A stretch of 64,000 bases of DNA from Gonapodya sp. JEL0774 (taxonomy: Eukaryota; Monoblepharomycota; Monoblepharidomycetes; Monoblepharidales; Gonapodyaceae): the NCBI GenBank assembly GCA_027604505.1, contig JADIIX010000072.1, positions 46,730 to 110,729 on the forward strand, written 5' to 3'. Shown here one piece after another: positions 1 to 64,000 of this stretch. A program made the translations under genes and the position numbers. Numbering within the stretch: position 1 is the stretch's first letter; each line of letters begins with the position of its first letter. Below the pieces are notes generated by a model that made no database searches, had not been told where the DNA came from, and saw only the letters and a list, made by a program, of their open reading frames with translations.

Positions 1-136
1 CGTGGAATAGGTTTCTCCGCAAGGGAGGCGTTGTCGGCATGACGGGAGAGAGCCTCACGATCCTTCGACCCCTATAACATGCACAGCCCAAAAGATGACA
101 CTGCTTTGTATACTCATAAATGTATTGGTACTCCAA

Positions 137-384
137 TCAATCGTTGACGCAGTTTGCAGAGTAAATGATTTCACAGGTCCGAATCACAGCTTTGACGGGA
201 ACTTCATGCGCGCTGGGAGCAAATTCATTGGAAAACGCGCCGCCTGCTGCACAATACGCCATCATTTGTCCTACTCTCATCGGACCCACGACGAGAAGCC
301 ATTCAGCCAATTCATTCTTTTCGAGCGGGCCATGAAGTTCGGTCACTGCCAAGCAACGAACGGGGGCCAATCCGACATCGGCAC
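137..384 (-). CDS. possible terminal exon of an unidentified protein
   Basis: The minus strand is open from a splice-acceptor-like CAG at about 385-387 to a stop at 137. It gives about 82 residues of ordinary composition, including ELAEWLLVVGPMRVGQMM and ending IIYSANCVND. I do not recognise the family. The upstream part of the gene should lie between 390 and 740, but I could not find an exon there that joins in phase. It could also be a gene fragment or a chance open frame. Confidence is low, and the evidence is the acceptor plus coding-like composition only. Confidence 0.25.
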
Positions 385-418
385 CTGATTCCCAGCAAAA
401 ATGGGTAAATCCAAACAC

Positions 419-1134
419 GTGTAAGGAGAACCAAACTTCACAGTCGAATTATCGATATACTAGACCATGTACTGAGGGTGTCCCGTACCATCTCTAAGCA
501 TTTTCTGGCCTCCGATCGAAAACCCGTAATATGAGCCGACCTGGACCACACATCACATTCCGGCGCATGCACGCGGCTGGTGCTCCCCATTCCCATTCCA
601 GCGTGGCCTTGGCCTTTTTGGAAAAAAAAAAAACCTTCCGTTCATACGACAGTTTGTTTCTCTCTTTTCTCCTCCTGTGTCGCCCCGTGCTGGGTGGCTT
701 CGCAAAACGGTGGGTGCAGTGAAATGAGTGTCGAAGCACGAGGAGGGCTCGTGGATGAGTACGCGATTATGAAACCAACAAGCATTGCATTCAGTTCAAG
801 CAGAAGAAATGCGGCAACTCCCATTGGCCTAGACGGCGCTCTTCCACACGTCTTCCGGTTTGGCGTGGTGACAGGCCCGTCACCGGCCGTCGCGAGTACT
901 GACCCGTTCCCCATCACCCGACAAAAAGTCACACAAACAGAAAAGACAACGAAAACAGCCATCATGTATCACCAAACATCCATATTCATCATACGCCAGT
1001 CACAACCATCTCGGTCCTTCGTCCCTTAAAGTAGTTTTTTTTTGAAGTCTTTTACAAATCGTATAAGTGCATTGTTTGTGCCCGCCACAGCTCACACGGC
1101 TCCAGCCCCACGACCCTCAAGCTCACCGGTTCTT
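419..1134. other. intergenic, nothing recognised
   Basis: This stretch lies downstream of RPL4, whose stop is at 1135. Short open frames on both strands here have no recognisable motifs. It has homopolymer runs (A run near 624-634, T run near 1034-1043), as expected for untranslated or intergenic DNA. The 3' untranslated region of RPL4 should lie in its right part. Confidence 0.5.
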
Positions 1135-3410
1135 TTACTCGGCGAGGAGGGGAAGGAACTTCGCGGATTTGTTCTGGTGGGCCTGTGGGGGAAAGGGGAC
1201 ACAAGGTTGGGACGTATGAGCTCCACAGTCCACACCACACACCCCCCATCCCCCCCACGCACCTTCTTTGCCGCCTTCTTCGCCTCCACCGCGCTCTTCC
1301 TAGCCTCCTTATCCTCTGCCCTCTTCTTCTCTGCCAGCATCTCCTTGCGCCTGGTGACGAGCGCGTACGGGTTGAGCCGGACCAGCACGCCCACGTTCTT
1401 GAGCGGGTTCTTGCGCTGCACGTGCGGGCGCTTGGTCGACGAGGCTTGCGCGGGTTTCAGCACGGATTGGACCTCGTCAGAGTTGATCAGACGGGGGAGG
1501 TCGGGGAGGGTCATGGTGGGGAAGGGGAGGCTGGGGGTTGGGGTGTGGGGAGGAAGGGGAGAGCAAAGTGTGTCAGTCAAAGTGTGCTCGAGAGTGTGTA
1601 GTACAGTAGATCCGCCCGTCAACAGCCCTCGACCTCCCTGTCCACACCCCATACGTCGTGCCCTCCCCAAGCCCACACCTCACCGCCCCTCTCCTATACC
1701 CCCCTTGCCCCTCCCCCACACCCGTGCCAACTCACGTGTACTCCTTCTTCACCTCGGACGGCGTGCTCGTCGTGCCAAAGATCCTGTCGAGCTTCTCCAC
1801 CGCGGGCTGGGTCCACACAATGAACCGGCCGACGTGGCCGCCGGGGGCGAGTTGGAGGAGGCTCAGGCTGTGGACAGAGGCCTGGGGGAGGCGGGAGGAT
1901 GGTCGGTGAGTGGGGTCGTGGACACGTGACATGGGGACGACAGACAGGGCAGCCCGAACCACGCGGTCGGCAAGAGAAGACGTGTCGTGTCACGATACTC
2001 ACCACCTCGACACCCGGAATGTTGCGGAAGGCCTGCACGATACCGTCGTCCTTATCGTACACCACGAGCGGGCCGCGTCTGGACTTGTGCCTCCTGTTCC
2101 TCAGTTTGCCCTTGCCTGCTCTCAACTTTTTACTCTCGACGACCCTCTTCACGTCCTGCGCGGCGTTTGCGGCCTTGAGCGCGGTCACGGCATCCTTTGT
2201 CTTCTTGAGCGACTCGACCGAGCCGTCGAGGACCAGGGGCACCTCGGCGACCTTGTCAATCTTGTGGCCGCGGGCCATGACCAGGGCGGGCAGGGCAGAG
2301 GCAGCCAGGGCAGAGGCGACGGCGAAGCGCTTTTGGTTCTGGTTGGTCTTGACGTGCCATTTGCGCCAGGTTTTGGTGGGGGCGAACATGCGGCCGCCGC
2401 GGCACATGTTGCCGTACTAGGGAGCGTGAGATGGGATTGTGTGGAGAGAGGATAAGCAAAAGAGGAAATAGCAAAGACGAAACAGGAACCGAGGGCAGCG
2501 GGCGGAAGGCATAGGATCGATCGTAACGAAGCAACCCAATCCAAATCCCCAGTCAAATGAAACCATCTTCCCCACGCCGCTCGGCTAAAGACTCCCTCTC
2601 TCTCGCCTCACTCGCACTCGCAACCGTACCCCTCAAAAAACTCAACACCCTCTTACTCATACTCACGGCAGCCTGACCGGCACGGTGTGTACCTCCTCCA
2701 GAGACACGGGGGATACGAGCGACGGCGCGACCTGGGAGTGGGGTGGTGTGGTGAACACACGTTCCATGAGCCCAAAGGGGTCAAATCGGTCCATCCATCT
2801 CGTAAAAAAACTCCTGCACAAAGGGGTCGATTGGTCCACAAGGTCCATTGTGCCCATATGGACCGCAAAGGTCAATAGGCCCATATGGACCACAAAGGTC
2901 AATCGCCTCCCGCGGATGTCCTTTGGTCCATTAGGCCCATACGGACCGCAAAGTTCAATCGCCTCCGGCGGACTACCTCCCTTCGGTCGGGAGAGGCGCT
3001 CGCTGACGCTCGCGCACTCTGCTCAATACTCACCGGTACCCCAAGAAATGGCGGATGTCTGGTGACCCGCCTCTCTGGAGACGGCATAGGGCTGCCTCTT
3101 GTTCTTTGCCATGTTTGTGTGTACAAACTGGACAATGTCGGGTCTGATGGGAGCGCGGAAGACTGCGGGAGTGACGACTGTGCCTGCGGAAGAGGCATCA
3201 GAGGCGGAGTAGACAGAGATAGTAGGGCGGGAGGCCTGGGAGTAGGGGAGTAGGGGAGTAGGGGAGTAGGGGAGTAGGGGGTATGTAGGGGGTATGTAGG
3301 GGTATGGGGGTATTGGGGGTATGGGGGTACAGTGGGGTATGGGGTGTGGGGAGGGAGAGATGATGGTGGGAAAGGGGAGTTTAAGGGAAGGGGATGAATC
3401 CACGTACCAT
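1135..3410 (-). CDS. RPL4: 60S ribosomal protein uL4 (RPL4), seven exons
   Basis: RPL4 is a structural protein of the large ribosomal subunit; its long loop lines the peptide exit tunnel. Exons in transcript order are 3408-3410, 3034-3235, 2667-2731, 2003-2416, 1736-1881, 1263-1530 and 1135-1182. They sum to 1146 nt (381 residues) and all phases agree. Diagnostic stretches, in order, are [112 protein letters not shown] and [12 protein letters not shown]. The Lys/Ala-rich tail ends at LPLLAE. The length matches fungal uL4 (about 360-390). The first coding exon is only the ATG: GTACGT follows it immediately, so an intron separates the start codon from the rest. Introns of 120-300 nt hold G-rich and repeated DNA (separate entries). 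No snoRNA boxes were found in them. Confidence 0.96.
2853..2966. repeat. three near-identical copies of a 24-31 bp motif in an RPL4 intron
   Basis: On the plus strand the motif CCCATAYGGACCRCAAAG followed by KTCAAT occurs at 2853-2876, 2880-2903 and 2936-2959. The last two copies are extended by CGCCTCC. The core contains the palindrome CATATG, and partial inverted copies (TTTGGTCCATTAGGCCCAT at 2922-2940) lie between them. The block lies inside the intron between 2732 and 3033. Function is unknown; it may simply be local tandem duplication. Confidence 0.7.
3238..3363 (+). repeat. G-run tract (GGGGAGTA)n / GGGGGTAT in the first RPL4 intron
   Basis: At least five GGGGAGTA units are followed by repeated GGGGGTAT and GGGGTATG blocks, all on the plus strand and so C-rich in the RPL4 transcript. 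The tract lies in the intron directly after the one-codon first exon (3408-3410). Four or more closely spaced G runs fit the general pattern for G-quadruplex DNA. Whether this regulates RPL4 is unknown. Confidence 0.65.
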
Positions 3411-5203
3411 TTTGACTGGAATGGGAAGGGAAAGAGAACAGAGCGTGGGATGGGTGGATGGGGTGGATGGGTAGGGTGGTGTTGAAGGGGGTCGATGGGT
3501 GGGGGTGATGTCGAAGGGGGGAATGGGAATGGGAATGGGGAATGGGAATGGGTGCAGTTTTGGTCCGCGTCTTCTTCTGCTTCAAACCCACTTCCTGTTT
3601 GCCGCGTCAGGTTGCTCGGAATGCGCCTTCCCCTCGATGGATGTCTTCAAAGTTCGGTAGCCTGGTGTGGGTCAAACGATCTCAGCTGTGGTCGCTTGCT
3701 TGCCCCGTCATCACCATCACAAACCCGCAAACGCTGTCAAACGAATGGTTAAACATTATTCTTCTCAGTCAAATTAGTTCTTTTACCCCGATGAGTTTCT
3801 TCTTAACATGTTTTACAGTGGGTTCGGTGACGCGGGAGAAGAAAGCGGAAAACAACAAAAATTTTGCATCACGCTTTGCCATGCTCATGTGACTCAGGGT
3901 CAATAGATCCTGAAGTGCTCAATAGGCACATTGTTATAATAAAGTCAACGCTCCAGTTTATGCTCATCTAAACTCTCTTGTACTCGTGACATGATACAAA
4001 TCTCACACTAATGTCTGACAGCAGACTCTTTGGCGATCTGAAGCACCTCACCGGTGAACGATGAACCCATGCGTCAGTATCTTACAGTTGGCCAATCCAT
4101 TTTGTGGCTTTCATGTATCAACAGAGCACATTGCAAATGCTGGTTCTTCCGATCCGCCGCTCCGCTCCCGGTACTCTCTGACCTTCAAGGGTTCCGATTA
4201 CCGGAATCACATCAAATTTGGCCAGCTCTGCCCCCCTTTTCGGCAGATCGAGCGAGGCTAAAAACCCTGTAGCCAGCGTTAGGACATGATACGCGAGACG
4301 GGACCGCCCACGTAAACCATTTTCGCTCCTTGTCGCATGAAAAAGTTTCCAGGAAGGACGGATGCGAGATGAAAACGAGGGCAAGGGAAACGCGTATCGA
4401 TGATGAATACTTTGGGTAACATAAAGGAGAAAGAGACGTTGCCGCACATGGATGCTTGATGATCAGTTGCGGGACATGGATACTTACGTGATCATCAGTC
4501 CCGGCCAGATGCTTCACAATGAATAAGTAAGTCACCGTAATTTATACGCTTCACTTTTTGCCCTTTGAGCGCTAATCTACTTCGTTTGTAGGGACAGACC
4601 CGGAGCCACAGCGGTGCCACTGAACCACCGGAATTCCGTTAATTCTAATAAACAAAAAAATATATATTCATTTTTATGCACACAATTATTTGTACTTTGT
4701 CAGTCTTGCTGTGTTCGCAAGAACACGGTCTTTGAACATCACAGTGGAATGTGGAACGGATGCATGCCGTAAGATTGTCATCTCCCTCTGAGACTTCTCA
4801 GTTCTCTGGCCTTTTGTTCTCGCGGGTCTCGTTTCTGTTGGGCCATTACATAACACTGTGTCTGTTGTCTCTCTCCATGAATCAGCCAACCCTCGGATAC
4901 CCTTTGAGGATTGGCCGACAACAACATTGGATGGGTAGTGTGGGAAGGTCGGCAGAGGAATTTTGGAGAAACGTAATTGTTACTGAAACCCCCAATTGTT
5001 TTATTTCGGTGCCTTCTGGCAATTTAATTTGCTGCTTCTGCCATCTCCACAATAAATTGCGAGTGCCACCATCAGCATTGAGAGCCCTCCCCACAACCCT
5101 GTTTTGCTAAAAGCCAAACAGCAGAGGACTGTCACCTGTGGTGACAGGTGGTGATTTCTCTGAGCCCAGTCCTCTTCACAGCACAGTAGTGGGTTTCTCG
5201 CTG
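3411..5203. other. 1.8 kb intergenic region with one coding-like fragment
   Basis: The region runs from the RPL4 start (3410) to the RBR ligase stop (5204), both genes on minus. It should hold the RPL4 promoter near 3420-3700 and the ligase 3' end. Minus-strand positions 4118-4300 read coding-like, including FLASLDLPKRGAELAKFD, but no start, stop or neighbouring exon gives a model, so I treat it as a possible gene relic. AT-rich sequence (ATATATATT) lies near 4659-4668. Nothing else was recognised. Confidence 0.4.
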
Positions 5204-7257
5204 TCAACCGGCGCTTGGCAAAGGCCTGAAGTGCGCGCACTTTTTCCACCAGGTCGGGCGCACCGCAGTTTGGGTTGGCGGGGAGGGCCATTCGAACGCG
5301 CACGTGGGTTCAAAAAGAATGCAGGATAGAGACTGTGAGTGTGCACCACCTGCCACTCGAATGATCGGTGCGAAAGTCCCAGTCCAGCCCACTCACCGTG
5401 AGGTCGTGACGGTGGTTTCCTTCTCGGATGATGTTCCAGTAGTCACTGAGACAGAGCCTGGCCAAAAATCACAAAACACCGTAGCAGGTCAATGGCACTT
5501 GTTATCTACAGAACCCTCAAAAAAACTCGCCAACGTGCAAGCATTGTCCTGACGCACACTGCCAACGTGCAAGCATTGTCTGACGCACACCACACCACAT
5601 CAGGATGGATCTCAATTTCTCACCAGCAAAACTCGAATCCACATCCACCGTAGACCTTGTAACACGTCATGTGATCACACCCTCTGAAGCACGAAACACG
5701 AAATGCGTCATATCAAGTGAGATATTTTACGGGTTTTCGCATGCCGAGGACAGGCAACCGGGTTCAGCGATCAGCACGCGATCGCAAGCAATACTGAAAA
5801 GGTGAGCGCAAAAAGCTTTCAAAACACAGAGACCGTACCCGTCCTTCTCGATCCGCCGAGTGCACTGAGGGCACGCCTTGGTGTACCTTTTTCACAGGCA
5901 CAGGAACGACCATCGCATTGGGTGTGGTCTGCACCGAAAGAGTTGAATATCAAAACTGCAGGGCCGGCTCACGTTGTGAGGTACACGAGGCTCGCCGCGT
6001 CGTCCGCTCTGTTCGCACTCATCCGTCGGTCGTACTCGGAGCAGGTGGTTCCGCTTCCCACGGTCAACGAGGATAGCAAGGGTTCGAGTAAGGGCGTGGA
6101 CGAAATCAGAAAAGATCAGAGCCCCTGCACACATTTGCCCCTCCGCGCGGGTGGTTCAAAGCTCTCCCCGGTTTGTTCACACAGACACCCGGTCCACTGG
6201 GCGATGGACGATCCTGCCTGTCACACGCACACCTCCACCATACCAAATACACCTACGTACGTATGCCACGCCACATCGTGGGTAAAGCACGCCATGCCTC
6301 CGCACTTCCCACACTTGACGATGGGCTTGTCGTGGCCCTCGTCGTGGTCTTGGCCGTTTCCACACCCGGCGACTTTGCACCACCGGAAGTTGGGCACAGA
6401 GGAGAGGGCGGCGGTGAGGAGGTGCCGGTCGTACAGGAGGAAAGTAGTGGGGGAGGAGAGGCGGTGGACTAGAGGGAGAGTGGGGGGGTGGGGGGGCGGG
6501 GATAAAAAGTGATCCCTCTGTTTCGTACAGATCTCTCGGACCCCACGAGCACGAGCACCTGCCACATGTCGAGCAGACACAAATCACACCCCCGACTACT
6601 CACCGTCCTCGTACTCCATCACCGCGCCACACCCGGCTGCCGGACACGGCACCTCGGTGACGTTGGTCGTGTTCGTGTTGGAGGTGACGTGGTGGTCGAT
6701 GTGGAGGCAGAGACATCGGGAACACGTGGCGGGCGGATGCTTTGAGAAGCGGTAGAACGAAAAGAAGAGGGAGAGATGAGAGCGAATAGGGTTGATCGGT
6801 TCGGTTCTGATCATGTGGGAAGAACCACGTCGGGGTGCGGTGCGATCGACGTACGTACGTACAGAGCATTTCGCGGTGACCGACTGGCTGGGGAAGGACG
6901 CTAACTGAACTCGGCAGATTTGCGATGCGGCGCGGTGCGCAGGGTGACGGTACGAGAAAGAACGTGCGAGGTGTGAAAAGAACCGATCCGGCACCCCCTC
7001 CGAACCGAACCGACGGGACGACGCCAACTTGATCAGTTTCGCCACACACAGCGCAATCCCAGGGGGGGTCTTGAGACTGGCGGGTGGTGGCGGTGGGTGG
7101 TGGACGAGAGTGGGAGTGGGAGGGTTCGTAGGTGGTGCCGGTTGAGCGGGGAACGGGATGACGTTGGCCGCTCTGACGAGGGGATCCGACAAAAACAAAC
7201 CTCGGGCGGCGGGACAGTCATGCGTGTTGGTCCGGCGGACGTGGACGGACTGTCCAT
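5204..7257 (-). CDS. RBR-type E3 ubiquitin ligase (RING1-IBR-RING2), ten exons
   Basis: This is a predicted RING-between-RING ligase, which passes ubiquitin from an E2 to a RING2 cysteine before the substrate. Exons are 7201-7257, 7029-7076, 6863-6904, 6604-6739, 6261-6468, 5973-6053, 5839-5886, 5624-5683, 5397-5457 and 5204-5332, giving 289 residues with consistent phase. RING1 reads CAVC, then TAKCSHPPATCSRC and CPAAGCGAVMEYEDV. The IBR reads LSSVPNFRWCKVAGCGNGQ, then IVKCGKCGG and THDVAWHTGTTCSEYD. RING2 reads CPQCTRRIEKDGGCDHMTC then CGFEFCW. By family knowledge the CDHMTC cysteine is the expected catalytic residue. Nearly every zinc-ligand pair sits on its own exon. The GTTGGC donor at 7028 and the GAAG acce­ptor at 6054 are weak. 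The last exon lies past the RING2 core and is the least certain. The target is unknown. Confidence 0.88.
5529..5590. repeat. tandem 30-32 bp duplication in an RBR intron
   Basis: GCCAACGTGCAAGCATTGTC followed by (C)TGACGCACAC occurs twice head to tail, at 5529-5560 and 5561-5590. The copies differ by about two bases. The pair sits inside the intron 5458-5623 of the RBR gene and looks like a recent slippage duplication. Confidence 0.8.
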
Positions 7258-7632
7258 GGTTGTGAATGAGTGGTTTGTGGGCAGGATCAGTGTGTACAGA
7301 GGTGACGCGGCCCATAACAAGGATGTACTAGAAAGAACTACAAGCATATAAAAAACATCCCCCGAACACAAATGAAGCGAAAATAATGAATAGAATGGAA
7401 TGAATTCGAACACGTGTTTTGACTGTGCGAAAGAATTCAAGGTGGTGAGAACGTGCACGGGGTGGCAGGCTGGCAGCCTGGTACATGTGTACAACTGGTC
7501 GTTACACACTGCGTGACTGTCCACCTGCCCGCACCCACACCCCACACCCGGCACACCTTTCCCCGCCCCACTTGGCCCTCAAGCAAAATTCCCTTGTTCT
7601 CCACATCGCATTTCCCCCGTCCCCACCCCACC
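7258..7632. other. short intergenic region between two minus-strand genes
   Basis: The region lies upstream of the RBR ligase start (7257) and downstream of the next gene's stop (7633), so it should hold the RBR promoter. No motif stands out. Confidence 0.4.
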
Positions 7633-9207
7633 TCACATCTCCAAGTGCCCCACACTCGCCCTCCTCTCCCAAAACACCGTATTCCCCTTCCCCTTCTCCC
7701 TGTCCCTGTCCCTGTCCCTGTCCCATTCCCATTCCCCGCTCTCCCCGCCGGCCACACCGCCGGCCACCCCGTCGTGACTCTTCCACACCCCGCGGCCACT
7801 TCCCCTTTCCGTCCCCGTCACCGTAGCAGTGGACGAGGACGAGCCAGAGGTGGCGGTTCCCGTGCCCGTGCCGGTGGGGGAGAGGGGGTACCCGACGGTG
7901 CGCCGTTGGGTTGTGGCGGCGGTGGGCGGGCGGGGGTGGGGGAAGGGGACCGTGGAGGTGGAGGTGGCGGAGGTGGGGGGAGAAGGAGAAGGTGACGGTG
8001 TGGTGGGGGCAGGGTGCGGGTATGGGTGCACCTGCACCTGTACCGGCGTCTCCACGTGCGGCTCGACCACCAAGGTCTCCCACGTGCCCCCGGTTCGCTC
8101 CGCTCGCACCTCTGGCAGCTCCCCATCGTCGTGCGCACGGTGGTCGTCTTCCTTCACCTTCCCAACCGCACCAGCGAGCCCGCGCACGCTCTCGCTCGCG
8201 CTCCCGCCCATGTTCCCGACCGACGTGGACATTTTCGCTGCCGCGATCCGTCCCGCGAGCTTCTGTCTCAGATCACGCACGCTGGCGGCTTTGGGAGCCG
8301 GGTCGATGGAGGAGAAGAGCGGGGGTGGGGGTTGGGGTTGAGAAGAGAGACTGGAGTGGGACAGGGACAGGTCATGGTGTGGTGTGGCGGTTCCTACGTT
8401 TGTGCCTGGTCCAGTGTGGGTGTGGGTGTGGGTGTGGAGAGAGCCGTGGGACGTGGAGTGTGGAGTGGCGGACTCAACGACGGGGTCGAGGTGGCCGTCC
8501 TCGTTTTCGTCCTCCGAGCGGGGCAGGGGGTCCACCTGGCTCCCCGCAGTGGAAGCATCGTGTCCTGGTCCTGCTCCTGCTGCTCCACCCACTTCCGCCT
8601 CCATCAGGCCCACATTCCCACTGCCGCTCCTGGCCAGCCCCGAGACAGACCCGGACCCGGACCCGGACGCCTTTTCCACGGCCCTAGCCATGCGTGATGC
8701 CAGTTTTGTCCTCAAGTCGCGAACGGACCCGTGGCTCGGCGCGGGGTCCAGGGCGGCGAGACCGGTGTCGGATGCGTAGGAAGTGGAGGTGGAGCGGTGG
8801 TAGGCAGAGGAAGAGTGGTTGGGTGAGGAGGTGTGTTTGGTGTGTGTATCTGAGGAAGGAGCGCGTGGCAGTGGTGCGAGGTCTGTGGAGGTGGAGGTGG
8901 AGGTGGAGCGTGCGGGTGCAGTTGATGCAGAGAACGAGTGAGAACGGGAGACGGGAGGGTGCCTGGCGCTGAGAGGGCGTCTGGAGTGTGCGGTGGGTTT
9001 GAGAGGAGGGAGGGAGGGAGAGGGAGAGGGAGAGGGAGTAAGGGGGGAGTGGATGGGATCAGGTGGTGCAGGTGGAGCGAGTACAGGGAGTACAGGGAGT
9101 ACAGGGACAGGGACAGGGACAGGGAGTGGAGTGAGCGTGTGAATTGGCGCCACCTGGTTCTGTCTGGGTGGAGAAGGGGTGCGATGGGAAGAAGACGCGC
9201 ACCCCAT
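7633..9207 (-). CDS. low-complexity Ser/Pro/Thr protein with predicted N-myristoylation site
   Basis: This is a single 524-residue open frame with a genuine ATG. I do not recognise a family. The N-terminus MGCASSSH fits the N-myristoyltransferase consensus (Gly2, Ser6) with a neighbouring Cys3 that could be palmitoylated, so membrane attachment is inferred. Most of the protein is Ser/Pro/Thr/His-rich with simple runs such as PVPVPV, SPSPSPS, HTHTHTHT and DRDRDRDR. Two copies of one motif stand out: DPAPSHGSVRDLRTKLASR near residues 150-170 and DPAPKAASVRDLRQKLAGR near residues 285-305. Each could form a short basic amphipathic helix. Third-base composition is very GC-rich. The opposite strand is also open over long stretches, so strand choice rests on the MGC start and the conserved repeat pair. 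An intron or premature end at the 3' side cannot be excluded. Confidence 0.6.
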   Translation of the reverse strand: MGCASSSHRTPSPPRQNQVAPIHTLTPLPVPVPVPVLPVLPVLAPPAPPDPIHSPLTPSPSPSPSLPPLKPTAHSRRPLSARHPPVSRSHSFSASTAPARSTSTSTSTDLAPLPRAPSSDTHTKHTSSPNHSSSAYHRSTSTSYASDTGLAALDPAPSHGSVRDLRTKLASRMARAVEKASGSGSGSVSGLARSGSGNVGLMEAEVGGAAGAGPGHDASTAGSQVDPLPRSEDENEDGHLDPVVESATPHSTSHGSLHTHTHTHTGPGTNVGTATPHHDLSLSHSSLSSQPQPPPPLFSSIDPAPKAASVRDLRQKLAGRIAAAKMSTSVGNMGGSASESVRGLAGAVGKVKEDDHRAHDDGELPEVRAERTGGTWETLVVEPHVETPVQVQVHPYPHPAPTTPSPSPSPPTSATSTSTVPFPHPRPPTAATTQRRTVGYPLSPTGTGTGTATSGSSSSTATVTGTERGSGRGVWKSHDGVAGGVAGGESGEWEWDRDRDRDREKGKGNTVFWERRASVGHLEM

Positions 9208-10322
9208 CGGTTGAAATCTGTGAGAGGAGCCACGATCTGATCGGATCGGATTATCGAATGGGGATTCCCGGGATTGCAGAGTGAACGGGGTGCGGGGGTG
9301 GGAGGGGGGCGGGGGGGGGAAGGGGGATGGGAAGAATGCGAAGTTTGCTGATCTGGCACTGATCGGGTGCGAATCACGTGCTGGAGTCCCCCCACCCCCC
9401 CTTACGTATTTGAGGAAAGTAAAACTGAAATAAATGTCGCTTTGTTCCTTCTCTACTTTCGTCTGTATTGCAATTGCATTTCACATGTGCTGGTTCCATC
9501 CATCCAACGCTGTGTGCCTCAACCAAGTGTAATACCATACCACCCTCTGTTCCATGTCCTGTATGTCGCGGAGACCCAAGTTATGGATTTGTGGATCCAT
9601 TCAGGATGAGTTCACGCTCCTTTTCAAATAACGACATATTTCTAGCCCTTTGTTGTTCCTCTGTTATAGATCAATGAATGAGTCTTAGTCTGGAAACACC
9701 CCGCTGGAGTGCCTCATGTTCTGTGTTCCAACGCCATCTTCAATCCCCAGTCATGAATCGCTCACAGAATCGGGATACGGATACTCGTCTCAGACAGAGG
9801 TGGTACTTCTCGGTGTTTGCCAGTGTCTTCCCATCAGTGAATCACGTGCCAAGTGCTGTGGAGGCGCTGTGATCAGGTTGCTTCCGACGAACCAAGTGAC
9901 GCTCACGTTTCTGATTTCTGCGGTGAACATGCAAATCCCAGTGCTTGAATCCCATTGTATCTCGAATACACCGCGCATTTCCGTCCTGATGCGAGCTACC
10001 CCTGTAACTCGACTCGGTCCAAGAATCTGTCACACCACGCGAACAACCCGCGCTTTTTCGTCTCCATTTTTTGTGGAATTTTTTTCTCCACGTTCCACGC
10101 TGGGCAAATTTATATCATTTTTTTTCAGAGACCGCATTGAACGGCCGGCCCGACGACCAAACTGAGTCGCGCTGGGTCGGTGGATCACGCGACCGTTGCA
10201 GTAGTGAGCTGGACGGGCCGGATCATTGTTCGACCTTCATTTAAATTACATCAACTCCCCATTTGCCCCCTCCCGCTCCCGCTCTCAAGCTCTTCACCGC
10301 GTTTTCTTACCGTCTGTCATCG
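9208..10322. promoter_or_regulatory. divergent intergenic region (about 1.1 kb)
   Basis: This separates the minus-strand MGC protein (start 9207) from the plus-strand zinc-finger gene (start 10323), so it should contain both promoters. There is a G-rich run near 9300-9330, while 9420-9700 is less GC-rich and has no coding signal. No specific regulatory site could be assigned. Confidence 0.45.
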
Positions 10323-13272
10323 ATGATGGCCGCCGACCTTCATTCGCTCTTCCCCCCTCCCGTTCCCGTGGCCAACGCCCACCTCCCCACTCCAGACCCG
10401 CTCCAGATTTTCCGCGCCTCCGAATTGCTTGGAATCCCCTTGTACGGCCCACACGGCATCGTCTCGGCCCGCCAAGCAGGAATATTCCCGTCCCCGCCGC
10501 TGTCCTCGTCCTCGTCCTCCTCCTCATCGGGCGAGTACAACCAGGCACCGGCGTCGCTTCCTTTGTTCCCGCCCGTACAGGCGCTCGAGAGGATAATCCT
10601 GGCCGCTAGTACGTTCAATGGGCAATGGCAGGTGAGCCTCACGTGGTTGGTCCCCCGGGGGGGGTCTGGTCGTCGGTTGTCGGCTTCAAAGGTGCAGCCG
10701 CTACCCGCGTGCCACCGTTTCAGAAATTCGATCCGCTCATACACCACCCCACCCCTCATCCCGGCCCTCTCAAAAGGCGTACGTAGACAGCTGCCGGGCG
10801 AACAGTGCCGACCCCGTCATCGAAACCCCTCTGGCAGCGCTCCAAGCCGCGCAGCTGCTCACCAAGCTCAAGGCGCCGCCCGCCGTGTCCCTCTTCGACC
10901 CCGATCCCGTGACGATCCCCTTTGACGAGCCACAGCCACTGCCACTGGGCGGACTCGTCGACTCCGATCTTGCGGGCGCGGACGCGGGCGGGGGCGGCGG
11001 CACGGGCACGGGCACGGGCGGGCACTTTGTCCTCACCAACCCACTCGACGCCGCGAACGAGATGTGGAGCCCGATATTGCAGGCCGTGGACCTGGAGGAC
11101 CAGAGTGAGTTCGTGTTTTTGGTTGGACACACGGCGCATCTCCTACCCCCCCTTGGACCTTTGGACGGGGCTTTTTTTTTTTTTTTGGTTTGGTTTGGTT
11201 TGGTTTGTTTTTGGCGATGGTTGTGGTCGCCGGACGATGGCGTGGCGTTGCGTGGTCTGGAGAAAATCCACCACCACCACCACCACCACCCGACGAGAGA
11301 CCGTCTCTGTGCCCCGACCAAAACTAACCCTCCGCCTTCTCTCACCGACCCTCACCCCCGCGCGGGCAGATATGAACATGGACACGTTTCTGGACCCCGA
11401 AGCCGAAGAACCCCGATCGCCCGCACACACGGGTCGGCTGACCACGGTGAGTTCACCGGGCTGGGGGACGACCACCGCCACAGGCACCCGTACACGCACA
11501 CTGCCCCCCGGCGATGTATGCACCCACCAAACCATATCGCCCGTTCCCGCTTCTGATCCCGCTCCCTCCTCCGTCTTCCGTCTCTTTCCCATACGCCAAT
11601 GCCAACCAAAACCCAACCCTACCTCAACCTCAACCTCAACCCCCCCGCCCACGCCGCTGCAGGCCCTCATCGCCTGCCAACTCTGCCAGACCCAGCTCTT
11701 GTGCACCCAAGTAGAGATCGACTGGGACCAAACACGGAACCTCGTGGTGTACGCCACCCGGGAGGGCCAGCCGCCCGTGGGAGCCACGGGGCAGTTCTGC
11801 AACTACATTAGCCACATGAAGGAGGTGCATGCGCTGGAAAAAGCCGAAGCCAACACGGACGAGGCGGCGGGTGAGGGAGGGGGAGAGGGTCCCGGTGCAG
11901 GTGCCGGTGCCGGTGGGGGTGGGGTGGTGTTCGCGTGTCCCGTGTGGCCGTGCGAGTTTACGGCGAGCTCGCCGCACAACATGCGCACGCATCGTGAGTA
12001 CATATGGTGGGAGTGAGGGAAAGGGGGATATCGAGCGGGGCGGAAAGGAATTAGATCACAAAAGTTTTGCACGCAGGGTGGTGTTTCGCGATTGCCCGTT
12101 CATTTGTGGTGTGGTGTGGTGTGGTGTGCTCCGTTTACACTCCATCCACCTCCCGCACGTCTTCCCGCTCTCCCGTTTCTCTCGTCAAATCTCACCTCTC
12201 CACCCCCTCTCCCGTCCGCCCCCTCGCACCAACCCCAGTTCTCTCCCTCATCCACCACTCGGGCTGGAACAAGCATTTATCCTGCATACGGTGCGGAAGC
12301 CTCATGCGGGACAAGGAATCCGCACTGAAACACTTCAGGAACGCGTGTGGGGTTGCGAGGCAAGGTGAGTCTGAGAGAGTTGCAATGGCGCCCGAGGCGG
12401 GCGTATGGGTGGGTGGGTGGCACTTCGTGGTGGATACGCTGCGCGGTTTGGTGGTTTCTCGTTCCGTCCCCTCACGCTCACATGGGTGGTGTTTTTTGTT
12501 GGTTTCTGTCAAGCTCCGATCGCCCCATCTGCGCCAAGACCAGTGCCAGGCTCGAGTGGGATATCAGACGCGCGAGGTATGTTTCGACTCCGATCGTGTG
12601 GAAAGGCGAGCACGGTGTGGGTGTGTCCGTCAAATGAGTTTTGCTCACACCCTATTTTGTTTTTATATCTCTTTTCGTCGTGCATCCGGTCTCCCAACCT
12701 CTCCCCGTCAACGTTAGGCCGCCGGAAGGTTTCTTTTTCGAGAAAGTTAAGGGCGGGGACCGTGTCGCCGTATGCGCTCTCCAATGCATGTGAGTACGCG
12801 TGGGATAAATTGCCTCGAGCACGGTAGTTATTCACGATCATTTCGATTCCCTGAATTCTACTTCTTTCATTTCTATGTTCTTGTTGCTACTGTTGCGTCT
12901 GTCTTTGACTTAATTTCGTGTTCGCTCCCTCTCCAAGCATCTCCGTACGCCGCGCCCACCATGTACAGCGGTTCACCCAGCGACCTCGGCGACTCCCACT
13001 CTCTCTCCCACTCGGGGTTCTCAATCTCCACCCCCCGCACGGGCCTCTCGCCAAGCATGTGCTCGCTCGAACTCTCTTCCTCCAGCCTGGACGGTTCCTA
13101 CCGGACCTCGACCTCTGCGGGCACCAGCTCCGCAGCCGGAGGGTCGTTTCCAAAGTCCTCGGGCAACGTGTTCTTTGGTCGGGTCCAATCGTCCTTGTCG
13201 ACGAGTATGAATCCGCAGGGGACGGGAGTGCAGGTGGACCGGGTGTACGCCTTGGGGAGGATTGCCGAGTGA
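10323..13272 (+). CDS. zinc-finger-like protein, eight exons
   Basis: Exons are 10323-10631, 10777-11104, 11370-11446, 11663-11993, 12239-12364, 12514-12576, 12718-12789 and 12938-13272, giving about 546 residues in consistent phase. Start ATG 10323 is the first ATG in frame. The central part has three candidate zinc sites: CQLC with a later HMKEVH; CPVWPC with HNMRTH (HLLSLIHH after splicing); and CIRC with HFRNAC. These look like divergent C2H2/C2HC fingers, so a nucleic-acid-binding or transcription role is possible but inferred. The N-terminus has a poly-Ser run, the middle a Gly/Thr run, and the C-terminus is Ser-rich. The acceptor at 10775-10776 (AAAAG) is atypical. The sixth and seventh coding exons are short (63 and 72 nt). 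I do not recognise a named orthologue. Confidence 0.68.
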
Positions 13273-13912
13273 TGGGTGGTTGCGCGTCGCCTTATTTTCC
13301 ACACCCATCCATCCCACCCCACCCTTTGTAGATATGAATTCTAGGAACACACGGACATTGCCTTCTTTTCAAGTTTTTTTTTTGCATAATTAGAGCGATG
13401 ATTGATTCACTTTGTGTATTGCATATTTATGACCATAGATACGATGGCTTTGCATATTTCGGAATACATATAATTTTCTCAGTAGTGCGCTTCACAAAAA
13501 TCAACAATGTGACCCCATTCAGCTCCAAATTGGGGAGTTATGTGTTGCGCAACACGAGATTGCACACAATTGCGCACGTAGCACTCTCGCAACAACACAC
13601 AGGAAACGAAATTTGCATCCAAAAAGTAATGCCTCATGTATTTCAAAATATAGGGTAGTATGCGATATGCTGACTCAGAATAAATACGACGATGTCTACT
13701 TCAAAAGGTGTGCGATTGTTCGATTAAATAGAGAGTGTGAGTAAAAGTCCATAAGTCCGTGTTTGCCCCAATATCCATATCCATGGGGGATGCATACCCC
13801 TCGCATTACTGGCTCCAATCGCCTGGTGGATGTCTCCCCGTCTGAACACATCGACCAAGCACCAAAACCGACCACCTTCCGCCCAATCCTCTGCAGCCGT
13901 GTTTGTGACAGC
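13273..13912. other. convergent intergenic region
   Basis: This lies between the zinc-finger stop (plus) and the glycogenin-SH3 stop (minus), so it holds two 3' ends. It is AT-richer than its flanks, including TTTTTTTTTGCATAATTAG near 13376. No coding signal was seen. Confidence 0.5.
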
Positions 13913-16900
13913 CTATAGCCGTCTAGAAGTCGACCTTTCCGGGTAAGTGAGAAGTTCCCCTTGAGTGCTTTCAGGGGAAACGTCTTCGAAACACAGAAGT
14001 GGAAAGAAGCCAAAGCGAGCAGTGGTGACGTTGAGACCCTATTCAACAAACGCGTCACATGAAGAAACACCGGTGTTCTAAGCTCATGAACCAATCGTCA
14101 AATGATCACCGGGGTGTCTACTCACCCATCCCCACCCATCCGAGTACTCAACTCTCGGCGACACTGTGTCCCCTGCTCGAAGTTTCAACTCATCATCCAA
14201 GACCGGTTCGAACGAAACTGCCACATAAATTAAGGGTTCTGCTGGCTCTGATTCGAGTTGCAACACCAATTCGGCCAAGATCCGTTCTTGATCATTCAAA
14301 TGCTGCTCGAGGAGGGCGTTGGAGGCCCGTAGTTCCGCAACCTTTGCGCAAGCTTTTTCCAGTTCCTCAATTTTTGAGATCTCACGGCCAACCTCCTTCT
14401 GGAGTGAATCTCGTTGAGTTTGAAGTTCGGCATTTCGAGTTTGCAATTGAACGATGAGTGAATTGGATTCTTCCTGAGTCGAGGGTACAGTCGTCAACAT
14501 CTATAGGTTTTCATGGACAGCGTGAAGATTCAGTAAACGCATGCAATGGATTCAAGTAAGCTCTCGCATTGAGCTCACAGTTGTTGACAATCCACGATTG
14601 CTCTCCTTCTCCAAGAGTGTGGTCCTTTTCGTCAGTGGATCCAACTGCTGGATAGTGACACGGCTTGTCTCGCGTCCACTGTCCATCGTGGGAAGACCGG
14701 GTGAGTATATGCGCTCTCCATTCCGTGTTTGAGTATGAGAATCAACGGTGAATCTTTCTTCGGTCAATATGATCTCAGACTCAAGCGTTTTAATCGCTCG
14801 AGCTGAAAATGAAAGTAAGCTCTGATCACTCATCCTCGCATGATATCAAACATACCTTCAAGTCCCAACCTATCCACGTTTTCAAATTCTCCACTGGTCA
14901 GAGGTGGAGGTCGACTCTGCTGCACTCCTTCTTGCCCTTGCGACGATTCCACCACCAGGACGTCTGATTTTCGAATGTGAATCGACGAGGTACTGCTGGT
15001 CATAATGTGATGGCGAGCTTCGACTGTGGCTTTGTCAGAAATAGTTGCTGAGAGTGCAAATGGTGGGATACATGCAGTGAGAGTTGCGTTCGGCCCATCA
15101 AAGCATCGATGCCACTCACTCTCCTCCGATTGCTCCCAAGGAAGATCCCATGTGTCTGCTTCTCCAGAACTTGCAGGGAATACCATAGGATCAGCAGGGA
15201 TATTCCGAACCACACGAAGTTCAGCTAAGTACAAACAAGATTGGATCAGATGAAATAAAGATTGAACCCAGCTCTAAGTTGCTCACCTGTGCGAGTTGTA
15301 CGGGAACTCCCATTCTCCTCAGATTCAACTCCAGTCGCGTGCACGAACGGTGATGTCCTCTCACTGCCGTTAGAATGGGCCTCAAATTCACCCACTGCAC
15401 CCTCCACTGTTGTTCCGGTGCGAATCGAGCGGCGTATCACACGGCGAACAACCGTTGTCGTGATGACCTCTGGCTCTTCCTCCTCAACGATCTCTTCCTC
15501 TGTTGCAGCGGGTTCTCCCTCTTCGGTCACCTCCTCCTCAGCGAATAGTTCTGTGCGACCTACTTGATCGAGTTCAAACTTCCGCGCTGTCCATGCTGTC
15601 GCTTCCTCATAATTGCGTGCAGCGGCTTCCATCTCTCCCGTTTGGGGTGTATTTTGTGATGCAGGGGAGAAATAGGCCTCCCGAGACCTTAATATCGGGT
15701 CATCGATCGATTTGGGTAATTCAGAAGCCAGTTCCGTGAGGGACAGTACAGATGCGGAAGGACGAATTGTTCTCCCTCGCTCCACACTCTCGGCTGGTAG
15801 GGCATATGCAACTTGTTCTCCCAGCTTGGCTTCGAAGTTCGAATGGTCTTGCTCACTTTGGACCTCAGAGTTACCAGAGAGAACGATCCACTGCACAGCA
15901 GACCCTGACACAAGTTCTGTCGTGGTCCTCTGGACTTGATCTTGAACCAATTCATCTTTCAACACTTGCCCTGCTGCCCGTTCCGAAACTCGAAGCACTC
16001 TCACTGTTACCGTTGTTGCATCCTCCAGCTCGTCTTCTTCCACCAGCTCTTCTTCAGTTGGCGATTCCGCCTTCATGATACGGTGGACCACCCTGCTCAC
16101 TTCCGTTTTTGTCTGACTTCCCAACGAAGGCTCTTCCAGTGATCTCTCTGAGACTTCTTCGATCTCCTCCGCTTCTTCTTCCGTAACTTCGAGTTCGCGC
16201 ACCTCCTCCACCACCTCAAATTCAACTTCATTTATTTCCTGAATTTCAAGTGAGCGTTCCTCTTCATCCACAATTTCCTGGACTTCGATCTCCTCCATCG
16301 CCTCCACTTTGACCTCCCGAGTTACTTGTACATTAATCTCCTTCGTCTCCGTTTCAATAACTTCAAGCTCCTCAACTTCGATCTCATCCATTTCCTCAAC
16401 CTCGAGTTCCTCAATAGCTTCCTCTTCAAGCTCCTGCACTTCGACCTCTTCCACGTCGTAGGAAAATTCCTCTTCTTCATCGAACTCCAATTCCTCTTCG
16501 ACCTCGAATTCCTCCAATTCAAGAAGTTCCGGTTCAATAGCTCTTGCAACCGCCGGAGGTTCGGCTTTTACGATCTCGATAACAGGTTGAGCAGGAGTGA
16601 CAGATCTCGGAATCTGAGGTGTTTCTATCGGAATGTCGGGCATCATAACCGGTAGCTCCTCTTCTGGTTCCAAAACTTCCTCGACAGGTGGAGGAGCAGG
16701 CTCCACAGGGGGGGTGACTGGTCGTTCAGGTGTAATCGCTCGAGGAACTTGCGGAACTTCTTCGGGCAAGTCCGGCATCTCCACTGGCGCTTCTTCTTTC
16801 TGTTCCGGAACTTCCTCAATAGGTGGAGGAGCGGGGTCCACAGGGGGGGTGACTGGTCGATCGGGTGTGATTGCCCTCGGAATCTGAGGGACTTCCTCCG

Positions 16901-19474
16901 GTACGTCCGGCATCTCCACCGGCACCTCTTCTTCCGGTTCCGGAACTTCCTCAATAGGTGGAGGAGCGGGCTCCACAGGGGGGGTTACTGGTCGTTCGGG
17001 TGTAATCGCCCTAGGAATTTGCGGAACTTCCTCAGGAATGTCGGGCATCTCCACCGGGACTTCTTCTTCCGGTTCCGGAACTTCCTCAATAGGTGGAGGA
17101 GCGGGCTCCACAGGGGGGGTTACCGGTCGTTCGGGTGTAATCGCCCTAGGAATTTGCGGAACTTCCTCAGGAATGTCGGGCATCTCCACCGGNNNNNNNN
17201 NNNNNNNNNNNNNNNNNNNNNNNNNNNNNNNNNNNNNNNNNNNNNNNNNNNNNNNNNNNNNNNNNNNNNNNNNNNNNNNNNNNNNNNNNNNNNNNNNNNN
17301 NNNNNNNNNNNNNNNNNNNNNNNNNNNNNNNNNNNNNNNNNNNNNNNNNNNNNNNNNNNNNNNNNNNNNNNNNNNNNNNNNNNNNNNNNNNNNNNNNNNN
17401 NNNNNNNNNNNNNNNNNNNNNNNNNNNNNNNNNNNNNNNNNNNNNNNNNNNNNNNNNGACAGGTGGAGGAGCGGGCTCCACAGGGGGGGTGACCGGTCGT
17501 TCAGGTGTAATCGCACGAGGAACCTGCGGAACTTCCTCGGGCAAATCCGGCATCTCCACCGGCATCTCATCTTCTGGTTCCGGGACTTCCTCGACAGGTG
17601 GAGGAGCGGGCTCCACAGGGGGGGTGGCCGGTCGTTCAGGTGTAGTCGCCCGAGGAACCTGCGGAACTTCCTCGGGCAAATCCGGCATCTCCACCGGCAT
17701 CTCGTCTTCCGGTTCCGGGACTTCCTCGACAGGTGGAGGAGCGGGCTCCACAGGCGAGATGACCGGTGTATCCGGTGTAATAGCTCGAGGTATCTGTGGC
17801 ACTTCGTCTGGCACATCAGGCAGGTCGACGGGCGTTTCCGCTTTCGGTTCTGGATCTACTTCAATCACGGGTGGAGGTCCTGACACTTCAAACGGTGGTT
17901 CCCATGGACGTTTTTTAGCTGCGCGCATTGGAGGGAGGGTCAGCCTCGGTTGGGATACGGGTGGTTGGATGGGAGGTTTCTTTTCGATTCGAGGATCACG
18001 ACAGTCACCCACTGCCATCCACGGTTCAGCGGGTTGAAAAAGTTTCCGTGGAATAGCAGCACCAGGGGTATTTTTCGGGAAATTCGGGGGTGGAGAACGG
18101 GCGAGCATGGGTTTCTCAGGGGGAGGCAAGTTCAGCATGGGTTCAGATGGTGGCTGAACGTCCACTGGCGCGTAATAGGGAGGCGGAATATCTGTTCGAC
18201 TGAGCGGTTCGGGCGGATTCTCACAAGGACCAGAAGGTTGGGCGACTCTCGACACCTGTAAGTACCGATGAAATGGGTCAGGTTGAAAATTTTTCACATT
18301 TCACACCCTATCCAACAACCAATAAACCGTACCTCCGCAGTCTCCCATCGGTTCCAATCCACAGAGTCATACGCTGACCACCACCGCTGCTGAATATCCC
18401 GGAAAGTTTCGTAGGATACATTAGACCTTGTTCGTGGTGATGTTACGGTGAGTTTTAATTATGAATTGCTTACAAACGTCCCAAATAGTCGGTCGAGCTG
18501 TAATCAACTGTGCCGGACTCACATTTGACCCTTGTCGATTTGCACATCTCCTGCAGCTGAGCGCTTTAGATTCCAAGGCTTGGATTCTCCGGCATAATGA
18601 AGGATCCGGATGTCATTTTTGAATTTGCTACAAAATCCGCAGGTTGATATGTGTTCTGCAAAATCAGGTTCCCCGTCGGTGCCACTCACTTGAAAGCAGG
18701 GGCATAGGTGTAAGTGGCAGAAGGGGTGACATTGTACACAAATGGCAACCGCACGGATCTCATTGCATCAGAGCCGAACGAGGCTCCCGACGCGGCCCAC
18801 GAAGAGAAAAACGAGTTGAGAACACCCTGATCGGCACCTAAGAAAGTTTTTTTTTTTTTTGGAAAGATTAGACGACCAGGATAATCTTCTTGTCGTGCGG
18901 CTATTCCCGTACCATCAAAACTTCCTTCCCGTGCAGCGGTTTCCACAATCCCGTTGAAAACGGTTCTCTCAGGCCGCGTGACAAACACTCCCGAATTGAA
19001 AATATCAGGCCATCCCGTGTCTGCAACTGCTGCAAAGACTGCCCGATCAGGGCAGCCAGGTACCCCCAGCACGTCGAACAGGTCGATAACGCTCCTCTGC
19101 GGTATTACGTCGGCATCAAGGTAAACAATAGTATCCCATCGCCCTGTTACCTCCGGATCGAACACGTGAAGCTTCGTCAGAGCTTCCCGGAGGTCTGGTC
19201 TTTCCAGGAGTCCTTCAAGTCGCCACAAGTCCGAGCTCCTTGTGAGGATGGGGTCGACATGGATAATGCGATCGAAAAACCGTGCGATCACGGAAAGCGA
19301 CACGGGTTGGAGGGATCCCGCTGAGACGAGGATTGCGATATCAGGAGCAGGAGAAGTGGGGGTCGCAGGGTGTAATCGTCTCAAGGCATCCGCGAGAACG
19401 CAAGCCGGCGTGACATAGGAATCGGAGGTGATGAGCGTGACAAACGCTCTTTGGTTTTGGGAAGGGGTGCGCAT
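13913..19474 (-). CDS. giant glycogenin: GT8 domain + 45-residue repeats + coiled coil + SH3
   Basis: Glycogenin primes glycogen synthesis by self-glucosylation from UDP-glucose. Exons are 18913-19474, 18690-18837, 18523-18627, 18333-18426, 15287-18255 (contains the N gap), 14856-15224, 14579-14802, 14126-14500 and 13913-14038. Every junction is in phase if the gap is a multiple of three. Residues 1-270 are a GT8 domain: FVTLITSDSYVTPACVLADA at 11-30, DxD in YLDADVIP (DAD 120-122), FNSGVFV, GADQGVLN, then ILHYAGESKPWN. The next exon gives QRWWSAYD, as follows KPW in fungal glycogenins. Then come Pro-rich sequence, tandem 45-residue Pro/Glu repeats, a Glu-rich segment of about 150 residues, a predicted coiled coil (QLQTRNAELQTQRDSLQKEV) and a C-terminal SH3 (VAVSFEPVLDDELKLRAGD, SDGWGW, then GLNVTTARFGFFPLLCFEDV). 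About 1,570 residues are visible plus the gap. Fungal glycogenins often carry long acidic tails; an SH3 end is unusual to my knowledge. Confidence 0.85.
16585..17838 (-). repeat. 135-bp tandem repeat coding a Pro/Glu-rich 45-residue unit
   Basis: The unit reads approximately PVEMPDIPEEVPQIPRAITP then ERPVTPPVEPAPPPIEEVPE then PEEEV. At least eight units can be seen: three on the N-terminal side of the gap (the third cut by it) and five on the other, the last degenerate. Units next to the gap at 16920-17190 are almost identical in DNA, while outer units differ (DLPDVPDEVPQ, VMMPDIPIETPQ). This fits recent expansion in the middle of the array. Each unit carries acidic patches and PxxP motifs. 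Confidence 0.92.
17193..17457. other. assembly gap (265 N) inside the coding repeat
   Basis: A run of N interrupts the 135-bp repeats. Comparing flanks with intact units, the missing DNA should be 30 + 135k nt, a multiple of three. The recorded 265 is not, so the frame appears to shift across the gap only as an artefact. Confidence 0.95.
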
Positions 19475-20046
19475 TCAACGAAATGTCGAAACATATAAAT
19501 GGGTGGGAGAACGGGACAAGGAAAGATCAGACACATTTGAGTGTTCCAGCGCCACTTCGCAAAGTTTAGCCCCGCTCACTCCTGCTCCCTTCTACATTCA
19601 ATCCTTTCACGCCTGCAACAAATTAGGTAGTAGCTGCAATGGAAAATTAACCGTCGGCTGACACGCTTCCCGCCACTAGTTGTCCCCCCCGTCGTCCGTC
19701 CCTCTGTGTATCTGTGCACTTTCCTGGCGTTCCTCAGGTGTGGGCATAACTATTTACAAAAGATTGCGAGGTTCTCCTCAAACCTTAAGGCCACATATGC
19801 GATACTCCAACCCACCCTAACAGTGAATACCAGTAGGAGTCTGAATTTTATTGCGCTATTCCTCTTTTTGGCTAGATGCATAGAGGCGACAGCGTGTTTG
19901 TCCATTGAATCCTCGCGAACACAAACGAAGTCGTGTTAGGTGGGTGGAGTCGACCTGGGTGTGGCCACAAGATACACGTCACGAAGTCGCCGAGACTCTC
20001 CCACCAGTGTCAAAACTGCTCTTTTGTCGCTTCCTCTCAACAACCG
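19475..20046. promoter_or_regulatory. divergent intergenic region, glycogenin / CAMK kinase
   Basis: This 572-bp region lies between divergently transcribed genes and so should hold both promoters. A TATAAA-like word (ATATAAAT) at about 19493 is 20 nt upstream of the minus-strand start when read backwards, so its use as a TATA box is doubtful. No other site was assigned. Confidence 0.4.
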
Positions 20047-23000
20047 ATGCCTGAAAAGGCACTAAAGCAGATGGGATTGCTTGGTCGCGTCTTTGGAAAG
20101 AGACCCCCGTCACCTGCTCCTTCTATCAGTTCACCAGAGTTCCCATCAGCGGGCAAACTCAACGACCTTGAGATTATCAAGCTGCTTGGTTGGTCTTGGT
20201 GGTTTTGAATCTCTCTTATCTACGTTTCCCACCCCATTTTGTCTCCTCCGTCATCATCTGTGCTTATTTTACAACAAAAGGCAAGGGCAAAGAAGGCCGT
20301 GTTTTCGAGGCCACACACCGACCAACAGGAATTCATGTCGCTGTTAAGGAAATCTCAAAGCCCAGAACGTTGTTTGGAAGGCCGGGTGATCCACTCAAGG
20401 AGGCAGAGATGAGGAAGAGCATTCAGAATGAAATCGATATCATGAAGTGAGTTTCTTTGAATGATTACCAAGGTATGGAGGTATCAGTGAGTGACAATGT
20501 GTGCAGTTGTGGGGATGTGAGGACATGTCCCATTGTGCACATACCAACAGTTCGGGAACTCAGTATCTGGGCGGTCCTGCGGCACGACTGTAATAAGTTG
20601 TGCGTGATAATGGGGTGTTTGAGCACCTTAAAAGTGGCTTTTCTGGCAACAACGCTTTTTATGTCACGAGGTCTCATCATCCCACATTGGGGCCTCTTTA
20701 CTGTCTCGTTCGTTGGATCCCAAATCTCGCGGCGTAAACACACGTAATCGAAGACGAATTCACCATCCAGCAATCATCCGCATGTACGATCATTTTGAGA
20801 CCAAGGACAAACACTACTTGGTTTTTGAAATGGCTACGGGGGGTGAATTGCACGACCGGATTGCAGAGAGAGGCCATTTCACGGAGAGGTGTGTGTTCTC
20901 ATCGTTCATACTAATCACATAGAGATTCACTGATGAGGGATCTCGACCTGGTTCCCCAGGGACGCGGCTATCACCATGGCCACCTTAATCAATGCAATCG
21001 GGTTCCTCCACAAGCATGGTGTCGTACACCGGGTAAGACTGCGTAAAGCCTCTCCATTTATGCACCTTCTCAGTAAGTCTGATTTCCGCTCACCATAGGA
21101 CATCAAGTCTGCCAATGTTCTCTTTCGCACCCCTTCACACACTTCGGATATTTGTCTCGTCGATTTTGGTATCTCTCGTGTGGTCGAGCCTGGACAGAGA
21201 CTAACCGAAATGACTGGGACACTGGCGTATATTGCACCCGAGATCCTGTTGCAGAGAGGTTACGGCGCTGGGGTGGATATGTGGGCTGCTGGAGTAATGA
21301 GTGAGTTGGGCTCGGTGAGGTGGGGGATGGGGGGATGGGATGTAACGGTGGACGAGAACCCAATGAAAGAAAGTTCACGTACTCTTGGTCTCGCTTTGCA
21401 TTCTCGTTCTGTCCTCTCACCTCCTATATTATCCTCCGTTTGACTCAAAGCATATGAGCTTGTCTCCGGATACCAGCCCTTCCACAGCATCGAATCCCAA
21501 GAAGACCTTTTTGACCGCATTCTGCGAGCTGACTTTGATTTCCCGACGGAATGGTTTGGAAACGTACGTGTCATCCATTCACGCGGTACATATTGGCGAT
21601 GGAGATAATTGATTCTAGAATACTACTTTCAACAGGTTTCGGAAGAGTGCAAGAATTTCATCAAATGTCTGATACATGTAAGGCACACACGGTATGCGTT
21701 GTTTGCTAATCTCAAGCATTCACATTTTTTTCTTGTTGTCCTGTTCCATGTCTCTTTTCTCCACTGCTCGAATAACCAGACCAACCCCAAAACCCGATAT
21801 ACGGCCGCACAGTGTCTAACCCATCCATGGTTTCTGAAATTTGTTCCTACCGACTACCTTGCTATTCTCTCTGAAATCAACGACGCTGCTGAGCAAATCA
21901 AAGAAGGATTAGAGTCACCTCATCGGATTGAGTATGGCCGCTCTGGACCAGACGCTCAGGGACAGTCGGCGCAAGCCGTTAGCGAAGGCGAGGGGCGGGT
22001 TTTGGATTTAATGGCAGAGCTCCTGGACGAAGAGGACGGGAAGGGAACGTATAGAAGATTAAGAAGCGCTGCCGTCTCTGCTGGAGACACGGCGATCGCC
22101 AAAGCCAAGTTTGGAGGGAAAATGCCGGGCGTTTTGGAAGTGGGAGATTTACTTGGAGGATTGGATGGCAAAAATCTGCCGAATCTGCACCTGAAGTTGA
22201 CCAGGACCGGAGGGAGACGAAGACACAGTGGTGGGTCCCTGTTGTTCAGCTGATGCGGCGAGGTCCTTGTGATAACTCTCTATTGACGACGTTTAGTCTC
22301 CATTGCCGATGTTTCTCGCAGACTACATGTCGAGCACGAACAGAGTCCCCTTGATCTCGCTGCTGCAATTCCTGTTGCATACTTTGATATTGCCCCCGCG
22401 CGTTCTCCTGATGTCCACGGCCGTAGCACCAGTCCACCCTCAGCCGTGACAACGTTCGTTGCCGCAAGTGAGCCGCGAGTGGCTTCCTCGGGCTCTGTGA
22501 CTGTTGAAGAGAGCCTAACGTTACCAGCGCAAGAGCCGAAGCCAGAGCCAGAGACGCCGTTTAGACGAGATCTTGATCATCATGTGGATATTCCTGCGAA
22601 TCACCAAAGTGGTCAGAATGAGTCATCATCAGAGCACTTCTCACATGTAGCTTCTGTCCAAACTCCACGCCCCAGGCGCCTCTCGTTTGACGTGGCGTTG
22701 TATGAACATCGAAAAGAGATCACAGCGGACCCACTTTTTTTCGAGGATGGCAAGCAAGAGACGAAAGACGATGTGACCGAAGAACTTGTTGAGCACTTGG
22801 CAGATTTTGCGAGACCTCAGTCACGTGGTGGGTCACCGGCCATCAGCTCCACAGGTGCAGCACCACTGGTGGGCCTAACGTGGATGGCCCCTGAGACTTT
22901 TGTTGCTCGAACGAGTACACCACCAGGGCGGACCGTGAGCCCTCGAGTGGCCACTCCAGGTCACTCGAAGTTATTCCTCCAAAGGCGAGCCACCCCGCCA

Positions 23001-23246
23001 AATGGCGCAGCGGAACATGCGGGATCCCCTTCCCCTGGCGCTCACCGTGGATCTCCAGTACCGAGCCCCTCATGGGCCTACGTTGGCGACGGAACTGAAA
23101 CTGCCAAACTTATGATGGCAGATCTTGTTGCGAGAGAAAAGTCAGGCGAACTTCTAGGAACGGAAGAAGAGTTCGAAGCGAGGGTGGCGAGGGTGAAGGA
23201 GAGAGTCATGCACATGGTGCAGAATGCGACATTGGAAAAGTCGTGA
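20047..23246 (+). CDS. CAMK-group serine/threonine protein kinase
   Basis: Exons are 20047-20188, 20281-20446, 20754-20888, 20960-21032, 21099-21300, 21451-21563, 21636-21677, 21780-22230 and 22297-23246, giving 757 residues in phase throughout. The kinase domain spans about residues 41-300: LLGKGKEGRVFEA (glycine loop), VAVKEI (Lys70), GGELHDRIAERGHFTER, VVHRDIKSANVLF, LVDFGISR, GTLAYIAPEIL, DMWAAGVMTYELVSGYQPF and the arginine in NPKTRYTAAQCLTHPWF. All catalytic residues are present, so it should be active. Sequence style places it near calcium/calmodulin-dependent and DAPK-like kinases. The 450-residue tail is acidic and Ser/Pro-rich with no recognised domain; no clear calmodulin site or FHA domain was seen. 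The intron at 20447-20753 (307 nt) is long for this gene. Substrate unknown. Confidence 0.88.
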
Positions 23247-24063
23247 TCGGTGTCTTCCCTTTCTTTTGTGAGTTGATTTAGTGGACACGATGACTCACAG
23301 AGTTGGAGGATTATGCTCGTCCTTCAAACTATTTTGTGAGACTTGATACGATTTATTATTCAGAAAATCTTAGACTCACCTTCCATTATAGACATAACCT
23401 ATTTTCACGGATAGAAAGGGTGAGAACAGAAAAACAACTGACCCTTTGATTATATGCGCAAAAGCTTTGACACCATCAGAACAATTGGCGCAGAGAGTCC
23501 GTCGAAGCAAAATCAGCAGAGATGTCAATGAGAACTGTTTTCTTTCTCTGATGATGATGTACTCACATGAGAATGATGGATGCGAGGATCGAGTTTGCGG
23601 TGAAGCAACAGTTCTTTGAGAGCACAGAGAAAGCCCTGATCAGAGAAAAGTCTCCATGGATTGTCGACGAATTTTTTATATGTTTATACCGCTTTTGGCG
23701 CCTCTTAGATTGTAAAAGAGCATGAGAAAGTGAGCATATAATGACATATGTAGTATCCAGTTTGACGTCATGTGCTCCTCTGTTTGCGCACGACAAACTT
23801 TCGCCTCCCGCGCACTTGCGGAAAATCTTGGAGAGAATCGGTAATAGTTAGATGGCACTCCAGCTTTGTGAAAGAGACTAAAATATTGACTGGGCACCCA
23901 TCTCGGGATAAGTTCTCCACTCGACCTGGTCCCTCTGTTTATACTGGCAGCAGGGTGGGTGGGGCCTTGCTCCCAGGCAAGGGTCACAAAGCCTCCGGTG
24001 TGAGGATGCAAGCGCCCCCCCAATCTATGAAATGGCTTCATTCCTTCCAAACTTACGCTAATT
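23247..24063. other. 817-bp intergenic region
   Basis: This lies between two plus-strand genes: the 3' end of the kinase and the promoter of the GH26-like gene. The left half is AT-richer. Short open frames have no recognisable features. Confidence 0.45.
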
Positions 24064-26772
24064 ATGTCAACTCCACAAGATTTCGAATGGGTCGGACCAC
24101 AGGAGCTGGATACAAAAATCTCCACGGGCAGGAAGGCGTCCCGTTCCAGATCACGTTCCAAGAAGACACATCTCAGTGACTCGGACGCCGTCAACCAAGA
24201 GGAATACGGGTTAGGACACTCAAACGATTTCTACGAAGAGAAACGATCCAGGAGGAGGCGATCTCGGTCTCGTAGGGAAGCTGACGATATGGTGGAATCT
24301 GCTATGGGTGATGAGAAATTCGATGCGGTGGAAGAGTCTCAGCCTTCAAGTGGGAAGAAGAGGAGTTCTTCCAAGAAACACCGCCGAAAGCGTTCAACAA
24401 GAAGCTCAAAGGCTGCTTTTGACGTGCCACAATACGAGGAGGAAGTTGTTCCCCAATCCCCGATATATGGATACGTGTCGCACGATTTGCCTCAATCACC
24501 TCAATGGGACGAACCAGTCCAAGATTCTCAGGAGCCGGGTATATTCAGTCCAGATGATACGAAGATTTTGGAACATGATTTTGAGCAGTATGAAGCCCCG
24601 GTCAAACCACGAAGGCGAGGACGACTGCTACTTGGTGTGTGCAAGCCAAAACTTCGCTCGTGTTAAAATCCTCTCATCATCCTTCCACTACTCTGGATGC
24701 TCTTTAATGAAGTGTTTGTAACCCTCTTTTTCCTGCTGGCGGGTGGGGGAGGGTTCGCACTCTACTTTTTCGTGTTTCGCAAAGGGTCTCAGACATCGTC
24801 AGCTGCTGGTAAGTTCGTGCCGTCTCTGCTTTGCACCCTTAAAGTTCATCTAAATGTACTCGGGATTATAGTGCTTCCACAGAATGGAACTGTGGACGTG
24901 GGGGGTACGCCAACCGCAACAACAGCGGGTAGGTTGCATTGGTGCTGGGTCGCGGCTTTCGAGGTTTCAACTTGGGTACCTTCTTTCAGCAGGTACTCCA
25001 ACAGCTTCGCCCATTGCATATGTTAATTCTTCCTCCATGCATCCGGCACCAGGAAAATTGTGGTTTGGTGTTGCTATCGACGAAGACTTTCGTGATGTTG
25101 CGAAGACTTGGAATCTCAGCGGTAAAGGCGTCATGCCAAAGCTGGTCAATATCTTTTGGACCATGACAAATGATATCAAAGACCCGCGTTACCTTGGTTA
25201 GTTGCTCGCTTGTTGAAAATGTACTGGTTTGCACTCAGATCAGTTTCCGTTTTTCATCGCCTTTCTCAAGCGGGGAACATGACACATTATGCCACAAATA
25301 GTAGCACACTACCCCCAGGAAGTGTGATTGAAATCACTCTAATGCCAATGGCTGGCCTCGAGGTTGCTACAGATGAGCTGATGCTGCTCTTTGCGAATGC
25401 ATTCAAAGTAGTGAACGAGAAATATGCTGTCATTCTCCGCTTTGGGCACGAGTGAGTTCATTCGCGCTTTCAACCGATTTTTTTATGGACGGTGTCTTTC
25501 ACTCATGTTTCTCCCTTCACCCTCAAAGAATGAATGGAAATTGGTATCCATGGTGCCGACAACCAACCCTGTACAAGTCTACATTCCGCCGCTTTGCTGC
25601 AACAATCCGTTCAGTCACCCCTTACACAGCCATGTTCTGGGCGCCGACTATCTCCGACACGTATCCTTTCTCTGCTTACTCGATTCCAGCTCCAAACACA
25701 ACCGATTTTGCAGCGTTGGACACAAACAACGTGAGGATACTCTCTGCGTGCACAAGTCTCTCAACCTCTGATAGTCGGTTTTTGATTAGAACTCAATCAT
25801 CGATCATGGAGATGACCCTTGTGCGTTTTTGATGTTTGAGACGAGATTTCTCAATAAGGATGTGAATTGACCTTGCTTGATACATGCAGACGCTCCTTAC
25901 TATCCGGGAGACGATGTTGTTGGTGAGACGGAAATATGATACTCAGAAGACCACTTTGGATAACTTACCCAATTATTGCCGGCTCATCTCTAGACTGGGT
26001 CGGTGGAACTGTTTACTACTACGGACCCCTATGGCCGTGTATGTTTCTTCGCATGCAGGATTCGGTGCATTCTCACTTATCAACCCCCTTTTCGATTATC
26101 TGTGGCTTCCATAGATGTCAACAACTACTTACCCAATCGCACTTACCTCGAATGGACAATAACCGGAAAGAGTGTTGTCGATGGGTCCACCGTCAGCCCG
26201 TCTTTCTACGACGTCTATGCTGCTGGAAAGAACAAATCCATGATGTACGCCGAGATTGGGTTGTATCACTGGCCGAACGGGACAGGTGAGGGATCGGTGA
26301 TTTCGTATGCGGCCTGGGGGGAGACGACATTTGATGCAAAATGATCCCAACAGGCGTGGATGCAATGACGCAAAAGCAAGCTTGGTGGCGACAATTAGCT
26401 GACCGTACCACAAGAGCCAAGTTCCCGCTCATCAGAGCGTTTGCATGGTTTGAAGTTGCTGTGAGTGTTCTTGTCGTACATCCCCTCCTATTTCGAGCTC
26501 CAGCGCTTCTTCGATCGTCTCAAACTCATCACTCATGCCTCCCTCTCTCTGCGTAGAAAATTGAGCCAGGATGGGACAACCAGGTGAGATAACGACTCGC
26601 GATCTGCTCACTTCTCATTCTTACATTGGTGTCTTCCGTGCAGTTCATCGATTTCAAAATCGGCTCCAACTCTTCAACCATGCAAGCGTTCTTGAACGAT
26701 ATCTCGCCTTCTGGAAGCGCGCAGTCAAACATTGATCCCGACTCACTGGAATGGGCCATTGATTACCGTTGA
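24064..26772 (+). CDS. membrane-anchored GH26-like glycoside hydrolase, 13 exons
   Basis: Exons are 24064-24634, 24713-24808, 24872-24928, 24993-25196, 25244-25451, 25529-25730, 25790-25820, 25890-25922, 25994-26038, 26115-26285, 26354-26460, 26557-26583 and 26644-26772, giving 626 residues. Residues 1-190 are hydrophilic with RSRSRS, RSRRRRSRSRR and KKHRRKR clusters. One membrane segment follows (LVFVTLFFLLAGGGGFALYF), then a Thr/Pro linker and a catalytic region. This is type II topology, so the enzyme should face the cell exterior or a secretory lumen. The region has GH26 hallmarks: FGHEMNGNWYPWC (expected acid/base Glu), DTNNNSIIDHGDDPYAPYYP, DWVGGTVYYYGPLWP, YAEIGLYHWP (expected nucleophile Glu) and RAFAWFEV. 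GH26 enzymes mostly cut beta-mannans, but the substrate here is not shown. A decayed copy of its 3' end follows downstream. Confidence 0.82.
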
Positions 26773-27170
26773 TACCAACCACTAAACAAAGTACACACAC
26801 CAATCATCGCTGGACGATGCAAATCTCGTACATGTAGTATTGTCATGTTGTTCATGTATCCTCATTGTCTTGCACTATGCTTCGCATTTAGATACATATT
26901 GTACAGTTAGCTGCTCCGCTTGACGCGGCGTCAATCACAATGAATTGGTTCCTGAAATGCATCCCCAGTACCGCGGTCTTTCTGGTTCAATTTTTGTGAA
27001 CAATATCTCGCCTTCTTGAAACACACCGTCGAAATTGATCCCGATCCAAGAGTACATACAACAACCACCGCTGGACAGTGCAATGCAATATCTGTCACAT
27101 TGTTCATGTATCCTCATTGGCTGGCACTATGCTTTGCATTTAGATACATACTGTACAAGTAGGCGGCATC
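26660..27170 (+). repeat. diverged tandem duplication of the GH26-like gene 3' end and UTR
   Basis: The last exon and 3' flank (about 26680-26905) are repeated at about 26995-27165. Shared blocks include CGATATCTCGCCTTCT versus CAATATCTCGCCTTCT, TTGATCCCGA, CATCGCTGGAC versus CACCGCTGGAC, and TTGTTCATGTATCCTCATTG. CACTATGCTTCGCATTTAG and GATACATATTGTACAG also recur with one change each. The second copy has small indels and stops, so it is not coding. Confidence 0.8.
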
Positions 27171-27504
27171 GCTTACTTGGTGGCGGTTAGGTGAAAAAGG
27201 AATGCCTCTTAACTACAGCCCGTCTTCGAAGCGTCATCACTCGTTTGCATCTCCAGTGCCGCGGTCCCTCCTTAAATACTTGTTGTGCTTGAAAATTTAA
27301 ATCACAACAGGATCAAAAATGCTCAGTCCTCATTCAAAAACCAATGCTTGGATGCAAATACAGAGTTCGAAGCAAATGAAATCGAGATTGCCACCGCCGA
27401 TTCCCAGGACCGGTATAGACTTCCGATTACAGCGAATCGAATGGAAGGCAAAAGCTTTCTGCAAATCCGTGCTGCCGCTCCAGCTTCTGCAGGTGCTGAC
27501 ACTA
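26773..27504. other. convergent intergenic region
   Basis: This lies between the GH26-like stop (plus) and the SMP-30-like stop (minus). The left half is the duplicated 3' end described separately. The right half (27170-27504) shows no feature I can name. Confidence 0.5.
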
Positions 27505-29158
27505 TCACGAGATCAGTCCCAGGTTCGCATTGCGCCCTAACGGTCCGAGTTCCACAGCAGCAACGCAGCCTCTGCCCGCGCTCAGGTGATCAGCTGCTTC
27601 CGCGCATGCGCCAACCACATATACTGAGCTTCCATCCAGTGATGTAGAAAAAGAGTTGGCGTAGGCCATGTGATTTGGGGATAGCCGAAGGAGGGCAATG
27701 AGGGTGAGAGAGGAAGTGAGGTGAGTGGAGACTGCGGAAGTGGAGGAAGTAACGGGGGTAGAGACCGAGGAAGTGGAGGAAGTGAGGGAGGTTAAGTCCG
27801 AAGAATTGAACCGTTTAGAGGCAGAGGAAATGACGGCTGAAGATGTGGTGCGAGTTGGGGTAGGGGAGGAGGATTGTAGCGATGATGTGGACAGGGTTGA
27901 AGTGTTCGGTGCAAAAGAGACAATTCGGGTGGTGTTTCCAGGGTGAAACACCAGAACGTTTTCGTTGTTGACAAGTGAGACAAGAATGTGGTCGGTCACT
28001 CGATTTGTGCGAAGGCTGGTGGAACGAGACATGGTGAGCCAACCCCCGAGAGTTCAACGACGAAAGACTGCCAACTTCACTCCAGGTGCAGTGCACCTGC
28101 GGTGTACCTCGTGCAACTACTCACGCGGCGAAATCAAAAGGGGAAGAAAGGAACGAGCCATAGAAGTCACTTCGTAGATCCGCGACAAGAGTTTTAGCAC
28201 CAAGGATGCCCTGTCCAAGAATCGGAAATCTCCAAATGTATTTTGCAGTGTTGGTAGATTCAGCGATGTAGAGGATTGTACCGTCCGAGTTGAGGGAGAG
28301 GCCCGATACACGACCCAACGACATGAGTAGAGTAGCGTTAGGCACGGACGTGACGTTGATGACATCCTGAGGCATCAGCGAAAGCGAGAATGGGGAAATA
28401 TAGAAAATACTGCTTGAAATTTCGAGACCGGTGCCTGTGGACGGAGCACCAGCACCCCCTGACGCAAAGAAACCACCGTATCGGTCCAGCGATGTAAGCT
28501 CGTCAGGTGTGTTGGTTTTGTTCGTGGGAAGAGTCACACTGAACAGACGCACGAAATTTTGCGTACTGTTGGCTGCGTTTGCGCCGTACGGATCCAACAG
28601 ATCGATCCGGGCGTTGTTGAAATCTGCCAAAGCCAGAAGCGGTCGCTGCTGCGGTTGTTTTGTAAAATCAGCATAAAGAGGAGCTGACAGCCAGCGAGAT
28701 GCAATATATTGCGCGGTGTCTGGACCTCTGAACGCAACGTATTGCCGGAAAGATGAGGAATTGCTGAAAGTGAGTGGTCCAGTTGGTGTTATCGCAACCA
28801 CGGTGTTGTCAGAAACACAGGCCTTAGTTACATCGGTAAGCGGTATATCGATGAAGATTGAGTGAGAATATTGTGCGAAAAGGTCATTCGGGATGGTTGG
28901 GGTTCGTTAGATGCCTTCTAATCGACAAAGCCACATACAACTCACAAAAGCGGTGTTATCAGGGCCGACAGAAACACCATCAAGAAAAACGTCTAGCTGA
29001 GATTGATTCCAGCTTACGATTGGACGAGTACGCAGTGTTGAGAGACGGGCGAGATCAGGTGCTGCGAGCAAAGACTGGGACACTTGTGCATCACTCGGAA
29101 GCACTAGCGCAACCAAGCATAGTCCGCAAAATAGTACGAGAGTTATCGAGCCAGTCAT
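27505..29158 (-). CDS. secreted SMP-30/gluconolactonase-like beta-propeller protein
   Basis: Exons are 28946-29158, 28125-28822 and 27505-28015, giving 473 residues in phase. ATG 29158 starts a typical signal peptide (GSITLVLFCGLCLVALVLP, cleavage likely near SDA-QV), so the protein should be secreted. The body has propeller-like repeats: RPIVSWNQSQLDVF, LTSLDRYGGFFASGG, and LSLNSDGTILYIAESTN then YIWRFP, which resembles the SMP-30/gluconolactonase signature (a metal-dependent lactonase fold). The last exon has a Ser/Thr-rich stretch of about 70 residues (SSSPTPTRTTSSAV, SSTSSVSTPVTSS), probably O-glycosylated, then another propeller-like strand (SLDGSSVYVVG). The enzyme activity and the metal ligands could not be verified by eye. 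It could be a non-enzymatic propeller. It faces the GH26-like gene tail to tail. Confidence 0.7.
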
Positions 29159-29510
29159 ACAGAAGTGTGCGGGTTGTGTGTGGTCAGTCGAACTCATTCC
29201 CCACAAAATGGGTTGAAGTGAACTGCTCACAACCTGTCCAGTCCGGCCCCGCGGGAAACTGGACCAACTGAAACTTTATAGAATTAATAAATTAATTAAC
29301 TTAATAAAATTAGATGCTCAGCATTATTGGTGATGTCTGAATTACAAAATCTCAAAATCCAATGCCACAATATCTTTCCCGTCTTTCCAATCAATCTCGA
29401 CGGGTTCCATCCTTTTCCGACCATTTTCACATTCTCTGTTTCATCCACTCACTTCCACTACCCGTACTCCCGCTCCCTTAGTTGTTCATTGTGTTGATTT
29501 GTGATGAACA
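29159..29510. promoter_or_regulatory. divergent intergenic region with AT-rich core
   Basis: This lies between the SMP-30-like start (minus) and the Cep57-like gene (plus). An AT-rich stretch, AATTAATAAATTAATTAACT at 29283-29302, is the most promoter-like sequence. Individual sites were not assigned. Confidence 0.45.
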
Positions 29511-32500
29511 TTGGGCCTTCACCAACCCACCGCAAATATATGCGGCACGCCCGCAATTGATTCTCAAGGAGCACACGTCAAGATCGACCAGCTGGGACAG
29601 GAGAACAATAACGTCGAACTTGCTGCTACAATCCCCTGGTTTTGGACTTCCTGGCGCGCGTTGAACAGCGTTTGCAAAAGGGATCTTGAGTATTGCAAGG
29701 ACTTGTTAAATCACCGTGGTGGATCAGCAAGTCTGAGCGCGTCAATGCCATCCATGTTGGATTTGGGGTCATTCAACTCAGAAATGGGGGGAGATGTAGG
29801 AGTTTCAAAGTTGGAACCAGGACAAAGGCCGGATGCTCGCCAAATGGAAAAAGGTCGTGCAGCTGAGGCACTCGCTCTTGTGAAAGCTGTACGTGCTGGC
29901 AGGACTAGAAACATGGATGGACTCAGTACGCTAGCGGAAGGAGGAGAACACGGCCAACAGCTGAGGCAAACCATACAGCCTGCTCAAGTTCTGCAAAGTA
30001 CAAACGGCCTGCGCGAATCGCACCATTCGCCACAAAGCCACTCTCCTTTCGGAAAGCAGGATGGTCTGGGTGCGGGAGACGCGAACTCTCACCCTTCGGC
30101 GGTTGGTCTCGGTGGGTTTTCTTCGGGAGATCGCAGGCAGCACCTCATCTCGCTGGACTCTGCTCGCCAGCACAGTCGCAATTCCTCCCAAAATTCATAT
30201 ATGTCTTCTCGCAACAAGCCTCGACCCTCCGCCGACTTCTCGCCATTCCCACCTCCCACGCTATCACCCGCAAACTTGTCAGTAGACCTCTCCTTCTTCA
30301 TGAACTCCACATCTTCCTTGCCTCACAACATCACGATCTCCCCCATATCTCCTGTTGCACCGTCTCCTTTTGATCTGTCTCAGTGGGGGGAATTGGTTGA
30401 TCTCGCGTCATCAGCTTCCTCCCTGCCCGCCCATCTGCCGCTTGAATTTGGCGGGTTCGATGGGAATAGGTCACACTCAAGGTCACCGTCCGCCTCTTCG
30501 TTTAGAAATCACAACACACATTCGGCTACCACCCACATCCACGTCACTACTCACACACCGCTATCAACTCGGTCGACCACGGCCACTAAACCCTCAGTTG
30601 AGGGGAATTTCGCTGACGAGACGAACGATTGGTACACTATTGCCCACCAGCAAGGAAAACAGCAGCACAAGAACAATGAAAAGAACGAGGAGGAGGATGA
30701 GGATCCGACGGACCGATTGCTCAACGATCTGGACTCGCATATTCGACGAGAAAGTGGAATCGACTTCGGGGGGCGATGTGACCCGCGAGAGGGTTAGTGC
30801 ATCACACATCTCCTAAGTTGCAAGCCCCAGTAACGATTGTGATCCTCTCGAACCGTTTAGACTGCGGGTCCCCGGATCACCATCTTCAAGACGTTCGAAA
30901 AGGAAACATCGAAGACGAAGATGAAGAACGAGTGCGAATGGAGGTGAGGAGGCGAATCAATGTTCGGAAGAGTCCGGCGTTCGGGAGAGTTGGGCTCAGG
31001 TGCACAGAAGGAAGCAGTGGTGTTTGGGCCACTTTCGTGTTTCTGCCTTGTATGGCTAGCAATGGTGATTCGTGAACCGTCAAACGATTCAAAATTCCTT
31101 ACGTTTTGAAATTTCTCGCCCTGTTCTGCCTGAATGCTCCTCACGTTCCTCCCACCCACCCAAATCCGTGAGAAAGCTCGATCGCGAACTCGCCTCCCTC
31201 TCTCATCCGTTTACTTCCTCTGCACCTCATGAAAACGACAACGCCAATGGACGATCTTGCTCTCGGTCCTCCCGTTTCAGATCTCGATCTCAGTCTGCAG
31301 AGGGTTCAGCGTCCGGATCGTCCACAAATCCTCCAAGACAGTCAGATGCTCATCGGGCCACTCCCGCCTCCACTACCTTTTCCCAGACCCATCATACTCG
31401 CGTCGCGTCTCACCCTACTACCCTTTCGTCTGCACCGCTAGAGCCGCCTGCAACCGGGGAACAGCTTCAAGCATCACAACGTTCCAGCTCGGCAGACAAT
31501 CTTGCACAAGAACCAGAAAAGGTTTTCTCATCGCCCCCGTCTCAAACGTCCAGTACATCTCATCGGCCCCCTTTTGTACAGCTCCCTGTTCCTGCTTCCA
31601 CAACCTCTGCACTGTTCCGGTCCCCATCGCACCACATGTCTTCCACTGCGTCCTCGCCAGTCATAATCAATTCTGCAAACAACTCAATTACTCGCTCTGC
31701 TCTATCCAACTCTCTTAGCTCGGCGTCTGTGGGAGTTGCGCCGTCCGTTGGTAATTTGCCCGCTCGGGTACTGGATAGAGACTCCAGACAAAAGAATACT
31801 GGCTCATCAAGCTCTTTAGAGAGGATTGAAGATCCGGACCCGAGAACTTTGAAACCGCCGTTAGATGCGGCGAAGCGGCAGATATCTGGACGAAAAGTTG
31901 GCGAGTCGTCGGGGGGAAGAACGATTGCAATTGCACACGCGAGACCGCCAACAAAGGATACTAGAGATGATTCAGCGGTGTGGTTGTCGCAAAAGAGCGT
32001 TGAGTTTTCCCCCCAGGCACAACTCGCGTGGAATCATGTTGAACCGAATGCCGCTGAAGGCTCGTGGCCGATTCAACGACAACCCTCTACATTATCCGAC
32101 GCCGCGTACCACATCTCACGCCTGACAGCGCCGTCTTCCAGTCCCCCCCTCGCGCCTGCGGTTGTTCCCGTCTTAAATCTGAGGTCCGCCCCAGGTCCGT
32201 TCAGCCCATCGGCATCTGAACTCAGTCTTATGTCTATTGCCAGCTCTCTTTTGCCTCCCAAACGGCCGTCCATCATAAATGTCATAGGCGAAAGTGACAC
32301 CGCGCATAGACAAGTGGTGCCCGACACTCCAACGCTGACAAAGTTGCTAACCGAAGGAGACTACGCTGGTGTGGAAGCTGTGCTGGGAAGGGACAAGGGA
32401 TCGAAAGGTCGAGGTGAAAGAAGAGAATGGGAGAAAGAGGAAAGGGGAAGGGAGTCTAGAGGGAGATTCAGGGAGTTGCCCGAAGATGGGGAGGGCAAAG

Positions 32501-35080
32501 GTGAAAACGGCCACGCAAATTTTCTCAACCTTCCCCGCTTCCAAACCGTAATCTAATTACATTGTTTCACACTGCACAGCAATTCTAGCGCATCTCCGTC
32601 TCCTCCGACGCCGTCTTCGATCACTGAGCCAACACAGCCAGCAGCTCTCCACCTCACTCCTCGCATCGCAGCACTCGTTGGCGACCGAACGCGCCCGTGC
32701 CGATGCGCTGGCAAGAGACTTGGCGGATGCGAGAGCAGAGGTGGGAAGAGAAAGGGTGAGGAGAGGTGAGGAGAAGGGAGAATCGGAGAGGGTGATTGGA
32801 GAGAAGGAGGTGGAGGTGAGAAGGTTGAGAAAGGAAGCGGAGGAAGCTAGAAATCTGGTGAAGGAGGAAAGAGAGACTAAAAGGAGGAGACGGGATGAGT
32901 TGGTAGAGAAGGGCGTTCAGGTTGGAGGACGGAGTGGCGGTGTTGAAGTAAGGGAGCAGTGGGTAAAAGAACGGCAAGGTGTGTGAACGTGTTCCCTTTG
33001 GAAACAAGAGAGCCAGAACTCTGCATTTTGTGTTCCTGACCTAATCCTATTCGTGGCTCCGTTAACTCATTACAAACATTGCAGCACTAACTCACCGTAT
33101 CAGGGTGCTGGAATCGGAACTCTCCCTCGCGCATGAAGCGGCTCGAGGTGCCCGCCTCCACCGCAGCGCCACTCCTGAATCGGAGCGACCCAGACGCTCA
33201 CGTGATCATGGTCCTCTGTCGTCGCCCACGCGAGACAGGAACTTCGGTCGCGATACACCGGACGGACGTGACGCACAGATAGGGAAATCTGGTATGGAAG
33301 ATCTTGAAGCAGTTAGGATCTTCAACAGCAAGCAGCTGCATCAGACCAGAAATGATAGGCCCCACAGGAGGTCGGCCTATCAATCTGAGGATACCGAATG
33401 GGCACACGAGGACAGCGATACCGAAGATGGAACAGGAGCAGATAGTGATATTGAACGTGGTAGAGAGGTTCGACGGAGAGTGAGGAACGCCGTAAGTTTA
33501 AAATGATCACGGCGAATCAATGATTTCAGGTGTTGCACTTTTCCTGACATTAGTTGCTCCAGATCGAAAACAATCCACGACTGCAGGCAATACTCTTTCG
33601 AAGAAGGTCTCCTAAGCAAGAAAAGAAGCGGGCAGCTATGTCTGACACGGTGAGCGAAGTTTACCACATGCCCGGACGTGTTCTGCTTTTGAGAATGGTT
33701 CAATGTATTCGTCTTGGTTTCGTCTTGGTTGTAATCATCAGTCGGCAGCACCAGAATCCACACGATCCGAACCATCTTGGGTTCGAATTGATCCCTCAAG
33801 TCCTCGAAAAAGACCTGGTTCTGTTACTACGAGAGACCGGAGTGCCAGTAGGCTCCGGAGGGCAGTTTCAGGGGTTGTCGGAATAGGCGATTTAGAATCC
33901 TCTGTGGCGAGGAAGCTACCTTTCATTATGGGGACGGTGAGTGAGGAGGAGTTGTGAATGGGGTTTTGTTTAACCTGATGAGCTAGAGCTTGGACATTCT
34001 TTTGTGGATTCAAAAGAACACAGGGCGTTCCCACTCCGTAACTGCGAATCTACAGCAGATCTTTGGTGAGTCTTCGCGAGTCGAATATAGTTATAAGCCT
34101 TCTCTGAAACAATTCTGGCCCGGATACGTACAGCAATGCTGAAGTCCCACAATCCGGTGCTTTGTACTATCTGTTCATCCCGCCCTCGTCCCACCACGCG
34201 ACGTCGAGAGGAGGCAACATCGCCGATGGAGTTAGGACATGACGTAAAGATGCCAGTTGATCCAAGGCTAACCGATATCCGGGTGGCGGATGTCGGAAGG
34301 CACTGGCCTGAGTTGAAAAATGCGGCTACGTCTCTTGAAGGTGAAGTAGAGGGCTTGAGAAGGTGAGGTGGGGAGTTCCCGAAATATTGGATTCTCGGAA
34401 GCCAGAGAACACAGTGTTTCTTGTCTGTGTAGGCAATACTTGGACATTACAGCCCAACATGCTCAGTTGGCATCTGTGAGAAATCTGAACGGAAATAAAA
34501 GCACTCAGGTTCAGAGGGCAATTGCAAGGCTGGAGCGGGAGTTGAAGGATATTGCTGACGGCATTGAGATCAAGGTTCGTGTAATTGCACTCTTTCAATC
34601 ACCTCTCACCGACCGTGAAGCTGATTCGAGCCGTTCTTGCACCCTCGATTTGCTCAGAAAGAGCAAATATCGCTCATTTATGAAATTCTTGAACAGTCTG
34701 TGGATCACGAACGATCTTCTCGCCGGATCCCCACTGATAGGAACACCAATTCTGTTGTTGGTTCCAGCCAAGGCCATCCAACATCGTCAGCACGCCTTCG
34801 CGAGCCTCCCCATCCACGATATGCTCCGTCAGTCAGATCGACGGTTTCAGCTCCGGCTTCTCTCAGATCTCGATCACAACCTGCGTCCAGTTCTCGCCCT
34901 TCCGCATCCAACAAAGCGAAACGAATGGGCAAAAGTGAACTTGGTGTTGTTGGTGGCATGGTCGGAAGAAAGAGAGTCCTTCCGACTACCAAAGTTGTCA
35001 ACGCGTCTCCTTTATCGCTCTTAAGAGGTGCGAAGGCTGTTCAGGAAGGGCTGAGGGCGGACTCTTTCCTTGAAAGCTAA
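29511..35080 (+). CDS. Cep57/Ppc89-like spindle-pole or centrosomal protein
   Basis: Exons are about 29511-30792, 30861-30943, 31177-32500, 32580-32978, 33085-33491, 33563-33649, 33742-33936, 33987-34065, 34134-34362, 34433-34574 and 34658-35080, giving up to 1549 residues in phase. Most of the N-terminal 800 residues are Ser/Pro-rich and disordered. A coiled coil follows (SLATERARADALARDLADAR and about 100 more). The C-terminus holds KSHNPVLCTIC, matching the HxxxxCxxC motif of fungal Ppc89, then RQYLDITAQHAQLASVRN, ARLERELKDIADGIEIK and EQISLIYEILEQS, which resemble the Cep57-family microtubule-binding domain. Role inferred: spindle-pole-body or centriole scaffold. The N-terminus is unresolved: 29511 is only the limit of the open frame, there is no ATG until 29746, and an upstream exon may exist. 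The acceptor at 31175-31176 is weak, and the donor at 32501 has an alternative at 32370. Confidence 0.68.
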
Positions 35081-35296
35081 CAAAAGGAATTTTTTGGGGT
35101 TGATTCCGTATAATTTCTCTGTAGTGTTCAAGTGTCTTCTTTCACACTGGCTTATTAATTATATTTAATAATGTGTTCAATTAAGGAATCACCACAACTG
35201 CCCCAACAAAGGGAACTCTTGGTCATAAATCTTCGAGTGGAAAATTGTTCTGCAAGACGGGTATGATCTTCTTGTGTTGGAGCTCTTCTGCTATGC

Positions 35297-38200
35297 CTAA
35301 CGGCCCCGCCCGCGCCCACGACCTCGGCCTTTCGACTTTTTCCGACTTCTCGCCATTTGAATCGGCGGAACCACACCATCTTCCCGATCCGCACTTATGT
35401 CGGATTGAGAGTCCATCTCTAACTTTGAAGAACCCCTTTTTCGTTTCATTTCACGTTCAATGTGGAATAGGGACTCCTCTTTCCTGGATGGTCGGTCGCT
35501 GTCATTTCCTCTATCCACCTCCCCCTGACTGTCCAGATGATCTCCAACTAGCACAGGCCCTCGCTTCCTTTTGGACCTCATCATCACACTCGAGCGCCCA
35601 ATGCCACTAGGGCTGCTCGCTGTCACGGCTTGATCGGCAACTTTGCGGCCACTCACGGTCCGCCGGGGTAAGAAGCCCATACGCTCATCCTGGACAGTAT
35701 CTAACCCTTCTGGTCGCTCATCGTGCTCGTCCGACTTCATCACCGCGGCATTTCGAGAATGTCCGGAAACGCGAGAACTGTTGTCTTCCCGGGCAGAGCT
35801 TTTGGAGGGGAGTTTGCTGGGCGAGGCATTCCTATTGATGGAATGCTTGAAGGTGCTCGTGTGGTATGTGATTATGGCCCGCATCTGGAAGGGCACGATG
35901 CGGACATCGTACTCAATGCCTGGGAGAATCAGTTTCAAATTACTTCTGTCAAACGTTTTCCAATATCGGAGAGAAAATGGACACACTCACCACTTCTCTG
36001 GGCTTGTCCCCTCGTTAACCTACCATTTGCTGTTGGGGCGGTCCGGCTGCTTGATGCTTTCTCATCTTCCATTTCAGTCGCATACCGTTGTTGGCGTGAC
36101 CCCAACCCCTTCTTTAGAACTCTCCCTCTTCGAAGATTGGTTGAGCCGTCTGTTAATTCGCTGTCAGCTCTCCCACTGGACTCATACACTACACGCGTGC
36201 GGCGACTTCGCGGTAAAGTACTTCGCTGCACCACTGTTGAGCGCCTCTGTTCCTCGCTATCTAGCTCCTCCGTTGTATCTTCGGTGTCAGTGCTCTTCTT
36301 GCTGTCATCGCTATCACCGCTGTCATCCTCCTCATCATCACCACCATCCTCGTCGTCGTCATCAGAATGGGACGTCCATCGAATCTTACTTTCAACATCT
36401 TTGTTAGGCCTGTATTCTTTTTCCTCGTCCGTTTCTTCGACACTCTTCCCCTTTCCCTTCCCTCTTGTGTTTCTCTGTACCGCTGCCCTCCTTTCCGCCA
36501 TGAGTGCTCTTCTTTCAGCCCTCACTTTCTCCTTTTGCTCTTCCTCCTCGATCCGCAGTCGCTCAATTTCTCGCAACGCGTCTCTCTCGGCGAGTCGGCG
36601 TAAGGTAGATGATGGAGGCGGTCGAGTGCGCGCGGCGTCGGCTTCGGAATCAATGACTTCAAATTTCTCGGCAGAAACTCGAGCAGTGTCCTTGGCGGGG
36701 TTCATATGCGCGTCTTCCTCAATAGCCGCAGAGGCCTTTACATCAGCGCTCAGCTGGGGTAATTCAATTCCCGTCGTCGGCCTCGTGGGCTTTGGTAAAA
36801 CTGGAGATTCTGCAATCTCCATTGCCTCGCTGGCAGCCACAGCTCGGTCATTACCCAGAACACGTCCAGGTACCTTGCCACGAATGTGCCCCCTCTTTTC
36901 ACCCCCAAATGTACCATACAACAGCGAAAATTCTGCTGGAGATTCGGGCGAACGCTTGGAAGCAGCGCCTGCCGCATCAATCTCTGGTTCTGATGACGAC
37001 ACTCTGTGCTCATCGAATCCATCACTGTTTTCCGCTACATCATTTGTGCTTGTTTCCGCATCACTCTCCTTTCTGGGCGTCGTGCCAACACTTCTTGCCT
37101 GACCCCTTCCACGTCCCCGTCCTCTCCCACGAGGAGTTAATTTCACGAGATTGGAAGGTAAGGTCGATGCTTCATACTGAGGAGGGGCAGATGGGAATAC
37201 GACAGAGACAGGCTGAGATGGTGACAATGGTGGAGACGGGGGCCCGATAATGGGGCTTGAAGACCGGCCAGAATTAGAATTAGCGGATAGAGTTTCGTCC
37301 GCGTCGCCATATGCGGAACTCCATCGAGTCGCAGCGACTTCATCTTGTCCACTATCTGCATCTCGTCCTCCGCGGCCTCGTCCCCGTCCCCGGCCTCGTG
37401 AGCGTCCACGAGAGGTACTATCAAGGAGTTTACCTTGTTCACTTGCCACTCGGCCAGCTCCTGCACGTGACTGGCTCTTCTCTGCATTGACGCTCTGATC
37501 GCTGCGTTGCATGCTTTCAGTTTCAACACCGTCGCCTTCATTGACATTTTCTCTATCGTCCAATTCGTGATCATCAATCCGGTCTCGGCGCGAGGTGGAC
37601 AGCGGAGGTAGTTCAGTGTTCCCACCACCTCGACTTGTCCCTCTACCTCTTCCCCTACCTCGCCCTCTCCCCCTTCCTCTCCCTCGGCGACTGCTACCAT
37701 TCACAATGTCACGGGCCACGGCGGGCGGACTATCCTTGTAAGCTACTTTGAGTTCAAGACCCATCGGTGAGCGCGAAGCTGATGTCTTTCTGCCGTAAAC
37801 CCGTGGGGACTTAGGTAATTTTTCAGGTCCGAGTCGTAAAAAGTCCGGCGAAGGCTCACGAGAGCTCCCCAGCTGGATAGACGCAGTAGATGAAGCGAAT
37901 CCGAGATTCGAAGCTATCCCGTTTTGATCCGCCTCCCTTCGTGTAGAATGCGAAGCAGTCGCCAATTGTTCTCCATCGTTATATTCATCATGTGTGCGAG
38001 CGTCCGTAAGGTGATTCACGTCTTCGAGCACTTTATCGAATTCCTCGTCCTCGTGTGATCTCAGTAACGGTCCAGGAGCCCCAGAGGAAGAAAGGAAGGC
38101 AGAAGTGGGGTTCGACTCGGAAGGTACGGGAGCTGGTAGCGGAGGCGAAGTGGAGCGTGCGAGCGCGAATGGAGATGATGATTTAGATGAAGGGGGCGGA

Positions 38201-39196
38201 GACACCGAGTGGGGTGGGTGACTTGATTGCCGCTCTTGCGCAGACGTAACGTCGCGAAAACTTTCATCACTGGTATCACCGTCGTCCGTGACATCTTTTA
38301 AAACATCACTCGAGGATTCTCCTATATCGTCCGAGCTCCGTGTGTGGACCTGTGCATCGTCCGGGAGCGAAGGTCTGGAATCTCCCAGCTGCTTGCCTCC
38401 GTTCTTTTGAACAGATTGTGAGGGGTCCCATTTAATCCCATCATCTCGGTCCATTTGAGTCACAGCGGCCGGTGCTTCGAGGTTATCAAAATGTTCACCG
38501 AGCCTATAGTCGCCTCCAGATTCCGTTCCGACGGCAGCGAATGATGCAGAATGTGCATCTGAGTCCTTTTCTGGGGCAACTTCATGAATCTCGGCGAAAA
38601 ACACACCAGCTGATCCATGAGTCCCACGAGGGACTGCTGCTGTGGAGTTCGGCTCCAGGCCACTGGTCGAGTGCGTGCTGTCGGGGGACCACACCTCGCT
38701 TGGCTGAGAATCCACAACTGGGGGAGAAGATTCGTTAGTTGGCGGTACTTTACCCCTGGGAGGAGTTTGGGAAATGTCAGCGACCGAGTGCAAGGCGGAC
38801 GTGGGAGGTGATCCAGGTGGTGGGATCAAAGATTCGGCGAGAGCGACGTCTGGTGAGAGAACCGCTGACTCCGTAGAGGGATCCATATCTTGGTCCTCTG
38901 TTAGCGGCTTCGGCATGCGTGCCAACACTTCCGGCGGGAGTGTTATCTTAAATTTGTGGTTCGCAACTGTGTGCCTTTGTGCGCATGGGTCGATTCGAAC
39001 ACAATTAGAGGGGAAATGTTAGCAGCGAGTAAAAAAGGATAGGAAGCACTTTCACGCGATTGGGGAAATATCGCCTGAGTTTCCGTTGCGCATTCCTTTC
39101 GACTTCACTTGTGCAAATGGAACACCAGTCCACGACAACCTTTGCATTCTTACCGCCGAGCTCCCCTGTCGGTGTAAAAGTAAAGAACTCACCCAT
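35297..39196 (-). CDS. large acidic protein with Arg-Gly runs, unidentified
   Basis: The model is 39050-39196, 35991-38946 and 35297-35919, giving 1241 residues in phase. I do not recognise it. It starts MGEFFTFTPTGELGG, soon followed by WCSICTSEVERNAQRKLRRY. The middle is disordered and Ser/Asp/Glu-rich, with three separate RG runs: SRRGRGRGRGRGRGRGRG, SRGRSRGRGRGRGRGG and TPRGRGRGRGRGQ. Such runs bind RNA or AT-rich DNA in other proteins. A charged helix (ERDALREIERLRIEEEEQKE) and an acid patch (DDDDEDGGDDEEDDSGDSDD) follow. A structured-looking segment, GIEYDVRIVPFQMRAIITYH, starts the last exon, which ends in SRKKSKGRGRGRGRGR. A nuclear role is inferred from charge and basic clusters. An open frame at 39189-39413 could add an upstream exon, but joining it needs a 27-nt intron. 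Confidence 0.62.
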
Positions 39197-39627
39197 AACC
39201 GCGTTTTCGCGCCAGTGCCCGTTCCTGGTACTTGTCCGGGACTCCTGGTAATCGACTGCCACCGTCCTCGACCTCGCTATTTGATGCTCCATTCGAAGAA
39301 TCCTCCCTCGGTTTTCTTGTCTCATGTATCGGCGCATCCGAATCGGCTTCGAAAACTATCGAGCCACTCCCGTTGCTGTCGCAGGGGCCTTCCTCCTTGT
39401 CAGCTTTGAGCATATCTTGGGAGCGCTCTTTGCCAGCTGATTACTCGTTTCCCGAGAGCTCCACATGCATGTACTCAAATCAGTGTGATCCGCCCCCCCA
39501 CAACTCTGGGATCGGGGAGTTGTAGTGTGATTTTCACTGGATAGTTGTGACTTGATCTTGTCTCAAACATTTATGCACCACATTTTTGACGCACAGCATT
39601 ATCATTGCTCAGTTTTCCCTTAGACAA
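39197..39627. other. 431-bp region between two minus-strand genes
   Basis: This is the promoter side of the RG-rich gene and the 3' side of aspartate-semialdehyde dehydrogenase. Minus-strand 39197-39413 is coding-like (SIVFEADSDAPIHETRKP, LPGVPDKYQERALARKRG) and may be an upstream exon of the RG-rich gene. I could not join it with a normal-sized intron. Confidence 0.4.
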
Positions 39628-40734
39628 CTATTTGAGTAGCTCCTTCTTGTAAGCTATTTCTGCGTTCATCAAACTGCTACCCGCTGCTCCAAGAATGGTG
39701 TTGTGCGACAGCAAGCTAAACCGGATGTCCAAAATATTGTCCTTCCTTATTCTCCCCACCGTCACTGTGTTCCCCTTGCCCCTCTCCCTGTCGAGTCTGG
39801 GCTGAGGTCTGTCCTCCTCGAAGGTAACTTCAATTGGTTGCGCAGGGGCTGATGGCACGCCAAGCTCTGTTGCTTCACATTTGAACTCCGAAAGAACACG
39901 GGCAACCTCCTCGATTGAAGGTGCCGGCCGCTTCACAAACGACAATGATACATTTTCTAGATGACCGTCGACGACGTTGACACGATTGCACGACGCCGAA
40001 ATTTTGGTGCTCGTAAAAACATGAGCCGACTTGTCTGACGAAAGCGAACCGAGTATTTTGCATGGCTCTATCTCAAGTTTTTCCTCTTCGCCGGAGATGT
40101 AGGGAACAACGTTGTCGCAAATATCGAGGGATGCGATACCAGGGTACCCAGCGCCCGAAATGGCTTGGAGAGTGTGGACAAACATCTTGTCGATTGGGCC
40201 AAAAGCATCTTGGAGAGCTTTGAGGGGGACAACTAGACCAGTGGTAGAGCAGTTGGCGTTTGTCACGATGAAACCACTGCCGAGATTGCGTGTGGCCCTT
40301 TGGTGGGCGATGATGTCAAAGTGGTCGGGGTTGACGGTGGGCACGATGAGAGGGACATCGGGCTCCATCCGGTAGTTTCTGGCGTTGGAGAAGACGCAGA
40401 AACCGGCTGTGAAGAACGCCTTTTCGATTTCACCCGCAACGCCAGAGTCGAGGCCAGAGAAGATGACTCGACATCCAGCGAAGTGCTTGGGGTCACACGG
40501 AGTGACGTGCATGGCAGCAACGTCAGCGGGGATGTGGGTGGTCATCTTCCATCGGCGGCGAACGGCATCCTTGTAAGATTTTCCTGCCGAGCTCTCCGAC
40601 GCACCGAGGCCGCCAACTGTGAAGTAGGGGTGACCTTCGAGGAGCTGGATGAAACGCTGACCGACCGTGCCTGTAGCACCCAAAATGCCGACGCGAAGTT
40701 TCTCTGCCTGATGGTTGTTTCCGATGGCTGCCAT
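39628..40734 (-). CDS. HOM2: aspartate-semialdehyde dehydrogenase, single exon
   Basis: This enzyme reduces aspartyl-4-phosphate to aspartate-4-semialdehyde with NADPH, the branch point to threonine, methionine and isoleucine. The single 368-residue frame has no intron, matching the usual fungal length (about 360-370). Visible features are the NADP-binding GILGATGTVGQRFIQLL (16-32), FSGLDSGVAGEIEKAF, FSNARNYRM, the catalytic cysteine in VTNANCST (Cys162), HTLQAISGAGYPG and the C-terminal IRFSLL-like strand (DIRFSLLSHNTILGAAGSS). All key residues are present. It is transcribed divergently from CFAP45 across only 238 bp. Confidence 0.96.
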   Translation of the reverse strand: MAAIGNNHQAEKLRVGILGATGTVGQRFIQLLEGHPYFTVGGLGASESSAGKSYKDAVRRRWKMTTHIPADVAAMHVTPCDPKHFAGCRVIFSGLDSGVAGEIEKAFFTAGFCVFSNARNYRMEPDVPLIVPTVNPDHFDIIAHQRATRNLGSGFIVTNANCSTTGLVVPLKALQDAFGPIDKMFVHTLQAISGAGYPGIASLDICDNVVPYISGEEEKLEIEPCKILGSLSSDKSAHVFTSTKISASCNRVNVVDGHLENVSLSFVKRPAPSIEEVARVLSEFKCEATELGVPSAPAQPIEVTFEEDRPQPRLDRERGKGNTVTVGRIRKDNILDIRFSLLSHNTILGAAGSSLMNAEIAYKKELLK

Positions 40735-40972
40735 AGCTCGGAAAATTGGGATGTAAAGGATGGTGTATTTTTATTTCCCATTCCATGCTGATTCACTGTG
40801 CCTCTTACCGTGATCCCTTTGGTCAAAGTCACCACCACAAACCCTTGACCTGCACCAACTACTCGAATAATATCCACGAACACACACCGATCCTTCGACA
40901 GGAAGGTCATAGCTCGTAGCTGGTAATCTTGATTGCTCGTAATCTTTGCAGTTCTGCCCACATCGGTGCAGA
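40735..40972. promoter_or_regulatory. compact divergent promoter, HOM2 / CFAP45
   Basis: Only 238 bp separate the two start codons, so the promoters must overlap. No TATA box is evident. Coupling of a housekeeping gene with a flagellar gene is probably incidental. Confidence 0.5.
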
Positions 40973-43250
40973 ATGACCACCGCCCTCTTCGCAACTCCAT
41001 CCAAACCGGGAGAGGTACGATTCCATATCTATCATCCTAGGACGGTCGATCAATCTTCTGAAACATTCCACACCTGCCCTTTTGGCCTTGGCATGTGTCC
41101 AGGTGATACGGGTCATCACCCGTGACAATATACGTAGTCTGCGACCTCACACCGACACCAACAACCGACCTTCGCCGTACTCGGTAGCCCGCAAACAAGG
41201 ACCTGTGGTAATGGAAAGAGATGAAGTGCTTCGGATAAAGGTGACGTTGTCGCAACGGATTTTGTGTTTCTGACCCTGCTGAACGCTGTCCACGTTCTTT
41301 TGAATTGAACCCGTGCGGTAATCCCTTGAACCCTCGAATCTGCTGCTACCAAACGTACTCGTACTTCCTTGGGGTCGTGAATCTTCCTGTGTCTGATCTT
41401 CGTGTGTCTGTTGTCCATGTGCAGACGGACTCTATCTTCCTTACACCTACGGAGCAATCAAAAAGGGCTGCCGAATCACGGGAACACCAGTTTGCTCTTC
41501 TTCAAGCCGCGGCGGACCGCAAGGCTCGTATGGAGGAATCCGAGCGGCAGCGAACCACTAACAAAGAGCTGTCGGACTTGGAGCGGGAGACCCGCGAAAA
41601 GAACAATTACCTTCTCGCAAAAGCCCAGATGCAGCTGGACGAGCAGGAAGACGAAATCAAACACATGAATGAACTGATGCTGTATGCTAAGTGTGTTGCT
41701 ATCAGAGATGCCCAAGTTGAGGAGAAGGTGAGTCATGCACCCACAATATGCAGGTCCATCGACTGTAGGTTCCAAACGGGAAGTAGGTGGTAGGACAAAT
41801 AGAAGCACACTAAGAAAACTACTTAGCTGCTTTCACCACTGAGATCAGTTGCGGAGGGCATTCCTCTCAAACTCTATACAATCTCTGTTTAACCACATGT
41901 TTTCTGAATTCCACCACCCGTTCCCACGACACCCCAGAAAACTATACATCAAAAACAAAAGGAGGAGCAAGCAAGGCTAGATTCTGTCATGGAAGCTGAG
42001 AGAGTGTCTGACCTCAAGCGTATCGCCGACAATGAGCAAAAACGACAGCAGGGTGAGCCCACCTCACCTCGTCGCGAACCCAAGATCGATGAACATCATT
42101 TCTCTCTTTCATAACATCTTTAATACTTACCGCGGTACATATATATAGTCCTCAAGGAGGGTGCGGACGTCATTCGTCGCCAGATTGAAGAACGCCGCGA
42201 GTTCGCATTACTCGAGCAGGAACGCAAAGACCAGGAAACGAAGGCTACTTTGCGAGCGATCGCGGAGCGGCTTGATGACGAAAAAAGACAAAAAGTTGAA
42301 CGGGCCAAAAAGCAAAAGGAACTGCACAGGGTTGTGGGTGTTGACTCCATTCAAGCTAAACAAAATGAAACAGCGTAAGATCTCTGAATCTTGTAACGAC
42401 ACTCCACTATTTTAGATCGCTCGTGCGAATTCGGAGTCTATCGCTCGGAAGAAAGCAGTGAAAGAATCGGCTCTTGCGGAGGACCGTCGAGTGATGGAGT
42501 ACCTCCTGGAGAAAGAAAAGAAGGACGCTGAGGCCGAGAAGCTCAAGCAAGAACAAGTGCAGGCAAGGGAGAAAGACCTTGCGCGGTTGAGAGCCATGCA
42601 GCAAAAGGTGAAGCTCCGTTCTCCTTCCTGTGCGCCAAAATCTCACACGCGGCCACTCCGTATTTCCTGGAGCAGAATGTCGACAAGCAAGCCCAGTCCG
42701 ATGCCATCCGCGCACAGCGAGCTGACGAAGCGTACGAACGGGACTGGAGGCGGAAACAAAAGGAATCTGCGGAGAAGGCCGCCAAGATGGAGAAAGAGCT
42801 GCGAGAAGAGCGGCTCAAACAGCAAAAGGCAAGAGAGCATGCTATTGCGGTGGAGGTGAGAAATTGAATATGTTTTAGACCATGTGAGGGCCAAAGTGTG
42901 ATAAATGCGCTATTCACTTCGTTTGCCAGGCCTACAAACTGAAAGAAGAGTTTTACGAAAATCTTAAGCGTCAGAAGGAGGACGAAGAAAAATCCCAAGC
43001 CGAACTACAGCGCAAGCAAGCCGCGAATCGTCAATACTCAGTCGAAGTGCAGGCTCAGATTAGTCAGCGGGAGCACCTCAAGAAAAAGGCTCGGGAAGAC
43101 TTCTTTAAGGAGGGGGAGAGATTAGCTCGCGAGAGGGAAGAGAAGAGGAAGAAGCTTGAGGCAATCAAAGAGAGGAAACTGAGCGAGCTCAAGGGTTTGG
43201 GCGTGCCTATGAAGTACTACAAGGAGGTAGAAAGAAAGGTAGTTTTTTGA
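40973..43250 (+). CDS. CFAP45: cilia- and flagella-associated protein 45 (CFAP45/CCDC19)
   Basis: CFAP45 is a filamentous inner protein of the axonemal doublet microtubules. Exons are 40973-41014, 41103-41240, 41425-41727, 41938-42052, 42149-42333, 42416-42607, 42676-42855 and 42930-43250, giving 491 residues, all in phase. The order of motifs matches the family: VIRVITRDNIRSL near the N-terminus, MERDEVLRIK, KELSDLERETREKNNYLLAK, ELMLYAKCVAIRDAQVEEK, EKDLARLRAMQQK, DEAYERDWRRKQKE, and the C-terminal REDFFKEGERLAREREEKR then LSELKGLGVPMKYYKEVERK. Nearly the whole protein is coiled coil. Start ATG 40973 opens a 14-residue first exon (MTTALFATPSKPGE). Loss of this gene is expected in fungi without flagella, so its intact state says the host makes motile zoospores. 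Confidence 0.94.
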
Positions 43251-43646
43251 TGGAGCGTTTGAAAGCCCAGGTTATGGTAAAGCGGGTTGGTGTCTGCTTA
43301 ATGCTTAATGCGTGGGATGAGAGAGAGTTCGTAGGTGCGACGGTTGAGTAACATTCATGAGTATTGGATGCGTAATGAACCTTAATGAAGCTTCGGAGAG
43401 GACAGCGACAATGTTACAACCATGTCTGAAGAGCGTTCAAATGGTGCAGCGTTCTCGCGCAATAATATATACAAAGATATCTCAGACTCTGCGTCTGTAG
43501 CGAATCAAGTGTTGCTAAATACCGTCAAGCCAAAAATAATGCAGAGGGGATTGCGGTAGTGGCATCGTGTCGTTCACCTTTGCAACCCATATTATCTCAT
43601 ATGTTGAGTGCTCACAGTGCTCCCAGGCCATCTCCAACTCCGATTA
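43251..43646. other. convergent intergenic region
   Basis: This 396-bp region lies between the CFAP45 stop (plus) and the cyclin stop (minus). It holds two 3' ends and no coding signal. AATAATATATAC near 43460 is AT-rich. Confidence 0.5.
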
Positions 43647-46600
43647 CTAGGAAATGTATCCCTTGTGCTTCAGCCATCCATGCACGAACCCACTGACACC
43701 AAAATACTCTTCTGCAGCATACTTCGTGAACACAGATTGAAACCGCTCGGGCTTACAGAGATGATATAAAAGGGGTTCGGCGACGGGGAGGATGTCTGCT
43801 TCGGAGTAACCGGAGAGGCGGACGTGTTTCGGGGTCTTAACAATGCAATTCCGAAGGATCGATCAATCTAACGCACAACATAAGAAGCCAGTGTCTCACT
43901 GTCAGTGTACTCACCCAGTCTCCCATCAAGCTCGCCTCCCCCATTATCTTTTTACCCAACCACACCCCTGCGGCTGCTACCAAACTCGGCCTCCAGCTCA
44001 AGAACGCCTCACCCGCCAATGCCGCTTCGGAGAAGTACTTGCCCAGTGTTCTCGTTCGCACATCGTAATCGTCGGCGCGGTTGATCCGCCTCAAGAATTG
44101 TAGAGGTCCTGGAGCGCCCACATTAAATCCGAGCATCGACAGCAAGTATCGTTCAGCCCGAAGGATCTCCTCTCTGTCGTAGCCATTTTCCACAATGTAC
44201 ACCAAATCATTCACGCTCGGAACCACCACTTCCTCATATTTTGCTGCCACCAATAGTGCCGCCACGCCAACAAGCTGAAACTTGGTCTGGCTCACGGCTT
44301 TGCACGAGCAGAACCGATCGGCGAGGTTCACCGTCAGATACAAGGTTTCCGGGTGCAGGTGAAATTTTGCATGGACTTGTACAAGCCAATCGATAAGAAT
44401 GGTGCGCATGGACCAGGTCAGTTCAGGTTGAATAGTCATATAATTTGCGTCAGGCATTGTTTGGAGCTGTTTTTTTTTCAATGAAGTGGTAAAAAATCAG
44501 TTTCCCTCCCAGAAGATTTTGCTCTGAGCCTGCCCAGATCGCCACCCACTCACCTCTACATCTCTCAAATAGGTATCAATTACCTCCGCGTATTCGCTCA
44601 CCATGCACGGATCCGCATCATACTCGTCCACCTCCAGCACAAGCCCGCTCAACCTCTTCCCCTGCTCCTTCTCTCGAACTTTGACTCCTCTTCGTGCCCC
44701 CCTCTCCATGGCCAGCCCATCGCCATCATAGTCAACCTCCATTCCCGAACGATCCCCTGGCGACGCTACCAGTGTCGTGCCCGCAACTGTGCATTGACTC
44801 GCGTCCGGCGTGCGAGGGATTGTGGGCACTGGGGCAGCCTGTCGGTACGGTACAAAAGAACCACTCGCAGCTCGAGGAGTCGGAGCGCCGGGACGGGGTG
44901 GGGCGGAACGGTGTGGAGAGGCGGAGATTCTTGGTGTGGGATCGTTGGTGGACGTGATCCGAGGACGTGCGTCCGCTCGCCGTTTCTCGACCGAAGCAGG
45001 AGGCACCGGAGCGTGTGGGCGCGCTGGTGGTGGTGACGGGTGCACAGATAATTGCGCCGGCCGTGCCCGAGTCTTCAACGCCAGCGTGGTCGAAGTGGAG
45101 GGTTGTGTCTTCATGTCTCCCACAATCCTCTCAGATCGCCCTGCCAGCGTACTAGAGCTCGCAGTCGTATACGAAGATGCGGAAGACGGGGGGCGGTTCT
45201 CCTTGTTTGACCTGGTAGCTGCAGACACGAACGTGGATGTGGTGGAAGCGGAAGATGCTGTTCGTGAGGGGACTACGTAGGGAGCTGAGGAAGTTAAGGG
45301 CGGGCGGGAGATATGAGTGTGTGTGCGAGAGAGCAATGAAGATGCTGTGGAATCTGCGGAAGAGGAGGAGAGGCGAGATGCGGTGTTGCGGGAGGCGATC
45401 GTCGCTTGCGGTCCCATGGCCGTGGTGCGATGAGCTGTTGGACGTGTGGGAGCAGCAGATGATGACGAAACTATTGATTTGGGTCGAGATACGGCAGACG
45501 TGGCGTTGGACGCCGGATGTCGCCTCGACGTGGTTGATGGAGCAATAGGGGGGCGCGACGTTACCGAGAGTGATTTAGAGACTGACGTGTGGACAGATGC
45601 TGATGATTTTGACTGTGATTTTACAGTCACTACTGTGTCCCCACTTGTCCCCATGCCCGTGCTCGATAAGTACACCTGATACTGATACTGGTAGGATCCA
45701 GTGGATGTCGCAACAGTGCTCGTGGTTGGAGCAGCTACCCGTGAACCGGCAGACGTTGGAGCAGCGATTGTCACAGAAGATCGGTAGTGCTGTGGCTCGT
45801 AAGTGTTCGCATTGTTTATGGTCGAGGAAGATGATAGGGCCGGCCGGGTTGCTGCAAAATGAGCGGAGGAGGATACTGCGCGCGTTCCAGCAAAGGTCGT
45901 GGATTTAGAGCTCAGCCCAGGGGCGCCAGAGATGGAATAGGACCCGTAGGTACTAGGCGCGTACGTCGTGATTCTAGGTGCAGGTACGGGTGGTTGTGCG
46001 GGAGGAGGGGAGGCGGATTCCATCTCAACGTCTTCGTCGTGTTGAGATGGGTGGTTGCGGTTGCTGTGGTTGTTGTCGGTGTGGTGAATGTGGTGAGAGT
46101 GGAGATCGTGCGAACGAGGTCGGAGGTCGGGGGCGAAATGTTGGGACGAGGGGACAGACGTGTATTCCTTATGGGGAGGGATCGCCTGAGGGTGTTTCGA
46201 AGCCGCTGTTGCCGCCGCTGCAGCGAGCGTCGCACGAGTTCCACCGTATTGATAAGCAAATCGAGCAATGTACGAAGAGGTGGGGGGCGCCGCAGAGGAT
46301 GTGGAGGAAGGGTTGGGCCGGGCTGTGAGGGGGACCCGGGGTCTCGTTGCGGCTTGCTGCGCTCTCAACGTGGATTTGAGAGTAGGTCGAGATGTGGGCT
46401 GTTTCGTGAAGGACGGGGTTCAAGGTGAGCGGTGTGGTGTTTCAAATGAGAGTCGGTGGAGCCGGATAGAACGGCCATCACACACCCAAACAGCGCCATC
46501 ATCCTCCCTCGATTCCGAACAAGACAGATGTACACTTAGCTCATGCACGTACTCACCTGTTTCGGCAGCTCATTTCTCGTTGTCTTCTCGCCCAGTTTGG

Positions 46601-47150
46601 TAGCGGCGTGTCGTTTTTTTGGAGGGCAATTTTCGTCTCCCGCGCCGCCAACATCCGGTCGCTTCAGCGCCTGGCGAAGTGGCTGCGAGGACGTATAGTG
46701 GACTGGGACGGAAGAGAGCGCATTTTGCGTTGCGATATGCTGCGATCCCCCCTGTGTGGTGGGAATTGACAGGAGGAATGGTCGGTGGACCACAGCAGCA
46801 CCGCAAGACGACCATCCGCTACTCACCCGCTCTCCAAATGTCCGGCCATACATAATTTCTTCTTCTGTTCTATGTGACTTTTGTCGCTGCGTTCCGAGAA
46901 CCGGCTGCCCAATCGTTCTGCCGGTGCCGAGTGGCCACCGGTTCCGGTGGCCTTGGTGAACAGCTGTAGGGCGGGCACGCTCGATGGCTGATGGCACCTG
47001 CAGATTCGCTAGATGCGAGTACGAATATGGCTGTCCGCGTTTCTGCGGGGGTGCTAGTGGGGGGTTGGTGGTAATGATGTGGGTGAAACTGGGCCGGCGG
47101 AACCCGTTGTTGTGCAGGGGCCGGCAACTGAGCCCGCTGCGTGGAATCAT
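43647..47150 (-). CDS. B-type cyclin with very long disordered N-terminus
   Basis: Exons are 46827-47150, 46557-46751, 44554-46398, 43915-44466 and 43647-43835, giving about 1034 residues in phase. The C-terminal 270 residues hold both cyclin folds: EYAEVIDTYLRDVE, TIQPELTWSMRTILIDWLVQ, HLHPETLYLTVNLADRF, LVGVAALLVAAKYEEVVVPS, DREEILRAERYLLSMLGFNV, then LSGYSEADILPVAEPLL and FTKYAAEEYFG. MRTILIDWLVQVH is the mitotic-cyclin signature; cyclins bind and activate Cdk1. The roughly 760-residue N-terminus is Ser/Thr/Pro/Ala-rich, far longer than in most B-type cyclins. It has a KEN degradation box (SNKENRPPS), a DENCPPKKRH element near residue 145 and RPTL as a D-box candidate, so APC/C control is inferred. 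The start (47150) is the first ATG in frame; a +1 frame also opens nearby at 47160. Confidence 0.9.
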
Positions 47151-49066
47151 TCACAACCAAAGATCCACTGCAACAACACTCAGAATCCCAGGCAGCTAGA
47201 TTGACTATCTAGCTGGAAGCTCGCACATCGGCAATTAACGTCAGGGATACGCCATCACGGTAGATAATCTGTCTGACTGAATGTATTCCGACGAACCCAT
47301 AAAACTGTAAAATGCAGCCACCGGACTACGCTGGGTTGCCACAGCCTCTCTTGAGAATTGTCTTTGATTTGGACGGGTTACCAGTTTGGGGACCAACAGA
47401 TATACCATGACTGCGAAGACCACAGCGAGAGTGAGTCACGCCAGTCCCAACCAGGCGTAAACGAATTCCTTCTCACGAACTTTTGGCATAACACTCGAAT
47501 CTGCTTCAAACCACCACTGATCATGTCCCTCTGCATCCCCACACTTCCATTCCCCGTATCCCGACTCCTTTTACCACCAGTTTTGGTGAATGTCGCTTTC
47601 AGGAAAGTCGTCACTCACGCGAAGCCTTGGCACGATATCATGGGTATTTTCGTACGTGAGTAGGCGTGTGACTATTGGTGTGAGGACTGGAAGAGGAGGG
47701 AAGGACGGGGAAAAGGAATGATATCTTGGTGGGGTTCACTGGAAGTGCCTGTTTTTTCACATCTCTCCAACTTGCCGCGTGGCAACCATGCCGACGTCAC
47801 AACTCATGACAATATTGTGCAACACCAGATGACCGCACCGAAGAAGCGAAAAGGGTCAGTCTCTTGGCCCTTCGCATTTCTCGTCGCCACTTTGCACCTT
47901 ACATGATTCAAAATAATGCCAACGAACCCCCTTTAGGTTCAGTCCCTTCTTACAGCTCACGGTGACAACATCAAGACCCGCATAGGGCTGAAATGCCGAG
48001 AGTGCGTACCTCATGTTATCTCCTGCTTCAATCGTTCACATACCAAACCAGTTGCCCTGACTGTGGTTTCACAGCGGCCATAAATGTGGTCTCATTCTTC
48101 TTGAACTCGAAGGTGACAGCGCGGTGAGTACCACGATTCCAGCTACCTCGCCGTGTTCTCAACCGCCAGCCATGCTTTCCGATGTTATCCATGACTTTTG
48201 GGGTCCGCAAATGCAAAATTGAAACTAGGGTCGGCATAAACTGCAACAGGAGCTGGAACAGCTGTCGGGTGTGGAGATCAAAAAGGTAAGTGTTGTCTGA
48301 CTCTTATGATTCGATCATACGGCCCCTCCCATTCTGAACCCCAACCGCCAATTGCGCTTCCGCGATGCTGCGCCATGCCGTCGTCCCAATCTTCCCACCG
48401 TAATAAAACAAGATGGAATTCTTCACTGAACCAAAGTTCTGATCGGGGGTGAACGAGATTGTTTGGTAGGAATGAGCTTGCACTGAAACACCTGTTGATC
48501 CACGCAGCATTAATAGCATACGATTGTTCTTTCAACCGGCTCACAAGAGCCAAGATGTGACTGAAGAGAACTCCGTATTATAAACATACAGTCCGAGTGG
48601 GAGATCTTCCTGATACGTCTGAGACCCCGAAATGTTGTCATGACATTTGGCATTGTCCAATTCATTACAACGTTGACGAGGTTCCGAGCAGCACGAAAAG
48701 TTTATTGAAAGGCTTTTAGCGTACCTTGCCGGGGTTATATCCAGTTGGTTTGTCCCTGGCGCCTGGTGGCAGAGAAACACGTGAGAGCGACTGTCAAACT
48801 CAGACAGTGTCATCATTATTGTATAATTCAGCTGTTTCGGAATCCACCTATATCATCTCCCTCGGGCAAGGCAAACATCTGTTGCGACACCAGGTTCATG
48901 TTTTCCAGCCATTCCATTCATCCACGAACAATAATCACCGAATAGCCATTGTACATTTTGAAGCTGAAGATCACTTACCGCGAAGTGGAGTGTGGTATTG
49001 CATTGACGGAGGCCAGTGCACAGCTGTCACTCTGTTTTTAACCTCCCTTCAAGATTCAAACATCAC
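47151..49066. other. 1.9 kb intergenic region with a possible small gene
   Basis: This lies between the cyclin start (minus) and the Btz gene (plus), so both promoters are here. Minus strand 48028-48816 contains coding-like pieces next to splice signals: TYQEDLPLGLYVYNTEFSSV, HSYQTISFTPDQNFGSVKNS, PAPVAVYADPSFNFAFADPK and AVTFEFKKNETTFMAAVKPQ. Together they suggest a small multi-exon, perhaps secreted, protein. I could not join them in one phase, so no CDS is called. The rest shows nothing. Confidence 0.4.
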
Positions 49067-52000
49067 ATGACCTCCCGCATCAAATCACGCCGCCGACTGC
49101 CCATACGAGAAGATGAAGGAGAAGATTTTGGGGAGGTGGTAGTTGCGGGAACTACAACGCAATCGGACGCCGAGGAGGAGGACGAGGATATTGCGGATGA
49201 GTTTTTGAGCGAGGAGGAGGAAGAAGGTGGGGAGGAAGGTGAGTTGTTTCTGAGAGAAGTCATGTCGTGAGGGTAGGAGTGGTGTTAGGAATGTGAATCA
49301 GTTGGGAATGCTGCGGAGCTTGGGAGTTGGTTTGGAGTGGCGATTGTGGTATTCAGGTTGTTCCATCATGCTAATGAGTATTTTGATTTTCTTAACGAAC
49401 TAACTTTGACAATCATTTCCTCTGCAGATGCCGATGCTCTCGGCAGACGGGGTCAGCCGAACACCGATGCGACAGCCTCTGAGACAGCAGAGACGCAGCC
49501 GACCACAACATCAGGCGATGGGGCACAGGTCCCCGACCTAAAAGTGGCCGTAGCAACCCAACAACGTGACGAAAATGTCACGCCTAACGTAGATGCTGTG
49601 TCGACTCCTCCACCAACAACCTCGGATATAGACCATCAAGTCCCGGACGAGACTGTAGAGGACAGAGCCGCTGCGGGAGAAGAGAATAAAGCAGGAGAAG
49701 AGAACACGGCACCTATATCTTCTGTGGTGGAGTCCTTTGACGTTGGGGCTTTGGACCAGAACGATGATGATGTGCCCACACGACGGAAATCTACTGCGGC
49801 GGAGAGGAAAGAGCGCAAAAGACAAACTCAGGCGACATGGGGAGAGAACGGGAGGAGGAGACGGGAGGGGGTTACGTCGACACTTGGGGGAGCAGAAGAA
49901 TCCAAGGCGTGGGGCGATAGTGCGGCCACGGAATCTGTCACGGACGGGCAGATTGGAGACGAAGCCTCGTCGAAGCTCACACAATCTGTAGATCCGGGTC
50001 CTGATTTCGCACGCCGTGCTCCAGTGGTTAAACCGCGGTGGGGATTCCATGACGACCGAGGTTACGAGCCACCCCGCCGTTGGCGTGGCCGTGGAACGAG
50101 AGGCCCTGCAGCGTTCTCGGATCGCGGTGATAATGCAGTGGAGGAGGAGGATGAGGCAGCTAGGTCGGAAGCACCGCCCGACCGGTTCACGTCTCGCGTT
50201 GGCAGTGCGGGTATCTTCCAGCGGGATGATGAGGCGCTCCGGGAGCCGGCGGGGACTGGAGTGAGAGGTGGACAGACTGATGGAGCCGGTCAGATGAGGG
50301 GCGGTAGAGGTAGTCGGGGCTTTGCCCCTTGGGACCGATCTGGCGGTGATAGGGGCAGGGGTCGGGGGGCTGGTAGCTTTGGCGGGGACCGCTGGGCCAG
50401 TGGCAACGGTGGAGCGTTCGATCCATTCCGGTGAGTACACCTGTTTCGTTTGGTAATGCGGAGGACTTGGGCATCACTTTGAATCTCGTGGGTACTCTTT
50501 TCTCACTCTCACGGCCAACCATTGGATATGCGGCCCTCTAAATAATTCAGGCCCAAACGTTACGACCTATGGGAGTCCCCCGTTGGACCCGATGGCGGTC
50601 CGGATGGCGGAGGCCGCAATCGTTGGGGCCACGACAAGTTTGAAGAACTACAAGATGAGCCTGAAGATTCGCGATTCACACCGGATGGGGACAGATTCCA
50701 GTGGGGTAGAGGCCGGGGTCGGGGTAGGGGCCGGGGAGGTTTCAGGGGCGGAGGATTCCACGAGAGCGGGAGGGGAGCTTCGAGCACTGGGAATGGAGCA
50801 AGGTCGCATCGGCCTCCTTCCAGCTTGTCGGGAGCAAAGGATGGAGGAGGAAGTGTCACGGACAATGGAGGACCAGTTTCCAGTCAATCTTACGCAAGGA
50901 CAGTCACGGGTGGACGGAAGGAAAGGTCAAGGGGTCAGGCATCCACTCCTCCGTCCGCTACCTTCGTGCCGCCACCGGAGCCGATGCCAGGGGTGCCGCC
51001 TGGTGATTCTAACACCACGTATGATGTAATTGTAACCGGCTTGGGGCAGGACTTGACGAATGAGAGCGGAGCGGCCGTTACTGTTGATGCCGATGCTGCT
51101 TCATCGACAGGTTGGAATCGTCTCCCGGAAGCCGATGAAGCGTCTGGTGCGAACGGTTTGCCTGGTCAGTTGGAAGGACCTGGGACAGCTCCAGCAGACA
51201 GCAAACCTGGCAAGACAGACGTACAAATGGATTCTTCAACTAACATAGATCTGTCTTCGGCTGAAGGACCTCATGAAAGGGCTCGTAGCAGGGGACGAGG
51301 TCGAGGCTTTGTTGAAGGTTGGCGTGGTACATTCAGGGGAGGAAGGGGAGCATTCGAGGGAGTGCGTGGTGGTTACGAAAGAGGACGCGGAAGCTACGAG
51401 AGGGGTACGTATGATAGCAGCTACAGAGGCGGTCGTGCTAGATATGAAGGAGGACGGGGGGGGTTCGAAAGCGGACGTGGGCGTTTCGAGGGAGATCGTG
51501 GGGGACGAGGCGGCCACGACAGAGGTCGTGGAGGTTTTCGTGGAGGTTTTGATAGTGGTGGCAGAGGATTCAGAAGTGCTGCACGAGGTGGTTCAAGTCG
51601 GGAGGGGAATACCAACCCTTACCAACAGACCAATGGCCACGGCGCTCAGGACTGGACGCAGTTTAAACCAACAAAGGAAGCAGCATCGGGAAATAATTCG
51701 GAAATGGATGCGACCGCGACGCCATCTGAACGCAAGGATCCAAAGTCAGGATCTGCGGTAATTGTGCAGTCTGATCTCAATTCGTCTGCAATTGGCAGCA
51801 AGGAAGAGGAGCCTGTTGTGGAGTTCAGTGACTTTGTACGTGGGGAAATGACGCCTAAAGTACCTCAACAGGATGAGACATCGAGCAAATCAGGCTGGGG
51901 AGATTTCTCCACCGCGCACGTGGATGATGGTCCGAAATGGGACGTGAGTACAGATACGGAACCTGCAGTCCCGTTGGAAGAACCACAGCGGAGTGTCGAG

Positions 52001-52819
52001 AAGAAGCGATACAGCAACAAAGCAGGTGCGGAGTGGCAAAGCTACGGGCAAGGATATGGGCAGGCGCAAAGAATTATGCCGACACTACCTACGCTTGGTG
52101 TGACGCGGGGATCTCCAGCGTTGAGGAATGGTGTGTGATTGTTAAAGTTTCTTTTGAAAGGTCAAGGCAACAGAGTTCTGATGTCAGCCAAATCTGCAGT
52201 TGATGCCCCCGAGTTCACGCCGACAAGTTCTCCCGACAATGTCTTTCCGTTTGAACCTGTGGTAGCTTCTGAGGGCAACTGGTCCGGTTCTATTTCCAAC
52301 TCGTCAACTCGTCGCCGGGATCAATCGTGGGCAAATCCGGCTGCTTATGTTCCACCAATTGCGTCCTCAGAGATCTCCCCTGCGTTTCCCCTTGGAGGTC
52401 AGATGGTCGTCCAACCAATGATGACCGCAACAGGTCAAATGGTGCTGATGACAGAAAATGGACTGATGATTCCAGCAGCCATGCCGATTGGGGCCACCGC
52501 CGGGGCCGCACAAGTACCCGGCATGTATGGGATGCAAGGAATGGGACAAATGCAGAATCTTCCGGGATTGCAGGATTCCCAATCTCAGCAATTCTACCAA
52601 ACAACATATTACTCTACCCCGAACCCCTGGGGAGCCAACCAATATTTTGATCCCGGTTCTTCAAATGGGACCACATATTACCCCCCAACTGCATCCACAG
52701 GGTTTTTCCTGACACCACAAAACTCAACACCAAATCCTAGCGAGGTCGTTGCTCTTCCTAAACCGAATCCAGTCAAACTTTCTGCGCCGGTGAAAGCAGA
52801 TGCAGATGCTCCACAGTGA
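49067..52819 (+). CDS. Btz/CASC3-like exon-junction-complex protein, Arg-Gly-rich
   Basis: Exons are 49067-49238, 49428-50430, 50551-52130 and 52188-52819, giving about 1128 residues. The acidic N-terminus (EEEDEDIADEFLSEEEEEG) is followed by a Btz-like region: VVKPRWGFHDDRGYEPPRRW, then RPKRYDLWESPVG and NRWGHDKFEELQDEP. The pattern of a HDDRG element followed by W-HDKF matches the eIF4A3-binding segment of Barentsz/CASC3, a core exon-junction protein coupling splicing to mRNA fate. Between and after these lie many RG/RGG repeats (GRGRGRGRGGFRGGGF and a 130-residue block near the middle), typical of RNA-binding and arginine-methylated proteins. The C-terminus is Gln/Met/Tyr-rich (GMYGMQGMGQMQNLPG), prion-like in composition. 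Intron 3 can be read as 52131-52187 (57 nt, preferred) or 52131-52160 (30 nt). Assignment rests on motif order only. Confidence 0.7.
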
Positions 52820-52980
52820 TGACACCAGTGTTCGGACTGGGAGTTTAGATAAGGTGTAGGCTTTAAGAGCAATCAAAACCAATTAACTTGAATGCTACTC
52901 GGTCCATACAAGAAATGACGTGCACTTAACTTGATTCTGAACTCAGCCTCTCGTTCCTCGATTCGCAAGCTCTTTGCTTA

Positions 52981-55900
52981 ATGAGCTCAGATGTTTCCCT
53001 CCGACAGTTTGGGAATGGCAGGACGATTTCAGGAGACGCGCTTTCAGAGGCGGATGATCTCTCTGCAGCAAGCTCCCCTAGCGTCGGATCGCTGCAACCG
53101 ATATCCCTCCGACCTGCCATACGGGCAAGAAGGGATGGATCATCATTGTCCATCTCATTGAGCTCTCTTACAAATGAGAGAAATCGACCGTCGACATCGT
53201 CGACATTGGGCCATTGTTCAGTGAAGACACGAAATGAAGGGAACTTCAGGACCCTTAATGCGGACTCAGAACACTCTTCAATGAATTTTCACTCCACGCG
53301 TGGGCAAATGCCTCCTTTGGTGTTGCATAAGTACTTGTTAGTGGATGAAGTGCCTGGGAAACTGCTCGACGAGAATCGTCAAGAGTTCCAGCCCCTTCGC
53401 CGCTCACAGTCATGTAAAGAGCGACCAGCTGTAAGATGGACTCCGAGTAAAGTCCACGGCTTCAAGAATGACACTTCCTCGAATTGTTTGGTTCATTCCG
53501 GAGTGCTTACTACAACAGATAACTTTGCCGCTAGTCTCTCTCCGGGGATAAGAGCAAGTCATTGCCCACACGAGTCGCATATAAACAGTGATGTATCGTC
53601 GCTTGCGTCGTCATTTCGACATTCGCCAGATCGTGCCTCCGTTTCCGGCCCGCCATTAGACATACCAACCCCAGGCAGCGTGTCGTCTACACTATCCAAA
53701 CTCCTTCAATCTAGTCCACTGAGCTGGCCTCGTCGCAGCAGTGGCAGCATTGTCGATTCCTCCGGAGATTCAGTTGACTCGGCGACCGGTCGATTTGCAT
53801 TTGCACCCCCCAATTCAAACCGTGATCTGGCAAAGCCCGTGGCCCCTGTACGAAGCTCGAGTCTTCCTGTCTCTGTCTCTTCTGGGGCATCACCGAACTC
53901 GCCTGCTGCCAGCAGTGTGCGAAGATTTTACGAAATGGTGACTAAGGCAGGCATTGTAGACGATGCCGACAACGAAGGTGAAGATAGAGTTCCGCCGTTA
54001 GTGCAGGGACTGGAGTCATCAGTCTTGGAAGTCCAGCCGATGAAATCAGAATCACGAACATCGCAGAAGGAGCTTTCAGCGACGCAAGACCCGCGGCCAC
54101 CACAGCGTAGACATTCAGCTATCTCCACCTATTCTGCGTTTGATATGGGCGCCTCTAGTGTCGCAATATTGGATGAGCGCACAGTTGGAATTGATCGCAC
54201 GGAACACGTTCTGGAGGAAGAGCTACTGCTGGCGAAGAATTTCGCGAATGCTGAAGTGGCCTTAATTCTTGATAGTATGGTTCAAGATACAATTTTGTGG
54301 TCGGCCATCGCTGGGTTCAAGGAGAGACGTGGGGACTTGTCCGATGAGAGCAACAACCTGCCTGGTGGTTTCATGCGCTCCCAGAGCTGGCCTATGACGC
54401 ATTTGTGTGAGAGAACTGACTTCAATTGCTTGAATTAACTCAGCAGCTGAAATCATTTCTTACTTTTCTTTATTCAGCTTTGTCTAGGCTCTCATTTCTG
54501 ACGAGATTGGCGCAACTCGCCCGAAAAATATTGGCGGTCTCTCCAGAACAAATCTCGGACATAGTAGTTTCCCAAGGTATATCTGATGCCTTAAAGTTAC
54601 TTATGGAGGAGCAAGAACACCTGCTCATGGCGGCTACCGAGACCTCGGAGCTTTTGATGCGATTGATGTACGCATTCGCTCCAGTTGCTCGAACGGTGGA
54701 CTCACTGGTGAGTCACAGTCACGAGGAAAAAGTTAGCGGCAGGATTTACCTAGGCATGCTAATTATCGCCTTTAGAACCGTTATCGGAAGTTGCACGAAA
54801 TTCCAGACGATGAATCCATTCTTGACGAATCATCCACATCAAAGGGGATCACTGCTGAGCCCTTGAGATCCAAAACCTCCTTGCCTTCGTCATCGCGCTC
54901 TCTCTATAGTTCCGGAGACGATTTGGAGCACTCGGGACTTTGGGACCGCCGATCATCTCCGAGAAGGTCACACGACCCAAGACTTCGAACGTCAACAACC
55001 ACATCGCTAGCTAGCTCTTTCGGATCGTTAGTATCGAAATCGGACATGAAGACACCAAATTTGCTCGGTGATAGTCAGAAAGCGATTGCGTTGAGAACTG
55101 GTGTACGGGAAGTCCGGCGTCATCGTCCATCGTATACTGACAAATCGAGCGACACTGCACTGCAAACTGCCGATGACATAGATTCCTGCACCAGTCAAGT
55201 TCAGAGTGTTGTCGGAATACGGTCACCAAATGTTGTCTCAAAAAATTTCACTGCAGATCCGACAGTTCCGCTTCAGACAGAGCAGTGCCCAGACAGCAAG
55301 GACCCGAACGAGACCAAATCAACAGCGCAGAGTGCACAGACGGCGAACATTTCCGGACCTAAAAATAGTCCAGACGGTTCTTATCATGACCAAACAGAAC
55401 CGTCTTCGAACGAGCATAAAGCAGATACGAAGTCAAAACAGAATTCTACTCCTTCTGCTTCATCGAGAATCATCTGGTGGAAAAAAGCACCCACAAGGTT
55501 TGTATTGCGGCACCCGCCTACCTCTTCGGAAGCACAGCTGATCATTCTACTAGGGCCGAAGAACTTCGTCGACCAAATGCGTTGTACCAAAAGGTGGTTC
55601 TGGCGTTTCGGTGGATTTTGCGGTGTTCCCAATTATCCACGCATCTACTATTTATGTTGACAGAGTCCGTCAATTTGGAAGAGCATCCGGTCTGCAATTT
55701 CTCAGCTCCCGTCCACACCAGCAGGTTACTCTCACGCAAGCAGCAGTCCGGCTTTGCCTACGAGTGTCAATTTCCATGAGACCAGCGCCAGTATGAGTGT
55801 TAACAATGCAGGTGACACTGCGTCGCAACACGGCTCATCTTCTGAGAGCACGGCCCCCTCACCTACTATCCCACTCACTGTGAGTTGATTTGATTTGTCT

Positions 55901-58900
55901 CCACAATTTTGGAGGTTGGGCACCTCCGACAAATAATGTACTCTTCAGCAACCACGCGCCAGCATACCCCCACCTTCTGCAAGCGTTATTCTTTGTCGCA
56001 TTTGTGAAGAGTACGTTACTGTGTCTGATCTCGAAGATCATACGAAGCTGTGCGTGTTGCTCCGCGAACGAGATCTTGCTACGGAGGGCTTCAACCTCAA
56101 ATTACTTCGGATGAGCGGACAGTTTCAGGTTCATGCACAGCGTTTGGTAAGTTTACTTGGAGCTCTATATATGTGGGTGAATCTAGCAACCCAAGTTTGC
56201 AACGGGCCGAAGGAAAAATATGCGGAGGACACCAAACTTCGCAGCGCGAGGATTGCTCGCAATATGAGCTCTTATGCATCGAGGCGAGTATGGTGCATAA
56301 TATCTATAGTTCTTCATCAAACTGATGAGATGAGAACAGATCAGCTAGAGTGGACGAATCTCACTCCAAGGACGCAGTTGCCAAGTGCACCAGGTACCGA
56401 CTAAAAATAGGCAAATACCTCGATTGTGAGCCCAACAAGCTTCTCGCTTTGGACAATGAAGTTCTCACGTTATCCATGGAGCTCGCATCTGTGGTATGTG
56501 GCACTGTGCTTTGGGTGAGGTGGAAGTAGGAGATAAACAATCCCTTTAGGTGGAGGCGAAGCGAGAATCATTCATAGCGTATCGCATTCAGTATTCGGGA
56601 TTACGCTATGCAGAGCGTCAGTCTGTGGATCTGCGAAACAATTCTACGTGTACCGCGATGCCGAGTGTGGTCTCACCTCGCAGGAATCGGCCGAATCTTT
56701 CAATTGACCCCAACACTCGCGCAGGCTCGAGTCTGCTCACTCCCACATCTGTAACTGACTCTAACTCTGCCATCACCTCGGAAGTCTCGACAACCAGCAT
56801 TCGAAAGGCTGGAAGCACATCTTCGGTCGCCTCACCCACAGACCAAGACGGGGGAACTGGAATATCAAGGTACCAAAAGCCAAAAAAAATTTCAATATTT
56901 GCTGCGATGCTTCGAGGTGGATTGCAGACACGCAACAATAGTGCTCAAAGTGATACAGTGCGTGTGTTGCTTTTATGTACTGTTTCACCATTCAACTGAA
57001 ACCAGGTCCAATCGAAACGACAAGCTTATCTCACAAAAGCGCCGCTCTCGGACCGCTCCGAGCATTAAGGAGTTTGAGATAATCAAACCCATCAGTCGAG
57101 GTGCCTTTGGGTGAGGTTTCGCCGTTGAAAATCATGTACTTACATGCATGTCCCTAAATTGGATCTTTTGGTTGCAGGAAAGTGTACCTTGCTCGGAAAA
57201 CAACGACGCAGGATCTGTATGCGATTAAGATAATGAAGAAGGACAACTTATCGAGAAAGAACATGACCTCTCACGTTCTTGCCGAGAGGAAGGTCCTCGC
57301 TCTTGCTAGAAACCCATTTGTTGTTCGGCTTTTCTACGCTTTCCAGAGCAAGGAGTATTTGTACCTCGTCATGGAGTACCTGATTGGTGGTCAGAGTCCA
57401 CTCCCACAGGTCAAAACATATAAATTCTGAGCATCCGTTTTTCACTCTGCCCCGATAGGTGATCTCAGTTCGCTGATTCGTGCATTTGAATCTTTTCCGG
57501 AAGAAATGGCCAGAGTTTATATTGCAGAGGTCATTCTCGCCTTGGAGTATTTGCACGCCAACGGCATCACACACAGAGATCTGAAACCTGATAGTGAGTC
57601 AGATTGACATATGAATCTTTAATGCATCTCACCTTTTCACGCTTCAAATGCGTGTAAAGATATGCTCATAAATGGCGAAGGGCATATAAAACTGACAGAT
57701 TTTGGGTTGTCACGCATTGCACCCATCGAAGGTAAATTTGAAAGTGTCGTATGGTAGCCTTGGGTTGCGCGTTCTCATTTTATTCCCGCAACAAACCACC
57801 TGATGCTGGTATTTTCCGCAACGTCGTAATGTTGTTGGCACTTTCCTGGAAGGTGAGATGAGCAAGGAAGCACGCATGCCGAACTCGATTCCATCAGCAA
57901 TTCGGAATGACGAGAAGCCAGAGGATGGAAAATCAGGAGCTGCTGTAATGACGACCTTAGTGAGATCAATATCCCGTCCGAAGAGAAGTGGCGCGAAAGG
58001 AGCTATAGGGACTCCTGACTATTTGGCCCCGGAGCTTCTACTGGGATTGGGACACGGTAAGTCCCATTCATCGATGGCCAAAAGAGTGTTTTTCCTCTAC
58101 ATCATGCCTATGCAAAGATGCTGCCGTTGACTACTGGTCGCTGGGATGCTGCCTGTATGAGTTCCTGGTGGGAGTACCACCTTTCTCTGACGAAACACCA
58201 GAGCTCATATTCCGCAATATCTTGGAATGTTGTGAGAACCCTCCACGTGATTGTGAAACGAATGCTGCACAACTAATTTCGCATTGTTCATCAGCAATCA
58301 CGTTCCCTGATGGTATGTCGCACGCAGCACGAGATTTGATCTCAAAACTCCTGGAGCCGGACCCGAAGCTCCGATTGACACTTTCAGGTTAGATCTGACG
58401 GATTTTCTTTTTGTCCAAAAGCAATATCTTCGCTGACAAATCCCGGCGCTAGGTGCGAGGTCTCATATTTTCTTTCGTGATGTCAACTGGGATGAACTTA
58501 GGAACCAAGATGCTCCTTTCGTTCCAAATCCGTCCGATCAGCTGGATACGAGCTATTTTGATCGTACGTCTTTGCTCCGTTATGTGCGGCCCAATCCAAT
58601 ATCGATGACGCCATCACGGAACTTCACAGCACGAAATGAAAGCCCTGATCCCATGGCACAGCCAATTTCCCAACAAAATCTCGAAAAGAAAGTTGAGAGG
58701 TCGGCAGTACTTGAAACCACTGGCAATATTGAATCGCCACGAAGTGAAAGAACAGCTACGAGCATACTACCCGCACTGACTCGTCGCGATTCGACGGCAC
58801 GATACTATGAAGACTCGGAGGTGGTGCAGTCATTGCACTCCCCAAAAAGACAACGTCGGTGGGGCTTTCAAAAGGGGAAGAGCAGGAGTGTTCCCGAATC

Positions 58901-59030
58901 ACCCATCGATAAATCTATGAAATCTGTTTCCGATGAATTCGAGCAATTTCATTTTGTGAACGTGAGCTGGCTCGAGCAACAGAATCGAGAAGCTGTTAAG
59001 GGGGAGGCAGGAGATTCTGTCTGTACGTAA
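52981..59030 (+). CDS. Rim15/Cek1/Greatwall-like AGC protein kinase
   Basis: Exons are about 52981-54406, 54478-54707, 54776-55497, 55666-55879, 55949-56287, 56335-56493, 56550-56965, 57006-57110, 57178-57389, 57459-57593, 57660-57731, 57853-58056, 58118-58387 and 58453-59030, about 1693 residues. A zinc element [20 protein letters not shown] then LC matches the C2HC finger of Rim15/Cek1. The kinase reads [76 protein letters not shown] and [19 protein letters not shown]. Between DFG and GTPDYLAPE lies an insert of about 60 residues, the Greatwall-family feature. The AGC tail ends in [11 protein letters not shown]. In fungi these kinases act under nutrient control and phosphorylate endosulfines to inhibit PP2A. 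The 800-residue N-terminus is Ser-rich; no PAS domain was recognised. Junctions at 55666 and 56965/57006 are weak. Confidence 0.85.
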
Positions 59031-59190
59031 TGAATGTTCATTCCGGTGATGTCCGACACCAACTGATGCAGAGCTATCATCGCATGCGATCCTCCCAACC
59101 CCGAGTGTAGTCATACGAGCCGCTCGAAATGTCGAGTGAGAGGCAGGTAGATCTTTCTTTTGAGTTCATATTTATATACATATGTAGTGG
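59031..59190. other. short convergent 3' region
   Basis: Only 160 bp separate the kinase stop (plus) and the Sac3/GANP stop (minus), so the two 3' untranslated regions probably overlap. ATATTTATATACATATG near 59167 is AT-rich. Confidence 0.5.
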
Positions 59191-62100
59191 TCACTTCGTA
59201 TTGTCCCGCAAAACTTCATCAATTTCCTGAAAGGAGAGCTCCAAAACATTCAATTTTTGTTTGAGCGAGTCTGACAGCCATCGGCGCTCTCCAACTGAAC
59301 TCGAATTTCGATGAGACGAGTGCTGCGTTTTCTTTCGTGGGCTCGCGGCCGCCATACCATCAAGGACCCGTTTGCGATTTCCATCCGAGTGTGGAGACTT
59401 ACGCCCGTTTATCGATGCTTTGCTGACAACCGCCCATGTGGATACAGACCAGTCCCGGAGTCTCTGAGGGAGATGCTCCGAGTACTGGGATCGCAGAAGA
59501 TCCCAATCCCGGCGTAAGAAAAATCCGTCGAGAGGATGTAACTCCTCAAATTTGTCAGACAGGCAACGGAATGACCAATCACGCAACGCAATTCCCACTA
59601 AATGAAAAGGGAAGGGCGAGCTCCAACTTCTCATCCACGCCTGGTGAATCCTTTCCATCGATGCTGCAAGGTCTTCTGAATGGATATCAATCGATCGAGA
59701 AACCTCCGAAGCGAAACCCAGATACAGTTTTGATAAAAACCTATCAGAGACGATAAACGTAAAATTAGAAAGAGGCGAGACATGACCCGAACAAACAATG
59801 CAGCAGAGAGCGCAAATTCTCACATGCCAGGGTCCACTTCAGACAGCTCATAGTCCCCCGTCAGGACAGGAGGGGCAGCCATAGAGGGTAGAACATTGTC
59901 CTCGAAGAATCGACGCACTGCGTCTAAATTTGATGTCGAGTTCCAATCGAAACGAGGCATCTCGGAACCGGGCGCTGTTTCACCAGCTTCGGAAAATTCT
60001 TTTGCAGGATAGCAAACCATTTGCAGACTGGGGTCCGCAAGCAGAGCAGCAACTCCTCGGATCTGTTCGTTGATGATATCGATCAGGAAGTTGGTTACCA
60101 ACACGTGTTGAGCCGAGAGTGATTCTGACCATAAGCAAACGTACTTCGACATCAAGTCACGCAAAGGGAAAAAGATGTTGATCTTTGACATACCAGTACT
60201 AGGTGCTCTCGTGATTAAATCCATCAACCTTTCACACACAAGCTCAAACGTACTGACGAATGCGTACTGCGCAATATCTACATGACATTATAACGTCCGG
60301 GTGAGGGAAAGCTGAAGCACCAGCGTGCCAAAAAATTCTTTGCGCAAATCTACTCACCGAAAAGTGTCCTCCTGACAAGACTCGGAGTTGCGGGAATATA
60401 TTGCATCGCGGCGGACAAATCATCCTCAAGTTCCGCTAGAGCATTCACAGCTAGGCTGACATCGTTTACCTCTCCCACCTAGATGATGAGGCGATTTTCA
60501 ATACTCCAAGTGAATGGTACAGAGACAGCAGTGATACTTCACCTGCAGTTCAAACCCAAGTACCGCTCCAATAGTTCCCGTTTTCTGAAACGACTGGAGT
60601 TCGGCGTGCGCTCGTGGGACCAGATCTGTGGCAAAAGCTGACGGGGAAGTCGCCGAATCCCCGCTACTCTGATCCGCACAGTGCAGCACGAGCACGGGGA
60701 CGCCCCCAGATTTTGGTAAAGCTTTCAATGCCGAACGAAGACGCGTTCTTTCTCTGTTCCAGAAAGTGTTGAAATCCATGAGTCGATCCTTGCAATATGT
60801 TGAAAAGAGGAACACGAGAAGGGATGCCCCTGAGGCCAGCGACTCAGGATTTTCCTTTGAGTGAAGCAAAGCGTCAACATCGGAAAGAAACCAATATACG
60901 TCGCTCAATCCCACGAAAGCCTTTCCGGGGAATAGTAAAGTACATACTTTTGGGGTGTTGGCTGCGAGTTTCTGGATGGTCATCTCGTCAATTACCAGGG
61001 ACAAACTGAGCTCAGAATATTCCGAGGGAGCCCAGTTGTGTGTCCGAAAAAGCGTCCGAACAGCGGCCTTGCCCGCAGGAGTTTCCAAAACTTCGAGCCG
61101 AGGCAGGTCATCCTCGGCGAGAAATTTGTGGCGGAACCATTCAACCCGTCTCCGATCCTGGGAAGTCATCCCGGCTGGATCCGGTAAAGATATGACAATC
61201 TTAACGGAATGATTTGTGCTGCCTTCATCTTGACTCGAAGCGCGGGCAGTCAAGGAAGAGTAGACAAGTGAAAGAATATCAATTTTCTGCCAGTAGACAT
61301 TTGAGGTCACATCATTGAGCTATGAGGGCGAAGGAGCGGCCATTTGAGAAAGTCCTTGCTTGCGCGCCGAGGGGGATTCCGTGACTCTCACTTTTCTGGA
61401 CGCATCTCCGTTCGAGTTACTTGCCACGGCGATCGGTGTGATAAACCCATCGGATCCTGCAGACTCTTCCCCTCTCATTTCCGCAGGCTCGACCAAACCC
61501 AAACCGAACCCGCTCATTCCCGAGCGATAATCATCCTCCAACATCTGCAAGTCCCTCCGCTCGGCGAGTCTTCTCTTCCACAATCGAAAAGGAGTCCGCA
61601 TATCCATCACGTCGCGAAAAACCTCGACGCATGCCTCTAGAGATATGTCAGCCAGTTCAGTCCGTGCCAGAGGCGTAATCACCTCGGAATCGACCACATC
61701 TCGAACACTGTTCATGAACATTCGACTGTACTGGGCCAGTTCGCCGTCCTCCCGCTCCGTCTGACGTAGCGACTCGACCAAAGCATCGCTGGCGGCAAAT
61801 GAGACTTCCAGGTGAACTTGCTCCGAGACTATGGTGTCCGCAATCCGGCGAGCCTCCGCGACAAGTTCGTTCACAGAGAGACGCTTGAGTGGCGGAGATT
61901 TAGAAACCCCAGTGGCGCTCGTGATCCCATTAGAGAGACTGTGTACAGGCGTTGAAGTCGAGGGAACCGACGGTTGAAATGATTTTGGCGACGCAGATGT
62001 GGCAGGGAAGTCAAGCAAAGAAGGTGCATGGCTCTTCTGCTCCGCTTTCCCGTTCACCGCGTGCCGCATGGGCGAGTCCCCACTCTGCGACCGCTTCGTT

Positions 62101-64000
62101 CCAGTTGCAGGCGACGTTACAGTACCAGCACCCGACACGGCCTGTCGAAAGAGCCCCACGGGAACAAAAGTTCCCGATCCTGATCCTGAAACAGCGGCGG
62201 GCTCACCAGCAGGTTTGGGATTCATCCCCACCCCTCCGAACGGTCTCGCATCCGGTTGCATTTGAAACGATGGTGCGAGAGGGTTCAGCCCATTCCTCTG
62301 TGCTGCGATACCTGGGACCGATACGGATCCCGCTGCGGCTCGAAAAAGATCCAACGGCACGGCAGGGAGTGCGGGAGCCATCAAAGGTCGTGAGGTTGTC
62401 GTGGCGGACGGTTGTAAGGGCCCGGTCGTCGTCGTTGTCGGGGACCTGGCAACACCAAGACTCGGTACCGGGAGCTTCACCGGTGGGCGAGCAGGAGCCA
62501 CCGCAACATCATCGCCTTCGACGACACCCCCTGTCGTTAAATCGATCGGATGCCGAGTGAACTTGCGCTCGAAGTCGGGCACCATGAGCGGTGCGGGGGA
62601 ACCCCCTGGTCGGGTGACGCCGAGAATGAGCTGGAAGTCGCTGATACCTCGCCGCTTGGACTCGACGATGGAGTAGTTGCGGTGCCGGAGGAAATCTGTG
62701 GGGTTGTTGTGGTGGTTTTGGCACCACGGAGAACAAAAATACATGTGAGCACACGACACGAACGACGCAGACAATTTGGAGGGGGGGATAAAGCCGTGGC
62801 TTCCCTCCCCCCACGCCCACCTCCATCGCAAAAACAACAAAAAAAAACTTACTTCCCCTTGCCCCTACACCAAACCTCACCACCTTCCTCCCCTCCTTCT
62901 CTGCCACCTCCACCCCCTCCACGCTCCCCCTTTCCACATTCTCCTCCAACTCCCCCGGGTCCATCCCCCACATATCCTCCACCTCGTCCACCCCCCACTC
63001 GTCCATCCTCTGCGTCCCGTCCGCCGCCGTCTTGTACCTCGCCGTTGACCGGGCCACGGTGAGCAGATTCGCGGCCCTCACCGCGTCGAACTGCATCTCG
63101 GCCAAACACGCCACCAAGACGTCCGTCTCCTCGTCCTTCACAATCTCGAAAAACCTCGCGGCGTTCCCTTGCTGCCCCTGCGCAATGTACCGCTTGGGGT
63201 CGTGAACGCGTGTCGTCGACGCGGCGGGCGCGGGCGGCGGGACCCGAAACTGGGCCAGCTGGGTCAACTCGACTGCGCGTTGGACGCACGGGGAAAAGAA
63301 TACCTCGGGACGCCACCGGCGTTCCCCGTGGGTGGTCAGGTTGGTTTCGTTGGGGAACAGGAGGAGATGGTACGCGCGGAACTCGGCCTCGTTGGGGGAG
63401 GGGGGACCGAGGTTGTCGTCGTAGATTTCCATGAGAGATTTGAGGACTGGAATAGGAGATGGGGGTTGTGCGGGAATGGCCGTCGGAGGAAATGAAAATG
63501 AGTGGTGTCAAATACAACGGCCCCTTCCCCACAAAACCTCGCTGGGCAAGAACGCCCCGCACCCAAGTCCCACACATCCCTTTCGCCCCGCACCTCCGAA
63601 ATAAGGACCATCATCACCAACCAAAATAAGGCGACAAACTCTCTTCAAAAATGAGCCATCCCAACCCGTGCCCGCCTCCTCGCGCATCCCCTTTCCCCAC
63701 AGTCACTTCCTCCACCCCCTACTCACACCTCTGCAACCTCTCCAAATTCTGCTTCGGCGAATTCTCCCCGTCCTCCCTCTCCTCCCTACACACGTGCGCG
63801 GCCCACAAGACGTACCTGACCATGAGCTCGTAGAGCTGCATGGCGAGGGGTCCCGTGGCGGATTGCACCGACAGGTCGTGGGAGATGGCGCGCAGGCGGT
63901 TGTCCAGGAACTTGTGCACGGTGAGAAGAGGGAGGCGTTTGGCGACCAGGATGTCGCAGAGGAGGTGGTCGAGTGTTTGCTGGAGGAGGTGGCGGGGGGG
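59191..64000 (-). CDS. Sac3/GANP-family mRNA export protein (TREX-2), 5' end off the window
   Basis: Sac3/GANP is the scaffold of TREX-2, which links transcription to mRNA export at the nuclear pore. Visible exons are 63727-64000 (partial), 62853-63446, 61392-62695, 60543-61319, 60358-60478, 59824-60277 and 59191-59740, about 1358 residues to the stop. The Sac3 core shows LLCDILVAKRLPLLTVHKFL, DNRLRAISHDLSVQ, QNLERLQRFLKSLMEIYDDN, GPPSPNEAEFRAYHLLL, RFFEIVKDEETDVLVACLAE and FDAVRAANLLTVARS. A Ser/Pro/Ala-rich linker follows. The C-terminal 630 residues start LNDVTSNVYWQKIDILSLVY, SVKIVISLPDPAGMTSQDRR and PSEYSELSLSLVID, resembling the C-terminal domain of animal GANP/MCM3AP more than yeast Sac3. 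It ends with a coiled-coil-like LSDSLKQKLNVLELSFQEID. The start codon is outside the window. Confidence 0.86.

What the first reader, a model, noticed from the sequence alone, without database searches (positions are those of the whole stretch)
13913..19474. Glycogenin fused to a long repeat region, coiled coil and C-terminal SH3 domain
A GT8 glycogenin domain, ordinary in its first 270 residues, continues in phase through six introns. It runs into 45-residue Pro/Glu repeats, a Glu-rich tract, a coiled coil and a clear SH3 domain split by one intron (SDGWGW | GLNVTTARFGFFPLL). I know of no glycogenin ending in SH3. SH3 domains recruit proline-rich partners, so this may tether glycogen initiation to cortex, actin or an organelle, or fold back on its own PxxP repeats. 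The join between GT8 and repeats is supported twice: the junction CAAAT|G keeps frame, and KPWN followed by QRWW is the fungal glycogenin order.
Basis: partly seen in the sequence, partly recalled or inferred. Interest (0 to 1): 0.85.

Follow-up and report, generated by a model that had tools for sequence, protein, structure and literature searches.

The report
Glycogenin carrying a coiled-coil SH3 tail
In the aquatic fungus Gonapodya, the enzyme that starts glycogen granules carries a very long acidic tail ending in a coiled coil and an unusual SH3 binding domain, a tail end shared with ankyrin-type scaffold genes that are numerous in this fungus, so glycogen initiation may be physically tethered to a scaffold network.

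Summary
The gene is real: ATG 19474 to stop 13913, minus strand, ten exons, Gonapodya sp. JEL0774. G. prolifera still supports the join: a 1733-aa protein from one 1.57-Mb contig with the same order. Of 238 other listed GT8 proteins none scored an SH3.

The new result is the tail's kinship. Contig C261, with ankyrin-like units upstream, ends in the same coil-SH3 (89 of 153 residues identical). Of 78 SH3-like matches in the assembly, 29 have an ankyrin-like unit within 3 kb upstream. Ten of ten coil-SH3 loci examined carry the SH3 intron at the same codon.

The SH3 groove is atypical (Tyr to Val/Ser, Tyr to Cys), and the JEL0774 repeats hold no class I or II ligand site, though each carries PxxPR. 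Fold-back on the repeats is thus less likely than tethering, which is not shown. New variant of a known kind.

The parts
18913..19474 (-). Exon 1: start ATG and first part of GT8 glycogenin domain, with DxD (LDADV)
   Evidence: PF01501
18690..18837 (-). Exon 2: GT8 with DQG and acceptor-Tyr region (SATYTYAPAF)
   Evidence: columns invariant over 29 glycogenins
18523..18627 (-). Exon 3: end of GT8 (HYAGESKPWN)
18333..18426 (-). Exon 4: QQRWWSAYDSVDWNRWETAE
15287..18255 (-). Exon 5 (2969 nt, the N gap counted at nominal length): Pro-rich linker, 45-residue repeats, Glu-rich tract, TTTVVRRVIRRS motif
17896..17916 (-). KKRPWEP: the only class I-like SH3 ligand site at the same place in both species; also carries the PWE motif of Basidiomycota-type glycogenins
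17458..17822 (-). 45-residue repeats, part upstream of the gap (2.7 copies)
   Evidence: TRF
17193..17457 (.). Run of 265 N inside the repeat array; frame not determined by its nominal length
16630..17192 (-). 45-residue repeats, part downstream of the gap (4.2 copies)
   Evidence: TRF
16100..16550 (-). Glu-rich acidic tract (limits set by eye)
15120..15224 (-). Exon 6, with WDLPWE at 15150-15133, conserved in G. prolifera (WDLPWD)
14856..15047 (-). Exon 7
14579..14802 (-). Exon 8
14126..14500 (-). Exon 9: coiled coil (about 14476-14249) and first half of SH3 (about 14239-14126)
14039..14125 (-). Phase-0 intron in SH3 (DGWGW|GLN), at the same codon in 10 of 10 other coil-SH3 loci examined
13913..14038 (-). 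Exon 10: second half of SH3 (GLNVTTARFGFFPLLCFED) and C-terminal PERSTSRRL, stop TAG 13915-13913

Best explanation
One gene encodes a glycogenin whose GT8 head primes glycogen and whose tail is a long acidic Pro/Glu spacer, a coiled coil and an atypical SH3. Coil and SH3 are the C-terminal module of a group of ankyrin-coil-SH3 genes that is large in Gonapodya, most simply joined to glycogenin before the two species split. Proposed mechanism: the head self-glucosylates; the disordered acidic spacer keeps it and the growing granule clear of the anchor; coil pairing and an SH3 of non-standard groove plug the protein into the same partner network as the ankyrin-coil-SH3 proteins, so that granule initiation is tethered or clustered. 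Shown by sequence: gene order, conservation in two species, intact catalytic residues, shared tail module and intron. Inferred: activity, spacer role, coil partner, SH3 ligand, cellular site. I put architecture and tail kinship at about 0.9 and the tethering role at about 0.4.
For: Same order in G. prolifera on one contig: GT8 217 of 300, SH3 34 of 58, coil 35 of 77 identical, against 92 of 348 for the stretch before the coil. Catalytic D120, D122, D190, Q191, K253 and Y230, Y232 are invariant in 29 glycogenins. The window GT8 is the only intact glycogenin found in the assembly. Tail module shared with C261 (E 3.1e-44; 57% over query residues 3-118). Intron at the same codon in 10 of 10 loci examined, of the 19 other matches; 7 of these 10 have an ankyrin-like unit within 3 kb upstream. 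In all, 29 of 78 SH3-like matches, C261 included, have such a unit, and 21 of the 29 stop at the intron place. Groove residues differ from vinexin's tyrosines in both species. Yeast Fus1, with Cys at positions 37 and 54, binds peptides without PxxP (passages of PMC5823434); that its position 54 is our Cys is my inference. Linker length is reported to govern glycogen particle size in vitro (passage of PMC9188544).
Against: No expression, localisation or partner data. The frame is not closed across the gap. The SH3 falls below Pfam's gathering score in both species (17.8 and 20.1 against 30), AF2 did not fold it confidently from two sequences, and Foldseek gave no match under 0.001. Not every SH3 with an ankyrin-like unit has the intron: 8 of 29 matches run past or lie beyond it, for example C80. 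No ankyrin-like unit was found in the glycogenin itself. PxxPR is in nearly every JEL0774 repeat, so a repeat-SH3 contact is not excluded. A glycogen-synthase-binding motif was not demonstrated. The GT8 sits on a long branch (1.21), so activity may have shifted. The second protein search (C-terminal region) listed only the query's own protein and missed G. prolifera, so spread outside Gonapodya is tested only on the 240 proteins listed.
Confidence: 0.5

Rival explanations
1. SH3 folds back on the protein's own proline motifs (auto-inhibition or compaction). I raised this from 0.12 to 0.15 after rechecking.
For: PxxP is enriched (51 against 23.8 shuffled; G. prolifera 56 against 36.7). PxxPR occurs 8 times in JEL0774, about once a repeat, against 1.4 shuffled. 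RxxK 5 against 1.6. One class I-like site, KK[RK]PWEP, is at the same place in both species. Two of G. prolifera's four class I sites lie in its Pro/Glu stretch (all).
Against: Class II sites 0 in both; class I within the shuffled range (4 against 2.0 and 4 against 2.8); PxxPR 0 in G. prolifera. The PWEPP to WDLPW stretch is strongly acidic. Two groove tyrosines are replaced in both species.
Confidence: 0.15
2. Coil and SH3 serve oligomerisation: the coil pairs, and the SH3 with its conserved C-terminal RSTS tail assembles head to tail, building multivalent primers rather than tethering.
For: High-confidence coil; P[ED]RSTS[KR] end in both glycogenins and C261, close to but not matching the Fus1 ligand R[ST][ST]SL (no full match).
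Against: The last residue of the Fus1 motif is missing; no structural support.
Confidence: 0.2
3. Two neighbouring genes or a scaffold mis-join in the repeat array.
For: 265-N gap in the array; nominal length breaks frame. GenBank models merge genes at times.
Against: The same order in a G. prolifera protein from a 1.57-Mb contig; the same repeat period on both sides of the gap; exon 5 open on both sides of the gap and introns of 53-96 nt leave little room for a promoter. The G. prolifera model was not checked against its DNA.
Confidence: 0.04
4. The tail is passive: a coil-SH3 module captured by exon shuffling and drifting, with glycogenin acting as usual.
For: Ankyrin-like and SH3-like matches are many in this genome (119 and 78); the stretch before the coil is only 26% identical.
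Against: SH3 59% and coil 45% identical against 26% for the stretch just upstream, kept in two species.
Confidence: 0.14

Closest known systems
Fungal and animal glycogenin (GT8)
   Same: Catalytic domain, DxD, DQG, acceptor tyrosines, KPW; PW[DE] motif in the tail as in 111 of 112 long glycogenins P0009-P0120, by their names mostly Basidiomycota
   Different: Very long acidic Pro/Glu tail, coiled coil and SH3; none of 238 others scanned has the SH3
Gonapodya ankyrin-coil-SH3 genes (contig C261 and others)
   Same: Coil plus SH3 and the same phase-0 intron; Cys in the last groove position in 5 of 10 loci; weak match of the TTT..RRVIRR motif to C261 (33%, E 0.005)
   Different: Those carry ankyrin-like units; glycogenin carries GT8 and no such unit was found in it
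Yeast Fus1 SH3
   Same: Atypical groove with Cys at positions usually aromatic (passage)
   Different: Fus1 was not aligned here; it has Cys at two positions, 37 and 54; Fus1 is a membrane protein of mating cells (recalled)
Vinexin / SORBS1 SH3
   Same: Best matches among solved structures (1.6e-7 and 7.9e-7 with the two-species profile)
   Different: Vinexin has Tyr where Gonapodya has Val and Cys; animal adhesion adaptors (recalled)

Membership tests
Glycogenin (GT8) | GT8 domain closest to glycogenin | tested here: met
   PF01501 6.5e-14; glycogenin-2 5.5e-44, 19 of 20 PDB matches are glycogenins; groups with chytrid glycogenins, 97/99
Glycogenin (GT8) | Catalytic DxD, DQG, KPW and acceptor tyrosines | tested here: met
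   Invariant columns in 29 proteins; their roles are recalled
Glycogenin (GT8) | C-terminal glycogen-synthase-binding motif | tested here: inconclusive
   PWE and WDLPW present, but a binding role of PWE in fungi is my inference
Glycogenin (GT8) | Self-glucosylation | not testable with these tools
   needs enzyme assay
SH3 domain | Profile match to SH3 | tested here: met
   PDB profile 1.6e-7; own-genome SH3 profile 8.6e-8 and 2.1e-9; but SH3_9 17.8 and 20.1 bits, below gathering 30
SH3 domain | Canonical PxxP groove tyrosines | tested here: not met
   Two of vinexin's tyrosines are Val/Ser and Cys here (G. prolifera by eye). Control: 20 of the 36 over-cut-off SH3s, of which 18 are readable at the last place: 13 Tyr, 4 Cys, 1 Arg
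SH3 domain | SH3 fold in a predicted structure | tested here: inconclusive
   pLDDT 55.8, no Foldseek match under 0.001
Gonapodya ankyrin-coil-SH3 genes | Homologous coil plus SH3 | tested here: met
Gonapodya ankyrin-coil-SH3 genes | Phase-0 intron at DGWxx|G | tested here: met
   window plus 10 of 10 loci, donors sought within 9 bases of the place
Gonapodya ankyrin-coil-SH3 genes | Ankyrin-like unit | tested here: not met
   Pfam scan of P0001 shows only GT8 and SH3 at E up to 0.1; the ankyrin-unit query has no match on C72. It shares the tail module and is not a full member

The most novel reading that the evidence does not exclude
A glycogen initiator has been wired into a lineage-specific ankyrin-coil-SH3 scaffold network by acquiring the network's own C-terminal module, so that where and how large glycogen granules form is set by scaffold binding through a non-PxxP SH3 and a spacer of about 1000 residues.
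Probability: 0.3. Interest if true: 0.75.

Novelty: new variant of a known kind. Interest (0 to 1): 0.55.

Why it matters
How cells choose where glycogen granules start is, to my knowledge, poorly understood; glycogenin is usually treated as a soluble primer (recalled). Here the primer is joined covalently to a protein-interaction module, and the module's relatives in the same genome point to candidate partners. That makes spatial control of glycogen initiation, and the effect of spacer length on granule size, testable, for example by moving the tail onto yeast Glg2.

Tried and rejected
Fold-back on PxxP repeats: not preferred, not excluded. Mis-join or two genes: rejected on the G. prolifera protein. 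A second intact glycogenin: the C242 match is a fragment with LNADT and FNLG in place of LDADT and FNSG, and I saw no DQG exon by eye; the C16 GT8 is of another kind with a hydrophobic N-terminal stretch (by eye). The C110 match was fetched but not studied.

Protein search with the C-terminal region returned only the window's own protein and missed G. prolifera, so it is not evidence of absence. Structure prediction of coil plus SH3 gave a good coil and no confident SH3, SH3 alone pLDDT 55.8, Foldseek uninformative. The SH3 tree has no starred branch and does not resolve the glycogenin-C261-C128 group. NCBIfam gave nothing. My regex for the chytrid W motif allowed too short a gap and undercounts (15 of 22).

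Papers: searches (listings only, except passages of PMC5823434, PMC5417721, PMC9188544 and PMC3188802). Kim et al. 2008 on Fus1 was not looked up; seen only as cited in two of these.

Full report
What is there. The window is bases 46730-110729 of contig C72 in a 25.0-Mb, 381-contig assembly. Its protein is in GenBank as Glycogenin-2 of Gonapodya sp. JEL0774, 1529 aa, from a contig of 110,729 bases. Gonapodya belongs to Monoblepharidomycetes. On the minus strand, ten exons run from ATG 19474 to TAG 13913, all nine introns GT-AG and 53-96 nt. The annotated protein has the same splicing outside the gap: 557 residues agree before it and 972 after.

The gap. Taken literally it shifts the frame by one. 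Counting along the unit by eye, in-register lengths would be 30, 165 or 300, so 265 is probably an estimate (inference). Continuity rests on repeats of one period at both edges and on G. prolifera.

The second species. P0002 of G. prolifera JEL478, 1733 aa from a 1.57-Mb contig, starts with a GT8 72% identical and ends in a coil and SH3. Identities by region: GT8 217 of 300, linker 58 of 115, stretch before the coil 92 of 348, coil 35 of 77, SH3 34 of 58, last residues 6 of 16; the figures for the Pro/Glu array and Glu tract (158 of 328, 91 of 217) are inflated by composition. The simplest reading is that the fusion predates the split of the two species. I could not read the G. prolifera DNA.

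The head. PF01501 hits at 6.5e-14, human glycogenin-2 at 5.5e-44. In 29 fungal glycogenins D120, D122, D190, Q191, H247, K253, Y230 and Y232 are invariant. A tree of 27 GT8 domains puts the Gonapodya pair in a group of eight chytrid-type rows (97/99) on a long branch of 1.21. In the assembly the only other glycogenin-like match is a degenerate piece on C242, and glycogen synthase matches lie on two contigs, C64 and C10.

The tail elsewhere. A profile of 21 SH3 matches, seeded with vinexin and drawn from 20 domains of this genome, run at full sensitivity over the 240 listed proteins (the best 120 of 203 and the best 120 of 361), found only the two Gonapodya proteins, 8.6e-8 and 2.1e-9; the next was 5.4. 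The remaining 83 and 241 matches of those searches were not seen. Pfam over 29 proteins (the two Gonapodya and 27 chosen chytrid-type relatives) gave SH3_9 in the same two only, below its gathering score.

Where the tail comes from. With the SH3 as query, the assembly's best match outside the window is contig C261, 65% and 58% in the two exons. There the coil too matches, 57% over query residues 3-118, and open frames upstream on the same strand hold five ankyrin-like units by eye; Pfam saw Ank in one of the two C261 frames tested (0.002, 18.8 bits, cut-off 21.1). That all of this is one C261 gene is inferred; I did not splice it throughout. An ankyrin-like unit of this type (query from C273) has 119 matches on 61 contigs. 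Of 78 SH3-like matches (E up to 10, leaving out the two window rows and the second C261 row), 29 have such a unit within 3 kb upstream on the same strand, C261 included; 21 of these 29, and 31 of the 78, stop at the place of the window's intron. In 10 of 10 loci examined (C261, C128, C1, C273, C250, C69, C31, C335, C11, C77, of 19 other matches) a phase-0 intron cuts the SH3 at the same codon; the script looked for donors within 9 bases of that place. Seven of the ten have the ankyrin-like unit within 3 kb; C128, C1 and C335 do not. Other SH3s, such as C52, C58 and C80, read through without the intron.

Exchange. Over 153 aligned positions of coil and SH3, JEL0774 glycogenin shares 89 with C261 and 73 with G. 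prolifera glycogenin, and G. prolifera shares 76 with C261; sites shared by one pair alone are 28, 12 and 15. So C261 and the JEL0774 tail have exchanged or duplicated sequence after the species split, or G. prolifera has diverged faster in this part; the tree does not resolve this.

What the SH3 can bind. In the vinexin alignment two of vinexin's tyrosines face Val and Cys; in G. prolifera the same places are Ser and Cys (by eye). In a control of 20 SH3s, taken from the 36 over the cut-off, 18 are readable at the last place: 13 Tyr, 4 Cys, 1 Arg. In the ten coil-SH3 loci it is Cys in 5, Tyr in 1, other in 4. Yeast Fus1 has Cys at positions 37 and 54 and its targets lack PxxP (passages of PMC5823434); its motif is R[ST][ST]SL (passages of PMC5417721). 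The Gonapodya proteins have no full match to that motif, only RSTS at their conserved C terminus.

Ligand sites in the tail. Class II 0 in both species (shuffled 2.0 and 2.8). Class I 4 and 4 (shuffled 2.0 and 2.8); in JEL0774 at 395, 417, 556 and 1196, of which 556 is made by the annotators' bypass of the gap; in G. prolifera at 411, 796, 875 and 1201, of which 796 and 875 lie in its Pro/Glu stretch. Only KK[RK]PWEP (417, 411) is at the same place in both. PxxPR is found 8 times in JEL0774, about once a repeat (shuffled 1.4), and 0 times in G. prolifera; PxxxPR 1 and 0; RxxK 5 and 3 (shuffled 1.6 and 2.0). I read the repeats as a spacer and not the main ligand, because class I and II sites are lacking and the PxxPR feature is not shared, but the PxxPR count speaks against a firm statement.

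Spacer. Passages of PMC9188544 say that the stretch between catalytic domain and glycogen-synthase-binding end varies and that its length governs particle size in vitro. Net charge from PWEPP to WDLPW is -157 in the annotated JEL0774 protein (gap left out) and -241 in G. prolifera. PW[DE] occurs after residue 280 in 111 of 112 long glycogenins P0009-P0120, against 19 of 112 when each tail is shuffled once; Gonapodya keeps two such sites. That this is a synthase-binding site is inference.

Verdict. The architecture is real and unusual; seven searches of open papers aimed at it listed no description of an SH3-bearing glycogenin, subscription papers being mostly outside that library. It is a new variant of glycogenin made by domain shuffling, not a new kind of enzyme. 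Tethering into the ankyrin-coil-SH3 network is the best-supported role but remains a hypothesis.

Noticed in passing
G000:C261:7229-17156 (L086, L087): Open frames in series with five ankyrin-like units by eye, TTT..RR motifs and the same coil-SH3 end as the window glycogenin; ankyrin-like units of this type have 119 matches on 61 contigs.
   Followed up: partly
L018:4308-4553 (G000:C242): Glycogenin-like GT8 fragment with LNADT and FNLG, apparently decayed.
   Followed up: partly
P0004 and P0005: GenBank models from Blyttiomyces and Phlyctochytrium join a GT8 glycogenin to lanosterol synthase domains: adjacent genes merged, or a second glycogenin fusion.
   Followed up: no
P0003-P0008, P0122-P0144: Many chytrid glycogenins carry one or two Y..W[DN]..E-like motifs in the tail (15 of 22 by a narrow regex, 0 of 22 shuffled), where long Basidiomycota-type glycogenins carry PWE: candidate synthase-binding motifs.
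   Followed up: partly
P0002 1451-1527 and 1575-1650: G. prolifera glycogenin appears to hold two copies of the coil (both match the C261 coil).
   Followed up: no
window 20170-22250, + strand: Divergent neighbour with protein-kinase-like motifs (DFGIS, APEIL) in several open frames, by eye.
   Followed up: no
G000:C52:71170-71379: SH3 frame with a hydrophobic, membrane-like stretch and PERSDSL after the SH3, by eye.
   Followed up: no
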